Below are positions 1-56,616 of a DNA stretch of 56,616 bases, piece by piece (position 1 is the first letter of the stretch; the number at the start of each line of letters is the position of its first letter). The stretch is taken from contig JAOAAX010000013.1 in assembly GCA_026418675.1 (NCBI GenBank), positions 1-56,616 of the forward strand. The letters run 5' to 3'. Both the position numbers and the translations under genes were made by a program. Origin of the DNA: Chthoniobacterales bacterium. GTDB lineage: Bacteria > Verrucomicrobiota > Verrucomicrobiia > Chthoniobacterales > DYNR01. The notes beneath the pieces were generated by a model. The model did not search any database and was not told the origin of the DNA. It worked only from the letters and a program-made list of their open reading frames with translations.

Positions 1-1
1 G

Positions 2-130
2 CGCGACATGGCGGACGAGGAGGAGCGATGGCAAACCCTCTACGATTGGCTCCTCGACCACGGCCTGACGCCGGAGGACGCCGCGGACTGGGCCGACCGG
101 CTGCTTGAGGAGCGAGGGGAGGAGGACTAG
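2..130 (+). CDS. C-terminal end of an acidic hypothetical protein (partial)
   Basis: An open frame enters from the left edge and ends with TAG at 128-130. An internal ATG at 8 could instead begin a 40-residue protein. The peptide is rich in Asp, Glu, Trp and Leu (DWLLDHGLTPEDAADWAD is its core), and I recognise no family. The first 120 bases are 70% G+C by my count, higher than the genes that follow. Its stop overlaps the stop of the converging methyltransferase gene by two bases (127-129 against 128-130), which suggests a real tail-to-tail gene end. Too little is visible to assign a function. Confidence 0.4.
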   Translation, partial: RDMADEEERWQTLYDWLLDHGLTPEDAADWADRLLEERGEED

Positions 131-1740
131 GAGGGGGAAAGGCACATAAAGCCGAGCCGGTAAAGGCGAGGAAGGGTATTTTGGAGGAGGATGGAGACGG
201 TTTCGCGGAGGCGGATGGGATCCTCGATGGGCTTGTCGTTTTCGTTGATGGTAAACTCGCGAGCTTCAGCGGCGGAGGAAAGCTTGAGCTGGAGGGCAGT
301 GGAGTCGTGGGTTCCATCGCAGAGTTGGACGAGTTTGTTAGCGAAGGGGTCGCTGGGGATCATTTCCCCGCGCTGGTTAGTGAGGCGCTGGCTGGTATGG
401 GCTTGCCAGCGGGTGAAGGGGAGGGCTTCGGGAAGTTGGGAGGAAGCTTTACGGTAGTTGAGTGGGGCGGTGTAGAAGTCCACGATTTTGCGGAAGGCCC
501 AGGAAACGAGTGCGGTTTGGAGCTGGGAGCGGAGGGTTTCGCGAGTTATTCCCTCGGGGAGAGGGGCAGCATCGAGGGCTTTTTCAATGACTTCCCTGCA
601 GGAGACGGCATGATAGCCCTGCTCCCAAATGGAACGCAGGAGGGACTTGCCAAAAGGCTCCGTCAGGCGGATTTCGCCGCCGGCAGGGTATTTGTAGATG
701 GCGTCCTCGGATGGAGGGGCGTCGGGGTTTGAGAGTTCCACAAGCGGAGAAATGTAGAATTGCTCGACAAGGGAGGGGTCAATGTTGCGGTTGATAGGCA
801 CCTCTTTGTGGACAAGGAGGGTGGAGCGGAACATGCGGTTGCGAATGAAATCCATGTATTGCTCGACGTCAACCTGTGGGAGTTTGAGTTTGCGGAGGGT
901 TTCGGCGGCCTGCGGGGGGAGGTTTTCGGTGAGCATGGTGCTGAGCTCCGCTTCGCCGAGGTATTGGAGGTCGTGCTTAGCGGCTTGAGCGAGGAAGTCC
1001 ACGAAGTAGAGCGGGCGGTTTTCGTCTTCGAGGAATTCGTGGGCGATGTAGCTGTCGTCGCAACGGGAGAAGAGCTCGAGCTCGCCGCGGAGGTGCTTGC
1101 CGTAGGCGGTGTTTTCGTCGCAGGCTTCGGCAAGGAATTTTAAGAGGGCACGGGATTGCTGGACTTTTTGGTTGATGTCGGGGAAGTTGCGGGTGTGCAT
1201 GATCATCATGTCGCGGAGGGCGCCGCGGAAACGCCATCCGGGAAGGCAATTGTAGCTGACGTAAGCGACGCCCTGCGGGGCGAGGTTTTCGCGGCAGATG
1301 CGGAGGATGGCATCCTGAACTTCGTCGGGGACCCAAGAGTAGAGGCCATGAGCGATGATGAAATCGAATTTGCCATAATCGGGACCGACTTGCGCGAGGT
1401 TGTCGGCGATGAGGCGAACGTTTTTGATGCCGGTAAGGCCGAGGATGTTTTCGCCTTCTGTGATTTGGCGGCGAGAGAGGTCCACGCCGACAAATTCGGC
1501 ATCGGGGTAGCATTGCGCCATAGCCATGAGGTTGGCGCCTTGAGCGCAGGCCAGTTCTAACACACGGGCATTTTCCGGGTTTTTTGCCGGGACACCAAAG
1601 AGGCGGGCGATAGCGCCAAGCTTTCCGATGTGGGTTTGGGCAAAGGTCAGCATGGGGTAGGGGAGGATGTCGTAAGGGGTCGACTGACCGTTCACACCTG
1701 TGGATTTTGTGACAGCTGGAGGAGTTGTCTCAGTTTGCAT
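127..1740 (-). CDS. SAM-dependent methyltransferase with regulatory domain (PKMT-like)
   Basis: 537-residue class I methyltransferase of the 'methyltransferase regulatory domain' type, the family that includes the rickettsial outer-membrane-protein lysine methyltransferases. SAM motif I is VLELACAQGAN at about residues 60-70, with the acidic end of strand 2 at D87 (FVGVDLS). The post-I segment FDFIIAHGLYSW follows near 125. A helical regulatory region lies around 215-300, and a winged-helix-like tail follows. It starts with ATG at 1740. It is the last gene of a leftward cluster, 202 bp after the TolC gene, and probably has its own promoter (1836-1864). Context suggests that its substrate is an exported or envelope protein, but this is inference. 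A degenerate relative lies at 8874-10058 at the other end of the cluster. Confidence 0.8.
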   Translation of the reverse strand: MQTETTPPAVTKSTGVNGQSTPYDILPYPMLTFAQTHIGKLGAIARLFGVPAKNPENARVLELACAQGANLMAMAQCYPDAEFVGVDLSRRQITEGENILGLTGIKNVRLIADNLAQVGPDYGKFDFIIAHGLYSWVPDEVQDAILRICRENLAPQGVAYVSYNCLPGWRFRGALRDMMIMHTRNFPDINQKVQQSRALLKFLAEACDENTAYGKHLRGELELFSRCDDSYIAHEFLEDENRPLYFVDFLAQAAKHDLQYLGEAELSTMLTENLPPQAAETLRKLKLPQVDVEQYMDFIRNRMFRSTLLVHKEVPINRNIDPSLVEQFYISPLVELSNPDAPPSEDAIYKYPAGGEIRLTEPFGKSLLRSIWEQGYHAVSCREVIEKALDAAPLPEGITRETLRSQLQTALVSWAFRKIVDFYTAPLNYRKASSQLPEALPFTRWQAHTSQRLTNQRGEMIPSDPFANKLVQLCDGTHDSTALQLKLSSAAEAREFTINENDKPIEDPIRLRETVSILLQNTLPRLYRLGFMCLSPS

Positions 1741-1835
1741 AATTCTGGATTAATCCTGGAAATTCAGCGTAGGGAAAAGAGAGGAATTCTGGTCCGAAAA
1801 GGGGGTGTGCACAAGAGAAAAAAAGAGTGAAATTT

Positions 1836-1864
1836 TTTACAATCACTAGCAGCAGCGCGGTCAA
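1836..1864 (-). promoter_or_regulatory. Candidate sigma-70 type promoter for the methyltransferase gene
   Basis: Read on the minus strand, TTGACC (1859-1864) is followed after 17 bases by TGTAAA (1836-1841). The -35 matches five of six consensus bases and the -10 four of six, with ideal spacing. It lies in the 202-bp gap between the TolC gene and the methyltransferase start at 1740, giving a leader of about 90 nt. This would let the methyltransferase be expressed apart from the export genes. It rests on motif match only. Confidence 0.45.
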
Positions 1865-1942
1865 GGAGTTTTATCGGCCGTTTGTGGTATTTTTTTGAGG
1901 GGACAGAGCGGCGGAAGCGGCACGAGGAGAGGAAAGGGATGG

Positions 1943-3853
1943 TTAATTTCGCAAAGGGGGGGAAGGGGCCAAGGTGGGAGAAGAAGGGGACGGGGAGGGG
2001 AGCGGAGCTTTCCTAGTATGGGAAGTGAAGTTTTTCCTGCGGCCCGGGGAAGGGGCAAGGTCGCGCCAAGCTTCTTTCTCGAGAGTAAAGCCAAAATAGG
2101 AATGGAGGGTGCCTTGGCGGAGATGGAGCTGGATAAGGTTTTTGGCATGGTCAGCCAATGCAGAATTGAGCTGGAGGCGGGCAAGGGCAAGGGAATTCTG
2201 GATGCGGAGGACATCAAAGCTGGTCGTGCGACCTTCTTCGAGGAGACGATTAGCGGATTGAAGGGAGCGAGTGGCAAGCTCGACAGCACGCCGGGCAGTG
2301 GATATGCGCTCGCGCGCAAGGAGGAGACGCGAGCAGATAGCATCAATTTCGGAAGAAAGAGCGTTCTGAAGATTCTGAAGGAAGAAAACGTTGCGCTGGC
2401 GGTCGAATTTGGCAGAAGCAAGCTGGGCACGCGCTTGGACGTTGCCAAGAGGAATGGAAAGAACTACAGCTGCTGAAAAATCTGTGCCCTGGCCGCTGAA
2501 GGAGTCCTCAATAGAGTTGGGATAGGAAGAGGAAGTAGAAAGGCCAGCCAAGCCAAGCTGGATGGAGAGATCGGGGAGTGTCTGGTTGCGATAATAGCGG
2601 ATAGTTACGTCGGATTTCTCGATGTATGTGCGTGCAATGAGGAGCTGGGGATTGTGCTGGAAGGCAATGAAGCGAGATTCGTCGCGGTTTGGAGTGAAGG
2701 GGAAGTAGGGGATGGGGTCAGCCGGGCGAAGGTCGGTCCACTGTTGGAGGGAGTTTGGGGAGGAGATAAGTGAGCGGAAAGTGGACATGCGGGTAGCTAA
2801 TTCGGAGCTAGCCGTGTAGAAGTCGTCTTCGCGGGATTTGACGGCGCTGAGGGCCTCGAGGACGTCGAATTGGGACATGCGGCCGTGGAGGACGCGGCGC
2901 TGGTTTTCGTAGGCGAGACGCTGGGCGAGGCGGATGTTGTCGGAACGGACGAGGAGGTTTTCGTTAGCAAGTGCGAGGTCGATGTAAGCGGCGGCGACAT
3001 CGGCGAGGACACGCTCGACTTCTGCACGCCATTCGAGCCAGCCGATGTGGCGGTCGAGACGAGCGAGGGCAACGGGAGCGAGGTTGGCGGCAGGGCCGAA
3101 GTTGCGGAGGAGGGGCTGGGAGAGGCGAAAGCCGACCGCACCGGAGTATTCAGGATAAAAGAGAGCGGGAAGGCCGCGGATGTTGGTTTCGTTGCGGAGT
3201 TCGTCGAAGTTGAGATAGAATTCGTAACTCGTTCCGAGAGGGAAAAGGCCACTAAGGGAGATGCGGTTGAAAAAATTCTGGGAATCGTAGAGGTTGGGCT
3301 GGAGGAGGATGCGCTGGTTGGGGGAGGGTTGGGGACGTTCCTGGCCGCGGAGGATGGCTAGGAGTTCCTCGAGTTGCTCGAGGAGGGAGAGCTGAGTTTG
3401 GGTGACGGTTCCGCCTGTAGCGATGTATTGGGCGGCATTCTGAGGGGTGTTGGTGTAGCTGTAGCGAGTGGAGAGGGATAGGGTAGGGTCGAAACGGCCG
3501 AAGGCAGCCTGGACTTGAGCGTTGGCAATTTCCGGGTTGAGACGGCGGGCCTTGATGAGAGGATTGTTCTGGAGGGCCTCAAGGAGAGCCTCCTGAAGAG
3601 TGATCCGGCGGATTTCAACGCCGAAGATGTGCTCGGGAGCAACAAAAAGGGAGTCGAGGGTAAGTTCGAGGTCGGCAGGTTGGGAGAGGGGAGATGGACC
3701 AGGCGGGGGTGAAGAGGAAGAGGAGGGCTGAGAGTCGGCAGAAGCAGGCGCGGGGGAAGGTTCGGCTTGGGCCAGAGCGGGGAGCGAGAGGCAAAACGGG
3801 AGGAGGAACGCAGCAATGAGGAGGGGGAAGAGGAAACGGGCCGGCTTTTTCAC
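1943..3853 (-). CDS. TolC-family outer-membrane efflux protein
   Basis: 636-residue outer membrane factor. A signal peptide (basic MKKPAR, hydrophobic stretch, cleavage probably after ALA at about residue 28) is followed by a Pro/Ser-rich linker to about 60. Two outer-membrane-efflux repeats follow, with long coiled-coil helices (for example LAYENQRRVLHGRMSQFDV and the repeat-like TRSLQSANRLLEEGRTTSFDV), as expected for a trimeric channel-tunnel. It starts with GTG at 3853, 34 bp after the M50/HlyD gene, so it probably shares that transcript. The C-terminal 40 residues are Pro/Ser-rich and extend beyond the usual fold. It would form the outer-membrane exit of the apparatus encoded upstream. 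The family is clear; the cargo is unknown. Confidence 0.88.
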   Translation of the reverse strand: MKKPARFLFPLLIAAFLLPFCLSLPALAQAEPSPAPASADSQPSSSSSPPPGPSPLSQPADLELTLDSLFVAPEHIFGVEIRRITLQEALLEALQNNPLIKARRLNPEIANAQVQAAFGRFDPTLSLSTRYSYTNTPQNAAQYIATGGTVTQTQLSLLEQLEELLAILRGQERPQPSPNQRILLQPNLYDSQNFFNRISLSGLFPLGTSYEFYLNFDELRNETNIRGLPALFYPEYSGAVGFRLSQPLLRNFGPAANLAPVALARLDRHIGWLEWRAEVERVLADVAAAYIDLALANENLLVRSDNIRLAQRLAYENQRRVLHGRMSQFDVLEALSAVKSREDDFYTASSELATRMSTFRSLISSPNSLQQWTDLRPADPIPYFPFTPNRDESRFIAFQHNPQLLIARTYIEKSDVTIRYYRNQTLPDLSIQLGLAGLSTSSSYPNSIEDSFSGQGTDFSAAVVLSIPLGNVQARAQLASAKFDRQRNVFFLQNLQNALSSEIDAICSRLLLARERISTARRAVELATRSLQSANRLLEEGRTTSFDVLRIQNSLALARLQLNSALADHAKNLIQLHLRQGTLHSYFGFTLEKEAWRDLAPSPGRRKNFTSHTRKAPLPSPSPSSPTLAPSPPLRN

Positions 3854-3887
3854 AGGTTTAGCAGATCCAAGCTTTGGGAGGAGGGAG

Positions 3888-6113
3888 TTAGAGTTGGTAA
3901 TCTTTGCGGAGTTTGTTGACGAACCAACGGTGGATGCGCCAGGCGAGGTTGTGCCAGCCGGCCGAAATTTTGATGCGGCCAGACATGCCTGGACGTAAGG
4001 TTGGATCGGATTGATCGAGCAAAACTATCGCTTCGTAAAAGGGACTTGCAGTCAGATGAGCATAGGAACCATCGGGGCGGAGCGCTTGAGATGCCTGGAG
4101 GGGAACCGTGCCTCCAGCACCATTTCCAAGGGCATCATGGGGGAGGATGCGTTCGGCAATTGGGCTTACGGAAATGACACGGCCAGTGTAGGTTTTGGCA
4201 GGGTCGGCCAGAAGACAAAGCGAAGCGCGGTCCCCAGGACGGATAATTGCAGCAGCAGTTTCGCTCAGTGGAACAAAAATGCGAGTTGGCCCCTCGGGGA
4301 GGATTTCAAAGACTACAGAGCCGGATTGGATGAGTTCGCCAAGTTTTTCCTCGGAAGGGGCAGAGAGGATCGTGCCCGAAACAGGAGCGAAGAGTTCGAG
4401 CGAATGGATGCGGGAAGAGAGCTCGTGCTCCTGCGCTCGGAGTTGAGCAATGAGGAAACGTGCAGAGGCGAGAGTCTCTTCGAGGTTGTTGGCAAGGGAG
4501 TAGGATTCGAGGATTTGGTGGGCACGGAGGGAACCGCGAACATCGTTGAGGGAAGCTGTGAGCTTGGGATTCTCAAGCCGCGCAAGGAGTTGACCACTCT
4601 GGACATAGTTGCCCTCTTTTTCAGAGATGGAGCGAAGGAAGCCATCCGCACCCGGGGAAACAGGGACAACCGTGTCTTTGGAAATGATGCACGAAGTGCG
4701 GAAATGATAGGGGAATGGAATGAGGAAAATAGCAGCTAGAACAAAAGCGATAAGGACGAGGCGCTTGAAAAGGAAAGCCTTGCTTGCACCAAGGCGGAGA
4801 GCCTGCTTGACCGCCTTGTAAATACCCACAAAGGGAAGAACAAGACTGTAGAAAAGAGTAATGAAAGCGCCAATCTGAAGGAGGCGGTGGAGGCCGTATT
4901 CGCGAAAGTAATAGTCAATAATAAGGAGGATGCCAAAGGTGACACTGATGAGCCAAAGGTAACAGGCAATAGAATAAAAACTAAGCCGGTAGCGGAGGGA
5001 TTGTGCAATCGGATCAGGTGTTGCCAGCCGATAGCCAGTAAGGAATTCGGCTACACGAGAGAAGAAAAAGCGGTCGGCACGTTCGCGAAGGTTGGGGATT
5101 TCAAGGAAGTCGGAGAGAGCATAGTAGCCATCGTATTTCATAAGGGGATTGAGATTCATGAGAATCGTGGAAACACTGCAAACAATCATGACATTGAAGG
5201 AGAGTTGATTGAGGAGCCCTGGCTCCGTAATGACCCAAAGGATAGCAGCAAAGGAAGCTAGGAATAATTCGACGTAAATGCCGGCAAGGGTGACAAAGAA
5301 GCGATGCCACTTGTTCGGAAACGTCCAGCTATCCGTTGCATCGCAGAAGAGATACGGAGTGAAGACAATGCACATGAAGCCCATGTCGTGGACTTCACCC
5401 CCATAATGTTTGCAGGAAAGGCCGTGCCCGAATTCATGGCAAATTTTGACAAAGATGGAAACAATCCAGAGGTAGATGAGGTTTTGAAGGGAGAAGAAAT
5501 CAGGGGTTTTTGCGATAGCTTCGTCCCAATTTAAAATGAGGGTGAGAATAGCAGTAAGCAAAAGGACAAAGAGGATAATAATGGCGGATTTCGTCCAGAG
5601 GAAAGAAGTTGCTTTGGAGAGACGGAGGAGGATGATGTCAGGGTCGAGTAAGGAAATTTTGAAGGAGGTAATCTTGCCGAGGTGGCGGAGGAGGGAGGTT
5701 TTGCGAAGGAGGTCGCGTTGGCGCTGGTTAAGATTGTTGGCCAGGGAGAGGGCACGGTCGCTGTCGAGCTCGAGTAAGCTCATCATGAGGAAGGAGTTGA
5801 GAATGTTGCGAAGTTCGGCGCGCGTCAGTGTGCCCTTGCCAAAGGATTCATCAATTAGGAGAAGTAAGTCATTTTCGGTTGTCAAACCATCGAGATGTGA
5901 AGCAATAAAATACTCGAGAGGCCCAAGACGATAGTAGCGAAGGGAGACAGGGTCCTTGATGACATAGCTGACTCTGCCTCGATAGGTGTGCTTGCGAATG
6001 TGAAGGTCGCGCCGGAGACGGGGCAAGCGGGGATTGTCGCGGAAGGCGAAATTCCGCGGCTGCGAAAATGGGACGCGATTGCCCAGCGAATGGACAGTAG
6101 AAGCAGATGTCAT
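3888..6113 (-). CDS. M50 site-2-protease-like membrane metalloprotease fused to an HlyD-type adaptor domain
   Basis: 741 residues. Residues 36-115 form a small domain resembling the PqqD/RiPP-recognition winged helix often found ahead of peptidase M50 in such proteins. The first membrane helix is at about 172-195. The zinc motif HEFGH is at 226-230, and the third ligand motif NPLMKYDGYY is at 322-331 with D328, so the active site looks intact. Further membrane helices follow to about 475. Residues 500-741 contain a biotinyl-lipoyl-like segment (VSPGADGFLRSISEKEGNYV), a coiled coil and a beta-barrel segment, as in membrane fusion proteins. It starts with ATG at 6113, overlapping the previous gene's stop by four bases, so the two are translationally coupled. 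It could cleave and hand over a substrate to the TolC channel; that role is inferred. The precursor is not visible. Confidence 0.8.
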   Translation of the reverse strand: MTSASTVHSLGNRVPFSQPRNFAFRDNPRLPRLRRDLHIRKHTYRGRVSYVIKDPVSLRYYRLGPLEYFIASHLDGLTTENDLLLLIDESFGKGTLTRAELRNILNSFLMMSLLELDSDRALSLANNLNQRQRDLLRKTSLLRHLGKITSFKISLLDPDIILLRLSKATSFLWTKSAIIILFVLLLTAILTLILNWDEAIAKTPDFFSLQNLIYLWIVSIFVKICHEFGHGLSCKHYGGEVHDMGFMCIVFTPYLFCDATDSWTFPNKWHRFFVTLAGIYVELFLASFAAILWVITEPGLLNQLSFNVMIVCSVSTILMNLNPLMKYDGYYALSDFLEIPNLRERADRFFFSRVAEFLTGYRLATPDPIAQSLRYRLSFYSIACYLWLISVTFGILLIIDYYFREYGLHRLLQIGAFITLFYSLVLPFVGIYKAVKQALRLGASKAFLFKRLVLIAFVLAAIFLIPFPYHFRTSCIISKDTVVPVSPGADGFLRSISEKEGNYVQSGQLLARLENPKLTASLNDVRGSLRAHQILESYSLANNLEETLASARFLIAQLRAQEHELSSRIHSLELFAPVSGTILSAPSEEKLGELIQSGSVVFEILPEGPTRIFVPLSETAAAIIRPGDRASLCLLADPAKTYTGRVISVSPIAERILPHDALGNGAGGTVPLQASQALRPDGSYAHLTASPFYEAIVLLDQSDPTLRPGMSGRIKISAGWHNLAWRIHRWFVNKLRKDYQL

Positions 6114-6970
6114 TGTGAAGGGAGGAATTGGACGCGCGCACGAATGCCCGTTGGAACAGATGTGGGTGTATCGGAGGGAGTGCGGAGAGCAATTTTGACG
6201 CGGAAGATGCCCGTGCCAGGGTCAACAACGGGGTCGGCGAATTCTATGTTACCTTCCAGGGTTTCGGGGTTGTCCCCAAGCAAGGGTGTGACGAGAACAG
6301 TCTGGCCACGGTGAACCTTCGGAAGATGGATGGCTTCGAGATAGACAAGCGCAATCATGTCGTAGCAGTTGGCAATGTCTGCAAGAGTTTCAAAGCGCTG
6401 GACAGATTCGCCGGGCTTTTTGTGAATTCGGAGGATGTGGCCGGGGAATGGAGCTTTTAGGATGTGATAGTCCTTTTGGAGGGTAGCCAGGCCAAGGTTG
6501 GCCTCGGCAGCGGCTTTTTCGATTTCGGCACGCTCGAATTCCGTTCGGCTGATGAGGTTCTCGGCTAAGAGGCGGCGGGCAGATTCGAGATCGTTGGCCG
6601 CTTTGCGCGCAGATTGTTCGGCGAATCGGACGCGGAGTTGCTGTTCACGGGCATTGAGAGTGAGGATGGGTTCGTTTTTTTGGACAAATTGGCCTTCTTT
6701 TACGAGGATTTCCTCAACGACACCATCTACCTGGGAAGCGAGTTTAGCTTGGTTGCGTGGAAGGAGGAGGCCTTCAGCAGTCAGGATTGGGTAGGGGGTA
6801 GGAGAGGGAGAGGCCTGCGGCGGAAGCTCTTGGGCTTGTTGGGCGTGTTCAGCGGAAGGTTCCGGAGTGGGCGAAGGAGGGGATTCAATGGGCGGAACGA
6901 CATCCGCAAAACATGGTAAGACAAGAAGGAAGAGCAAGAAGATTTTTATTGGGGTATTAAAGGAGAACAT
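6110..6970 (-). CDS. Periplasmic adaptor subunit (HlyD/RND-type membrane fusion protein)
   Basis: 286 residues, short for the family. An N-terminal signal sequence (IFLLFLLVLPCFA) is followed by a Pro-rich spacer to about residue 65. A lipoyl half-motif (ASQVDGVVEEILVKEGQFV) comes next, then an alpha-helical hairpin (about 105-155), the second lipoyl half (APFPGHILRIHKKPGESV) and a beta-barrel domain. The VLPC sequence resembles a lipobox but has Pro at -1, so lipidation is doubtful. It starts with ATG at 6970, overlaps the upstream GAF/HlyD gene by 14 bases and the downstream M50 gene by four. In RND systems such proteins join an inner-membrane pump to TolC. No pump is encoded here, so the partner may be the M50 or GAF/HlyD protein. 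Confidence 0.82.
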   Translation of the reverse strand: MFSFNTPIKIFLLFLLVLPCFADVVPPIESPPSPTPEPSAEHAQQAQELPPQASPSPTPYPILTAEGLLLPRNQAKLASQVDGVVEEILVKEGQFVQKNEPILTLNAREQQLRVRFAEQSARKAANDLESARRLLAENLISRTEFERAEIEKAAAEANLGLATLQKDYHILKAPFPGHILRIHKKPGESVQRFETLADIANCYDMIALVYLEAIHLPKVHRGQTVLVTPLLGDNPETLEGNIEFADPVVDPGTGIFRVKIALRTPSDTPTSVPTGIRARVQFLPSQ

Positions 6971-8867
6971 GGATTCGGAGCCAGTTTAGAAAAGCCCGCA
7001 TAAGGAGATAGCCAGCGGGAAGTGTGCCGAGATGGATTTTTGCCCGGCCTTCAAAACCGTAACGGAACTTTTGCTGTGAGTCGGAAGGGGGAAGGGGAAC
7101 GCGGATTTGGAAGCAGTTGCGGTTTTTTATTACTTCGGCAATAGGGCTGACCTGCGAAAGGGAAGTTATTTGAGCGTGAAATTTTTGTGTCGGAAGGCTC
7201 GAGAGGAGAAAACGCACGGAAAGGGATTGGCCTTTGAGGAGGCGGGAAGTAAGGAGAGCAATGTCGCTCTCGGGAACCTTAATGACAAGTTCCCAAGAGG
7301 ATGGGACGCCAACGATGGCAAGTTGGGTGCCAGGCTGAATTAGGGTGCCCAGGGCTTCTTTGAGTTGGGGAGCATAGAGGATACCCTCCATAGGAGCGCG
7401 AAGGGTCGTTTTTCGAAGTTGATCCTGCCAAAAAGCGATTTGCGAGCGGACACGCTCGAGGTTCATCTCGGCTATGCGTGCTTGGGCGCGGTTGTCAAGC
7501 GAACGGTAGTGATCGGCTTCGGTGCGATAACGGTTTGCCTCTTGACCGAGAACTTCGAGTTGGCGGCGAATTTCGAGGTCGTCGAGTTGAGCGAGGGGTT
7601 GTTGGGCAGAAACCGCTTGGCCATTTTGCACATAGATATGATTGAGGATACCGGAGACTTCACTGACAACTTGGACGCGCTGGATGGGATAAATGGTGCA
7701 GTCGCCCGTAAGATCATGAGACCAGGGAAAGAAACAGAGAAAGAAGGTGACAAGAGTGGGGATGAGGAAACGCTTGCGGAAGAAAAAGGAACGGAGAGTA
7801 GGATAGCGAAGGAGGAAGTTGTGAAGGCGACGGAGCTGACGGTAGAAAGGAAGGGCATTGAGTTGGTCTGCACTGTAAAGCGCTGGAGCACAATGATGGG
7901 CAACAGAAAGGGCCTGGTTGAGCCGGTGAGGGTCTTCGCCTTCAAATTGTTGGAATTCGGCGAGAAGCATGCCGACGTTCTTTTCACCGACTTTCATCGG
8001 AATTACCGCAAGCGCCTCGGCATCGGTGTAATAGAAGAAGTCGCCTATGTTGCCTTGCTGCTGGGTTCTGGGGTCTTTCTTCTTGTAAACGCTTGGTGAT
8101 CCATAGCTGAAGATTTCTTTAGCAGCCATCGCCATGGAGCGCAAAAGCGCACTCTTGGGTTCGGGAGTGGACATGTGCGAGATCGCAAGGAGGCGAGGTT
8201 CCTTGCCCTTGAGAGGTGGGAGGAAAATCGCACAGCGCTTACAGCCTATGATTTCGTGGCAGAGATTGACCATTTTTAAGCCGAGAGTCTCCAGGTCCAT
8301 CTCGCCAGTGATGGAGGAGAGAAGCTTTACCATGCGTTGAACCTGCTCCAATGACTCAGCAGCCCGGGCCAGCCGGTTATTTCGCAAAACCAAAGCACAT
8401 AGGCCCGCGGCGGAAGAGAAAAACTCAATGGCCTGCTGGAGAGAGTCGGGAGGGAAATCGTTTCTGAGCCAAGTAAGCTGCACACCCTGGAGTGGATCTT
8501 GAGTGCCCGGTAAGCCAGATAGCATGGGCACAAAAAGGAGATAAAGAGGAGATTCGTTGGTAAGTGACGACGGCGAATTCTGTGGATAAGCAATTATGGG
8601 TTGAAGGGTAGCGCCAACACGTGAAACCAAATCTTGAATGTGCTTTTTCTGGGAGGGCGAGGATTCATAGAGGATTTCAGAGGTGTCGGATCCACCAAAA
8701 AGCGCAAATTCGCCAGAGTGGTGCCCCCAAATCGCGCAACCACGAAAGCCATGAAAAATCGCAATCGCCTGAAGGTAAAGTTGGAAAAATTGCTCCAGCG
8801 CAAGAGGCGTGTTGGCCATCTGCGCAATGCGGCGAAGAGCTTCTTGGAGGTCAGCTGGATGGGTCAT
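6957..8867 (-). CDS. Two-GAF cytoplasmic sensor fused through one membrane helix to an HlyD-like periplasmic adaptor
   Basis: 636 residues. Residues 1-165 and 180-335 each read as a GAF-like domain (the second includes EIIGCKRCAIFLPP and AVIPMKVGEKNVGMLLAEF). A helical linker follows, then a single membrane helix at about 367-381. Residues 390-636 form a membrane-fusion module: lipoyl segment (VVSEVSGILNHIYVQNGQAV), coiled coil, second lipoyl half (LRAPMEGILYAPQ) and beta-barrel. The predicted topology puts the GAF domains in the cytoplasm and the adaptor in the periplasm. It starts with ATG at 8867, six bases after the stop of the degenerate methyltransferase, and overlaps the next gene by 14 bases. 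The architecture suggests that an export complex is gated by a cytoplasmic signal; the ligand is unknown. Confidence 0.75.
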   Translation of the reverse strand: MTHPADLQEALRRIAQMANTPLALEQFFQLYLQAIAIFHGFRGCAIWGHHSGEFALFGGSDTSEILYESSPSQKKHIQDLVSRVGATLQPIIAYPQNSPSSLTNESPLYLLFVPMLSGLPGTQDPLQGVQLTWLRNDFPPDSLQQAIEFFSSAAGLCALVLRNNRLARAAESLEQVQRMVKLLSSITGEMDLETLGLKMVNLCHEIIGCKRCAIFLPPLKGKEPRLLAISHMSTPEPKSALLRSMAMAAKEIFSYGSPSVYKKKDPRTQQQGNIGDFFYYTDAEALAVIPMKVGEKNVGMLLAEFQQFEGEDPHRLNQALSVAHHCAPALYSADQLNALPFYRQLRRLHNFLLRYPTLRSFFFRKRFLIPTLVTFFLCFFPWSHDLTGDCTIYPIQRVQVVSEVSGILNHIYVQNGQAVSAQQPLAQLDDLEIRRQLEVLGQEANRYRTEADHYRSLDNRAQARIAEMNLERVRSQIAFWQDQLRKTTLRAPMEGILYAPQLKEALGTLIQPGTQLAIVGVPSSWELVIKVPESDIALLTSRLLKGQSLSVRFLLSSLPTQKFHAQITSLSQVSPIAEVIKNRNCFQIRVPLPPSDSQQKFRYGFEGRAKIHLGTLPAGYLLMRAFLNWLRIHVLL

Positions 8868-8873
8868 GCAGGA

Positions 8874-10058
8874 TTAAGCAGTGGTCAGATTGGGAGCAGT
8901 TGGCGGTCGCAAAATCAACACACTCGAAACATGAAGCAAATACAAAGCAGGAGTAAGATCGAGGTGAAATTTCTCCGGCACTTCAAGAGATCGAAGAAGG
9001 GTAGCAAGATCAAGATTGCCATTGGCTTCGCGGAGAATCGCAGCAACGACAGAGCTTACCTGTATAGTCACTTTGGGCAAAATACCCTGAATCTCTAACG
9101 TCAAATGAACAGGACGTAGCCAGGGTGGTTTAAATGAAGGAAGGGCGGAAGTGTTGAAAAAAGGAACCCACGGCTTCCAAAGTTGTAAAGCGGAGGGAGC
9201 ATTCCATGGGGGCTCGCCAGGCCCACCTTTTACGATAAGCATATCGAAAAATGGGGCAGAATAAAGAAGGGCATACGCTTTGGCAAGATCTGAAAGGGAG
9301 GGAAGTCTGAGCGTCTCTAATGGTAAATTCCCAGCACTTGGAAGGAGATAGGCAGGCAATCGTGGGTCGGCTATGGCCATTAAGCCGGCGTTTTCGGCAG
9401 CTCGCAACAGCTCGAAGCCATTTTCCGGAAGTGGAAAACGACTCAAAATGGGTTTGAGTTTTTCAGTTAGGCCACTCCAGCCTGAAAGAGCGGGTGAAAG
9501 GGAGGAAAGTTTCGCTGATAAATTTAAAAGCTCGTGGGACGGAGCACTGGGTGTCTCTGGCGGATTAAAAAAAAATGTAGATAACTTTGTCGCGAAACGA
9601 ATGAACAGCGCACCACCATTAGGGCGGAGGAAGTTTGCTAAGGCTTGAAGGATTCCATGGGGAGAAGGATAACTGAAGCCGTGTAAGGAAATGACAAGAT
9701 CATAACAGTTCCTAAGATTTTCGGGGACGGAATTTGCCCACGACCAGCCGGTGAAGGTTTCAAAGTTGGATGGCTGCCTTTTTTCAAGCCACGATTGGAT
9801 TGCCTTAGGTAACCTCGAAGAAGAGGTTAGAAAGCAAAAATTTACTTGCGGAAGTGATTCAGCAAGAGCTTTCGCTAAAACCCAAGGGCCATGCCAGAGG
9901 ATGTTTTTTACGCGAGAAATCGGAATAGCAAGGGAAGAAGCAACTATCCAAGAGAGCGGTGGAATAGGTTTATGGCTCGAAAGACGTTCGATGAACCGAA
10001 AGGACCTTGGACGGGAGTAATGGGTTGATGGGGTTGATGTTAGGGACGAGCTTTGCAA
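8874..10058 (-). CDS. Degenerate methyltransferase-fold protein (probable pseudo-enzyme)
   Basis: 394 residues, first gene of the leftward cluster. It can be aligned by eye with the 537-residue methyltransferase at 127-1740. YDLVISLHGFSYPSPHG matches FDFIIAHGLYSWVPDE, followed by LRPNGGALFIRF against LAPQGVAYVSYN, and the winged-helix-like tail is shared. The SAM-binding glycine motif is absent: NILWHGPWVLAKAL stands where VLELACAQGANLM is expected, and the strand-2 acid is replaced by LTSSS. Catalysis is therefore unlikely, and a regulatory or scaffolding role is possible. It starts with TTG at 10058; an in-frame stop lies two codons upstream and no ATG occurs near the N-terminus. It ends six bases before the GAF/HlyD gene. 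Confidence 0.6.
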   Translation of the reverse strand: MQSSSLTSTPSTHYSRPRSFRFIERLSSHKPIPPLSWIVASSLAIPISRVKNILWHGPWVLAKALAESLPQVNFCFLTSSSRLPKAIQSWLEKRQPSNFETFTGWSWANSVPENLRNCYDLVISLHGFSYPSPHGILQALANFLRPNGGALFIRFATKLSTFFFNPPETPSAPSHELLNLSAKLSSLSPALSGWSGLTEKLKPILSRFPLPENGFELLRAAENAGLMAIADPRLPAYLLPSAGNLPLETLRLPSLSDLAKAYALLYSAPFFDMLIVKGGPGEPPWNAPSALQLWKPWVPFFNTSALPSFKPPWLRPVHLTLEIQGILPKVTIQVSSVVAAILREANGNLDLATLLRSLEVPEKFHLDLTPALYLLHVSSVLILRPPTAPNLTTA

Positions 10059-10184
10059 GTTCTACTTTTTTAATAGTTAATGGTTCGTAAATATTCCAGT
10101 ATTTTCAGGCTTTTTGATGGAAGGCGAGCAAAAAATTCTGCCTTATTGGCTTAGCTCACTTCAGCAGTGAAGATACAAATCCCC
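10059..10184. other. Short intergenic region upstream of the export cluster
   Basis: 126 AT-rich bases between the PfkB stop and the TTG start of the export cluster. A small hairpin, CTTCA-GCAG-TGAAG (10159-10172), lies just downstream of the PfkB gene without an adjacent T-run. It could be a weak terminator or an mRNA end structure. The cluster promoter must lie here or farther upstream, but I found no convincing -35/-10 pair. Confidence 0.3.
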
Positions 10185-11099
10185 TTAGGGACAAGAAATA
10201 AACGAATGCAGAGCGGAAACGCGGGATTCGATCGTTTCAGTGGTTAGGTTGCGCAAGCCCTCGAGGCTGAAGTCTTCAACACAGAAACTCGCTAAAGCGG
10301 TTGCACGAAGAATGGCATATCGAAGTTGATTGAACGTCGGCGGGGAAAGCGACAGATTAGCCGCAAGCCAACCAGCAACCCCCCCTGCAAAAGTATCACC
10401 AGCACCAGTTGGGTCGGAAACTTGTTCGACTGGATACGCCGGTGCAAGGAAAAGTTCGGTCTCCGAAACAAGCATTGCTCCGTGTTCGCCTTTTTTTACA
10501 ATTACAAAGGCAGGACCAAATTTAAGAATTTGCCGAGCTGCAACCAAAAGATTCGCTTGGGAGGTAAAAAGACGGGCTTCGCTGTCGTTAAGAATTAGCA
10601 AATCAATTCGCTGGAGAAGTTTTTCAAGCTCGGCTCTTTGCGTATTAATCCATAAGTCCATCGTGTCTGCAATCGTAAATTGGGGGTGGGTAAGCTGGTC
10701 GAGGACATGGTTTTGTAGAGTCGGCGCAATGTTTGCTAAAAGTGTAACCTTAGGATGAAGATATTCAGGCGGAAGCTGGGGTGTAAAATTTTCAAAGACA
10801 TTTAAGCAAACAGAGAGGGTTTCGCGAGTATTCCAATCAGCATGGTATTTACCAGACCAACGGAACGTTTTCCCACCGGCTATGATTTGGAGTCCGTTCA
10901 GATTTATCCGGTGTTTCTTAAAGAACTCAAGATGCGAATTGGGAAAATCGCTTCCAACTATCCCTACAAGGTTAACCGGGGAATAAAAGCTCGCTGCTAA
11001 GGAAGCGTAAGAAGCTGATCCGCCTAAGAGATTCTTGCGGCTCTCGTAAGGAGTCTCAATATCATCAAGAGCAATTGAACCAACGACAAGGACAGCCAT
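10185..11099 (-). CDS. PfkB-family sugar/nucleoside kinase
   Basis: 304 residues of the ribokinase/PfkB fold. The N-terminal strand LVVGSIALDD is followed by the GG switch at residues 26-27 (LLGGSASYA). The C-terminal signature DPTGAGDTFAGG has the anion-hole glycines and the catalytic base D235. Length and motifs are complete, so it should phosphorylate a sugar, nucleoside or similar alcohol with ATP. The substrate cannot be read from sequence; adenosine- and ribokinase-like members share these motifs. ATG at 11099 is 38 bp after the first secretin gene's stop, so it may be co-transcribed with the two secretins, although no functional link is evident. Confidence 0.85.
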   Translation of the reverse strand: MAVLVVGSIALDDIETPYESRKNLLGGSASYASLAASFYSPVNLVGIVGSDFPNSHLEFFKKHRINLNGLQIIAGGKTFRWSGKYHADWNTRETLSVCLNVFENFTPQLPPEYLHPKVTLLANIAPTLQNHVLDQLTHPQFTIADTMDLWINTQRAELEKLLQRIDLLILNDSEARLFTSQANLLVAARQILKFGPAFVIVKKGEHGAMLVSETELFLAPAYPVEQVSDPTGAGDTFAGGVAGWLAANLSLSPPTFNQLRYAILRATALASFCVEDFSLEGLRNLTTETIESRVSALHSFISCP

Positions 11100-11137
11100 A
11101 AACTTTGATTTCGTTAAAAGGGCAATTCGCTTTTAAT

Positions 11138-13666
11138 TTATTTGAGGCGGGGGCTGCCCTTAGAAAGGGGAGGTGTTGGACGTATTGGCGCCGGTAATCC
11201 CAATGGGTCTACAATTTCTTCCTCATCCACTTCCTCACGCCGTAATGGCTTCCCCTCCGTATCCAAAAGCCGTGGAGATACAAAAATTAATAGATTCTTT
11301 TTAATTTTCTTATCCACTGTGGCTCGGAATAGCCGTCCGGCAATCGGCACATCGCCTAAGATAGGAACTTTATCTTGAACTTTTTGGCCATCTTCTCGAA
11401 TAAGCCCACCAATGGCAACTGTTTGACCATCCCAAACTTTGACGTTCGTGGTAACTCGGCGAACGGAAAATACAGGCTGTAGGATTTTATTCTCAGTCAG
11501 AACAATTGCGCGCGGGAAAGCAGCAAAGAGATTAAGACCATCAGGCCCCACTCCAAACCCATCGCTCCAACCTACCGTGTTAATCTCCGAACCATAGTTT
11601 ATAAAACCTTCGAAATCAATAACTTCTGGTTTCAGCCGTAAATCTATTGTGTAGTTGTCGTTTTGGACTTCGGGTGTGACCGTTAGCATAACGCCTATGT
11701 ATTGTTCTGCGTAAGCACTTGGGAAAGACGGAACAATCGGTGGAGCTGGAACGGTCCGTGGGTCTATGTTTGCCGTTTGAGCACCTCCATCCCCTGTTGC
11801 TGTTTGAGAAATTTGCGGAGGATCATAACTCGTCGGATAGTAGAACTTTCGAGCAACACGAACAACTGCTTCCTGACCAGGTTTTGTCGTAACACTCGGA
11901 GATGCTAAAAGATCCACCCCTTTCTTTTGACTTAATGCTCGAATTACAACTTCAAACTGTGGATTTGTAAAAATGCCAGCTATGCCAAAAATCCCAGGTG
12001 TTGGAGATGGAGAAAAAAGCGTCCCTTGTAAAAGAGAATCAACATTGTTGGGTAAAGTTGCTGATTGGATATTGTTTCCTTCACCACGGCGCAATCCACT
12101 AGTTATCGAGGGCAAATTAAGATTAAATGGGTAGTTGCCTGTATTGGGATAGGAAGGATCCCCACCGCTTATTGCAACGCCATTGAGGGAGAATGGCCCC
12201 ATCAGGAAGTCGAATCCAAGTTCTTCTAAATTGTTTTGAGAAATTTCTATGAATTTGGTTTGGATTTCGACTTGTTTTTCTTGAACTCCTGTTGCAGCAT
12301 TAACGAGTGCCTCGATTTGATCAATGTTGTCTTGGGTATTTTTAACAATGAGCTTGCTCCCGCTTCGATAATACGTAGCGGAAGCACCTTGCGGGAATTT
12401 TATGCCCTGATCTTGCAAAAACTTTTGCGCGTCAATTGTGCCTGTAAGACTTGAACGGGGCCCTTGTGGTTGTCCCCGGGGAACAAATGCCTGCGGCGCA
12501 TCTTCTTTCGTAAAGGGAATGAAATCTGGTGGCACGCGAAACTCTCGCGTAACCAATGTATCAATTGGCACACTCAGTGGAACAAGGGTAACAGCAAAAG
12601 GCTCAACCTTAACCCGAAGACCCGCTAACTCAGCAACATAACGAAGTGCCTCGGAAAGTGGAACATTGGTAAGTTGTAAAGTTATGCGTGTGTTTGGAGA
12701 AACTTGAAGCTCCTGTTGCTGTTCTTGGCCCGGCTGCGCCTGCTGCGCAAGCTGTAACACTATGTTAACACCTCTGCGGCTCTCGTCACCTGTTGTATCA
12801 AGCCGAATACTCTGTTGTTGCAAAAAGGACACAGCCTCCCGAAGTGTGGTGTCTTCCAAATTTATTCTAGGTATGATGATTCGATTGAGCTTTGTAAGAA
12901 TAGCTTCTGTGCCACGTGTCTCTTGCTGGGGCCCAGCACTTGCTTCACGTCGCACTGTCTTCTCGGGTGGTATTTCCCAACTTTTCGTAACTTGCCAAAG
13001 AAATCGTGAGCGCGTTTCATCATACGAAGATTGATAATATTCTTGTTTTCGATTCTCCACCTGCTCAAGTCCACGTCGAGCAGCTTCGTTGTAAGGATCA
13101 AGTTCGAGAATCTGATTGTAACGACGCGCAGCTAAATCATACCGGCCAGAGATATAAAAGCCTTCGGCCTCCTGAAAAAGTTTGTTAACTTGATCGCGTT
13201 TGGCTGCAAATTCCGGAGTTAGCGTCTTGTTGAAAACGTTCGGTTGCTCAAGCTTGGAAAGAAACGCCACTGCAGGGCGATACGTGGGATTAAATTCTGG
13301 AAGCAGAACTGTCTTGGCAACTTTTTCTGCATCCTCATACCTCCCTTGTTGAACTAACCAATTTGCATACTCCATCGCTGCTCTTGAAAATTCATTAACC
13401 GCTGCCCGCCGTGGTCGCCCATTGTCTAGGGCTGGCGGAAGTAATTCAACCGCATCAAGAAAATGAACATACGCCTTTTCATATTCTTTAAAACTGAGCG
13501 CCTTACGCCCTTCGGATAAAAGTTGCTCAGCTCTTTCAACATTCGCTTGGCGGCGGGCAATTTCGCGTTCCGCAATTGCAGCAACCGAATCTGCTTTCGC
13601 TAATGGAACCCAGGAGCTGAAAACTGCAATGAGAAGCATTAAAAAAAATGGCTTAAGAGTTTGCAT
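11138..13666 (-). CDS. Secretin, Amuc_1098-like type IV pilus/type II secretion outer-membrane protein (copy 1)
   Basis: 842 residues if started at ATG 13666, which has a GGA Shine-Dalgarno-like sequence six bases upstream. A GTG at 13681 would overlap the preceding stop by four bases and add five residues. There is a signal peptide, and a TPR-like helical region at about 45-220 (EAEGFYISGRYDLAARRYNQ). N-domain segments follow, then the secretin C-domain with VAIGGLIREDGQKVQDKVPI, LGDVPIAGRLFR and KKNLLIFVSPRLLD. It forms multimeric outer-membrane gates in pili or type II secretion. A paralogue lies immediately upstream. The inner-membrane assembly genes usually near this family (PilM, PilN, PilO types) are not in the window. 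Family clear; Amuc_1098 assignment from memory of that architecture. Confidence 0.82.
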   Translation of the reverse strand: MQTLKPFFLMLLIAVFSSWVPLAKADSVAAIAEREIARRQANVERAEQLLSEGRKALSFKEYEKAYVHFLDAVELLPPALDNGRPRRAAVNEFSRAAMEYANWLVQQGRYEDAEKVAKTVLLPEFNPTYRPAVAFLSKLEQPNVFNKTLTPEFAAKRDQVNKLFQEAEGFYISGRYDLAARRYNQILELDPYNEAARRGLEQVENRKQEYYQSSYDETRSRFLWQVTKSWEIPPEKTVRREASAGPQQETRGTEAILTKLNRIIIPRINLEDTTLREAVSFLQQQSIRLDTTGDESRRGVNIVLQLAQQAQPGQEQQQELQVSPNTRITLQLTNVPLSEALRYVAELAGLRVKVEPFAVTLVPLSVPIDTLVTREFRVPPDFIPFTKEDAPQAFVPRGQPQGPRSSLTGTIDAQKFLQDQGIKFPQGASATYYRSGSKLIVKNTQDNIDQIEALVNAATGVQEKQVEIQTKFIEISQNNLEELGFDFLMGPFSLNGVAISGGDPSYPNTGNYPFNLNLPSITSGLRRGEGNNIQSATLPNNVDSLLQGTLFSPSPTPGIFGIAGIFTNPQFEVVIRALSQKKGVDLLASPSVTTKPGQEAVVRVARKFYYPTSYDPPQISQTATGDGGAQTANIDPRTVPAPPIVPSFPSAYAEQYIGVMLTVTPEVQNDNYTIDLRLKPEVIDFEGFINYGSEINTVGWSDGFGVGPDGLNLFAAFPRAIVLTENKILQPVFSVRRVTTNVKVWDGQTVAIGGLIREDGQKVQDKVPILGDVPIAGRLFRATVDKKIKKNLLIFVSPRLLDTEGKPLRREEVDEEEIVDPLGLPAPIRPTPPLSKGSPRLK

Positions 13667-13677
13667 AGATGTTCCAA

Positions 13678-16191
13678 TCACGGCAAAGGCATTGGTGGAG
13701 CAGGCTCAAGTTGTGGTAGAGTTTCAGGGGGCAACGGAGCTTCTGAAGTTAAAAATTCTTCGTCAATATTTGTTGTAACAGGCTTGCCGGCCGGGTCTAT
13801 CAGATTCGCTGTTACAAAAATTATTAAATTCCTCTTAATGTGTTTCGATGCGACTGTTCGAAAAGCACGACCCAAAATCGGAACATCGCCAAGGATCGGA
13901 GTTTTATCGTTGATACTCTGAACATCCTCCCGGATAAGCCCACCCAACGCAATCGTCATTCCATCCTGAATTGTAACACGAGTCGTTACCTCCCGGTAAC
14001 TAAATACAGGACGGTAAATGTTATTTGGTGTTATCTGAATTCGTTGGTTAAAGAATGACTGGAACGGTGTTATGCCAGTTGCTGTAAGAACTGGCGCGGA
14101 AGTAAAAATTGGCGAACCATAATTGACAAATCCATCAAACTCAGTAACTTTTGGCGTTATCCGCATATCTATCGAAAAACCATCATCCAGAATAGTGGGA
14201 TCAACTTCAAGCGTAACGCCAATATTTTCATATTCAAAAGAGGAGGGCGTGGCAGGAGCAACTGGATTATAAACTCCTATGGCAACTGTTTGTGGTGGCT
14301 GTGGCGGATTGTATTCTGCAGGATAGAAAAACTGGCGCGTAACCTCAACTGTCGCTTGTTGGCCACTACTTGTCGTTACTGTCGGCGCAGACATCAAATC
14401 AATTCCCCGCATTTGGTCAATCGCACGCAAAACAACTTGAAATTGAGGATTTGTAAAAATTCCGGCAAGGGCAAGCACACCCGGTGCAGGACCCGCAGGT
14501 GTGCCAAACAGGAGAGCATCTAAAGCATTTGCTCGAAAAGCTGTCCCTCCCGAGCGATTGCCTGCCGTGAGCTGTCCCGTGCCAGACGTTGGGTTATTCT
14601 GTGGACTTGGATTGCTCAGTCCTATTGGAACATTATTCGCAGAACCCACAAAGGGATAAATCTGGCTTAAAGGAACTGGTTGGTCATTTACGATGTAAGG
14701 GGGTTGAGCGCCTCCTGTTCCTCCACTGCCGTAAATTCCGGAACCAAACGGCAGCGAAAATTGACCTAAGAGCCAGTCAAATCCCAGCTCCTTCATATTA
14801 TCTTGTGTTATTTCTAAAAACTTGGACTGAATCTCAATCTGGGTTGGGGGTGTAGCTAAAGCCGTCTCAACAATACCATCAATGAAGTTTATATTCTGAA
14901 TTGTATTCCGCACAACAAGCTTACTGCTGCTAGGAAAGTATTGAGCGAAAGCTCCTTCCGGAAATTCAACTCCTTTGGCCTCCAAAGCCTCCTTGGCTCG
15001 GGCCCGAGACGAAACTCCCTGCCCACCACCTGAATCACCTGTTATAAGCGATGGTGGAACGCTATATTCTTTTGTTATCATTTGCTCCGTCGAAGCGCTC
15101 AAAGGCACAATCGCTACAGCATACGGCTCAACTTTTGTCTTCAGTCCAACAGATTGGGCAACAAAATCTAGAACAACCCCAAGAGGGGTATCCGTAAGTG
15201 ATAGGGTTATCCGCGATTGGGATGCAGCTTCTAATTCTTGGGGATTCAACAACAATACAATGTTTATCCCCTTTTTAGTGGGATCCGTTTCCTCGGTATC
15301 AAGTTCGGCGGATCGTTTGCGGAGAAAGGCAATCGCTTCACGAATCGTCGTATCGTTAAACTCAATACGAGGAATAATAATTCGTTCTAGCTTGCTTTGG
15401 ATTACCTGCGCACCCGATATGTCAATTTGAGGTTGCTCGATAATCGCTGAAACCCCTTTATCCACCTTCTTCGCGGGAATTTCCCATCCTCGCTCAACTT
15501 GGGTTATCATCACAGCGCGGGCGTGATTGTAAGAAGCTTCTGCATAACTTTGCCGAGCTTTGTTGATTTTTTCCATCCCGCGTCGTGCAGCAATGTTGAA
15601 ACGATCTATATTAAGCACCTGCTCGTAACGACGAAAAGCTAAGTCATAACGTCCACTTTGGTAAAATCCATCCGCCTCCTCCAACAGTTGCTTCACCTCC
15701 TCAACCTTGGCAAGAAACCCCGGCGTCTGAGTTTTGTTGAAATATCCAGGAGTTTTAAGCTTCCGTTCAAGCAAGAGTAAGGTAGCATCTTTTGGATCAT
15801 ATTGCGTCAAATAAACACGCACAATTTCTTCAGCATCCGAGTAACGCCCTTCCGATATGCGTTGCTTCGCAAACTTCTCCGCGGCTTGAGAAAAATCACG
15901 TAGTGCTTTATTCCGCTCGCGCACTACTTCAGGAGCACCCCCGGCAGGCATTGCATCCACCGCCGATTGAAAATAGCGAAACGCATTCTCGTAATCCCGC
16001 TCTTGCATGGCCTTTCGACCTTGCTCAAGCATCTGGGGAACAAATACCTCTGTTATATACTGCCGCCGTTGTGCTTCCCGTTCTGCCAATGTAAGCGCCC
16101 GCCCACTTTGCCCCCATCCAACACCCCCACAACAACTAAAACTCAAAAGCCCCAAAACCAGCACACGCAATGAAAATCTTAATTTCATCAT
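13678..16191 (-). CDS. Secretin, Amuc_1098-like type IV pilus/type II secretion outer-membrane protein (copy 2)
   Basis: 837 residues, parallel in architecture to the following gene: signal sequence, TPR-like helices (EADGFYQSGRYDLAFRRYEQ), N-domains, and a C-terminal secretin domain (IALGGLIREDVQSINDKTP, LGDVPILGRAFR, KRNLIIFVTANLID). Shared motifs in the same order show a tandem duplication that has diverged. The ATG at 16191 is followed directly by a second ATG, and either may be used. The stop overlaps the next frame's GTG by four bases, so the pair is likely coupled. Two different secretins from one transcript could form mixed rings or serve two pilus states; that is inference. A 398-bp gap upstream should hold the promoter. 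Confidence 0.82.
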   Translation of the reverse strand: MMKLRFSLRVLVLGLLSFSCCGGVGWGQSGRALTLAEREAQRRQYITEVFVPQMLEQGRKAMQERDYENAFRYFQSAVDAMPAGGAPEVVRERNKALRDFSQAAEKFAKQRISEGRYSDAEEIVRVYLTQYDPKDATLLLLERKLKTPGYFNKTQTPGFLAKVEEVKQLLEEADGFYQSGRYDLAFRRYEQVLNIDRFNIAARRGMEKINKARQSYAEASYNHARAVMITQVERGWEIPAKKVDKGVSAIIEQPQIDISGAQVIQSKLERIIIPRIEFNDTTIREAIAFLRKRSAELDTEETDPTKKGINIVLLLNPQELEAASQSRITLSLTDTPLGVVLDFVAQSVGLKTKVEPYAVAIVPLSASTEQMITKEYSVPPSLITGDSGGGQGVSSRARAKEALEAKGVEFPEGAFAQYFPSSSKLVVRNTIQNINFIDGIVETALATPPTQIEIQSKFLEITQDNMKELGFDWLLGQFSLPFGSGIYGSGGTGGAQPPYIVNDQPVPLSQIYPFVGSANNVPIGLSNPSPQNNPTSGTGQLTAGNRSGGTAFRANALDALLFGTPAGPAPGVLALAGIFTNPQFQVVLRAIDQMRGIDLMSAPTVTTSSGQQATVEVTRQFFYPAEYNPPQPPQTVAIGVYNPVAPATPSSFEYENIGVTLEVDPTILDDGFSIDMRITPKVTEFDGFVNYGSPIFTSAPVLTATGITPFQSFFNQRIQITPNNIYRPVFSYREVTTRVTIQDGMTIALGGLIREDVQSINDKTPILGDVPILGRAFRTVASKHIKRNLIIFVTANLIDPAGKPVTTNIDEEFLTSEAPLPPETLPQLEPAPPMPLP

Positions 16192-16589
16192 AAAATCGAA
16201 AAATTCTGGAGGCGCCTCGTGGACAAAAAATTCAACCAGAAATCCACAAATTTGTCACTTAGTTTTTTTGAAAAACTCAAAGAAAATATGCCAAAACAAT
16301 GTTATTCGACGATATAAACTTTTTTAACTTAAACGCCTTCTAATTCAAAATCCCTGAACTAACAGCCAAATTTATATTTCATTGCTTCTTTTAAACTCGC
16401 GTAATCTACAAAAAAAGAATTACGTATCCATTTTAAATCTTGAAAGAGGATTTAATAATCCATTTCAAGCTATCTCTCTAAGCTTTGGAAGCTCTGACCA
16501 ATCAGCTTCCTTTTTGATATACCGCAAAAGAAACTAATTCTTTATCTCTCCCGTTTGATTACTATTTTTTTCAGATAATTCTATCTTTT
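16192..16589. other. AT-rich intergenic region upstream of the secretin operon
   Basis: 398 bases with no credible protein-coding frame. It should hold the promoter of the secretin pair on the minus strand, but I could not find a clear sigma-70 or sigma-54 box. It contains one strong hairpin with a T-run on the plus strand (16487-16515, listed separately) and is much richer in A+T than the flanking genes. Confidence 0.5.
16487..16515 (+). terminator. Intrinsic-terminator-like hairpin on the plus strand
   Basis: GGAAGCT (16487-16493) and AGCTTCC (16504-16510) form a perfect 7-bp stem around a 10-base loop, followed by TTTTT (16511-16515). The T-run makes it a terminator for plus-strand transcription, yet the flanking genes are both on the minus strand. 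It may end an antisense or small RNA, or simply insulate. It may also act in the minus direction as an mRNA 3' structure for the CobW gene, which ends at 16590. Confidence 0.5.
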
Positions 16590-17642
16590 TTAGTTTTCTA
16601 AAATTTTTTGCAACGTCTTTCGGATACTCTTCTCGTCAAGGTGAACGCCAATCAGAACTGCGCAGGATGGAACAACAGGCTTCTGCGAGAGCTCATATAA
16701 CTCTGCTTCGCCTGTGAAGGAGTCCGTTCGGTGAAATTGATACCAACGGCCAGGTTCTTCTGAAAAAGTGGCAATACCTTTCGCCCGCAGAACATCCTCC
16801 GGAAGCGACTGAAGCCAGCGTTGGAGATGAATTGCACTGACTGGCTCCGGGAGCTCAATCTGCAACCCAACAAAACCATGGGACAGAGCGTGGTGACCAT
16901 GATGGTGGTGCTCTTGAGAGTGTTCAACCTGGTCAGCATCTTCATGGTGATCCGCCACCTTGCTTCGAAATAAGCAATCTGCTGCCGATCCGAGTGCAGT
17001 TCCTTCCCCATCCCTCTCCACCAAAAATTTGGTGCCAGCAGTCTCCATTTTTTTAGATGTTTGAGTCAAATTACAGAGCAAATTTGTAAACTTAAAACGA
17101 TCGGTAAACTCAGCTTTTGGATTCTTTTGTCGTAAATCAGCAACAACCTTCTCCAAGCACTCAGCAGGTGTCGTTTCTTCTCGCGTAATTAAAATGTGGC
17201 TCGAACTCTCCGCTTGCAAAAGTTCCAGTTCATTATGATGACGTCGTTTTTGCCACCGCTGTGGATCAATTACAACAACCTGTAGAATCGGCTCGTATCG
17301 TTGCCGCAACTCCGGATTCACAAGCAGATGTTCAATTAACGTAACAGGATCCGATGTTCCATTCGCCTCAATCAACACAACTCTGCCCGCTGCAGGCGGA
17401 ATCTCGAGTAATACATTCAACAGCTCTAATATCGAATCGCAACAAATGCAGCTTCCTGTAATCGGTTCCACTGCACGTCCCTCCTTCGCCAAAGTCGCCG
17501 CATCCACCTTGGCATTCGCGTAGTCGTTAATAATTACAAACGGCGCAAGCCCTCGCATCTCCAACAGAGGTAAAACCTCCCGTAAAAAAGTCGTCTTCCC
17601 TGCCCCAAGAAAACCTGTTATTAAAACAAGTGGCGCACTCAT
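16590..17642 (-). CDS. CobW/COG0523-type GTPase, probable zinc metallochaperone
   Basis: 350 residues of the G3E GTPase family. Walker A GFLGAGKT is at residues 10-17, and the family metal site CICC is at 65-68 (GSCICCD). A switch segment IEANGTSDP lies near 91, and a CobW C-terminal domain is at about 255-345 (LRAKGIATFSEEPGRWYQFH). The specificity loop normally reading NKxD is here ITRE at 152-155, which is unusual. A histidine-rich loop spans residues 232-255 with nine or more His, typical of metal-trafficking members. It starts with ATG at 17642, 33 bp after the RsuA-type gene. The likely role is GTP-driven zinc delivery; the target is unknown. Confidence 0.85.
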   Translation of the reverse strand: MSAPLVLITGFLGAGKTTFLREVLPLLEMRGLAPFVIINDYANAKVDAATLAKEGRAVEPITGSCICCDSILELLNVLLEIPPAAGRVVLIEANGTSDPVTLIEHLLVNPELRQRYEPILQVVVIDPQRWQKRRHHNELELLQAESSSHILITREETTPAECLEKVVADLRQKNPKAEFTDRFKFTNLLCNLTQTSKKMETAGTKFLVERDGEGTALGSAADCLFRSKVADHHEDADQVEHSQEHHHHGHHALSHGFVGLQIELPEPVSAIHLQRWLQSLPEDVLRAKGIATFSEEPGRWYQFHRTDSFTGEAELYELSQKPVVPSCAVLIGVHLDEKSIRKTLQKILEN

Positions 17643-17675
17643 GACTTCAAATAAAATAATAATAGATTATTAATA

Positions 17676-18437
17676 TCAATTACTTTTTTCTGCCTTTCCC
17701 AAAGCAGACTCTTTCTCAGCCTGAGAAATCTTATGCAACTTTGAAACCTCACCAAGAGTCAATGGCCGAAATTCCCCTTTCCCTAGACCGCGAAGTTCAA
17801 TAGGTCCAATCCGAATACGCTTAAGACGAAGAACCTCATACCCTAGGCGGTAAAACATCTGCCGAATTTGGCGCTTTATCCCTTGCCGGAGAACAACATA
17901 CACCTTCCACACCTCTCTTCCCCCACCAATTTTTCGACGAACACTCCCCGAAATCTTATCAAACCTCCCCCTCCCTCCCTCAATCGGGAATCCCCTGAGC
18001 AACCGAGCCTTATCCTTCTCTGTAACCTCTTTATCAAGAACAACTTCATACTCTTTTTCGACTCCATAACGCGGATGTAGAAGCCTTTGAGCCAACTGCC
18101 CATCATTCGTTAGGAGAACAAGCCCCTCACTTTCCTTATCAAGCCGCCCAACTGGAAAAAGCCGCCCTTTGTAAGACACAAGATCAAGAACAGTCTGCCT
18201 CTCTTGCGGATCAGAGCAAGTTGTCAAAAAACCCTTTGGCTTATAAAGGGCGAACCATACCTTCTTTACGCGCTGAACAACCCGACCATCCACCTCTACC
18301 CGGTCCTTAGCCTGAATCTGAACCGAGAGCGTCCTTACAACAGCCCCATTTACCCAAACTCGCCCCTCAAGAACTAAGCGCTCACAGCCACGACGTGAAC
18401 CAAGACCCGCTTCCGCAAGGTATTGATTAATACGCAT
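17676..18437 (-). CDS. RsuA/RluB-family rRNA pseudouridine synthase
   Basis: 253 residues. An N-terminal S4 RNA-binding domain (MRINQYLAEAGLGSRRGCER, to about residue 55) is followed by a pseudouridine synthase domain. The catalytic aspartate is D100 in the GRLDKESEGLVLLTNDG motif. FALYKPKGF (about 62-70) and the late RQIRQMF motif are also family features. It converts a specific uridine in rRNA to pseudouridine. RluB-like (23S) or RsuA-like (16S) specificity cannot be settled by eye; the length and late motif favour an RluB/RluF-like enzyme. ATG at 18437 lies 30 bp downstream of the small basic protein, and CobW follows after 33 bp, so the three probably share a transcript. Confidence 0.9.
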   Translation of the reverse strand: MRINQYLAEAGLGSRRGCERLVLEGRVWVNGAVVRTLSVQIQAKDRVEVDGRVVQRVKKVWFALYKPKGFLTTCSDPQERQTVLDLVSYKGRLFPVGRLDKESEGLVLLTNDGQLAQRLLHPRYGVEKEYEVVLDKEVTEKDKARLLRGFPIEGGRGRFDKISGSVRRKIGGGREVWKVYVVLRQGIKRQIRQMFYRLGYEVLRLKRIRIGPIELRGLGKGEFRPLTLGEVSKLHKISQAEKESALGKAEKSN

Positions 18438-18467
18438 CTCCCAAACCCCTCATCCCTCTTAAAAAAA

Positions 18468-18623
18468 TCAGTCCTCAGGTTTCGTTTTTGGCAACCCTAT
18501 GACTTTCATCCCTTCCTTCCACAAACCCCTCCTCTTCAAAACCTCAACCCGCTCAAAACGCTTTAATACGCTCCGCTTGGCTCCCATTGAGCTACGTCCT
18601 TTTAAACTACGATGCTGACTCAT
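18468..18623 (-). CDS. Small basic protein of the Chlamydiae/Verrucomicrobia family
   Basis: A 51-residue, Lys/Arg-rich protein reading MSQHRSLKGRSSMGAKR at its start and ending GLPKTKPED. The pattern MSxHxSLK, then KRxVLKRFERVExLK, then a GLPKTKP tail matches the conserved small basic protein described as a signature of the PVC superphylum and thought to be ribosome- or RNA-associated. It uses ATG at 18623 and TGA at 18468. It lies 30 bp upstream of the rRNA pseudouridine synthase gene, which fits a translation-related role. This is the strongest taxonomic marker in the window. Confidence 0.85.
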   Translation of the reverse strand: MSQHRSLKGRSSMGAKRSVLKRFERVEVLKRRGLWKEGMKVIGLPKTKPED

Positions 18624-18757
18624 GATTAAAAAAAACTAACCATCCCCCTGAATTTAGCAAGCTCTTTCTCACCTTCCTACCCTTTCCCTGTTACCCCTCA
18701 AACTGAATGCTCCCCCAAAATACCAAAAAAAATCCAAACAAAATCCCCACTCTCCAT

Positions 18758-20134
18758 TCACTCAAACTCCACCCACTCCCGAGGCTGCGGAATAACCACC
18801 CGCGCCCACGGCATCGCCCCCTCCAATTCCACTCGAAACCACTCCATCGCGGGAACATCCCCGTGAACTAATAGCACCACCCTCGGCCGCATTCGCTTCG
18901 CAAATTCCACCAACGACTCCCGCGAAGCATGCGAACTGAAATCCAGCTCATCCACCCTACACCGCTTCCTTACAGGCGGCATCGCTTCATCCAGCATTAC
19001 CTCCTCCCCTTCCTTCGCAGCTCGAACCCGCCCGGCCGGCGACTCCGGGTCGCGATCCCCAACAAACACAAGCCGCTGCACAGGGTCCCCTAAAATCTTC
19101 CGAACGAACAAATTCGAAACCGTCCTCTCCGTCAACATCCCACTCGAAAGCGCATAAATACAACGCCTCCGCGGCTGGAGCCCATGCGCATCCGCACCCG
19201 TTGCTACGAGCGGACCGACCTGCTCTAGCAACCGCAACCCCGGATGCAGGCGCTCTTCACTCCGACTCGCCGCATCATAAACAGCCGTGAATTTCGCACC
19301 CAATCCTCCAATATAAACAGGCCCCGGCGGTATCGCTCCCTCACGTCTCAGCTCCCAGATCAAACCCAAAACTTCCTGCGTCTTCCCTAGAGCAAAAACT
19401 GGCATCGTCACACAACCCCCATCAGAAAAAGCTTCGCGGATCAATTCCCCTAACCGCGCCTTCTGGCGCTCACGCGCCCGCTCTTCACTCCATTGTGTAT
19501 CCCCACGCGTAGCCTCCATAATCAAACAATCAACTTCAATATCCGGAAACTCAGCCGCACGCAGCAACGTTTGCCCCCCAAAATGAACATCCCCTGTATA
19601 AAAGACTCTTATATCATCGATCCGAAAAAATACACCCGCGCTCCCAAGAACGTGCCCAGCCGGGTAAAAACAAAACTCCATATCTCCTCCCCCTCCTCGC
19701 TCGCCTGTAACGTTAAACTTCACTCCATAACTCTGAGCACGCCATTGCCTTCGTGAAAGCTCAACAGACCGATGCGAGTAAAGCAGCACTTCCCCCTCGC
19801 GGCTCGCTTCCTGCTCCCGCAACATCACATTCACTGAATTATGGAGCATAATATCAGATAATGCTAGCGTTTCAGGAGTCATAAAAACAGGGCATTCTGG
19901 AAACGCTCGCGTGAACATTGGCAGACATCCCACATGATCCTGATGCGCATGTGTAACAAAAGCCGCTAAAGGTGCCTCCATCCCTTCTAGCAAGCCAAAC
20001 TCCGGTGCACTCGAAGCTCCAACCTTCTTCGGATGCATTCCAGCATCCAACAAAAAGGTGCCCCGCGGCGTCCGAAGCAAATATGAATTAGCCCCAATCC
20101 CAAGTTCACCTCCAAGATGAAGAAACCCAAACAT
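18758..20134 (-). CDS. Metallo-beta-lactamase / beta-CASP ribonuclease-type protein
   Basis: 458 residues. The metal motif HAHQDH is at 62-67 (FVTHAHQDHVGC), preceded by the LLDAG strand. PAGHVLGSAG and FYTGDVHFGG supply further ligands. EATRGD follows, then a beta-CASP insert, and the C-terminal motifs FSSHASRESL and LLVHGD. This is the layout of CPSF73/RNase-J-like RNA-processing nucleases rather than lactamases. It probably cleaves or trims RNA, but some relatives have no known substrate. ATG at 20134. It stands alone, 134 bp from the small basic protein and about 440 bp from the next gene. Its coding strand is G-rich, following the local strand composition. Confidence 0.85.
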   Translation of the reverse strand: MFGFLHLGGELGIGANSYLLRTPRGTFLLDAGMHPKKVGASSAPEFGLLEGMEAPLAAFVTHAHQDHVGCLPMFTRAFPECPVFMTPETLALSDIMLHNSVNVMLREQEASREGEVLLYSHRSVELSRRQWRAQSYGVKFNVTGERGGGGDMEFCFYPAGHVLGSAGVFFRIDDIRVFYTGDVHFGGQTLLRAAEFPDIEVDCLIMEATRGDTQWSEERARERQKARLGELIREAFSDGGCVTMPVFALGKTQEVLGLIWELRREGAIPPGPVYIGGLGAKFTAVYDAASRSEERLHPGLRLLEQVGPLVATGADAHGLQPRRRCIYALSSGMLTERTVSNLFVRKILGDPVQRLVFVGDRDPESPAGRVRAAKEGEEVMLDEAMPPVRKRCRVDELDFSSHASRESLVEFAKRMRPRVVLLVHGDVPAMEWFRVELEGAMPWARVVIPQPREWVEFE

Positions 20135-20574
20135 ACCAGCAAATCAATATACCTTTTTATCTAAAATACTAATCTCTCGGCAGCTTAATTCTTGTGAAAG
20201 AAATACAATAAAACAATTTTTGAGAAACGACTCGTTTTATTTTCGTATAAAACTAACCAACTTATCTACATTCTCCTTAAAGCCAATGCAAACTTCAAAT
20301 AAAATTACTCATCAAACATGGCACAAATTCACCAAACCACATTGTGTATTTCCTTCCACTTCCTGCTCTCTCAGTCGCCATCTCAACACCGAATCACCAT
20401 TCTCCTGCCAGACCCTCGCTTCACTCTCTGCAATTCTGCAACCAATTTCCACACACAAAACCTTGATTAATAAAATTCCTTGAATAATTCTTTTGCCCAT
20501 TATTAGCTGTCCGGCACTTGAAAAAGAGTCCTACTATCTCTGCTTTACAACTATTGATAATTCTTTAGCCCATC
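20135..20574. other. Intergenic region between divergent genes
   Basis: 440 bases between the divergent beta-CASP and GT9 genes; it must hold promoters for both. An open frame on the minus strand (20312-20500, 62 codons, ATG start) reads with plausible composition (CVEIGCRIAESEARVW, later LRWRLREQEVEG) but has no recognisable family and no clear ribosome binding site. I see no RNA gene. Confidence 0.4.
20312..20500 (-). CDS. Possible small protein, unrecognised
   Basis: 62 codons from ATG 20500 to TGA 20312. The peptide has four Cys, many Arg/Glu/Val and no low-complexity stretch, unlike most accidental frames here, which are Ser/Pro/Thr-rich. No Shine-Dalgarno sequence is obvious and I know no homologue. 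It may be real, a remnant of a longer gene, or chance. Confidence 0.25.
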   Translation of the reverse strand: MGKRIIQGILLIKVLCVEIGCRIAESEARVWQENGDSVLRWRLREQEVEGNTQCGLVNLCHV

Positions 20575-21597
20575 TTGCACATCCTCCTCCTTCAACTCAA
20601 ACGAATCGGAGACTTAATCCTCACAACTTCCGCCATAAATTGCCTGCGCCAGAACCTCCCACAGGCAAAAATCCACCTCGCTGTAGAAAATTCCTCAGCA
20701 CCCCTTCTTCCGTGCATTGACCACGATCATGCTTTTGTCTTCCGCCGAACAAGCATAAACCCAATCCCATGGCTCAAATTCACATTCTCCGCCTACCGTC
20801 AACCCTATAGCTTCTGCTTCGATTTCACCTGCAACGACCGCTCCGCCCTCGCAACTGCACTCTCACATGCTAAAACCCGCGTTATCTACTCCCGTTGGAA
20901 ACGACGCGCCCCATTCCGCTCAAAAATTTACAATGCATTTATAGACGCAGACATCTTCAGCCTCCACACTGCCGACTATTTCACCGCACTCCTCGCCCCC
21001 GCAGGCATCCACTCCGCTAATGTCCCAACCTTCCTAACAATCCCACCCTTTGCTTCAAAAAAAGCTCAAGAACTCCTCAGTAAAAAAGATATAAAAGTCC
21101 CCTTTTGTATCGTCCACCCTTGCTCAGTAAAAGAAGAAAAATTTTGGTTCCCCGATCGCTGGGCTGCTATCATAGCAAAAATTTTACAACGGGGATTCTC
21201 CGTCATCCTCACTGGAACCGCATCCCAGCGCGACCGCCAACATACCTCAGAAATCCTCCAGAACTTCCCCCTTACTTCCTCAAAATACCGCATTTATTCA
21301 CTCACCGGTGAAACGGACCTCTCCACACTCGCAGCAATCATCGCCAGGTGCTCCTTCCTCTGCGGCGTGGATAGTGCTCCCATCCACATGGCCGATGCTC
21401 TCAACCGACCCTCTTTGGCACTTTTCGGTCCCATTAACCCAATCCAGTGGCGACCGCGTCACCCTCTCTCTCTCTCCGTCACTCCATTGGGAACCGGACC
21501 CTTCCACCCCAAAAACTATCCCAAACCACCGATGGCGGAACTACGCATAGAAACCGTCGAACTCGCCCTCAACCAATTCCTCGCGAGCCTCCCTTAA
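20575..21597 (+). CDS. Glycosyltransferase family 9 (heptosyltransferase-like)
   Basis: 340 residues. The N-terminus ILLLQLKRIGDLILTTSAI is the classic GT9 start with the GD pair. The C-terminal domain has CIVHPCSVKEEKFWFPDRWA (about 178-198) and the nucleotide-sugar-binding segment CGVDSAPIHMADAL (about 262-275), then LALFGPINP. GT9 enzymes transfer heptose or another sugar from ADP- or NDP-sugar during lipopolysaccharide core assembly at the inner face of the cytoplasmic membrane. The start is TTG at 20575; no ATG precedes the first conserved strand. The next gene (DUF5069) follows after 54 bp. The donor sugar is unknown. Confidence 0.88.
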   Translation: MHILLLQLKRIGDLILTTSAINCLRQNLPQAKIHLAVENSSAPLLPCIDHDHAFVFRRTSINPIPWLKFTFSAYRQPYSFCFDFTCNDRSALATALSHAKTRVIYSRWKRRAPFRSKIYNAFIDADIFSLHTADYFTALLAPAGIHSANVPTFLTIPPFASKKAQELLSKKDIKVPFCIVHPCSVKEEKFWFPDRWAAIIAKILQRGFSVILTGTASQRDRQHTSEILQNFPLTSSKYRIYSLTGETDLSTLAAIIARCSFLCGVDSAPIHMADALNRPSLALFGPINPIQWRPRHPLSLSVTPLGTGPFHPKNYPKPPMAELRIETVELALNQFLASLP

Positions 21598-21651
21598 CTT
21601 CTCTAACCCCAATTGCTCCCCGCTCATTCCCATGGCATAATCTTTCCTGCT

Positions 21652-22110
21652 ATGGAATACCAACTGCCTCGTTCACCTTGGGAAACTGTCGGCGGAATGG
21701 TCTACTTCGGCAGAATGCTCGATAAAATCCGCCTCCACCACGCCGGAACCCTCCGCCCCGACCTCATTCCTAACCTCGGCATCGGCTTCGACGCCGCGTG
21801 CTGCGAATTCCTCGGCATCCCTTATGCACAACTCCGTGAACGCGTTCTCCAAGGCGGTTCTGACGAAGAAATCCTCCAATGGTGCTACCAACAAGGCGCT
21901 CCCCAATCCCCTCACCTCATCCGCCTCTGGAACTATGCCATGACTCGCCGCGGTTGGCGTGACGACCTCTCCGAACGCCTCCAACAGCGCCTCGCAGAGG
22001 GCGGTTGGCAAAACCGCACCGACATCCAAACCTTTTTCGATTACATTGACTTGGACGAAGGACGCGACCCCGCCAATTCTCCCCCAAAGCGTCCCCCAAT
22101 CCCATCCTAA
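21652..22110 (+). CDS. DUF5069 family protein
   Basis: 152 residues from ATG 21652 (MEYQLPRSPWETVGGMVYF). A TTG at 21613 would add 13 residues but skips the usual N-terminus. The pattern 'PRSPWETVGG..YFGRMLDKIRLH', then LGIGFDAACCEFLGI, matches DUF5069, a small family common in Verrucomicrobiota and Planctomycetota with no established function. The C-terminus is Pro-rich. The rarA gene begins within 20 bp after the stop, so the two are likely co-transcribed. Confidence 0.75.
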   Translation: MEYQLPRSPWETVGGMVYFGRMLDKIRLHHAGTLRPDLIPNLGIGFDAACCEFLGIPYAQLRERVLQGGSDEEILQWCYQQGAPQSPHLIRLWNYAMTRRGWRDDLSERLQQRLAEGGWQNRTDIQTFFDYIDLDEGRDPANSPPKRPPIPS

Positions 22111-22126
22111 CTTCTCCTCCTTCCTC

Positions 22127-23578
22127 GTGCCCAAACCGAATCTCCAGCCCACCCCTCTCCAAGGCGACCTCTTCACCACGTCCCATACTCAAGTTTGTCC
22201 CCAGTCCCCCACTCCAACCTTCTCTTCCTCTCCTGATCCACCCGCCAACCTTCCAACTCCTCTTCCGGCGCGTATGCGCCCACGCTCCTTCTCCGAATTC
22301 CTTGGCCAACAGCACCTCCTCGCACCAGGTAAACCCCTCCATTCCATCCTCCAATCCGGCAACTTCTCCTCCATTATCCTTTATGGTCCTCCTGGCTCCG
22401 GCAAAACCACACTCGCACAACTCCTCGCCACTTCTTCCAACTCCATCTTCGTCCAACTCAGCGGCGTCGAACACAATGTCCCAGAAATCCGCCGCGTCCT
22501 CAACTCAGCCATACATAGAAAAAACCATTCCGGCCAGCAAACCCTCCTCTTCCTTGACGAAATCCACCGCTTCAACAAACCCCAACAAGACGTCCTCCTT
22601 CCCGACGTCGAAGCGGGAAACATCCGTCTCATCGGCGCCACCACGCACAACCCCTTCTTTTACCTCACAAGCCCTCTCATCTCTCGCTCCCTCGTCTTTG
22701 CGCTCGAGCCTCTCTCCACCGAGGACCTCCTCACCCTCCAACGCCGTGCCCTTTCCGACCCTCGTGGCCTCTCCCACCTCAATGTCCAAGCAGACGACGA
22801 TGCTCTCCTCCACATCGCCGCCCATAGCGACGGTGACGCCCGAAAATGCCTCTCCACCCTTGAACTCGCTGTCTCCGCCACCCCAGCTCAACCCTCCGGT
22901 TCCCGCCATCTCACCCTCCCTATCGCCGCCCAAGCCACCCAAAAAAAACCCATCCTCTACGCAGACGGCGGCGACGCTCACTACGACACCATCAGCGCCT
23001 TCATAAAAAGTATGCGCGGAAGCGACCCAGATGCCACCATCTATTGGCTGGCAAAAATGCTCGAAGCCGGCGAAGACCCTCGCTTCATCGCTCGCCGCAT
23101 CCTCATCTGTGCTAGTGAAGACGTTGGACTTGCCGACTCTCGTGCACTCCTTGTGGCCACCGCCGCGGCTCAAGCCGTCGAGCTATGTGGTCTCCCCGAA
23201 GCTCGCATCCCCCTTGCACATGCCGCCCTTTATGTCGCAACGGCTCCGAAAAGCAACCGCGCATACTCTGCCCTCGAAGCCGCACTTTCGGACATCCGCA
23301 AAGGTCCAGTCCTTCCCATCCCCCCTCACCTTCGCGACTCCCATTATCCGGGCGCCGCCCACCTCGGCCACGGTGCCAATTATCTCTACCCGCACAACTA
23401 CCCAGACTCTTGGGTCCCCCAAGATTACCTCCCCCAACCTCGCTCCTTTTACACCCCTACCTCAAACGGCGAAGAGGCGCTAATCGCTCAGCGTCTCGCT
23501 CAACTCCAACAACGCAAAAACATCCCACACCCTCTACCCCAAAACAAACAACCTCAAAATCCCGCCAAACAAACCTAA
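22127..23578 (+). CDS. rarA: Replication-associated recombination protein A (RarA/MgsA)
   Basis: AAA+ ATPase. From GTG 22127 the protein has 483 residues; the frame is open back to 21959 but that part runs inside the DUF5069 gene and has no family match. Ahead of the core is the family's RMRPRSFSEFLGQQHLL segment. Walker A is GPPGSGKTT (about residue 87), Walker B is LLFLDEIHRF, sensor 1 is GATTHNP, and the arginine-finger region is PLISRS. The C-terminal tetramerisation domain includes LSDIRKGPVLPIPPHLRD and YLYPHNYPDSWVPQDYLP. RarA acts at stalled replication forks with SSB and RecA. A short Pro/Gln tail follows. The assignment is firm; the start is uncertain because SD-like sequence is lacking. 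Confidence 0.92.
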   Translation: MPKPNLQPTPLQGDLFTTSHTQVCPQSPTPTFSSSPDPPANLPTPLPARMRPRSFSEFLGQQHLLAPGKPLHSILQSGNFSSIILYGPPGSGKTTLAQLLATSSNSIFVQLSGVEHNVPEIRRVLNSAIHRKNHSGQQTLLFLDEIHRFNKPQQDVLLPDVEAGNIRLIGATTHNPFFYLTSPLISRSLVFALEPLSTEDLLTLQRRALSDPRGLSHLNVQADDDALLHIAAHSDGDARKCLSTLELAVSATPAQPSGSRHLTLPIAAQATQKKPILYADGGDAHYDTISAFIKSMRGSDPDATIYWLAKMLEAGEDPRFIARRILICASEDVGLADSRALLVATAAAQAVELCGLPEARIPLAHAALYVATAPKSNRAYSALEAALSDIRKGPVLPIPPHLRDSHYPGAAHLGHGANYLYPHNYPDSWVPQDYLPQPRSFYTPTSNGEEALIAQRLAQLQQRKNIPHPLPQNKQPQNPAKQT

Positions 23579-23703
23579 AGCCAACTTAAACCCACCCCCT
23601 ACCCTACTTACCTTCCGATCCCTTTCATCCTCCTTCCTCCTCCTTCCTCTTCCCCTAAACCAACCCCATCTCCATCTCCCCTTCTCCCTCAGCTCTCCAC
23701 CAA

Positions 23704-24915
23704 ATGAACAAACTCGAGCAAAAGGCTCTCTCCGAACTTGAATCCCTCCAACGACAATCCCTCCGCCGTTACCTCCGCTCATTCGACTCCTTCTCCGGCC
23801 CAACCATCACTCTCAACGGCCAGCTCCTCATTAACTTCTCCTCCAACGACTACCTCGGACTTGCCACAGCCCCTTTTCTCCGCAAGGCCTTCGCAGATGC
23901 CGCCCTCACCTACGGCGTCGGTTCCGCAGCCTCTCGACTCATCTCAGGCACTCTCCCCCCTCACACCCTCTTAGAATCCGCAATCGCTCACTTCAAACAA
24001 ACCGAAGCCGCCCTCTGTTTCGCCTCCGGTTGGCAAACCGCCGCAGGCGTCATCCCCGCCATCGTTTCCCAAAACGACGTCATCCTCCTCGACAAACTCG
24101 CCCATGCTTGCCTCGTGGACGCAGCTCGCCTCAGTGGCGCTAAACTCCGCGTCTTCCCCCACAACGACACCCGCCGCCTCCGCCACCTCCTCGAGTGGGC
24201 AACCTCCCAATACCCCTCCTCCATCATCCTCATCATCACTGAATCCGTCTTTAGCATGGACGGCGACCTCTGCCCACTTGAAGAAATCGTCCAACTCAAA
24301 GACCACTACGGTGCTTGCCTCCTCCTCGACGAAGCTCATGCCATTGGTGTCATCGGCCCCCAAGGCAGCGGCCTCGCCGCTCACCTCAACCTCTCCCATC
24401 GAATCGAACTCCAAATGGGAACCCTTGGCAAAGCACTCGGCGTTGCAGGCGGTTACATCGCTTGCTCTAAAAACATCGCCGATTGGCTCACCAACCGTGC
24501 TCGCAGCTTCATCTTCTCAACTGCACCCCCTCCACCCGTCGCTGCCGCAGCACTCGCTGCCCTCCGCTGGCTCCTATCCCCTGAAGCCCAAACCCGCATC
24601 GCCCATCTCACCCACCTCCGCAACCAAATCCCCAACCTCCTCCCCTCTTTCGCACCAACCCCTCCTCCTGCTGCCATCCTCCCCATCCTCCTCGGTGACG
24701 AAAAACTCGCCCTCCAAACCTCTCAACAGCTCCTCAACCTCGGCATCTTTGCCCCTTGTGTCCGTTTCCCCGCTGTCCCCCGCGCAAAAGCTCGCCTCCG
24801 CATCTCCCTTTCTGCCGCTCATTCCCTCGACCACCTCCACCAACTCGCTCACGCCTTACAAAAAATCATCCCCAACATACCCCCTCCCCTTACCATCTCA
24901 AAACCAATCGCTTAG
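23704..24915 (+). CDS. bioF: 8-amino-7-oxononanoate synthase-like alpha-oxoamine synthase
   Basis: 403-residue PLP enzyme of fold type I. The N-terminal segment FSSNDYLGLA (45-54) is characteristic. GVGSAASRLISGT follows, then the cofactor aspartate in LLLDEAHAIG (207-216) and the Schiff-base lysine K243 in MGTLGKALGVAGG. The next segment, FIFSTAPPPP, is typical of BioF. BioF condenses pimeloyl-ACP or -CoA with L-alanine in biotin synthesis. 2-Amino-3-ketobutyrate CoA ligase and serine palmitoyltransferase share the fold, but the FSTAPPPP motif favours BioF. No other biotin genes are near. ATG at 23704. Confidence 0.8.
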   Translation: MNKLEQKALSELESLQRQSLRRYLRSFDSFSGPTITLNGQLLINFSSNDYLGLATAPFLRKAFADAALTYGVGSAASRLISGTLPPHTLLESAIAHFKQTEAALCFASGWQTAAGVIPAIVSQNDVILLDKLAHACLVDAARLSGAKLRVFPHNDTRRLRHLLEWATSQYPSSIILIITESVFSMDGDLCPLEEIVQLKDHYGACLLLDEAHAIGVIGPQGSGLAAHLNLSHRIELQMGTLGKALGVAGGYIACSKNIADWLTNRARSFIFSTAPPPPVAAAALAALRWLLSPEAQTRIAHLTHLRNQIPNLLPSFAPTPPPAAILPILLGDEKLALQTSQQLLNLGIFAPCVRFPAVPRAKARLRISLSAAHSLDHLHQLAHALQKIIPNIPPPLTISKPIA

Positions 24916-24979
24916 AATTGAAAACGAACAAAAAAATCAGCCGCCACCTTTGCTTCCGGTATGAGTCCTGCTTCCTTAT

Positions 24980-25009
24980 TTGACTTCACTCTGACAACGA
25001 GCATATTTA
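24980..25009 (+). promoter_or_regulatory. Candidate promoter for the hybrid histidine kinase gene
   Basis: TTGACT (24980-24985) and TATTTA (25004-25009) are 18 bases apart and lie about 50 bases upstream of the kinase ATG at 25058, in the 142-bp gap after bioF. The -35 is a good match and the -10 is weak. Confidence 0.35.
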
Positions 25010-25057
25010 GTCAGCCCATTCCGCTCCACAACCAACACAAACTCCGAAGTTAGTTCA

Positions 25058-28000
25058 ATGGAACCTCAAGAAATCCTCAACCAATACTCCCAAGGCGCTC
25101 CCCCTCTTACCGACAAAATCCAAGACATCCTTAATTCCATCTCCCAGCGCCTCCTCGAATCATCCTCCCTCCCATACGACGACCTTTCCCACTTACAGAA
25201 ACTTCTCAACGATTCCGCTCAACACCTTAATCAACTCAAAACTTACAACCAAAAATTCCTCCATTCCCTCCAGCAAATCACCCACTCCCATATTTTTTAC
25301 CATCACTCCTTCCAAAATTCTCCTATTCCTATTCTCCGAACAAACCTTGAAGGTCTCATTCTCGATGCCAATCCCGCCGCTCGTTCCATCATTTGCCGCC
25401 CCAAGGTCCCACTCAAAACGATTGACGCCTTACTCCAAATCCAACTCCCCAAGCACCCCAAACAACAATGGAAGAAATTCTTTCAAAAATTAGCTAATTC
25501 AAACTCTCCAACGGAAGCACAAATTCATCTCCAATTCCCTGGCTTCCCAACCCTCTTCTTCGATCTCATCGGTGTTAGATTATCCCCATCCGATGCCATC
25601 ATTTATTTCCTCCATCAGAACATCTCTCAATCAAAAAACCAACACTTCTCCTGCCCACTCGCACGTGAAATCATCGAAAATGCAGGCTTCGGCTTCTTCA
25701 TCTTCCACCTCGAAAATCCCCACGACGACCGCTCCTTCCGCCTCATCTACGCAAACCAAACTTGTTGGAAACTCATAAAAAAGCATCCCGACGAAATCGT
25801 TGGCAAACTTATCGACGAAGCAAATCCCCTCCTTCGATCCTATGGAGTCCCACCAATCCTCCTAAAAATAGCTCACGGCCTCCAACCACCACAACACCTC
25901 GAAATTCCTTATCACGACGATTCCGTTGGCAACGTTGTTTATTCCGTCAATATTTTCCCACTATCAGGTTTACGAGTCGCCGTCGTTTTCTCCGACGTCA
26001 CAAAAACAAAATTCTACCAACACGAGCTCGAAAAAAACCAAGAAGGCCTTCAAATCCTCGTCGAATTCGCCCTCCAGCTTCTCAATACCAATTTCGATTC
26101 CTTTAACCTTATCACCAACAGTTACCTCGCTAAGTTAGCTTCTATTGTAAAAGCTGACCGCGCTTACATATTTTGTCGCGACTCCAACGGAACCACCATC
26201 AGTTGCACCCACGAATGGTGCGCAGAAGGAATTTCCCCTCAAATCCACAATTGCAAAAATTGTCCCATCGAATTCTTAGACGAAATGGCAGAAATTGACA
26301 AACTCGGCCCTTTCGGAGTCGAGGTGGAACTCCTCCCAAAAGACTCCCCATTCCGTGCCCTCCTCGAATCCCAAGACATCAAAAACATGATCAATTACCC
26401 CATCCGGCTCAACAACAAATTCGTTGGCCTCGTTGGATTCGACTCCGTCTCTCATAAACGGCTCTTCTCGCCAACGGATTTCAACCTCCTCAAAATCTTC
26501 GGTCAAATCTTCTTCTCAGCAAAAGCCCGCTTACAGGCAGAAAGAGAGATCGAATCCCTCCTCGCGGATCACAAATCCCTACTCCGTTTCTCTCCAACGA
26601 TTGTTTGCAAGATTTCTCCCAAAGGTTACATCCAATCCATCTCAGAAAACTGCCACCAGCATCTCGCCGCACCTCCCTCCACCTTCCTCGGAAAACACGC
26701 CCGCCATTTCCTCGACCGCTCTACCTTCCGTTCCTGCAGAATCTTCCTCTCTTCCCTCCTCCATCCAAAAGACCCCAACCAACATCCCCTCTCAACCCTC
26801 GACATCCAACTAAAATCAAAAACAAATTCTTGGTTCCGCCTCGTCGCCTCAGCCGTCCGTAAGCCCACTCACCCAAGTCCAGATTACTTCATCCTAAACC
26901 TCCGGAACATAACTACCGAAAAAAAACTCCAGGAAAAAATCAAAAACCTCTCCCTTGTTTCTGAACTCACAGAAAATGTCGTTATCATAACCGACGAAAA
27001 AGGGAAAATCACCTGGGTCAACGATGCCTTCACTCGCTTCACAGGTTACACACTCGAGGAAGTCAAAGGAAAATCCCCTTCTCTCCTTCAAGGCCCAGCT
27101 ACCGATCCACAAACCCGCCAAAGAATGCGCAAAGCCTTACTTAGTGGCCAGCCTTTTGTCGAAGAAGTCCTCAACTACAAAAAAAACGGGGAACCCTTTT
27201 GGGTCAAGCTCAGCGTTAATCCTCAACGTAACGAAGAAGGTGCCATTATAGGTTGGGTCTCTGTCCAAACCGACATCACTGAACTTCGCAACCGCGAACT
27301 CCTCCTCCGCCAAAGCGAAGAACGCTTCAGAACCCTCGCTAATGATTTACCTGCTTTCGTCACTGAAGTGCTCCCTGATTCTACGATTATTTTCATAAAT
27401 AACTATTGTGCAGAGTATTTCGGTGATAAACCAGAAAATTTCATAGGGAAGAAATTCATTGATTACATCCCTGAATCCTCTCGCGATAACCTTTTTAAAT
27501 TTTTACTTTCCCTCAAACCCGAACGCCCAACGGGAGTCAGCGTCCATCGCGTCCTGCGAAAAGGCATGGAAACATGGCAAGAATGGCACGTCCGCGCCAT
27601 CTTTGATAATAACGGCAAACTCATCAAATTCCAATCCATTGGAACCGATATCTCCCACCGCATCCAATACGAAGAGAAACTCAAAGAAGCCACCCAGCGC
27701 GCACAAGAAGCCAGCCGCGCAAAAAGCGCTTTCCTGGCCAACATGAGCCACGAAATCCGTAACCCCATGAGTGCCATCCTCGGCCTCGCTGACCTCCTCC
27801 TAAATTCCCCTTTAACCCAAGAACAACGTCACCAAGCAACCCTCCTCCGCACCAGTGCAGCCTCCCTCCTCGGCATCCTCAATGACATCCTCGATCTCTC
27901 CAAAATCGAAGCAGGCCATGTCAAATTAGAACCAGCCCCTCTCAACCTCCACGATTTCCTCCAACAACTCGCCGACGAATGGCAATTCCTAGCCAATCAA

Positions 28001-29326
28001 AAAGGCCTCTCCTTCCATTTCTCTCTCGACCCCAACACTCCCCATTTCGTCTTTGCCGACGCACAACGCCTCCGTCAAATCCTCCTCAACCTCCTCAGCA
28101 ACGCCCACAAATTCACCCAAAAAGGAGGCATTCACTTCCAAGTCTCCGCAAAAACGTCCGATCCTCAAACCGCGCTCATCCTCTTCCAAATCTCCGACTC
28201 AGGCATCGGAATCCCTCCAGACCTCATCCCTTCCCTTTTCGACCGCTTCGTCCAAGCCGATTCCTCCATCTCTCGCAAATTCGGCGGAACGGGACTTGGC
28301 CTCTCCATCTGCCGCGAACTCGTCAACCTCATGAACGGCCAAATCGGCGCAAATTCTACCCCAGGCCAAGGCTCAACTTTCTGGGTCGAAATCCCTCTTC
28401 CCATTTCCCAACCCCCACCTCCCCCGTCACCAACCAATCAACCCTTCCTCCCCCTCCAAGGCTCAGTCCTCATCGTCGAAGACTTCCAACCCAACCAGAT
28501 CATCCTCGAACAAACTCTCCTCGATTTCGGCCTCTCCCCAACTGTCGTCAGCTCCGGAAAAGACGCCCTCGACCAGCTCAGTAATAAAAACTTCGACCTC
28601 ATACTCATGGACGTCCAAATGCCCGGCATGGATGGCATCGAAACTACCCGTCGCATCCGCTCCTCCCAAAACCTCCTCACCTCCCCCTCCGTCCCCATCA
28701 TCGCACTCACCGCTCATGCACTCGAAGAAGACCGCCAGAACTGCCTCCAAGCCGGTATGAACGATTACCTCAGCAAACCCATAGAGCGCAACACCCTCTT
28801 CGCTGCCCTCAAAAAATGGTTGCCAACAAAACCCCAACCTCAACCACCTCTCCCTAGTCCCTCAACCTCGGATTCCTCCTTTCAGCCACCCCCACAAACT
28901 TCCACCACCACACCCACTCCATCCCCTATCACCTCACCCTCATCTGAAAAACTTTTCGACAACTCCCTCATCCTCCGCAGTGTCAACGGCAATTTCACCT
29001 CCTGGCTCCGCTTCGCAAAAAATTCTATCGAAAACCTCAACGAGCAAATCCCAAATCTCTCCAACGCCCTTCAAACCTCCGAATTCCCAACCATCCGTTC
29101 CACCGCCCACAAAATAAAAGGACTAGCAGGCTACCTCCAATCAAAAAATCTCGAAGAACTCGCCAGCAAAATAGAACTCGCCGCAAAAGCCTCCGATGCA
29201 AATACCATTTCCTCCCTCGCTCCCCACTTCCTCCAACTCGCCTCCGCTCTCCGCGACGCTCTCAATTCAGAAATTCAAAAAAATATCCCCCCCGATAATA
29301 AATTATTGATAATAAATAAGTTATGA
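25058..29326 (+). CDS. Soluble hybrid sensor histidine kinase / response regulator with Hpt domain
   Basis: 1422 residues with no membrane segment, so a cytoplasmic sensor. Order: helical N-terminus; PAS-like regions at about 88-190 and 205-325; GAF at about 333-500; PAS-like at 510-630; clear PAS domains at about 634-745 (TENVVIITDEKGKITWVN) and 752-875. Next are HisKA with phospho-accepting H898 (MSHEIRNP), and HATPase with LLNLLSNAHKF, DSGIGIPPDL and GGTGLGLSI. A receiver follows with D1185 (LILMDVQMPGMDG) and a final KPI lysine. After a Ser/Pro/Thr linker, the Hpt has H1351 (STAHKIKGLAGYL). It is thus a complete intramolecular His-Asp-His phosphorelay. The GAF domain contains C383, C388, C399 and C402, a possible metal or redox site. 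Its stop overlaps the AsmA-like ORF by four bases. The output regulator is not encoded nearby. Confidence 0.93.
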   Translation: MEPQEILNQYSQGAPPLTDKIQDILNSISQRLLESSSLPYDDLSHLQKLLNDSAQHLNQLKTYNQKFLHSLQQITHSHIFYHHSFQNSPIPILRTNLEGLILDANPAARSIICRPKVPLKTIDALLQIQLPKHPKQQWKKFFQKLANSNSPTEAQIHLQFPGFPTLFFDLIGVRLSPSDAIIYFLHQNISQSKNQHFSCPLAREIIENAGFGFFIFHLENPHDDRSFRLIYANQTCWKLIKKHPDEIVGKLIDEANPLLRSYGVPPILLKIAHGLQPPQHLEIPYHDDSVGNVVYSVNIFPLSGLRVAVVFSDVTKTKFYQHELEKNQEGLQILVEFALQLLNTNFDSFNLITNSYLAKLASIVKADRAYIFCRDSNGTTISCTHEWCAEGISPQIHNCKNCPIEFLDEMAEIDKLGPFGVEVELLPKDSPFRALLESQDIKNMINYPIRLNNKFVGLVGFDSVSHKRLFSPTDFNLLKIFGQIFFSAKARLQAEREIESLLADHKSLLRFSPTIVCKISPKGYIQSISENCHQHLAAPPSTFLGKHARHFLDRSTFRSCRIFLSSLLHPKDPNQHPLSTLDIQLKSKTNSWFRLVASAVRKPTHPSPDYFILNLRNITTEKKLQEKIKNLSLVSELTENVVIITDEKGKITWVNDAFTRFTGYTLEEVKGKSPSLLQGPATDPQTRQRMRKALLSGQPFVEEVLNYKKNGEPFWVKLSVNPQRNEEGAIIGWVSVQTDITELRNRELLLRQSEERFRTLANDLPAFVTEVLPDSTIIFINNYCAEYFGDKPENFIGKKFIDYIPESSRDNLFKFLLSLKPERPTGVSVHRVLRKGMETWQEWHVRAIFDNNGKLIKFQSIGTDISHRIQYEEKLKEATQRAQEASRAKSAFLANMSHEIRNPMSAILGLADLLLNSPLTQEQRHQATLLRTSAASLLGILNDILDLSKIEAGHVKLEPAPLNLHDFLQQLADEWQFLANQKGLSFHFSLDPNTPHFVFADAQRLRQILLNLLSNAHKFTQKGGIHFQVSAKTSDPQTALILFQISDSGIGIPPDLIPSLFDRFVQADSSISRKFGGTGLGLSICRELVNLMNGQIGANSTPGQGSTFWVEIPLPISQPPPPPSPTNQPFLPLQGSVLIVEDFQPNQIILEQTLLDFGLSPTVVSSGKDALDQLSNKNFDLILMDVQMPGMDGIETTRRIRSSQNLLTSPSVPIIALTAHALEEDRQNCLQAGMNDYLSKPIERNTLFAALKKWLPTKPQPQPPLPSPSTSDSSFQPPPQTSTTTPTPSPITSPSSEKLFDNSLILRSVNGNFTSWLRFAKNSIENLNEQIPNLSNALQTSEFPTIRSTAHKIKGLAGYLQSKNLEELASKIELAAKASDANTISSLAPHFLQLASALRDALNSEIQKNIPPDNKLLIINKL

Positions 29327-31809
29327 ATATTCGCGGCTCGCCAGCCGTCCTTGCCTATTTCCTCCTCGCTTTAATACTTATTTTTTTCGTCAGTTTTTTT
29401 CTATACCTTACAACCTATGGCATCCAAGGTTGTTTCTTGCGGAGAATTTCCCAATCCCTTAGTGGAAAATCCTTCCAAGTTCAAATTGCTCATTTGCGCC
29501 TCCACCCCATTCAAGGAATTGTCGCCGAAGACGTCTCCATTCTTCCCAATCTTCCCTCCTCCCTCTCTCCTAAAAACCTTCCTCCCCCCTCTCAAGCAAT
29601 CCTACAAATCAATCGTCTTTCCCTACAACCCAACTTCCACTCCCTAATCCGAGGGAAGCTCGAACTCAACGCACTCCGCCTCCAAAATGCAAACCTCCAA
29701 CTCCCTCTTCCCAATGGTTCCCTTATCCACCTTCAAAATGCTCACGCTTCCCTCTCATTCAACGAAAAAGCTCTCATCCTACAAAATGCCCAATTCCAAT
29801 TCCTGGGCGTAAATGTCCGTCTCAACGCAACTCTCCTCAACCCAAAAGCCTTTCAACCCTCCCAGCGTGGAACCCTCGCCAGAAACCCCCGTGCCGCCGA
29901 CCTCCTCCAAGACTTCCTCGACCAACTCAAATTCCTCAAATTCCCCAAAAAATCTCCTCCTTCTCTGCACCTCCAGCTCGTCGGCGACCTCGCAAACCTC
30001 CACTCCATCGCCGCTCCCAAAATCCATTTCCAAGCCAATTCTTTATCTTGGAAAAATGTTATCCTCTCCAACGTCTCTTTCTCCGCTTCCCTTTCCAACA
30101 ATTCCCTACTCCTTCATCACCTCCACGCCGAAGACGACTCCCCTCAAATCACTCCAGGCGACGAAGGGGGCCAACTCGATGCTGCCGGCTCCTACTGCCT
30201 AACCTCAAAACGCGCAAATCTCGCCATCTACTCAACCCTCGACCTCTCCCCTTTCCTTCGTTCCTTCTCCCAACAGCAAACCTTCAACGAACTAAAATTC
30301 CAAAAATCCCCTCTCCTCGAACTTGATCTAATCTACGACCCAACTTCCTCCCCTTCCAAGCCTCTCCGCATCCTCGGCTTAGCCCAATTCGAGCATTTCT
30401 CTTTCCGCAACGTCCCCATCCAAAAACTCGATCTCCCCTTCACATGGCACAATAACTTCTTCCTCGCTCGCAACTGCTCCATCCTCTCCCAACCTCTAAC
30501 TGCCAACTTCCACCTCAAATTCCAAAACTCCCTCCTTAATCTCCTCGCCGAGGGCTACCTTAACCCAACTCTTTGCAAACCTTGGCTCGACAAAGGCTTC
30601 AGAAACACCGTCAACCTCATGCAGTTCGAGCAACCAGGCTGGGCAAACGTCCATCTCCTTATCCCCACCAACGCCCCATCGAACCTCTCCGGCAACGGCT
30701 CCATCCGTCTCGGAAAAACCGCTACCCGCGGTGCGTGGATAGATTCCGCTTCCGCTAACTTCTCCGTCTCCAACCAAGCCACAACTTTCCAAAACCTCAC
30801 CGTCTCCATCGCAAACCGGACAGGAACTGGAACCCTCATCTACGACTTCGGCAACAAACAAATCCTCCTCTCCTCCATCCGCTCCAACTTGCCACCAGAC
30901 AAAGTCCTCCTCTGGGCCGACCCCAATATCGTCAAAACCATCCAACCCTACAAATTCCGCTCTCCTCCTACCATCCTCGCCAATGGAACCGTCGGCCTCA
31001 CTTCCTCTTCCGATACCAACCTCTCCCTCTCCATTTCTTCCAACGACGGTCTCGATTACGAGCTCCTCGGGAAAAACCTCCACTTCTCCAACATCACTGC
31101 CTCCGTCTCTATCCAAAAAAATACTCTCCTGGCTAACATCCATTCCGCTTCCCTTTTCAACGGCTCCGTCCAAATCCAAACCATCGCTTCACTCCTCCCA
31201 TCCAACCCCACCTACCAACTCAAACTCAACCTCAATCGCGTTGACTTCGCCCCTCTCTCTAAACTTTACTTCGATTACTCAGAATCCACTGGCAAGCTAA
31301 GTGGCCATTTCTCTTACTCCTCCGATTACTCCAACCCAGAAAACCTCGTCGGCTCTGGCCACCTCCGCATCGAAGACGGAAACGTCTTCGCTATCCCTAT
31401 CTTCGGTCCTCTCTCCCCGCTCATCAGTTCCGTCATACCAGGCGCAGGTTACCAAAACTCCCGCTTGGCCACCGCTTCCTTCTCCGTCGCAAACCAAACT
31501 ATCCATACAAACGACCTCGAAATCGTAGGTCAGGGCTTTAGCCTTTATGGCTCAGGAAATATCTTCTTCGTAAAAAATCAACTCGACCTCACCGTCCGCC
31601 TCAACGTCAAAGGAACACCCGGCTTCCTCCTCTTCCCCATCAGTAAATTCTTCGAATATTACTCCGACGGTTCCCTCCAAAACCCACAATGGCGTCCCAA
31701 AAACATCCCCGCCGAACTCTACGGAAGCGGCCTGCTCGAACCCCTCACTCGCCCAGTCAAAAACCTCCTCCTCCCCAAAAAATTCTCCTCACCCTCCACT
31801 CCACCGTAA
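29323..31809 (+). CDS. AsmA-like inner-membrane-anchored periplasmic protein
   Basis: 828 residues. One membrane helix (about 8-30, YFLLALILIFFVSFFLYL) is followed by the 'LRLHPIQGIVAEDVSI' segment that opens AsmA/DUF748-type proteins. Long beta-rich repeats follow, and then the C-terminal AsmA-like domain (SGHLRIEDGNVFAIPIFGPL at about 685-705, ending near ISKFFEYYSDGSL). Such proteins act in the periplasm in outer-membrane lipid transport and envelope homeostasis. The ATG (29323) overlaps the kinase stop as ATGA, indicating translational coupling. Why a phosphorelay kinase would be coupled to an envelope protein is unexplained. Family call is good, exact function unknown. Confidence 0.75.
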   Translation: MNIRGSPAVLAYFLLALILIFFVSFFLYLTTYGIQGCFLRRISQSLSGKSFQVQIAHLRLHPIQGIVAEDVSILPNLPSSLSPKNLPPPSQAILQINRLSLQPNFHSLIRGKLELNALRLQNANLQLPLPNGSLIHLQNAHASLSFNEKALILQNAQFQFLGVNVRLNATLLNPKAFQPSQRGTLARNPRAADLLQDFLDQLKFLKFPKKSPPSLHLQLVGDLANLHSIAAPKIHFQANSLSWKNVILSNVSFSASLSNNSLLLHHLHAEDDSPQITPGDEGGQLDAAGSYCLTSKRANLAIYSTLDLSPFLRSFSQQQTFNELKFQKSPLLELDLIYDPTSSPSKPLRILGLAQFEHFSFRNVPIQKLDLPFTWHNNFFLARNCSILSQPLTANFHLKFQNSLLNLLAEGYLNPTLCKPWLDKGFRNTVNLMQFEQPGWANVHLLIPTNAPSNLSGNGSIRLGKTATRGAWIDSASANFSVSNQATTFQNLTVSIANRTGTGTLIYDFGNKQILLSSIRSNLPPDKVLLWADPNIVKTIQPYKFRSPPTILANGTVGLTSSSDTNLSLSISSNDGLDYELLGKNLHFSNITASVSIQKNTLLANIHSASLFNGSVQIQTIASLLPSNPTYQLKLNLNRVDFAPLSKLYFDYSESTGKLSGHFSYSSDYSNPENLVGSGHLRIEDGNVFAIPIFGPLSPLISSVIPGAGYQNSRLATASFSVANQTIHTNDLEIVGQGFSLYGSGNIFFVKNQLDLTVRLNVKGTPGFLLFPISKFFEYYSDGSLQNPQWRPKNIPAELYGSGLLEPLTRPVKNLLLPKKFSSPSTPP

Positions 31810-32293
31810 AAGCACTCCTCCCCAAAAATCAGCCCTCTTTTCAACTACCCCCTCTCCTCAAACGCCGAAACTCCCACCGGTAACGCTGAACCAAACACCC
31901 ATACACCTCCTGCAACACTCCTCTGTTTCCATCTCCGCCTCTCCAACCCCTCTTATCCCCATCAACTCCTCTATCGCTCGAACCTTCCCTATCCACCGCC
32001 CCTTGCTCGACCCAACCTGCACACCACGCTGCAACCCTTCTTCCAACCTCTGCTAAAGTCCCCCCTCCACACCTTCCCAAAATAACTGCTCCGCTGGTGC
32101 TCATCGCTACTTCTTGTATCCCCTCATCTCGAAACGCTTTACTTTAAAACGTCCTATTCTCAACCTGCAGCTCCCCTCAATCTACGCCCCTCTCACCCCA
32201 ACGGGAAAATAGTTCTCGAAAAACGACCGCGCCGTGCCAACCTCCCCAAACACAACCTCAAAAACTTATCACGCAGCTTCCGCATCTCCTCTC
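31810..32293. other. 484-bp region without a convincing gene
   Basis: Lies between converging genes (AsmA-like on plus, GNAT-like on minus). Several short minus-strand frames exist, for example 87 codons at 31841-32104 and a 30-codon frame reading MRKLRDKFLRLCLGRLARRG just beyond the GNAT stop. None resembles a known family, and they overlap each other in different frames. It may be decayed sequence. I saw no hairpin terminator. Confidence 0.4.
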
Positions 32294-33463
32294 TTATCTT
32301 CTCTCCTCCTCCGCAAAATTCCTTCCCTTTCCCATGCCCCTCCTATCCCTTTTCCCTTTCCACCATCGCTGAACAAAACCCGAAAACCTCAGAAAAAACT
32401 CAAAACCCACCGACCAAATCCCAGCACGCATCACCACCAAATCATACAAATTCTCTTCCCGCGTCGCAAAGGCTCGCTTATACCCCTGATCATTCTGTAA
32501 AAAATCATAAAACAAAAGCCCCTCCTCAAAACACCACCGAAGGTTTGAAAACATCAACAAAGTCCCCGGCGAATAGTCCCAAAAATCTTGTAAAAACCCC
32601 GTCGTATGCATCGAGTAAAAACTATTATGCAAAAAACCAACCTCAAACGAAACCAACTCATCCCTTATCCACATCCCGCTCAACCGGCTTACCCCTTCCT
32701 CAACCCCATCCACCAACGCTAACCGATAAAACTCCCGATTCTCCGCATCCCGAAAAGGCCCCTTTTTCGCCTCCGTTTGCCACGTCTTCTTTCCAACCTC
32801 AATAATTCGATCCACAACTCTCAACAGCTCCCTTCTCGAAACCGTATTCCTCCAAGCTTCTACCCTTCCCCCTTCCCTCTTCATCTTCCTCCCTCTCCTC
32901 TCAACCAAACTCCGCATCTCCCCTGGAATTATCTCCCTCCGATACCGCTCAAAATCCCCAACCCCAACGAGGTCAACCATTAGCCGGACGGCCCTCCGCC
33001 TTAAACAAAACCGCATCCCACTCACCTCCCCTTCCCCTAACAATTTCACAAAATCCTCACTCAACAACGGTAACCAAACGAACTGCCACCCTCGCAGCAA
33101 TTCCTTCAACCCACACACAACCCATTCCTTCTCCTCCCCATCCATCACAGGGTCAAATAAATCATTCACATCAGCACCAGCAGGCCACAATGCCCTACCC
33201 ATCATCGGAAACTGCACCTCAAAAAATGGCCAAACCATTTTCCATACCCCATCCTCCCTCACCACTACCACCACCGGCCGAAACCTCCGCCCAAGCGTCC
33301 GATACCACGCCCCAATCCACCCAACCGACTGAAACCCATTCTGAAACTTCGCCCGTCCGTAAAAACCCCGATATTCCCTCAACAAATTTTCTAACCCCTC
33401 CCGCCCAACAAAAACCTCCGCCTCAATCCCACTCCCTTTTCCGCTGCCTCCTTCATCCCCCAT
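32294..33463 (-). CDS. GNAT-fold acetyltransferase-like protein (BioF2/CelD-like)
   Basis: 389 residues resembling the Acetyltransf_6 (BioF2-like) group often found in polysaccharide and lipid gene sets. FYGRAKFQNGFQSVGWIGAWYRTLG, in two parts, resembles the group's 'ATPFQSPEWLxAWxxxxG' opening. The central region has the Arg/Lys-rich helix SLVERRGRKMKREGG (about 205-219). FYRLAL is followed by SFEVGFLHNSFYSMHTTGF and YSPGTLLMFSNLRWCFEEGL, the acyl-CoA-binding half, and YDFLQNDQGYKRAFA closes the domain. The acceptor is unknown. ATG at 33463 overlaps the end of the hydrolase gene by 11 bases, so the two genes are coupled. The C-terminus is basic. Confidence 0.7.
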   Translation of the reverse strand: MGDEGGSGKGSGIEAEVFVGREGLENLLREYRGFYGRAKFQNGFQSVGWIGAWYRTLGRRFRPVVVVVREDGVWKMVWPFFEVQFPMMGRALWPAGADVNDLFDPVMDGEEKEWVVCGLKELLRGWQFVWLPLLSEDFVKLLGEGEVSGMRFCLRRRAVRLMVDLVGVGDFERYRREIIPGEMRSLVERRGRKMKREGGRVEAWRNTVSRRELLRVVDRIIEVGKKTWQTEAKKGPFRDAENREFYRLALVDGVEEGVSRLSGMWIRDELVSFEVGFLHNSFYSMHTTGFLQDFWDYSPGTLLMFSNLRWCFEEGLLFYDFLQNDQGYKRAFATREENLYDLVVMRAGIWSVGFEFFLRFSGFVQRWWKGKRDRRGMGKGRNFAEEERR

Positions 33464-34487
33464 CGCCTTCCAAAACCTCTAACTTCGGCCCTCCCTCACC
33501 CCTCTTAATCTCCCCTTGCAAAACCTCCAAAAACAACCGCGGATGCCGCAACGGCGCAAGCAAACCATCCGCAGCGACAAGCCGCAAACGCGCTCCTTCT
33601 ATCTCCCGTGCCAGGGTCTCCCCCTCTCCTACCGGATAATTCGTCCCTTCCTGTGGCCAAAGAATGCTCACCGGACACCGTATGTCCCGTAACCTCGGCG
33701 CTAAATCCTCCCCAAATGTCCCTTGAAAATACCCCCACATCGCTACCTCCGCATGATACAACCCAGCACAATTTGTCAATACAGCCAACGCCTCCTCATC
33801 CTCCGACCCCCGCTCCCCGTAACCAACCCGCGCAAGCCACGCCCGCAGAAATTGTGCGCTCGACAAATAACTCCCCCACGCCAACGAGCGCAACCACGGG
33901 AGCCGCTCTATCCCCAAAACACGACGCGCCGCCCGCCCTCGCAAAGCCTGCCTCACCCCCAAAGGCAACCATAGGATCAACTTCGAAAACAACTCCGGAT
34001 GTTGCGCCGCAACCAACAACAACATCTTCCCACTCACCCCAGATCCCACCACCACTGGCGCCCTCCCTCCAACGACTAAATGCAGAAACTCCACAAACGC
34101 CTCCCCAAGCTCCCGCATATCCAATGCCTCCCCAGGCCGCTCCGATTCCCCAAAACCAATCAAGTCAGGCACAATCACCTCGTGCGTAACGGCAAAATGC
34201 GGATACACCCGCGACCATTCAAAACTCGACGCTCCAGGATAAACCCCATGCACAAAAATCAAACCCTCCCCTCCACCACTCGTATGATATACCATTTGCC
34301 CACGCGACGTCGCCACCACTCGCGTCGCAAAAATCGCCGGACTCAACGACTCAGGCAACACTGCCGCTCCACGCCGCCGAAACCCATACCGCAGCGCAAG
34401 CAAAATCGCTCCAAGCAAGCCTATCCCAAGCCCAACGCCAAACGCCTGTTGCTGACGCCCTATCTTCAATAGCTTCCAAAGGCTCAT
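33453..34487 (-). CDS. Alpha/beta-hydrolase fold protein, catalytic residues partly missing
   Basis: 344 residues. An N-terminal membrane helix (about 17-32, GVGLGIGLLGAILLAL) anchors an alpha/beta-hydrolase domain. LIFVHGVYPGASSFEW (77-92) carries the oxyanion region, and VIVPDLIGFGESERP (105-119) is typical. The nucleophile elbow reads GSGVSGK with S152, where the last glycine of GxSxG is Lys. The usual acid after strand 6 (WGxxD) is replaced by ILWPQEGTNYP, and the usual catalytic GH is replaced by AADGLLAPLRHP. It may therefore be an inactive or altered enzyme. ATG at 34487, about 90 bp after purM. Fold confident, activity doubtful. Confidence 0.75.
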   Translation of the reverse strand: MSLWKLLKIGRQQQAFGVGLGIGLLGAILLALRYGFRRRGAAVLPESLSPAIFATRVVATSRGQMVYHTSGGGEGLIFVHGVYPGASSFEWSRVYPHFAVTHEVIVPDLIGFGESERPGEALDMRELGEAFVEFLHLVVGGRAPVVVGSGVSGKMLLLVAAQHPELFSKLILWLPLGVRQALRGRAARRVLGIERLPWLRSLAWGSYLSSAQFLRAWLARVGYGERGSEDEEALAVLTNCAGLYHAEVAMWGYFQGTFGEDLAPRLRDIRCPVSILWPQEGTNYPVGEGETLAREIEGARLRLVAADGLLAPLRHPRLFLEVLQGEIKRGEGGPKLEVLEGDGG

Positions 34488-34577
34488 ATCAGAATTCTAT
34501 ACTCCATCCTCCTTCAAAAACTAGTTCTCTTCACCAAAATTCCTAAACTCCAGACTCCATTATCCAAATTTCGCAAC

Positions 34578-35636
34578 TCACAACCTCTCGGGCAATATCA
34601 GCTCAACTCCTCGCTCCCCCTCCACAACTCGCCCCACCCTTACCCCTCCAACCATCCCCTCCACCTCCTCCACTTCCCTCTCCCCAACCACCAACACCAT
34701 CCCTATTCCCATATTGAACACCCGATACATCTCCGCCACCTCCACCCCTCCCTTCTCACACAAAAACTGAAACACCTTCGGCACTTTCCATACACGCGCA
34801 TCCACAATCGCTCGCAACCCCTCCGGCAATATCCGGACAATATTATCCTCAAATCCCCCTCCCGTTATATGAGCCGCTGCATGCAAACCTCTCCCCGCAA
34901 CCCGCCGCAATTGCGGCTCATAATTCAAGTGCACACGCAAGAGCTCCTCCCCAATCGTCCGCTCCCACCCCTCTGGCCGATCCCCTATCCCATAACCCAT
35001 CTTCTCAAAAAGGATTTTCCTCGCCAACGAATACCCATTCGTATGCAAACCATTCGATGGCAAACCCACCAAAACATCCCCAGCCCGCACTTGTTGCCCA
35101 TCCATCACCTTCCGGCGCTCCACAACTCCAACAATAAAACCAGCTAAATCATACTCCCCACGCTGATACATCCCTGGCATCTGCGCCGTCTCTCCACCAA
35201 GCAAAGCACACCCGCCCAACTCGCACCCACGAACCAATCCCTCCATCACTTGCCGAAATACCTCAGCATCCAACTCCCCAAATGCCACATAGTCCAAAAA
35301 AAACAACGGCCGCGCTCCCGTCACTGCCAAATCATTTATGCAGTGATTAACCAAATCCTCTCCAACCGTATCGTGCTTCCCCGCCATCACCGCTACTTTC
35401 AACTTTGTCCCAACTCCATCCGCGCTCGCAACTAATACAGGTTCCTCCATCCCTCCAAAATCAGCACGAAAAAAACCCCCAAAACCTCCTATCTTCCCCA
35501 AAACCTGCGGCCCATACGTTCGCCCAACAAGCTCCTGCAACCCGCTCTTCACCTCATTCCCAAGCAGTATATTCACACCAGCCGCAGCATACAGACCACC
35601 TCCCCCCTCTTCACTTCCTCTCGTCTCTTCAGTCAT
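34578..35636 (-). CDS. purM: Phosphoribosylformylglycinamidine cyclo-ligase
   Basis: 352 residues, normal for PurM. Motifs: YAAAGVNILLGNEVK near the N-terminus, LVASADGVGTKLKVA (about 68-82), DLVNHCINDLAVTGARPLFFLDYVA in parts around 94-118, LLGGETAQMPGMY (about 144-156), VGLPSNGLHTNGYSLAR (about 189-205) and HITGGGFEDNIVRILP (about 254-269). The enzyme makes 5-aminoimidazole ribonucleotide from FGAM with ATP, the fifth step of de novo purine synthesis in the cytoplasm. It starts with ATG at 35636, 16 bp after purF, so the two genes form an operon. Confidence 0.96.
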   Translation of the reverse strand: MTEETRGSEEGGGGLYAAAGVNILLGNEVKSGLQELVGRTYGPQVLGKIGGFGGFFRADFGGMEEPVLVASADGVGTKLKVAVMAGKHDTVGEDLVNHCINDLAVTGARPLFFLDYVAFGELDAEVFRQVMEGLVRGCELGGCALLGGETAQMPGMYQRGEYDLAGFIVGVVERRKVMDGQQVRAGDVLVGLPSNGLHTNGYSLARKILFEKMGYGIGDRPEGWERTIGEELLRVHLNYEPQLRRVAGRGLHAAAHITGGGFEDNIVRILPEGLRAIVDARVWKVPKVFQFLCEKGGVEVAEMYRVFNMGIGMVLVVGEREVEEVEGMVGGVRVGRVVEGERGVELILPERL

Positions 35637-35652
35637 CTCTGAACACTCCCCT

Positions 35653-37098
35653 TCATTCCAACTTCAACTGTTGCTGGCACGATTTCCCACCCAGCAAACC
35701 ATCCCGCTTCCTCTGCCGCTCCATAATGTGCTTATCAAAACCAGCATCGTATCGAACCGGATATTCCCCATTAAAGCAAGCTAGACAGAAATCCTCCCTC
35801 CCTCCCCCGGTCGCCCTCACCATCCGCTCTATATCCAAATACCCAATACTATCCGCCTCCAGAAACCGACAGATCTCCTCCTCACTCATCTTATTCGCAA
35901 GCAACTTCTCAGGGTCCGGAAAATCTATCCCATAGTAACACGAAAACCGATGAGGCGGACAACTGATCCGCACATGCACCTCCTTCGCCCCAGCCTTCCG
36001 CAAATTCACCACCCGCGCCCGCGCCGTCGTCCCACGCACAATTGAATCGTCCACCACAACCACTCGCCGCCCCTTCACCACCTCCTCGATCAAATTCAAC
36101 TTCACACGCACATCCAAATCCCGCATCCGCTGCGTCGGCTGCAGGAACGTCCGCCCGATATAATGGTTCCTCACAAAAGCCATATCAAACTCCATCTTCA
36201 ACTCATCCGCATACCCCAAAGCCGCATATATCCCAGAATCCGGAACCGGTATCACCACATCCGCATCCGCAGGATGCTGCCGCGCTAACTCCCGTCCCAT
36301 CTCCACGCGCGCTTGCTTGACGCAAATCCCCCCTAGCCGACTATCCGGCCGCGCAAAATACACATGTTCGAATATACAAAAAGCCTTCTGTCGTCGCTCA
36401 AACGGAAATTCCGACCGTATCCCCTCCTTGTCAATAATCACTACCTCCCCAGCCTCCACCTCCCGCACAAACTCCGCTCCAATCAAGTCAAACGCACACG
36501 TCTCCGATGCCAAAACCCACGCCCCTTCCAATCGCCCAAGCACCAACGGCCGAAACCCATATGGATCCCTCACCCCTAATATCTCCTCATCCCCCATAAT
36601 CACCAGCGAAAACGCTCCATCCAACCTCCGCAAACAATGCAGCGGATTCTGCCGCCTCGGCACTCGCGCCAACAAATGCAGCACTATCTCACTATCCGCC
36701 GTCGTCTGAAAAATCGAACCCTCCTCCTCTAACTCACAACGCAACGCCGCAGCATTCACCAAATTCCCATTGTGTGCCACTGCTATCTGCCCACGCCCTG
36801 TCTCCACACAGAACGGCTGAGCATTCCGGATCGTGCTCGAGCCTGTCGTCGAATACCTCACATGCCCAATCGCTTGCCACCCGCGTAGCCACTCCAGCTC
36901 CTGCGCACCAAATACCTGCGACACTAAACCCATCCCTCGATGCACACGAAACGCCCCTCCCCCTCCATCACTCGTCACTATCCCGGCACTCTCCTGCCCA
37001 CGATGCTGTAGCGCAAAAAGCCCATAATACGTCAGCATCGCAGCTTCCGGATGCCCATAGATTGCAAACACCCCACACTCATGCCGGGGCTTCAACAT
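35653..37098 (-). CDS. purF: Amidophosphoribosyltransferase
   Basis: 481 residues from ATG 37098, which has an AGACAGG ribosome-binding sequence just before it. The frame is open to a TTG at 37119, which would add seven residues. The glutaminase domain begins MLKPRHECGVFAIYGHPEA. The catalytic Cys of type-II glutaminases is C8 here, exposed after removal of a short propeptide. RYSTTGSS, IAVAHNGNLVN and the PRPP-binding motif VVVVDDSIVRGTT (about 343-355) are present, and CPPHRFSCYYGIDFP contains Cys residues used for an Fe-S cluster in some relatives. It makes phosphoribosylamine, the first committed step of purine synthesis. purM follows after 16 bp. Confidence 0.96.
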   Translation of the reverse strand: MLKPRHECGVFAIYGHPEAAMLTYYGLFALQHRGQESAGIVTSDGGGGAFRVHRGMGLVSQVFGAQELEWLRGWQAIGHVRYSTTGSSTIRNAQPFCVETGRGQIAVAHNGNLVNAAALRCELEEEGSIFQTTADSEIVLHLLARVPRRQNPLHCLRRLDGAFSLVIMGDEEILGVRDPYGFRPLVLGRLEGAWVLASETCAFDLIGAEFVREVEAGEVVIIDKEGIRSEFPFERRQKAFCIFEHVYFARPDSRLGGICVKQARVEMGRELARQHPADADVVIPVPDSGIYAALGYADELKMEFDMAFVRNHYIGRTFLQPTQRMRDLDVRVKLNLIEEVVKGRRVVVVDDSIVRGTTARARVVNLRKAGAKEVHVRISCPPHRFSCYYGIDFPDPEKLLANKMSEEEICRFLEADSIGYLDIERMVRATGGGREDFCLACFNGEYPVRYDAGFDKHIMERQRKRDGLLGGKSCQQQLKLE

Positions 37099-37289
37099 CC
37101 TGTCTCTTCGGTCTTCCAATACTCCTCCAATTTAAACCTCTTTTTCCCTTTCATGCAAGTTATCCCCTCTCTCCTCTCTCCCCTCTCCCCCTCCACATTC
37201 TTACCTACTTCCCTTCCCCAACTTTTTTCCTTCCTTGTTCTTCTCAAAACCAACAAAAAATTCTCCTCATACTCCCCTGCCTCCATCCC

Positions 37290-38159
37290 ATGTCCCAGAC
37301 CCCATCCCATCCTCAAAAAAACACTAACCCTGATAATTTTCGATATCATCATCCTCTTTCTCACTCACACCCACCCCCCTTCTCCGTAACCCTCCTCGGC
37401 AGCGGAAGTTCCGGCAATGCAGCTCTCCTTCACTACAACTCCACCTCCATCCTCATTGATGCAGGAATCTCCTTACGCCAACTCCAACTCCGCCTCTCCT
37501 CCCTTAACCTCACCCTCAATTCCCTCCATGCCATCCTTCTCACACACGAACACTCCGACCACACCGCCGCCCTCCCTCAACTCATAAAAAAATTCAACAT
37601 ACCACTCTACGCAAACCGTCCAACTGCGGAAGCCATTTGCTGGCAATACAAATTAGAGAACCCTGTCTGGAATTACTTCCACACCTCTAAACCCTTCCAT
37701 ATCGGCCCCTTTCACGTCCTCCCCTTCAGCGTAAGCCATGACGCAGCAGATCCCGTCGGCTTCCTCATCTCCACACCTTCTTCCTCGCTTGCCATCCTCA
37801 CAGACCTTGGCAAAGTAACAAATAACGTCCTCTACAACATCCAAAACGTCAACTGTCTCATCATCGAAGCCAACTACGACCCAACCCTCCTCGAAAAAGA
37901 CTCCAAACGCCCCTGGAAAACAAAACAGCGCATCTCCTCCAACTTCGGCCACCTCTCCAATACCCAAACCGCTCAAGCAATCGCTTCAGCTGCATCCCCT
38001 TCCCTCAAACACATCATCCTTTGCCACCTCAGCGCCGATTGTAATTCCCCTCTCTTGGCTCTATCTACTGTCCAAAATGCCCTCCACCTCTCCAACCACT
38101 CACACATCCCAATCCTCTGCGCAAAAAGAGACGATGTCTCTCCCACCATCCAATTCTAA
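37290..38159 (+). CDS. Metallo-beta-lactamase fold hydrolase (WalJ/YycJ-like)
   Basis: 289 residues from ATG 37290 (MSQTPSHPQKNT). The frame is open far upstream but that part is antisense to purF. FSVTLLGSGSSGNAALLHYN (about 33-52) is the typical YycJ/WalJ opening. The metal motif is LLTHEHSDHTAALPQL. SVSHDAADPVGFLI and LAILTDLGKVT follow, then LIIEANYD, FGHLSNTQTAQ and a final HLSADCNSP. Relatives include the WalRK-associated WalJ and predicted 5'-to-3' exonuclease-like enzymes; the substrate is unproven. The following ABC gene starts inside its 3' end, a 26-base overlap. Confidence 0.85.
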   Translation: MSQTPSHPQKNTNPDNFRYHHPLSHSHPPPFSVTLLGSGSSGNAALLHYNSTSILIDAGISLRQLQLRLSSLNLTLNSLHAILLTHEHSDHTAALPQLIKKFNIPLYANRPTAEAICWQYKLENPVWNYFHTSKPFHIGPFHVLPFSVSHDAADPVGFLISTPSSSLAILTDLGKVTNNVLYNIQNVNCLIIEANYDPTLLEKDSKRPWKTKQRISSNFGHLSNTQTAQAIASAASPSLKHIILCHLSADCNSPLLALSTVQNALHLSNHSHIPILCAKRDDVSPTIQF

Positions 38160-41100
38160 TCCCTCTTCCTTGCACTCCTCTTCCCATCAACTGCAAACCC
38201 ATAAAAAAACCCTCCTCTCCCTCCTTTCAGCATTAGAGTCCCTCCTCCGCTTCATCAATGCCGCCTCCAAAATCCCACACCGTTGGTGGCGCCGCTTCAG
38301 AAAAAAACCCTCCCCTGTCTCCCAACAAGCAGGCCTCCTCCCAACCCTCATCAAAGTCTTCGCCGCTTTCTCAAACCTCGATGGCTCCGTCCTCGAAGAA
38401 GAAATTGACTCCTGCCTCGGCTTCCTCCGCTACGACTACCCAGACACCGTTTATTCAGAACTCCGCAAAATGTTCAGAGCCGCACTCAACGAACAGCAGG
38501 ACCTCGATGCCATCGCAAGAAAACTCGCCGCAGAACTCTCCGAAGAACAAAAACTCCTCCTCGGCATCCAACTCTACGACCTCGTTGCACGCGCAAGCTT
38601 AAAACACGACCAAATCGTCGCTTATTATTCCTTCATGGCCAACCTCGGCATGGCCACTCAAGCCATTGACATCGTCTATCAGCTCAACGTTGACGACTCC
38701 TCTGCCGAAAATCCCATCTACCCCAACGGCACCTCCCCTCTCGAAGTCCTCAGCTTCGGCCACGAATCTAACGCAGATGTCCCCTTCGCTGACCTCCAAC
38801 CCACAGAAAAAATCATCGCCTACCGCTACCACGACCTCGTCCTCATCCGAAACCGCACCAACCGCAACCTCATCCTCCAAAGCCGCACCCTCTACCCAGG
38901 TAACCTCGGCAGAATCTATTCCAACCAACGCATCCTTTGCAACAACCACGTCCTCTCTTTCCAAGACCTCTCCTTCTACTTCAACGCCAAAAAAAACGTC
39001 TCCCATGCACACGTCTTCCTTACCATCTGCGATAACAACGAAATCCTCCTCGACCGCTCCCGCCAAAAAGATAGCTGCCTCGAAATCATCTTCGGCCTAA
39101 AAGTCCGCGTCATCGCTCTCAAAGATACCTCCGCCACCCTCAGAAACATCCCCCTCTTAAAAGGCGCCGATGTCACCGCCTCCCTCGATGACAAAATCAT
39201 CTTCCAAAACCAGGGGGACATCTCCCTCGAAGAAATCCGCCGCCGCACCCGCTCCATCGGAAGACGCTTCCCACTCCGCCAAACCAAATCCGAATACCTC
39301 GTCTCCAACCAACCATCCCTTCTCGACGAAGGCGACATCCTCCTCACTCCAGGCAGCGGTGGCGACGTCCTCCTCAAAATCGAGTGCGATTACGAACAGA
39401 AAATCGGCCGCCTAACCGTCCTCCAAGCCGACCGCCCCATCGTCGTCCGCGGCTCCCCAGTCCGCAACTCCACAATCCTTAACGACGGCGATACCATCCA
39501 AATCGAGGCAGGCCAAATCCTCCGCTGTAACTTCTCCGAACGCATCATCGAAGAAGAACGCAACATCATCAGCTCCCTCGAAGTCCGCGACCTCCTCTGC
39601 AAATTCCCAGACGGCGAAACCGCTCTCGATAACATCAACTTCTCCGCCCACCGCGGCGAAATGATTTGCATCATGGGCGCCAGCGGCTCCGGAAAAAGCA
39701 CTCTCCTCAGAACTCTCTCAGGCCTCCTCCGCCCCATCCACGGCGAAATCCTCCTCAACGGCCTATCCCTCTACGCAAACTTCGACACCTTCCGCCATTA
39801 TATAGCCTACATCCCTCAATTCGACGCCTTCGACGAACACCTCACCATCGAAGAAAACCTCAACTTCGCTGCCGCCATCCGCGCTCCCCATCTCTCCCGC
39901 GCCGAACGCCTCCGCCGTATCGAAAACAAACTCATTGAACTCGGCCTCTCCGAACGCCGCAACTCCATCGTCGGCAGCCAGCACAAAAAAATCCTCAGCG
40001 GTGGCGAGCGCAAACGCCTCAACATCGGCCTCGACATGATCGGAATGGCCGATATCTACCTCTTCGACGAGCCCACAAGCGGACTCTCCTCCAAAGACTC
40101 CGAACACGTCCTCGAAATCATCCGCTCTATTGCCCACAACAAAATTATCCTCGTCACCATCCATCAGCCCTCCTCCAAACTCTTCTCCATGTTCCACAAA
40201 GTCCTCATTCTGGACAAAGGGGGCAAAGAAGTCTTCTTTGGAACACCCCAGGAAGCTCTCCAATACTTCGCCGAAGCAGAACACCAACAGCAGTTCGGCA
40301 CCGACCTCGGCGCTTGCCCAGCCTGCGGCGCAAGCCGCCCAGAATTCATCTTCGACGTCCTCGAAACTCCACTCCGCGACATCAGCGGCGACATCATCTA
40401 CGAAGAAAACTCCCGCGGCCAACTCGTCCCAGCCCGCCGCTTCTCCCCAGATTATTGGCGCGACCGCTTCGAAGCCTGGCGCCTCGCTCGTGAAGTCCGC
40501 TCCAGCTCCTCCGCTCCCCCAGAACTTCGCCCCCCCCCCCCCCCCCTCCCCCGCCGCTTCGACCGTAAGTCACCTTCCCTGCGCCTCCGCGACGAGCTCT
40601 TCCAATTCCGCATCCTCTTCGCTCGCAGCTTCATCAGCAAACTCCGTAACGAAGCCAACCTCGCCATCACTCTCATCATGGCCCCTCTCCTCGCCCTCCT
40701 CATAGGAACTGTCCTCCGTTACTCCGAATCCGAAACCTACGACTTCGCCTCCGCTTTCCACATCCCAGCCTACCTCTTCCTCTCCGTCGTCGTTGCCATG
40801 TTCCTCGGCCTCACTAATAGCGTTGACGACATCATCCGCGACCGCCCCCTCCTCATCCGCGAACGCAATCTCAACGTCCGCATCGGCTTCTACGTCCTCG
40901 CAAAAGCCATCACCCTCGGCATCTTCGCCGCCCTTCAGTGCCTCCTATTCTCCCTCATCGGCAACGCCATCCTCGAGCTCCGCGGCTTCCTCTGGCCCAT
41001 GTTCGCTTACCTCTTCCTCACAGCCCTCAGCGGTATTGCCATCGGCCTCCTTATCTCAAGCCTCGTCTCCGAAAGCAAAACCGCCATCCTCCTCATCCCA

Positions 41101-41814
41101 GCCGTCTTCATCCCTCAAATCATCCTCGGCGGCTCCTTCATCAAATACGAAGAAATGAACCGCAACCTCGACCTCGTTTACGCCTTCCAACGCTGGTTCG
41201 AACAATATCCGGATAAATCCACTCCTCCACAAAGCAAACTCCGCGTCCCACTCATCTGCGAATTCAACCCCATGCGCTGGAGCTACGAAGCCATCGTTTA
41301 CGCTCAGGCAAAACTTAACCCCCTCACCTCCCGCCAACGCCAAATCCAACGCCAAATCAAAGCTCTCATTGCAAAAAAACAACTATCCCAAAACGAAGAA
41401 AACCGTCTCGAAGACCTCAAAGAACTCCTCGCCATCCTCTCCGGCCTAAACGGAACCTCCCCACGCCAGGTCGCACAACGCCTCCGCCTCATTGACAACG
41501 TCATCAACGGCCAACCTCTCATCCGCGAAAACATCCTCTCCCCCCATCCAAAAAACGCAAAAACCATCACCGCAGAACAACTCTACGTAAACCAAAAAGT
41601 CCTCGACCTCATCAACCGCGCAGAAATCGAAGAATCCGATTACCGCGAAAAACAACACCAGAATATCTTCTTTGGCTCCACCAAAATCTATTTCGGCCTC
41701 CGCGCCAATACTCTCATCTTCAACGCCGCTGTCCTCACATCCTTCTCCCTCATCCTCTTCGCTATCCTCTACTCCGTCCTCCATCGACAACTCCGCTCCA
41801 ACCGCTGGCAGTAA
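38134..41814 (+). CDS. ABCG-like half-transporter with TerB-like and FHA-like N-terminal domains
   Basis: 1226 residues from ATG 38134, preceded by AAAAAGAG (a longer start at 38077 lies deeper inside walJ). Residues 45-175 form a TerB-like helical domain (LIKVFAAFSNLDGSVLEEEID). About 225-480 is beta-rich, ending in an FHA-like stretch (VRGSPVRNSTILNDGDTI). The ATPase has Walker A GASGSGKST at about 514, signature LSGGERKR at about 620 and Walker B YLFDEPTSGL at about 644. A linker contains CPAC, then a 17-C tract encoding PPPPP near residue 800. An ABC-2 permease with about six helices and a large soluble loop (1035-1180) ends the protein. ATPase-then-permease order recalls the ABCG family. 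It overlaps walJ by 26 bases; the substrate is unknown. Confidence 0.85.
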   Translation: MSLPPSNSNPSSLHSSSHQLQTHKKTLLSLLSALESLLRFINAASKIPHRWWRRFRKKPSPVSQQAGLLPTLIKVFAAFSNLDGSVLEEEIDSCLGFLRYDYPDTVYSELRKMFRAALNEQQDLDAIARKLAAELSEEQKLLLGIQLYDLVARASLKHDQIVAYYSFMANLGMATQAIDIVYQLNVDDSSAENPIYPNGTSPLEVLSFGHESNADVPFADLQPTEKIIAYRYHDLVLIRNRTNRNLILQSRTLYPGNLGRIYSNQRILCNNHVLSFQDLSFYFNAKKNVSHAHVFLTICDNNEILLDRSRQKDSCLEIIFGLKVRVIALKDTSATLRNIPLLKGADVTASLDDKIIFQNQGDISLEEIRRRTRSIGRRFPLRQTKSEYLVSNQPSLLDEGDILLTPGSGGDVLLKIECDYEQKIGRLTVLQADRPIVVRGSPVRNSTILNDGDTIQIEAGQILRCNFSERIIEEERNIISSLEVRDLLCKFPDGETALDNINFSAHRGEMICIMGASGSGKSTLLRTLSGLLRPIHGEILLNGLSLYANFDTFRHYIAYIPQFDAFDEHLTIEENLNFAAAIRAPHLSRAERLRRIENKLIELGLSERRNSIVGSQHKKILSGGERKRLNIGLDMIGMADIYLFDEPTSGLSSKDSEHVLEIIRSIAHNKIILVTIHQPSSKLFSMFHKVLILDKGGKEVFFGTPQEALQYFAEAEHQQQFGTDLGACPACGASRPEFIFDVLETPLRDISGDIIYEENSRGQLVPARRFSPDYWRDRFEAWRLAREVRSSSSAPPELRPPPPPLPRRFDRKSPSLRLRDELFQFRILFARSFISKLRNEANLAITLIMAPLLALLIGTVLRYSESETYDFASAFHIPAYLFLSVVVAMFLGLTNSVDDIIRDRPLLIRERNLNVRIGFYVLAKAITLGIFAALQCLLFSLIGNAILELRGFLWPMFAYLFLTALSGIAIGLLISSLVSESKTAILLIPAVFIPQIILGGSFIKYEEMNRNLDLVYAFQRWFEQYPDKSTPPQSKLRVPLICEFNPMRWSYEAIVYAQAKLNPLTSRQRQIQRQIKALIAKKQLSQNEENRLEDLKELLAILSGLNGTSPRQVAQRLRLIDNVINGQPLIRENILSPHPKNAKTITAEQLYVNQKVLDLINRAEIEESDYREKQHQNIFFGSTKIYFGLRANTLIFNAAVLTSFSLILFAILYSVLHRQLRSNRWQ
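40530..40546 (+). repeat. Homopolymer tract of 17 C
   Basis: Seventeen consecutive C residues lie inside the ABC transporter gene, encoding part of an RPPPPPLPRR linker between ATPase and permease domains. Tracts this long slip readily in replication, so a one- or two-base change would remove the permease from the protein. It is the longest homopolymer I saw in the window. Assembly or sequencing error in its length is possible, but the frame is intact as given. Confidence 0.9.
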
Positions 41815-41881
41815 TCCCTCTTAATCTTTAACCACTCTTCTCTTCTTCAAAGACAAATTTATCTCCTTTCACAATCACAAA

Positions 41882-44800
41882 ATGCAGAAAACTCCCTTCC
41901 TCCATCTCCTCCCTCCACGTCTCAAAGCCGCCCTCTCTCGCCTTAAAAATTCCATCTGGACCCTCGACCCACGCCCACTCCCCGTCCGCGCCTCCACCCC
42001 AACACGCAACCACACCAGCTTCCACAACCGCCCACCCACCCCACACCCAATCGAAAATCTCCCACATTTCTGGGGTAAACCATTCGAACAACGTTGGTGG
42101 CAGATCGAATTCCCCTCCCACCTACTCTCCTCCTACTCCCACCTCTGCTGGAAAGACCAGGCAGAAGCCACACTCTACCTCGACGGCTTCCCATCCGGCG
42201 GCTTCGACCCAGCACACCACTTCGTCCCACTTAAGCCAAACTTTAAGGAAGCCATCATCGAAAGCTACTGCACCCAGGCAGCAATTTGGGTCCCAGGCTC
42301 CTCATCCAAAATCAACTCAGAAGGTAGCCGCTTCGAAGGTGCCTACCTCGCTAAAAAAAATCCCATCGCATGGCAGAATTATTTCGACTTCTCCGTCCTC
42401 TTTGATCTCGCACGCTGGCTCGCTTCTCGCGACCCCAATATCCCAAATCAAAATTCCCTCGAATCATCCCTCTTCTACCGCCACGAATGGCACGAAGCAG
42501 ACCCCATCCTCCGCTACCTCATCCACCACCTCGACCTTGCAGTCGAACTCTGGGAAACCAACGGCCCCCTCGCCATGTCCAAAAAACTCCGCGAAATCTT
42601 CGACCATCTCTCCCAACCATTGCCTAACCTCCACGCAACCACCATCGGCCACGCACACATAGACCTCGTCTGGCTCTGGCCAGAAGACATCACAGAAGCT
42701 AAACTCGTCCACACCTTCTCCACTGTCGAACGCCTCCTCGACCAATACCCAGAGTTCATCTTCTCCCATTCCCAGCCAGCCGCTTACAGATTACTCAAAA
42801 AACGCTCCCCCGAACTCTACAACCAGGTCCTCTCCCGAATCCAACAAAGCCGCTGGGAGCCAGTCGGCGCCCTCGAAGTCGAAGCCGATACCTTCCTCCC
42901 AACAGGCGAAGCTCTCGCCCGTTCCTTCCTCCTTGGCCAACAACAATTCCAAAATATCTCTGGATATAAAAGTCTTGTTTTATGGCTTCCCGATAGCTTC
43001 GGCTTCTCCGCTTCCATCCCAACACTCATGGCAGAATTCGATGTCCCCTTCTTCTTCTCCGCCAAGCTCGCCTGGAGCGAATCTTCCCGCTTCCCCTACA
43101 CCTCCTTCCGCTGGCGCGGCATGGACGGTTCTGAAGTCATCGCTCACCTTCTCCACGACTACGCAGCCGCCTACAACCGCATGGGGAACCTCCCCGACAT
43201 CCTCCTCCCCCTCCATGCCCACCGCCAAGCCCACATCCACCCTGAAATCCTCATCCCTCTCGGCATGGGCGACGGCGGCGGCGGCCCCTCGGAAGAAACC
43301 TGCGAGCGCATCCGAAGATACAACTCCCTCTTCTCCACTCCCAGAACTTCGTGGGGAAAAATCTCGGACTTCTTCAACCGCATGCTCCAATTCAAAGACA
43401 ACTTGCCCTCTTGGGACGGCGAAATCCTCCTCGAATACCACCGCGGAACTTACACTACTCAAACCCGCATAAAACAAGCCTACCGCCAGCTCGAATCCGC
43501 ACTCCAAACCCTCGAAGCCACAAAAGCCATCGCTAACTCACCCCTCGACGATTCCGACCTCCACACCTGGCAACGCCTCTGCTTCGCTCAATTCCACGAT
43601 TGCTTGCCAGGTAGTTCCATCGCAGAAGTTTATCATAAAATTGTCCCAGAACTCCAATTATTAGCGGACCTTTGTATCAAAAAAACTCATCACCTCGCCT
43701 CTCAACAACAAAACCGAATTCCCTTAAATCAACAAAATTCAGACAACGCTTTCTTCAATCCTCTCCCTCTCCCCATCAATTTCCCCCTCTCCAACGGCCT
43801 CCTCCTCCACCTCCCTCCGCTAGCTACTCGACCAACCTCCCTCGCTTCTCCACCCCCCAACCGCCCAGAAATCTCCGAATCTGATTTCTCCCTTCGCTGC
43901 GGAAACTCCTCCGTTAAACTCCTTCCTGACGCCACCATCGCTGAACTCACCCTCAATGGCACCCAATTAAAAATCCTCCCTGGAGCAGCGCAAGTCAGAT
44001 GCTGCCCAGATTTCCCGGCCGAGTTCCACGCCTGGAACCTCGACCGCAATACCCCCCCTTCCTCCTTCCCACTCCACCATCCCCCTCAGTTCCTCGGCTT
44101 CTCCCTCGACAACCTCTCCGCCTCTGCAAAATTCGCTATACAACTCACCGCAAAAAGCGATCTCTTGATCGAATTTCTTCTCTCCGCCGATCTGCCCGTC
44201 CTCCGCATCAACCTCACCGTCAATTGGAACGACCCACAAACCCTCCTCCAAATCATCTTCCCAACCTCTTATTGTGGCTCTCAAGCCCGCTTCGGTGCCC
44301 CATTCGGCAGCGTCCTCCGCCCACAACTCGCTCGCGGTCTCCAAACAGACGCTCTCTTCGAAGTCCCAGCAAGCCGCTGGGCACTCGTCGCCAATGATAC
44401 CGAATCCGAGGGCCTCGCCATCATCACTCGCGACCGTTACGGCTTTGGCGCCCACCGCGGCACCCTCCACTGCTCGCTCCTCCGTAGCCCCATCCTCCCA
44501 GGTAAAACTCCAGAGGACCAACTCTCCCCAACCGATTTCTCCGACCTCGGCCAGCACAAATTCCAACTCGCTCTCGCTCCTGCCAGCAATAATGCACCTC
44601 TCCACCTCCAACCACCCTCCCTCGCCGATTCTCTCTTCACAAAACCCATCCCTGCCTCTCCCAACTTTTCCCCTCCAGAGGGCCTCTTCTCACTCCATAA
44701 TGCCCACTCCCTCATCCCAGCTTGGGTCAAACCAGCCCAAAACCATCACGGATGGATCCTGCGCCTCCACGAAACCCGCGGTAATTCAGGAAACGCTACC

Positions 44801-44929
44801 CTCATCCCAAACCCAAATTTCCGCATCTCCCTCACTAACCTCCAAGAGTCCACCTTCTGCCCCCTCCACGAAAACACCATTCCCTTCTCCCCTTACTCCA
44901 TCCGCAGCGTCCTCTTCTCCCCACGCTGA
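41882..44929 (+). CDS. Glycoside hydrolase family 38 alpha-mannosidase
   Basis: 1015 residues, full length for class II alpha-mannosidases. An N-terminal beta-domain precedes the catalytic domain. Zinc ligands are in GHAHIDLVWLWP (H257, D261), and the nucleophile is D371 in LWLPDSFGFSASIPTL, which also binds zinc. A later histidine is in CFAQFHDCLPGSSIAEVYH. The C-terminal half is beta-sandwich domains (APFGSVLRPQ, TRDRYGFGAHRGTLHCSLLRSP). No signal peptide is visible, so it is probably cytoplasmic and acts on imported or internal alpha-mannosides. It lies 67 bp after the ABC transporter gene and may share its transcript. No other mannan-use gene is near. Confidence 0.9.
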   Translation: MQKTPFLHLLPPRLKAALSRLKNSIWTLDPRPLPVRASTPTRNHTSFHNRPPTPHPIENLPHFWGKPFEQRWWQIEFPSHLLSSYSHLCWKDQAEATLYLDGFPSGGFDPAHHFVPLKPNFKEAIIESYCTQAAIWVPGSSSKINSEGSRFEGAYLAKKNPIAWQNYFDFSVLFDLARWLASRDPNIPNQNSLESSLFYRHEWHEADPILRYLIHHLDLAVELWETNGPLAMSKKLREIFDHLSQPLPNLHATTIGHAHIDLVWLWPEDITEAKLVHTFSTVERLLDQYPEFIFSHSQPAAYRLLKKRSPELYNQVLSRIQQSRWEPVGALEVEADTFLPTGEALARSFLLGQQQFQNISGYKSLVLWLPDSFGFSASIPTLMAEFDVPFFFSAKLAWSESSRFPYTSFRWRGMDGSEVIAHLLHDYAAAYNRMGNLPDILLPLHAHRQAHIHPEILIPLGMGDGGGGPSEETCERIRRYNSLFSTPRTSWGKISDFFNRMLQFKDNLPSWDGEILLEYHRGTYTTQTRIKQAYRQLESALQTLEATKAIANSPLDDSDLHTWQRLCFAQFHDCLPGSSIAEVYHKIVPELQLLADLCIKKTHHLASQQQNRIPLNQQNSDNAFFNPLPLPINFPLSNGLLLHLPPLATRPTSLASPPPNRPEISESDFSLRCGNSSVKLLPDATIAELTLNGTQLKILPGAAQVRCCPDFPAEFHAWNLDRNTPPSSFPLHHPPQFLGFSLDNLSASAKFAIQLTAKSDLLIEFLLSADLPVLRINLTVNWNDPQTLLQIIFPTSYCGSQARFGAPFGSVLRPQLARGLQTDALFEVPASRWALVANDTESEGLAIITRDRYGFGAHRGTLHCSLLRSPILPGKTPEDQLSPTDFSDLGQHKFQLALAPASNNAPLHLQPPSLADSLFTKPIPASPNFSPPEGLFSLHNAHSLIPAWVKPAQNHHGWILRLHETRGNSGNATLIPNPNFRISLTNLQESTFCPLHENTIPFSPYSIRSVLFSPR

Positions 44930-44978
44930 ATCCCTCCTCCTTCCGGAATATTCGATAAATTCTCACACAATTTCCCCC

Positions 44979-45006
44979 TTGAAATATAACCATTTGAGCA
45001 TATCGT
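44979..45006 (+). promoter_or_regulatory. Candidate promoter for the rhodanese gene
   Basis: TTGAAA (44979-44984) and TATCGT (45001-45006) with a 16-base spacer lie 46 bases upstream of ATG 45052, in the 122-bp AT-rich gap after the mannosidase. Match is moderate. Confidence 0.35.
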
Positions 45007-45051
45007 TTTGTAAACCAACAAACCCAATCCAAAAAAAAACGACAAATAACT

Positions 45052-45633
45052 ATGAAATTCGTAAAACCAGAACAAGTCGCCTCCATCACAAATGCCTTCA
45101 TCCTCGACGTCCGCATCCCAGCTGAGTATCGCGCCATGAACATACCCGGCTCCATCCTCCATCCCATGCACGAACTCAACCCCGACAAAATCAAATCCAT
45201 GCTCAATGGCAATACCTGCTACGTCCTCTGCCGCAGTGGCATCCGTGCTGAAGAAGCTGCAAAAAAACTTCACCAAGCTGGCATCGCCGATGTTGCCGTC
45301 ATTGAAGGCGGTATCCTCGCCTGGGAAAAAGCTGGCCTCCCAGTGAATCGTGGACAAACCGCTCTCCCACTCGAGCGCCAAGTCCGCATCGTCGCTGGTT
45401 TAATGGCGCTCGCTGGCGCCATCCTCGCCTGGTATTTCAATCCACTCTGGGTCATCCTCTCCGGCTTCGTCGGCTGCGGCCTCATCTTCGCAGGCATCAC
45501 GGGTTACTGCCCAATGGCAAACCTCATCGCAAAAATGCCGTGGAACAACCCACAAGTCATCTCCTCTTGCTGCTCCCAACAGACTTCCCAACAAAAAAAG
45601 GAAACAACTTCCTCCTCTTGCTGCTGCTCCTAA
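45052..45633 (+). CDS. Membrane-anchored rhodanese with DUF2892 domain and cysteine-rich tail
   Basis: 193 residues. Rhodanese domain 1-100 has the substrate aspartate strand FILDVRIPAEY and the catalytic loop CRSGIRA with C60. Residues 108-165 form a DUF2892 (YgaP-like) two-helix membrane segment (VRIVAGLMALAGAILAWYF; then GFVGCGLIFAGITGYCPMANLI). The last 25 residues carry C173, C174 and the run C190-C192 (SSCCS... SSSCCCS), an unusual thiol-rich end. YgaP-type proteins transfer sulfane sulfur at the membrane. The tail could bind metal or carry persulfide; that is inference. ATG at 45052 with a purine-rich leader. Confidence 0.87.
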   Translation: MKFVKPEQVASITNAFILDVRIPAEYRAMNIPGSILHPMHELNPDKIKSMLNGNTCYVLCRSGIRAEEAAKKLHQAGIADVAVIEGGILAWEKAGLPVNRGQTALPLERQVRIVAGLMALAGAILAWYFNPLWVILSGFVGCGLIFAGITGYCPMANLIAKMPWNNPQVISSCCSQQTSQQKKETTSSSCCCS

Positions 45634-45945
45634 TCCCCTTCCCTCACCCTTCCCTCATTCATAGTTTCCGAAAATATAATAAAACTCAGATCACCAACCT
45701 CTAGCTTCCCCATCCCAAAACATTATTTACCCACTCCCTCCTACACCCTTCCAGTTTAAAACCCATACTCATCACCACAAAAAACATCTCCTAACTACCC
45801 AAGCCAACCACTTCCCATCACTCCCCACCTTTCACCTTCAACCCCAACTCTCACCCACCGCTCCACAATACCCCCCCTCAATTTTTAGTGGAGCTTTTTC
45901 TACTTTCTTCTAAATTAGCATCCCAAAACAAATAATCCTCCAGCC
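45634..45945. other. Intergenic region between rhodanese and floA
   Basis: 312 bases, very C-rich on the plus strand, with no credible reading frame. It holds a hairpin plus T-run (45860-45899, listed separately). floA must have a promoter here or downstream of the hairpin (for example near TTTTCTACTTTCTTCTAAATTA), but no box is convincing. Confidence 0.5.
45860..45899 (+). terminator. Candidate intrinsic terminator between rhodanese and floA
   Basis: GCTCCAC (45860-45866) pairs perfectly with GTGGAGC (45888-45894) around a 21-base loop and is followed by TTTTT (45895-45899). It would end rightward transcripts from the rhodanese gene about 50 bases before the floA ATG. The loop is long, which weakens the case; it could also be a floA leader structure. 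Confidence 0.45.
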
Positions 45946-46974
45946 ATGTTTTCCCTACTCATACTAGCTCTCCTTGGTCTCCTCGCAATCCTCGCTCTTG
46001 TCCTCGTCCTCATCCTCATCAACTTCTTCGGTATCTGGCTAAGAGCTAAAATTGCCGACGCGCCGGTCTCCTTTGGCAGCCTCATCGGCATGCGCCTCCG
46101 CCGCGTCCCCGTCGGGCTCATCGTTGACTCCCGCATCCACGCCGTCAAAGCTGGCTTAAACCTCAGCACAGACGACCTCGAAGCTCATTACCTCGCCGGC
46201 GGTAACGTCAACCAGGTCGTCCTCGCTCTCATCGCCGCAGACAAAGCTGGCATTAAGCTCGACTTCAAACGCGCCTGCGCCATTGATCTCGCTGTAAAAG
46301 GCACCAACCGCACCGTCCTCGAAGCCGTTCGCACCTCCATCAACCCAAAAGTCATTGACTGCCCAAACCCAGCCTCCGGCAAACAATACATTGACGCCGT
46401 CGCACGCGACGGGATCGGCGTCAAAGTCCGCGCTCGCGTCACCGTCCGCTCAAACCTCGACCGCTTCGTCGGTGGCGCCACAGAAGAAACCATCATCGCC
46501 CGCGTCGGCGAAGGAATCGTCACCTCCATCGGTAGCTCCGCCTCCTACAAAGACGTCCTCGAAAATCCAGACAAAATCTCAAAAGTCGTCCTCCAAAAGG
46601 GCCTCGACAGTGGGACTGCCTTCGAAATACTCTCCGTGGACATCGCTGACGTCGACATCGGCGAAAACGTCGGCGCAAAACTCCAAGCCGAACAAGCCGA
46701 AGCCGATAAAGTCGTCGCTCAAGCTAAAGCAGAAATGCGCCGTGCCGCCGCCGTCGCTACCGAACAGGAAATGCGTGCACGCACTCAAGAAATGCGCGCA
46801 AAAGTCGTCGCCGCTGAAGCAGAAGTCCCTTTGGCCATCGCCGAAGCCTTCAGAAAAGGCCAACTCGGCATCCTCGATTACATGCGCTACAAAAACCTCA
46901 TGGCGGATACTGCCATGCGCGAAGCCATCTCTGGAATCGAAAAATCCGGGACCGAAGCAAAACAACACCATTAA
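45946..46974 (+). CDS. floA: Flotillin-like protein FloA
   Basis: 342 residues. An N-terminal hydrophobic hairpin (about 3-28) is followed by the FloA-specific [22 protein letters not shown] region (in parts, about 46-68; here MRLRRVPVG). [31 protein letters not shown] is typical. A SPFH/band-7 domain ([20 protein letters not shown]) comes next. The C-terminal coiled coil is rich in Ala/Glu/Lys ([24 protein letters not shown]) and ends with the [19 protein letters not shown] motif. FloA oligomerises on the inner face of the membrane and organises membrane microdomains. ATG at 45946. Confidence 0.94.
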
Positions 46975-47096
46975 CCCAAACAAAGCACGAATCCCCCCCT
47001 CATTCCTACCCTCACTTAAACACTCCCACAACCCATCACCTCCCCCATCTCGCTCCAAACTTTTAAAAACCCACCAACCGCAAGGCATTCCCAACT

Positions 47097-47765
47097 ATGG
47101 AACAACTCGTCTTCCTCATCATCCTTGCGGCTATAAGCCTCATCCAATGGATCCTGCAAAAATCCGCCGAACATAAGCAGAAGCGCCAGCTCCAAACCCA
47201 AAAACAAATATCCGAGACCGAAACCTTACCCGAATCCTCCCCGCCGCCAATCCTTACCAAACAAGAACCCACTCCAGAACAACAACTGCGTGAACTCTTC
47301 GAAGCCCTCGGCCTCCCTCTCCCAGCGGAAAAAGAAGAAACCGTCACACCGCCAACTCCACCCAAACCCACTACCCATCACCCACCCCAACCCGAACATC
47401 CTTCCCCTGTTGACTCCCAATCAGAGCTACCCCCTTCTCCCCAACCAGAGGCAACTCCTCCGCCTTCCCCTCCCGCTCCACCTCCGCTAGAACCCCAGCA
47501 ACCTTCCCAACTCCCTCTCCCAACCCCTTTATCCCCACTCCAAGCCCAAACTTTAAAACCCCCCCCCGACGAATATCGCGCACTCGCCCAACGCCTCCAA
47601 CGCGTAGAATCCACCCTCACCCCTTTTCCCACCTCCGCTACACCCTTACCATTCCAATCCTTCCTAACATCTCCACACTCCCTCCAACAAGCCATCATCC
47701 TCACCGAAATCCTCGGCCCTCCCCGCGCTTTCCGCGACTCCTCCCACCACCAACCCCCTGCTTAA
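47097..47765 (+). CDS. Membrane-anchored proline-rich protein, unrecognised
   Basis: 222 residues. One N-terminal membrane helix (EQLVFLIILAAISLIQWIL) is followed by a basic/Gln linker, a conserved-looking PEQQLRELFEALGLPLP helix, and about 90 residues very rich in Pro, Ser and Glu. The C-terminus reads SLQQAIILTEILGPPRAFR. This end motif recurs, to my knowledge, in hypothetical membrane proteins of Verrucomicrobiota and Planctomycetota, which supports a real gene. It starts at ATG 47097, 122 bp after floA. The layout (anchor, flexible spacer, short conserved tail) suggests a tether. Function unknown. Confidence 0.7.
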   Translation: MEQLVFLIILAAISLIQWILQKSAEHKQKRQLQTQKQISETETLPESSPPPILTKQEPTPEQQLRELFEALGLPLPAEKEETVTPPTPPKPTTHHPPQPEHPSPVDSQSELPPSPQPEATPPPSPPAPPPLEPQQPSQLPLPTPLSPLQAQTLKPPPDEYRALAQRLQRVESTLTPFPTSATPLPFQSFLTSPHSLQQAIILTEILGPPRAFRDSSHHQPPA

Positions 47766-48027
47766 TCACTCCTTAGCACATTACCCCCCCTATCCACCTT
47801 TCCCTTACGAAAGCCAATACCCTGACATCAGATTACTACACCCCTCTACCAAATTCCAGCTATAGCCTCCCACCCCTCTCCTCTAGCCCCAAGCAAAATC
47901 CCCATCCATTTCACATACCACCCTCGTCATCTCCCTGCACCTGCAAATTTTGCCTCCCCAACCCAATTCCCCTTCTTCCTAAAAATTTACTCGTCCATCA
48001 GAAAATTCGGATAAAAAAACTAACGCC
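47766..48027. other. Intergenic region ahead of the epimerase remnants
   Basis: 262 C-rich bases with no reading frame, hairpin terminator or RNA gene that I can recognise. Confidence 0.4.
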
Positions 48028-48775
48028 ATGATTCCGAAAATCCTCATTACAGGCGAAATGGCTGCCTAGGTTCCTAGTTCCTAGGTTCCAACCTCATCCG
48101 CTTACTATCTTTTGAGACTTGGAAAAAGTCAATTTACCCAACCAATTTGCAAATTTGCACGGATCTTGCCGAACCGCCTAAAAATCTTCCCCCAGCAAAC
48201 TACTTCAAAGCAACTTGCAGAATCCCGACGATTGCCGTAACTTCTGCAACCTCGGCGGATAAGGAGCTCTCCTGATCAACACTGCAGGCATCACCCACCC
48301 GAAGCGCCTAAGCGAATTCTTCAACGTCTACCTCCAGGGCACACGCAACCTCCTCTAAGCTGCCGCTCAAGCAGGAATTTATCCTCCGCCCACCTTGGTT
48401 TTACGGCCCACCTCAACCCCCAAGACAAACCCTCTTCTTCCGCATGATCCGGGACGGCCTTGCCCCCATCGTCGCCACAGGCTTAAGCCTTCTTTCCATG
48501 GCCTACGTCGAAAATCTCGCCACAGCTTGCCTCTTGGGCCGCTACTTCCCTAGCCGCCGCGGGAAAAAGCTTACTGGTTTGCCGACGAGCTTCACTAATC
48601 CACTCCAATAACTCGGCCTTTATAATTAAAAAATCCACGTCCTCTTCGAAATGGGACGCACCATCGCCTGCGACATCTCCCTCGAAAAACGCAAACTCGC
48701 TTTCAATCCAACCGTTGATCTCGAGGAAGGCACGCGTTGCAGCATCCATTGGTGCCTCGATAACGGAGGTCTCGG
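48028..48775 (+). pseudogene. Decayed NAD-dependent epimerase/dehydratase (SDR) gene, first of two
   Basis: Pieces of one extended-SDR protein occur in order but in different frames with stops between. MIPKILITGEM starts at 48028 and is stopped by TAG at 48067. LLINTAGITHPKRLSEFFNV and LQGTRNLL are followed by a TAA at about 48356. Then come ILRPPWFYGPPQPPRQ and FFRMIRDGLAPIV, and MAYVENLATACLLGRYF. After a frame change KAYWFADELH appears, and finally FEMGRTIACDISLEKRKLAF and IHWCLDNGG at about 48647-48770. These match the N-terminal Rossmann strand, the central domain, the WFYGP region and the C-terminal helix of epimerases. Much of the region between the N-terminus and the NTAG motif is unrecognisable or lost. 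A TTCCTAG-type direct repeat sits at 48066-48090. Confidence 0.8.
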
Positions 48776-48778
48776 CTC

Positions 48779-49150
48779 ATGCCAAACCAGCTCGTTCTCG
48801 TCACAGGCGGAGCCCGCTATTTCGGTTCCTTGCTCGCACGCCGCCTCCTCGACAACGGCCATCAAGTCCGCGTCCTCGACATCTCCACCAATCACGACCT
48901 CCCCAACGAAGTCGAATTCCACCACGCCGACAACCGCGATTTAGCCGCCGTTCGCCGTGCCTGCGAAGGGGTGGATATCATCCACCACAACGTTGCACAA
49001 GTCCCTCTCGCTAAAAACCGTCGCCTCCTCCGGAAAGTTAATATCCAAGGCACAGAAACCCTCCTCCGTGCCGCCTCGAATCCTGCCAAAATTCTCCCCA
49101 AAATTTTCCCATTTGCTCATTTCTTACTCCTGCATCGCTCTACCAAATAG
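48779..49150 (+). pseudogene. Truncated NAD-dependent epimerase/dehydratase (SDR) gene, second of two
   Basis: 123 codons from ATG 48779. The first 100 residues are a clean Rossmann N-terminus. LVLVTGGARYFGSLLARRLL has the cofactor loop, although the usual GGAGYxG is GGARYFG. VRVLDIS ends with the NAD-selecting acid, and DNRDLAAVRRACEGVDIIHH and NVAQVPL follow. Homology fades after LLRAASNP, where the catalytic YxxxK region and C-terminal half should be; the frame then ends and recD begins about 40 bp on. A full enzyme needs about 320 residues. The first gene ends three bases before this ATG, so the two were probably a tandem, coupled pair. Confidence 0.75.
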
Positions 49151-49189
49151 CTCAGGCTACTGCCGCTTAGGGGACCGGATCGGTTGGTT

Positions 49190-50929
49190 TCACCCCAATC
49201 TCACCCCAATCTCACCATCAATCCCAACATTCAATTCCTTAATCGATTCCTGAAATAAGCAACCCAGCAAAGTGCAACGAGGCATTGAGTCCCGTGCAGC
49301 CTTCTTGATGTCATCCAGTTCTCCGCACACAAGCACTTGCTTCCTCGCTCGCGTAATGGCCGTGTATAGCAGCTCCCGCGTAGCCAGCGGACTCTCCCCT
49401 CGCGGCACCAACACCACCACCGCCTCAAACTCGCTGCCCTGCGAACGGTGAATCGTCATCGCCCAGGCCAGGCTGTGATCGGGGAGTTCGCTAGCCGCGA
49501 ATTCTTTAATCCCTTCGCCAACTTTGAAATAGGCTCGCGCTCCAAGCCTCCGTTCCTGCCACGCCGAAGAATTTTCAAGGGAATTGCTAACAGTTATCTC
49601 TTTGCAAGGAATTACTTGGCTAGGCACCTCTAAAACTCCCACCGTCCCATTCTTCAAACCCGTAAAAGGATCGTTCTTGTTGATAATGATCGGAAAAAAC
49701 CGCGCCCCTTTCAAAGCGCGGAAATGCTGTTGAATTCGCAAACTCAACACCTCTGCCCCCACACTCCCCTCACGGTGCGCCGTCAAAAGACAAAGTCCGC
49801 TTAACCTAGCCAAGGCTTCCTGCGCATCCTCTGCACAGGCTATCCCCTGCCATTTCTCTTTGACAAATTCCGGAAAATCATCCGCCCCACGCGGCCACCT
49901 CCTGCGCCAAAGCAGGTCCGAGTCTGCCGTTGAATTCTGGGAATTCTCCAGCACACTGCCAAGAACCCTACTAACTTTCTCAGCGTTGCCCTCGCGCATC
50001 GCTTCCGCTAGCTCCTTCAACTTTGGGCAATCCTTAAAACGGTGGGATTCCTTCAATTCAATCACGTGCGCTCGGAGCGCATCCGCCGACGCCACCTCCG
50101 CAAATACGGCTCCCTGTCCGACACTTTCCAATTGATGCGGGTCCCCAATCAAAATCAGCCGACCATTCTCCGGCATCAAACCCAGCAAAGCCCACCACAA
50201 CGGCAAGTCCACCATCGAACATTCATCAAGCACCAACACCGTCCCATCATCAAACGGCTGGCTCCGGAAGCCTCCCGTCCCCCTATTGTAGCCCAAAAGC
50301 GCATGAATCGTGCTGCAGCTCTCCGCCAAAGCCCGAATCTTCCCTCGATCAAATTGCTCCGGCAGACCTTCCGCACATACCAACAATGCTTCCTTCATCC
50401 GCTGGGCTGCCTTCCCTGTGGGCGCCGCAAGCCGAATCCGCGTAGGCTTAAAATCTGCTTGCTTTGAAAACACAGCCAAAATTCGCGCCAGCGTGTAGGT
50501 TTTGCCCGTGCCGGGCCCTCCTGTGACGATGGTTAAACAATGCGTGAGTGCATGCTCCACCGCTTTGCGTTGCTGCCCGTTCAGGCTGCTTTCTCCAAGC
50601 AGTCCCTGAAAATTACTCCCTTGCCCTGCACTTTGCTTGGAAAGCTTCAGGAGTTTCTCAACCACGGAGCACTCCATTTCGTGCAGCACCCGACTCTGCA
50701 GAAAAGTCCTCCCTCCCGTGGTTTTCAGAACAATCGGAAAACTCCCAGCAAGGGTCTGCTGTCGTTCTTCCAACCACTCACGCCCTTTCTCCGGGAGTTC
50801 AACCTCATAAGCTGTGCTGCCGCTGGCTTCCGCTTGCAAAAGCCCCTCCACAGCTCCCCGAAGCACTTCGGGCAAGCCCCACTTCCGCTGAAGCCACTCC
50901 CAGTGCGATTTGGTAGAGAGATTTGTCAT
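49190..50929 (-). CDS. recD: Exodeoxyribonuclease V subunit alpha (RecD helicase)
   Basis: 579 residues, close to the enteric RecD length. The helicase motor has Walker A VTGGPGTGKTYTLARI (about 134-149). AAPTGKAAQRMKEAL (motif Ia), IHALLGYN, VLVLDECSMVDLPLWWALL (Walker B) and ILIGDPHQLESVGQGAVFAE (motif III) follow. The C-terminal motifs are LTAHREGSVG, AWAMTIHRSQGSEF (motif V) and LYTAITRARKQV (motif VI). RecD is the fast 5'-to-3' motor of RecBCD, which processes double-strand breaks and degrades foreign linear DNA. ATG at 50929 lies 29 bp after recB. The 3' end abuts the decayed epimerase genes on the other strand. Confidence 0.95.
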   Translation of the reverse strand: MTNLSTKSHWEWLQRKWGLPEVLRGAVEGLLQAEASGSTAYEVELPEKGREWLEERQQTLAGSFPIVLKTTGGRTFLQSRVLHEMECSVVEKLLKLSKQSAGQGSNFQGLLGESSLNGQQRKAVEHALTHCLTIVTGGPGTGKTYTLARILAVFSKQADFKPTRIRLAAPTGKAAQRMKEALLVCAEGLPEQFDRGKIRALAESCSTIHALLGYNRGTGGFRSQPFDDGTVLVLDECSMVDLPLWWALLGLMPENGRLILIGDPHQLESVGQGAVFAEVASADALRAHVIELKESHRFKDCPKLKELAEAMREGNAEKVSRVLGSVLENSQNSTADSDLLWRRRWPRGADDFPEFVKEKWQGIACAEDAQEALARLSGLCLLTAHREGSVGAEVLSLRIQQHFRALKGARFFPIIINKNDPFTGLKNGTVGVLEVPSQVIPCKEITVSNSLENSSAWQERRLGARAYFKVGEGIKEFAASELPDHSLAWAMTIHRSQGSEFEAVVVLVPRGESPLATRELLYTAITRARKQVLVCGELDDIKKAARDSMPRCTLLGCLFQESIKELNVGIDGEIGVRLG

Positions 50930-50958
50930 GCTTGATCTGAACTCATTTAAAGGTTTTG

Positions 50959-53900
50959 CTAAAGGTTTTGCTCCGAAAAAAGCTTTTCCAATTCCCTGAG
51001 AAGCTTCTCATTAACGGGTATGTGGAGAATTCCTTGAGAACGCCCCCTCTCCACACCGCGCAAAAATACCAGCCACGCACCTGCTAATTTCGCATCCGGT
51101 TTGCAAAGTCGTAAGAACCGCCTCAGAGCCACAAGATACAAATTCATTTGCAGCACATAATGGTTTTGCAGCGCACATTCCCGCAGCCGTTCTTCAGAAT
51201 AGTCGCCCGCCGATAGCCCTAACCAATTGGTTTTCCAGTCAATCAACCCCCATTGCCCATTATGAAACACAATCCGGTCAATAATCCCCTCAAAAAAGCC
51301 CTCCAGCTCGGCAAATGGCAACATCCGCAAGCTCTTCGCGTATTCAGTTTCTCCACACATTTCAAACGCATTCGCAAGCCTTCCCACCGAGAATTTCCCC
51401 AGCAATGGCTGCAGAAAATGCCACTCCGCGCCACTGTTCGCACCACAAACCTCTCCAACACTCACCCCAAAACCTGGCAACACTGCTCTTGGTAAATTTT
51501 CAAGCGACTTCTTGAACTCCAGCACCCAATCCGTGCCGTCCGACCGCAGAGGATATTTCCGTATATGATTCTTCAAATTCTCTTCGTCAAGCTCCTGAAA
51601 GTCCCAAGTCTCCAAAAATTCATGCACAGCCTGTCCAAATAACGTGCCACCAGGAACTTGCTGAAAATCCTCTCCTCCTTCTGCCGCTCGCAATTCCCCC
51701 CAACCAGCTCCTCCTCCCCTCAATTCCAACGGCGTGGCGTCAGAAAATCGGTGCCTCTCGCGCGTCAATTGGCTGAAGGAAGTAAGTCCCCACGCCACAG
51801 GAACTGCTGGCACCGCCGGAGGTTGCTCAGGCGCAACCTTTGCCTCCTCCCGTTTCACCGCCACCACCTGCCCCTCCGGATCCTCGACAACATCGACAAT
51901 ATTCACGTGCTCTTTCAACTTACATAAGGCTCTCTTATGCAGATCGTAACGCTGGTCCTGATTAAAACTCACATACCATCTTTGGAATTCCTCATTTGTT
52001 ACTTCCTTGTGCTTGTTTGACTCATGTAAATCCCTCTTATGAAGATCCTCCTTTGTCACTTTTTCTTCTTCTTCTTTTCTCAGAGAGCACAAAAGCCAAT
52101 CCAGAGCCGATACCCCAACTTTTGAATTCTTCTGCCCCTGGATCCCCGCCACAAACCACACCTTCACTTTCGCACGCGTCAGCGCCACATACGCCAACCG
52201 AATCCGCTCCTCAAGATACTGCCGCTTGGCAAGAATTCCCAAATCCAAATTTTCGTTTTTCTCCTCCCACTTAGTCATTCCGAGGTCCACCATCACAACT
52301 CCTCCCTCCGCGTCCCTCAATTTCTGAAGCCCATTCGGCTCCCTCCCATCCCAGAGAAAAGGACAAAAAACCAGCGGAAATTCTAGCCCCTTCACCGCGT
52401 GCATGGTCATCACCCTAACCGCCTCCCGCTCACTCTCCAGTTGAAGCTGAAATTCCTCCGCAGGCCCCCCCTCCCGGCTCTCTTGGGCGATTTTATCCCT
52501 CAGCCACCGCAAAACTCGTGCAGGCTCCGCTCCGACCTCCCCCTCTCCTTTCAGGAGCAAGTCGCAAAGTTGCCGAAAATTCGCCACCCGACGCTCCCCC
52601 CGTTTCTCCTGTGCCAGACGGCAACATATTTGCTTTTCAGTTTCCATACGGGACAGAACTGCCGCCAAACCTTCCCGCAGCCAAAGGGCATTCCATTCCA
52701 AAAAGTGCATCGCATCCGCCTCGGCTGCCTCCGATTCATCAAGCTCATCAAACTTACCCCCCAACAACCGCGTGATCCGTGCCGTCCGCACCTTCTTCCG
52801 GTTCTGTGGCTCCTCCACAGCTTTCAAAACTATCAGCAACTCGCTTGCTTCCTCAGTTTCAAAAATATTCCCCCCGCGCCCTGGATAAGCCGGCACACCT
52901 AGCTCAATCAGCCGCTCAATCATCCGCTCAGCCTGGGCGTGCTGATTCACCAAAACCGCAAAATCACTCGCCCGAACCTCCCGCCGGCTCAATTCTTGGC
53001 CCCTCGAGCCCATCTCCACAATCTCCGCTTTATTCGCCAAAAGCGACGCTATCTTTAGCGCCACCGCTCCACAGATCACATCTTGCCGTTCCTCTGATGT
53101 CTTTGTCATCTCCGGAGCGAAGAACCACGCTTCCATCCGGCACTCCGGGGCAAAATTCTCACCTTTTTTCTCCGCAAGCCATACATCCTGCTGAAGCCCT
53201 GACTTGTTCGGAGAATACTCAAGCCCCTCTTTCAAAAATGCCTTCGGGCTTCCAAAAACCGCATTCACCGCTTCTACCAATTTCTGGGGTGAGCGATACG
53301 TCGTTGTTAGTTGGTAATGCACCGCATCTTTTTTGGCCCGCAAATATGTGTTCACATCAGCCCCTCGGAATCTGTAAATCGCTTGCTTCGGATCCCCAAT
53401 TAAAACAAGCGGGCAGTCCCTAAAAATTTTTTCAAAAATTTCAAATTGCCGCTGATCCGTATCTTGCGCCTCATCTATCAAAGCAAGCGCATATTCATTG
53501 CGGAGACTATTTACTAAAAGTTCGCCGTTTTCCCCGATCAACGCCTCATGCACTTTTTCAACAAGCCCATCGTAGGAAATCGCTCGCCGCGTATGCCCCA
53601 AATCGTCCAAACGTTTCCTCACTTCCTCAACCAGTTCAATCCTCCATGACCAACAAAACCGCTTGACCAGCAGCGGCACGTCCTTCCAGCTACTGAAAAG
53701 CTCACTCCCTTTCACCTCTTCAAATAGATCTTTGCCTTCTTTCGTTCTTTGATTAATTCCCTCTGGAATCCTGCCCACAACCACATCCACCGCCTCTAAA
53801 AACTCCCCCCACGATTTTGAAAAATTTTGGATTTTTTCACTAATTTCTTCAATTGAAGGAAACTCGTTTTTACAGAAATTTCCATCTCTGATTTTCCGAC

Positions 53901-54591
53901 AGAGCTCCAAAAATGATTTTTGACCCTCTTCTTTTTTGCCTTTTCTCAAGTTTTCGATTTTATCCTTAAGCAGCCCAAGGTCCTCTTTATTCGGTTTGAA
54001 TTCGACATTTCTTTCCTTCAAAGCAGCCCGCACAAACTCCAAATCCTTCTCATAATTCATCTCCCCCACGCTTGCAAAGGCGATCAGGGAGTTATCGTTG
54101 CTGACTTTCTCCTCCCAAATCCGATGCAAAATCTCACGCATCAACTCTCCCTCCGAAGGAACAATCTCCGGCATCACGGGTAACCCGCACAACATTCCCT
54201 CCACCTGTAGCACCCGCGCACAAAACGAGTGGATCGTCATCACAGCCAGTTGATCGGCCTCCAAAATCGCTCGCAACACCACCTTTTTCACCTTATCTCT
54301 GCCATGTTGTTCAATTAGCCCGCCGTAATACGAATCAACCACGCTCACCATACCAACAGCAGCCTGATACAGCTCCTCCAAAACCATCCTCACCCGCCCC
54401 GCAAGTTCCGCCGTCGCATCGTTTGTAAACGTCACGAGCAGAATCTGCCCAAGCCGTAAATCCTTATTTTCCAGCAAAAAACGCGGCACCAATCTGCTAA
54501 TCGTAAATGTCTTTCCCGTCCCTGCACTGGACTCAATAACCGTTAACCCCTCTTTAATCTCTGAATTTAAAAGGTCAAAATCCTTACTCAT
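50959..54591 (-). CDS. recB: Exodeoxyribonuclease V subunit beta (RecB helicase-nuclease)
   Basis: 1210 residues. A UvrD-type helicase has Walker A ESSAGTGKTFTISRL (about 19-33), LLVTFTNDATAEL, MTIHSFCARVL, ALIDEAQDTDQRQFEIF (Walker B), LIGDPKQAIYRFRGAD, TTYRSPQKL, VMTMHAVKGLEFPLVF and LAYVALTRAKVKVW. After an acidic/charged linker, the C-terminal RecB-type nuclease has LFGQAVHEFLE, GIIDRIVFHNGQWGLIDWKTN with the D/DxK metal and catalytic residues, and the later QMNLYLVALRR helix. It provides the 3'-to-5' motor and the single nuclease of RecBCD. It starts with ATG at 54591, 11 bp after recC. Confidence 0.96.
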   Translation of the reverse strand: MSKDFDLLNSEIKEGLTVIESSAGTGKTFTISRLVPRFLLENKDLRLGQILLVTFTNDATAELAGRVRMVLEELYQAAVGMVSVVDSYYGGLIEQHGRDKVKKVVLRAILEADQLAVMTIHSFCARVLQVEGMLCGLPVMPEIVPSEGELMREILHRIWEEKVSNDNSLIAFASVGEMNYEKDLEFVRAALKERNVEFKPNKEDLGLLKDKIENLRKGKKEEGQKSFLELCRKIRDGNFCKNEFPSIEEISEKIQNFSKSWGEFLEAVDVVVGRIPEGINQRTKEGKDLFEEVKGSELFSSWKDVPLLVKRFCWSWRIELVEEVRKRLDDLGHTRRAISYDGLVEKVHEALIGENGELLVNSLRNEYALALIDEAQDTDQRQFEIFEKIFRDCPLVLIGDPKQAIYRFRGADVNTYLRAKKDAVHYQLTTTYRSPQKLVEAVNAVFGSPKAFLKEGLEYSPNKSGLQQDVWLAEKKGENFAPECRMEAWFFAPEMTKTSEERQDVICGAVALKIASLLANKAEIVEMGSRGQELSRREVRASDFAVLVNQHAQAERMIERLIELGVPAYPGRGGNIFETEEASELLIVLKAVEEPQNRKKVRTARITRLLGGKFDELDESEAAEADAMHFLEWNALWLREGLAAVLSRMETEKQICCRLAQEKRGERRVANFRQLCDLLLKGEGEVGAEPARVLRWLRDKIAQESREGGPAEEFQLQLESEREAVRVMTMHAVKGLEFPLVFCPFLWDGREPNGLQKLRDAEGGVVMVDLGMTKWEEKNENLDLGILAKRQYLEERIRLAYVALTRAKVKVWFVAGIQGQKNSKVGVSALDWLLCSLRKEEEEKVTKEDLHKRDLHESNKHKEVTNEEFQRWYVSFNQDQRYDLHKRALCKLKEHVNIVDVVEDPEGQVVAVKREEAKVAPEQPPAVPAVPVAWGLTSFSQLTRERHRFSDATPLELRGGGAGWGELRAAEGGEDFQQVPGGTLFGQAVHEFLETWDFQELDEENLKNHIRKYPLRSDGTDWVLEFKKSLENLPRAVLPGFGVSVGEVCGANSGAEWHFLQPLLGKFSVGRLANAFEMCGETEYAKSLRMLPFAELEGFFEGIIDRIVFHNGQWGLIDWKTNWLGLSAGDYSEERLRECALQNHYVLQMNLYLVALRRFLRLCKPDAKLAGAWLVFLRGVERGRSQGILHIPVNEKLLRELEKLFSEQNL

Positions 54592-54602
54592 AACGTTTCA
54601 TT

Positions 54603-56616
54603 CTAGGTTGAATTATTAGCGGTCCAGCTTTTGAATTCTCTGAAAATTGAATTGGCCCATCGCTTGGCATCTTCTCTCCTTTCCTTAACCTCAAACGGGT
54701 TAATATCCCTCCACACCAATTTCGCTGCGAGGTTTGGTGGCTCATGCGAATAAATCGAACCCTCCACCACCTTTCGCCACTTCTTTGCAGCTTTATCAAA
54801 TGCCTCAGATTCCTTTGAAGCTTTATCAAATGCCACAGACCCACTCTTCCCACCCAACAAAGTAAAATCCTCCCCAATCAATTCCCACGACGCTTCAAGA
54901 TCAAACGCAAGCGGCCATAACTTCCCACACAAAAAACCTTTCACCAGCCATCCTAATCTCTCCTTTGCCATTTCTTGATTGAAAAGCGCTCTCTCCTCCT
55001 TCCCGGCTTCCGAGAAAAGCAGGAAACTCCCCTCCCTGCCCGCGGCAGAGAGAAGAAGACTAACAATCCACGGCTTCAGATAATGAGCCAGCTTCAGATT
55101 TTGCCTGCTCTCCTTCATCTTCCCAGCCCGCCAAAAAACCCATTTCCCACAGTTAGCAACTTTCCAACCTTCCCCCTTCACACAGACTGTCTCCTCAAAC
55201 ACTCTCACCTCCGCTGAAACCCTCTCAAGCTCTAGTTTCATCCCCAGCAGCTCATTGGCCCAACCTTGCACGTCCTCCTTACACTTCTTCCATTCCTCCT
55301 CACCAAGCTTACCAAGTGGAAGCCCGCGCTCCGCCGCAAGCAACGCCCGACGGTAACCCTCCTTCTCCGGTTCCATCAAACCCTCCAGCACCACCCTCTT
55401 AAGGTGATACCTCTGCAAAGGTGCCAGCTTAACCGGGTTCCAGTCCAATCCCTCATCTCTGTCCTCCTCCTGGGGCAAATCCAAATCCCGCGCACGCGCA
55501 AAACCAGCAGCAGGATTTCGCCAAAATCTGACCAGCTCCTCCAAATCCACCTCCTGCGGGATGACTAGCCCTTCCACTTTTTTCTCCAAATCTTGCGGCT
55601 TAGGTAAATCCCAACCAATACCCGTCACCCCCTTTCCAGATGTCGAAGAAATCGCCTTTGCTACTTCGTAAGCAGGAACCGAAAACGACCGCGGCAACCC
55701 ATTCGCACCCCCCCCTCCAGCTCCCCCTGCAAAATATTCCGGAGCGAACGGTGTCAACCTGTGAACAAAACTCGGTAACTCCCTTCCCATCCCAGCAATC
55801 GTTTGACGCAATTCCTCCACACAGGTCGAAATGGGCAAGGCCTCTCCTGTGCGAATCCCCCTCGACGGCGCAGTCAGAATCAGACGCTCCGTAGGCGTCA
55901 ACAGAGCATCCAAAAAAAGTTGCCGATCCTCTGTCCGTGCATTCCGATCCCAAATCTTCGGCATAAGCCGCATCAAGTCCCACGAAGGCAACAGGTTCTT
56001 CCGCGGAAAATTATCCCCCATCCCCAAAATCCCCAACACCCGGCATGGTAAACCATGCAAATTGTAAAAACTGCCAAATGCAATTCTGCCCGAAAGCCGA
56101 CCACGCCGTTGCCGCGCCGCACTTTCCTCCCGCAGCCAATCGCCCACAGCACCAGCATCCAATTGAATTTCCTCACTCTGATTGAGCAAAATAGAAAGAA
56201 CCTCGGACAACTCAACCCTCTCCTCATCAGACACACAAACCAACTCCAAAGCCACCCTCTCCAACCGCTCCGCCCAAACCCTTGGACTCACCTTGGGCTT
56301 CCCTAGCCATTCCCGAAGCGCCACCAACAACTCCATCAAACTCTCTAAAAACCGTCGGCGCAACTCCAGGTCTCCCCGCAACGCATCTCCCACCGGCAGC
56401 ACAAACCCACCTCCACCGCCATCCCCCTCCGCTGGATACTCCACCGCACTCTCCAACGGTAACCACTCCCCGGCAATCATCCGATCCAGCGCGTAACGCA
56501 ACGACCCCGGCCGCCCTTCCTCCACCCCCCTCGTAAATCCACTCCCCTGCAGCCACCTCTCAATTTCACTTGCCTCCTCCACTTCCAAAGCCCGCATCAT
56601 CACAGGCATCCGATAC
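54603..56616 (-). CDS. recC: Exodeoxyribonuclease V subunit gamma (RecC), C-terminal part
   Basis: At least 668 residues; the frame stays open to the right edge (codons for Tyr-Arg precede the first visible Met), so this is about the C-terminal 60% of a protein that is about 1100 residues in enteric bacteria. Recognisable RecC features are RIAFGSFYNLHGLPCRVLGI in parts, LGMGDNFPRKN, SWDLMRLMPKIWDRNARTEDRQ in parts, FLDALLTPTERLILT, and EVDLEELVRFWRNPAAGFARARDLDLP in parts. RecC bridges RecB and RecD and scans for Chi. The end carries a duplicated 10-residue unit (listed separately). Followed by recB after 11 bp. Confidence 0.92.
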   Translation of the reverse strand, partial: YRMPVMMRALEVEEASEIERWLQGSGFTRGVEEGRPGSLRYALDRMIAGEWLPLESAVEYPAEGDGGGGGFVLPVGDALRGDLELRRRFLESLMELLVALREWLGKPKVSPRVWAERLERVALELVCVSDEERVELSEVLSILLNQSEEIQLDAGAVGDWLREESAARQRRGRLSGRIAFGSFYNLHGLPCRVLGILGMGDNFPRKNLLPSWDLMRLMPKIWDRNARTEDRQLFLDALLTPTERLILTAPSRGIRTGEALPISTCVEELRQTIAGMGRELPSFVHRLTPFAPEYFAGGAGGGGANGLPRSFSVPAYEVAKAISSTSGKGVTGIGWDLPKPQDLEKKVEGLVIPQEVDLEELVRFWRNPAAGFARARDLDLPQEEDRDEGLDWNPVKLAPLQRYHLKRVVLEGLMEPEKEGYRRALLAAERGLPLGKLGEEEWKKCKEDVQGWANELLGMKLELERVSAEVRVFEETVCVKGEGWKVANCGKWVFWRAGKMKESRQNLKLAHYLKPWIVSLLLSAAGREGSFLLFSEAGKEERALFNQEMAKERLGWLVKGFLCGKLWPLAFDLEASWELIGEDFTLLGGKSGSVAFDKASKESEAFDKAAKKWRKVVEGSIYSHEPPNLAAKLVWRDINPFEVKERREDAKRWANSIFREFKSWTANNST
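54781..54840. repeat. Two tandem copies of a 30-bp unit inside recC
   Basis: Copy one is 54781-54810 and copy two 54811-54840; they match at 26 of 30 positions and both contain CTTTATCAAATGCC. In frame they give VAFDKASKES and EAFDKAAKKW, so the repeat inserts ten residues near the RecC C-terminus without breaking the frame. Confidence 0.85.

Follow-up and report, generated by a model that had tools for sequence, protein, structure and literature searches.

A pump-less membrane protease and adaptor cluster in a Chthoniobacterales bacterium and its ties to LExR-tagged proteins in relatives

In 2015, Kamneva, Poudel and Ward (PMC4452313) described a T1SS-like neighbourhood in which GAF-HlyD, Peptidase_M50-HlyD and HlyD/biotin_lipoyl proteins, sometimes joined by an OEP protein and with no ABC transporter, are encoded around a secondary SecA_DEAD ATPase. 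The M50 protein was proposed as a pore, the role of the locus was called "completely unknown", and neither a cargo, nor a signal for export, nor PqqD appears in the paper. The locus has thus stood since 2015 as a putative secretion module without cargo or role. Separately, surface proteins with the N-terminal LExR motif (LEPR-XLL, NF012209; "Planctomycete extracellular", PF07595) have since 2004 been taken to carry a putative export signal (Studholme 2004, via PMC8567305). These entries name a signal and not a machine, and the portions of this literature available to us name no machine for it. Type I secretion (HlyB-HlyD-TolC) employs adaptors and a channel of the families discussed here and likely shares a one-step duct, but the present module has no ABC transporter, its tag is N-terminal rather than C-terminal, and its adaptors include protease and GAF fusions. 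Finally, daptide and other PqqD-associated M50 proteases (NF041824, NF058609) possess a related M50 core and a PqqD-like partner domain.

The window analyzed here, a stretch of 56,616 nucleotides from a Chthoniobacterales bacterium, encodes M50-HlyD, GAF-HlyD and HlyD proteins together, with homology to members of the SecA-bearing loci. The first-pass annotation had put this cluster forward as its best candidate for an undescribed system, which is not supported in that form because the core, together with SecA_DEAD, was already in the 2015 paper; the machinery is not wholly new. That locus is, however, defined by its SecA_DEAD gene, which is absent from the window and its clade.

Gene content of the cluster

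The features of the locus are as follows.

8874..10058, minus strand: unassigned 394-aa protein opening the operon, only weakly methyltransferase-like (ORF)
6957..8867, minus strand: GAF-HlyD fusion, 636 aa (Pfam, NCBIfam, AlphaFold2, Foldseek)
7863..8810, minus strand: segment for the two GAF-type domains of GAF-HlyD (profiles, model, Foldseek)
6110..6970, minus strand: HlyD-type periplasmic adaptor, 286 aa (TIGR01730; hydrophobic segment)
3888..6113, minus strand: M50 intramembrane protease-HlyD fusion, 741 aa (profiles, alignment, AlphaFold2)
5769..6026, minus strand: PqqD-like N-terminal domain of M50-HlyD, residues ~30-115 (family profile, model)
5424..5438, minus strand: zinc site HExxH at residues 226-230, within the M50 core (invariant in 42 sequences)
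5121..5150, minus strand: NPLMKYDGYY segment, residues 322-331, with second catalytic motif D328 (alignment)
1943..3853, minus strand: TolC-family outer-membrane channel, 636 aa (PF02321, TIGR01844, signal segment)
127..1740, minus strand: homologue of the Rickettsia protein-lysine methyltransferases PKMT1/2, 537 aa (PF10119, PF21782, PDB matches)

ORF calling on the window placed five genes, all on the minus strand, within positions 1943-10058. The 394-aa gene is followed after 6 bp by GAF-HlyD, which overlaps HlyD by 14 bp; HlyD overlaps M50-HlyD by 4 bp, and TolC follows after a further 34 bp. This layout agrees with the first-pass annotation, as do the identities it gave to the last four genes, for which Pfam and NCBIfam were concordant (GAF+HlyD, HlyD, M50+HlyD, OEP/TolC). 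Its statement that the cluster holds no ABC, MFS or RND translocator is likewise upheld, none being found among the cluster genes by ORFs and Pfam/NCBIfam profiles.

The first gene had been called methyltransferase-like, and here the evidence did not follow: its best methyltransferase match in Pfam (PF08242, E=0.068, 14.3 of 30 bits) is below cut-off, a search of solved structures in the PDB gave no match, and no homologue was found in any fetched relative locus. Comparison with the PKMT gene at 127-1740 gave chance scores only, and kinship between the two was rejected. By sequence, the first gene is apparently lineage-specific. The PKMT gene, 203 bp past TolC, carries methyltransferase, PF10119 (4.8e-26) and PKMT_2nd (PF21782, 1.7e-18) domains and aligns over nearly its full length with the Rickettsia PKMT1/PKMT2 structures (5dnk, 1.3e-90; 5doo, 2.3e-85). 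The target of the Rickettsia enzymes is the surface protein OmpB, and the product of 127-1740 is a probable modifier of an envelope protein. The cluster should best be extended to this sixth gene, which may form a separate transcription unit; since the contig begins at window base 1, the sequence beyond it is lost. A PKMT start was also seen near LExR proteins in one relative locus (L035).

GAF-HlyD consists of two GAF-type domains (residues ~20-135 and ~190-335), a membrane helix (~361-379) and a periplasmic adaptor (~381-617), with no membrane helix in the stretch between the N-terminus and the GAF-type domains. Its AlphaFold2 model (mean pLDDT 88.9, pTM 0.47) matched MacA (3fpp, 4.4e-14) and the tandem GAF of PDE5A (3lfv, 1.9e-11) in Foldseek. 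The HlyD adaptor scores above the NCBIfam cut-off for TIGR01730 (1.2e-33) and has an N-terminal hydrophobic signal segment at residues 4-22. A signal segment is also present in the TolC protein (PF02321, 5.5e-43; TIGR01844, 3.2e-31).

M50-HlyD combines a PqqD-like N-terminal domain, an M50 membrane core and a periplasmic adaptor (AlphaFold2 pLDDT 87.6, pTM 0.74). Although its PF02163 score lies under the gathering score (20.5 vs 27.2), H226, E227, H230 and D328, corresponding to HExxH and the Asp of the second motif, are invariant in a 42-sequence alignment, as are N322, P323, G329 and Y330. The core matches the daptide protease model NF041824 with E=1.7e-56, at 192 bits against an equivalog cut-off of 300; the window protein further differs from daptide proteases in its HlyD fusion, and no precursor peptide was found. 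The proposed PqqD link finds support at the level of the family: 19 of the 42 M50-HlyD proteins pass the PqqD model, which the window's own sequence does not reach, and positions 9-101 of the family profile weakly touch the RiPP-recognition protein TfuB1 (6jx3_B, E=0.01). In the structural model, this domain has three strands and three helices in an order that fits the PqqD type, making this RiPP-recognition-element-like domain a candidate leader-reader.

Conservation and clades of the module

The core of GAF-HlyD, HlyD and M50-HlyD, often with TolC, is widespread in Verrucomicrobiota, Planctomycetota and alphaproteobacterial plasmids; no relative was found in viral contigs. The arrangement GAF-HlyD, HlyD, M50-HlyD, TolC was recovered in about 10 genomes of the same order, indicating that the operon is not a product of chance. 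Both GAF-HlyD and HlyD adjoin M50-HlyD in 32/40, 55/80 and 13/20 loci of three locus sets. Across 140 loci, a systematic scan covering ABC ATPases only picked up 8 ORFs of this type within 6 kb, none of them in the 20 same-order loci. The refuting condition named in the first-pass annotation, that most relatives flank a standard pump, was thus checked for ABC pumps and did not hold: relatives do not flank one. The earlier view of an envelope export or processing cluster centred on a membrane protease, with no classical pump, is supported. The window lacks the DUF3467-like partner that is frequent in planctomycete and alphaproteobacterial loci.

The window M50-HlyD is 27-30% identical over its full length to members of a SecA-associated clade (e.g. 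L036, L042, L046), and the two fall into different clades of one tree. In one M50 clade, a truncated SecA-like ATPase adjoins the module in 25/26 loci, compared to 0/28 in the clade of the window, which rules out the SecA-like gene as part of every module. No secondary SecA_DEAD ATPase was found in the window locus or its genome, where the single SecA_DEAD protein (1039-aa frame, scaffold/wing and SEC-C) is the full-length housekeeping form.

Association with LExR proteins in relatives

In relatives, large ORFs opening with an LExR motif adjoin the module. For example, on seven alphaproteobacterial plasmids, an LExR protein of ~4,000 to 12,900 aa lies directly upstream of DUF3467, GAF-HlyD and M50 in 8/8 loci read. 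The association also extends to whole genomes, bearing in mind that the counts include related, non-independent genomes. NF012209 was detected (E<=9e-4) in 18 of 289 genomes of the phylum, all 18 of which encode M50-HlyD, a protein present in 61/289 overall (Fisher p=7e-14). Similarly, a DNA pattern for LExRIAP occurred at least five times in 11/12 same-order genomes with a GAF-HlyD-M50-TolC type operon and in 1/22 without (p=5e-7); the backwards pattern, used as control, gave 0-2 matches per genome. The matches sit at the N-termini of large ORFs, and genomes holding only SecA-type M50 have 0-1. Placed on the M50 tree, the signal variant shows four states with 4 changes, each variant following its M50 clade. 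The longest open frame among LExR-type proteins reaches 20,466 aa.

The association has exceptions. One genome (G324) has 20 LExRIAP matches but no M50-HlyD, another (G293) has the operon but one match only, and at many planctomycete loci no LExR ORF was found within 10 kb. A further apparent exception, G314, with an LExRIAPA protein and no M50, is accounted for by its contig, whose end truncates a GAF-HlyD gene. No N-terminal LExR protein was found in the nearest operon holder (G385) or in a family member (G332).

NF012209, a 23-row motif profile and two degenerate DNA patterns revealed no LExR protein in the window or elsewhere in its genome, an assembly of 131 contigs at 94% completeness, and gave no N-terminal match in a large ORF. 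The sole LETRIAP match in the genome (C11) is in no ORF, and an E-x-L-E-x-R match near an N-terminus (L210) was dropped as cargo because it resembles an RNase G-type start. The first-pass annotation had also found no precursor gene in the gaps. This stands for the cluster, where no precursor ORF, radical SAM gene or PqqD gene was found, but the cargo of relatives is usually a large to giant LExR protein rather than a small peptide, although Methylacidiphilum-like loci combine the module with two LExR proteins of 110-176 aa, PqqD and HPr-kinase-like, ATP-grasp and radical-SAM-like proteins.

A possible export route and its alternatives

With a probability of roughly 60%, we read the operon as a trans-envelope exporter for proteins with a non-classical N-terminal leader, which in relatives would be the LExR signal. 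This model is based on the gene set, its order and conservation, the domain folds, the co-occurrence and adjacency of LExR proteins in relatives and the match between signal variant and clade. The PqqD-like domain of M50-HlyD would bind the leader. In one large clade, a truncated SecA dedicated to the module would drive delivery with ATP, a task that in the SecA-less clade of the window would fall to housekeeping SecA or another motor. The M50 core, its catalytic residues intact, could serve as the platform in the inner membrane and would probably also cleave the leader; no bacterial M50 protease is known to conduct polypeptides. The three adaptor modules, whose fold is shown, may assemble with TolC into a periplasmic and outer-membrane duct, gated by GAF domains sensing a cytoplasmic ligand. 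In the window, the PKMT-type methyltransferase might modify the cargo.

The strongest alternative, to which we assign a clearly smaller chance, places sorting after Sec: LExR proteins would pass the inner membrane through SecYEG, leaving the module only to process them and either move them across the outer membrane or anchor them there. M50 proteases act in processing, the clade of the window lacks a SecA-like gene beside the module, the window's genome encodes a single full-length SecA, and the LExR link would stand under either reading. However, none of 11 LExR leaders tested has a Sec-type hydrophobic core, and the dedicated ATPase adjoining nearly every module of one clade suggests that the module itself performs inner-membrane transport. 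It is improbable, though less so than what follows, that a small modified peptide rather than a giant surface protein is exported or matured in the window's lineage. The sub-threshold daptide match, the PqqD-like domain, the Methylacidiphilum-like loci and the lack of a large LExR protein in the window's genome all point that way, while the cluster contains none of the expected precursor or maturation genes and cargo in relatives usually runs to hundreds or thousands of residues. A tripartite efflux or type I secretion system of the ordinary kind, its pump encoded elsewhere, appears very unlikely; the adaptors and TolC are members of these families and unlinked pumps are possible, but an adjacent ABC pump is rejected for the window and for relatives (0/20 same-order loci), two of three adaptors are fused to GAF or M50 domains, and the genome-level tie to LExR would go unexplained. 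Signaling commonly employs GAF domains and site-2 proteases, yet regulated intramembrane proteolysis of a regulator, with HlyD and TolC as structural leftovers, is hardly credible for one operon holding three conserved adaptor modules and TolC, in neighborhoods that showed neither a conserved regulator nor a conserved sigma factor.

Under the exporter model, the window probably carries one version of the machine by which LExR surface proteins are exported, although no tagged protein was found in its genome. As far as we could find, three observations are new: the module adjoins and co-occurs with LExR proteins, the form of the signal tracks the M50 clade, and the window's clade has no adjacent SecA-like gene. 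Co-occurrence, adjacency and the variant-clade match join two questions, that of the LExR signal and that of the secretion locus. More tentatively, the family may represent a separate type of Gram-negative secretion machine. In it, a site-2 protease that reads the leader and is fused to a periplasmic adaptor would take the place of the ABC transporter, and an N-terminal LExR tag would direct the export of proteins as long as tens of thousands of residues, with or without a dedicated SecA-like motor and with each M50 clade tuned to its own tag; the window would then be a SecA-less member, its tag too diverged to be recognized. If true, this would explain how some of the largest known proteins are displayed on the cell surface without a classical pump.

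A gene cluster lacking a pump and its relatives

The first-pass annotation had described five minus-strand genes at 1943-10058, separated by a 6-bp gap, a 14-bp overlap, a 4-bp overlap and a 34-bp gap, as an envelope export or processing cluster with no pump. The window ORFs bore out this arrangement, and the absence of a pump from the cluster was likewise confirmed. The assignments are as follows.

8874-10058, minus strand, first gene: unassigned 394-aa protein, with no credible family match and no homologue in any fetched locus
6957-8867, minus strand: GAF-HlyD (Pfam/NCBIfam)
6110-6970, minus strand: HlyD (Pfam/NCBIfam)
3888-6113, minus strand: M50-HlyD (Pfam/NCBIfam)
1943-3853, minus strand: TolC (Pfam/NCBIfam)
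127-1740, sixth gene: protein-lysine methyltransferase homologue (PKMT) of the Rickettsia type (homology)

AlphaFold2 models of GAF-HlyD (pLDDT 88.9, pTM 0.47) and M50-HlyD (pLDDT 87.6, pTM 0.74) were confident, with adaptor halves resembling MacA/MexA and, in GAF-HlyD, additional similarity to the tandem GAF region of PDE5A. The M50 catalytic residues H226, E227, H230 and D328 are invariant among 42 homologues, and the family appears to have a PqqD-like N-terminal domain (PqqD matches in 19/42 members, the window's own not among them; TfuB1 match, E = 0.01). PqqD-like domains are leader-peptide binders in RiPP pathways.

Two secretin-like proteins with TPR-like N-terminal parts are encoded by an adjacent pair of genes (847 aa, 11138-13681; 837 aa, 13678-16191; 4-bp overlap), possibly a further outer-membrane channel next to the export operon. 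GC skew across the window (1-56616) is very strong, positive (up to 0.39) left of ~13 kb and negative (to -0.57) to the right; the skew does not track gene strand, and its sign change at ~13000-16000, close to the two secretin genes, has the appearance of a replication terminus.

Of 289 Verrucomicrobiota genomes (phylum deduced from named neighbours), 61 encode homologues of M50-HlyD, which also occur in many Planctomycetota and some Proteobacteria, including on plasmids. Its companions GAF-HlyD and HlyD are both present in 32/40, 55/80 and 13/20 loci; TolC is present less often. Among 140 loci, an ABC-type ATPase was seen less than 6 kb from the module just 8 times, and in 0/20 loci of the same order. 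Genomes of the window's order keep GAF-HlyD, HlyD, M50-HlyD and TolC together as a four-gene unit between unrelated flanks. A small DUF3467 protein (~110-150 aa), a candidate chaperone absent from the window, is a frequent partner, often between a giant gene and GAF-HlyD (L096:12272-12610, L178:5449-5829, L300:9788-10069 and ~20 other loci).

A SecA-like ATPase of 620-750 aa adjoins the module in 25/26 loci of one M50 clade and also in some planctomycete loci. Its motor motifs are intact, yet it lacks the wing/scaffold domain present in the housekeeping SecA of the window's genome. This SecA-module association is already described in a 2015 paper (PMC4452313), which proposes the M50 protein as the pore and calls the role "completely unknown". 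Because no SecA-like gene stands beside the module in any of the 28 loci of the window's clade, and a single SecA is encoded in the window's genome, the window represents a SecA-less relative, placed outside the published set by its defining gene.

A putative export-signal motif beside the module

Large ORFs adjoining the module start with [ED]xLExR followed by xLLSA, IAPA, LFDG or ELFAA, which matches NF012209 (LEPR-XLL) and resembles PF07595, the "Planctomycete extracellular" motif regarded as a putative export signal (PMC8567305). Among 1141 picked neighbourhood ORFs longer than 200 aa, 31 had a loose form of the motif close to their start (~25 convincing), versus 6 in reversed sequences. 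Clear NF012209 matches were present in 18 of 289 genomes, all 18 of which carry M50-HlyD (Fisher p = 7e-14); at a looser cut-off the figure was 20/26 (p = 1.6e-10).

On alphaproteobacterial plasmids, an LExR protein lies directly upstream of the module in 8/8 loci read. The Thalassospira protein measures ~4,000 aa; those of Alisedimentitalea, Methylosinus, Mesorhizobium, Pontibrevibacter, Pseudohalocynthiibacter and Pseudosulfitobacter (two loci) range from 8,100 to 12,900 aa. In Pontibrevibacter successive 4-bp overlaps link the giant gene, the DUF3467 gene and the GAF-HlyD gene. At one locus (L301; NZ_CP123586.1, 183224) the annotated start of the giant gene removes the leader, which reads upstream in the same frame as EQLEPRLLLAAD. 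In NZ_CP049043.1 (L308 and L312) an unannotated 11,582-residue frame with METYEPRLLLSAD spans the record start and occupies more than half of a 62-kb plasmid on which the module is also encoded.

LEPR-XLL open frames of 17,000-20,466 aa occur in several verrucomicrobial genomes (G015:C142:82006 and others). Separately, four Methylacidiphilum-like loci of family f9 (L043, L044, L050, L058) combine an M50 module with paired 110-176-aa "LESRELFAA" proteins, PqqD, and HPr-kinase-like, circularly permuted ATP-grasp and radical-SAM-like proteins, possibly a modified-peptide pathway sharing the same exporter.

We counted a LExRIAP DNA pattern in 46 genomes from the same order as the window, with the backwards pattern as control (0-2 matches). 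In the best-sampled family, at least 5 matches (9 to 28) were found in 11/12 genomes with a window-type operon and in 1/22 without (p = 5e-7; the genomes being related, such p-values overstate independence). Inspected matches lay 9-170 residues into long ORFs in the operon-bearing genomes of this family; most in operon-less genomes fell in short or unrelated frames. The one clear exception is G324, of the same order, in which M50-HlyD was not found despite twenty matches, many at N-termini of large ORFs. Since genomes with only the SecA-type M50 show 0-1 LExRIAP matches and the four tag states require 4 changes on the M50 tree, each M50 clade is paired with its own tag variant, the pattern predicted for a module that reads the tag. 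In G310, both M50 types occur together with both tag variants.

Possible mechanism and cargo

We propose that the PqqD-like domain of M50-HlyD would bind the leader, that the M50 protein would be the site at which cargo crosses the inner membrane, aided by the SecA-like ATPase in loci that have one, and that the protease would cut the leader before cargo passes the adaptors and TolC, with the GAF domains perhaps gating passage. The main rival gives the module a processing role after Sec; a Sec-type hydrophobic core was not found in the leaders tested.

A single NCBIfam model, a motif profile and two DNA patterns detected no LExR protein in the window's genome, and no convincing one came up in the nearest operon relative (G385, 37% identity) or a family member (G332). 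The window's assembly is fragmented (131 contigs), and its contig, which begins at window base 1, stops just past the PKMT gene. Either this lineage's tag has diverged, or the assembly does not contain the cargo, or the cargo is of another sort. Elsewhere (L035), PKMT and glycosyltransferase genes lie near LExR proteins, which makes modification of the cargo plausible.

The first-pass view of an undescribed system thus holds in part: the module association dates from 2015 (PMC4452313), and no paper linking it with the LExR signal was found in literature outside preprints and most subscription journals. The finding is of value because it connects an export signal and a module that had both been orphans.
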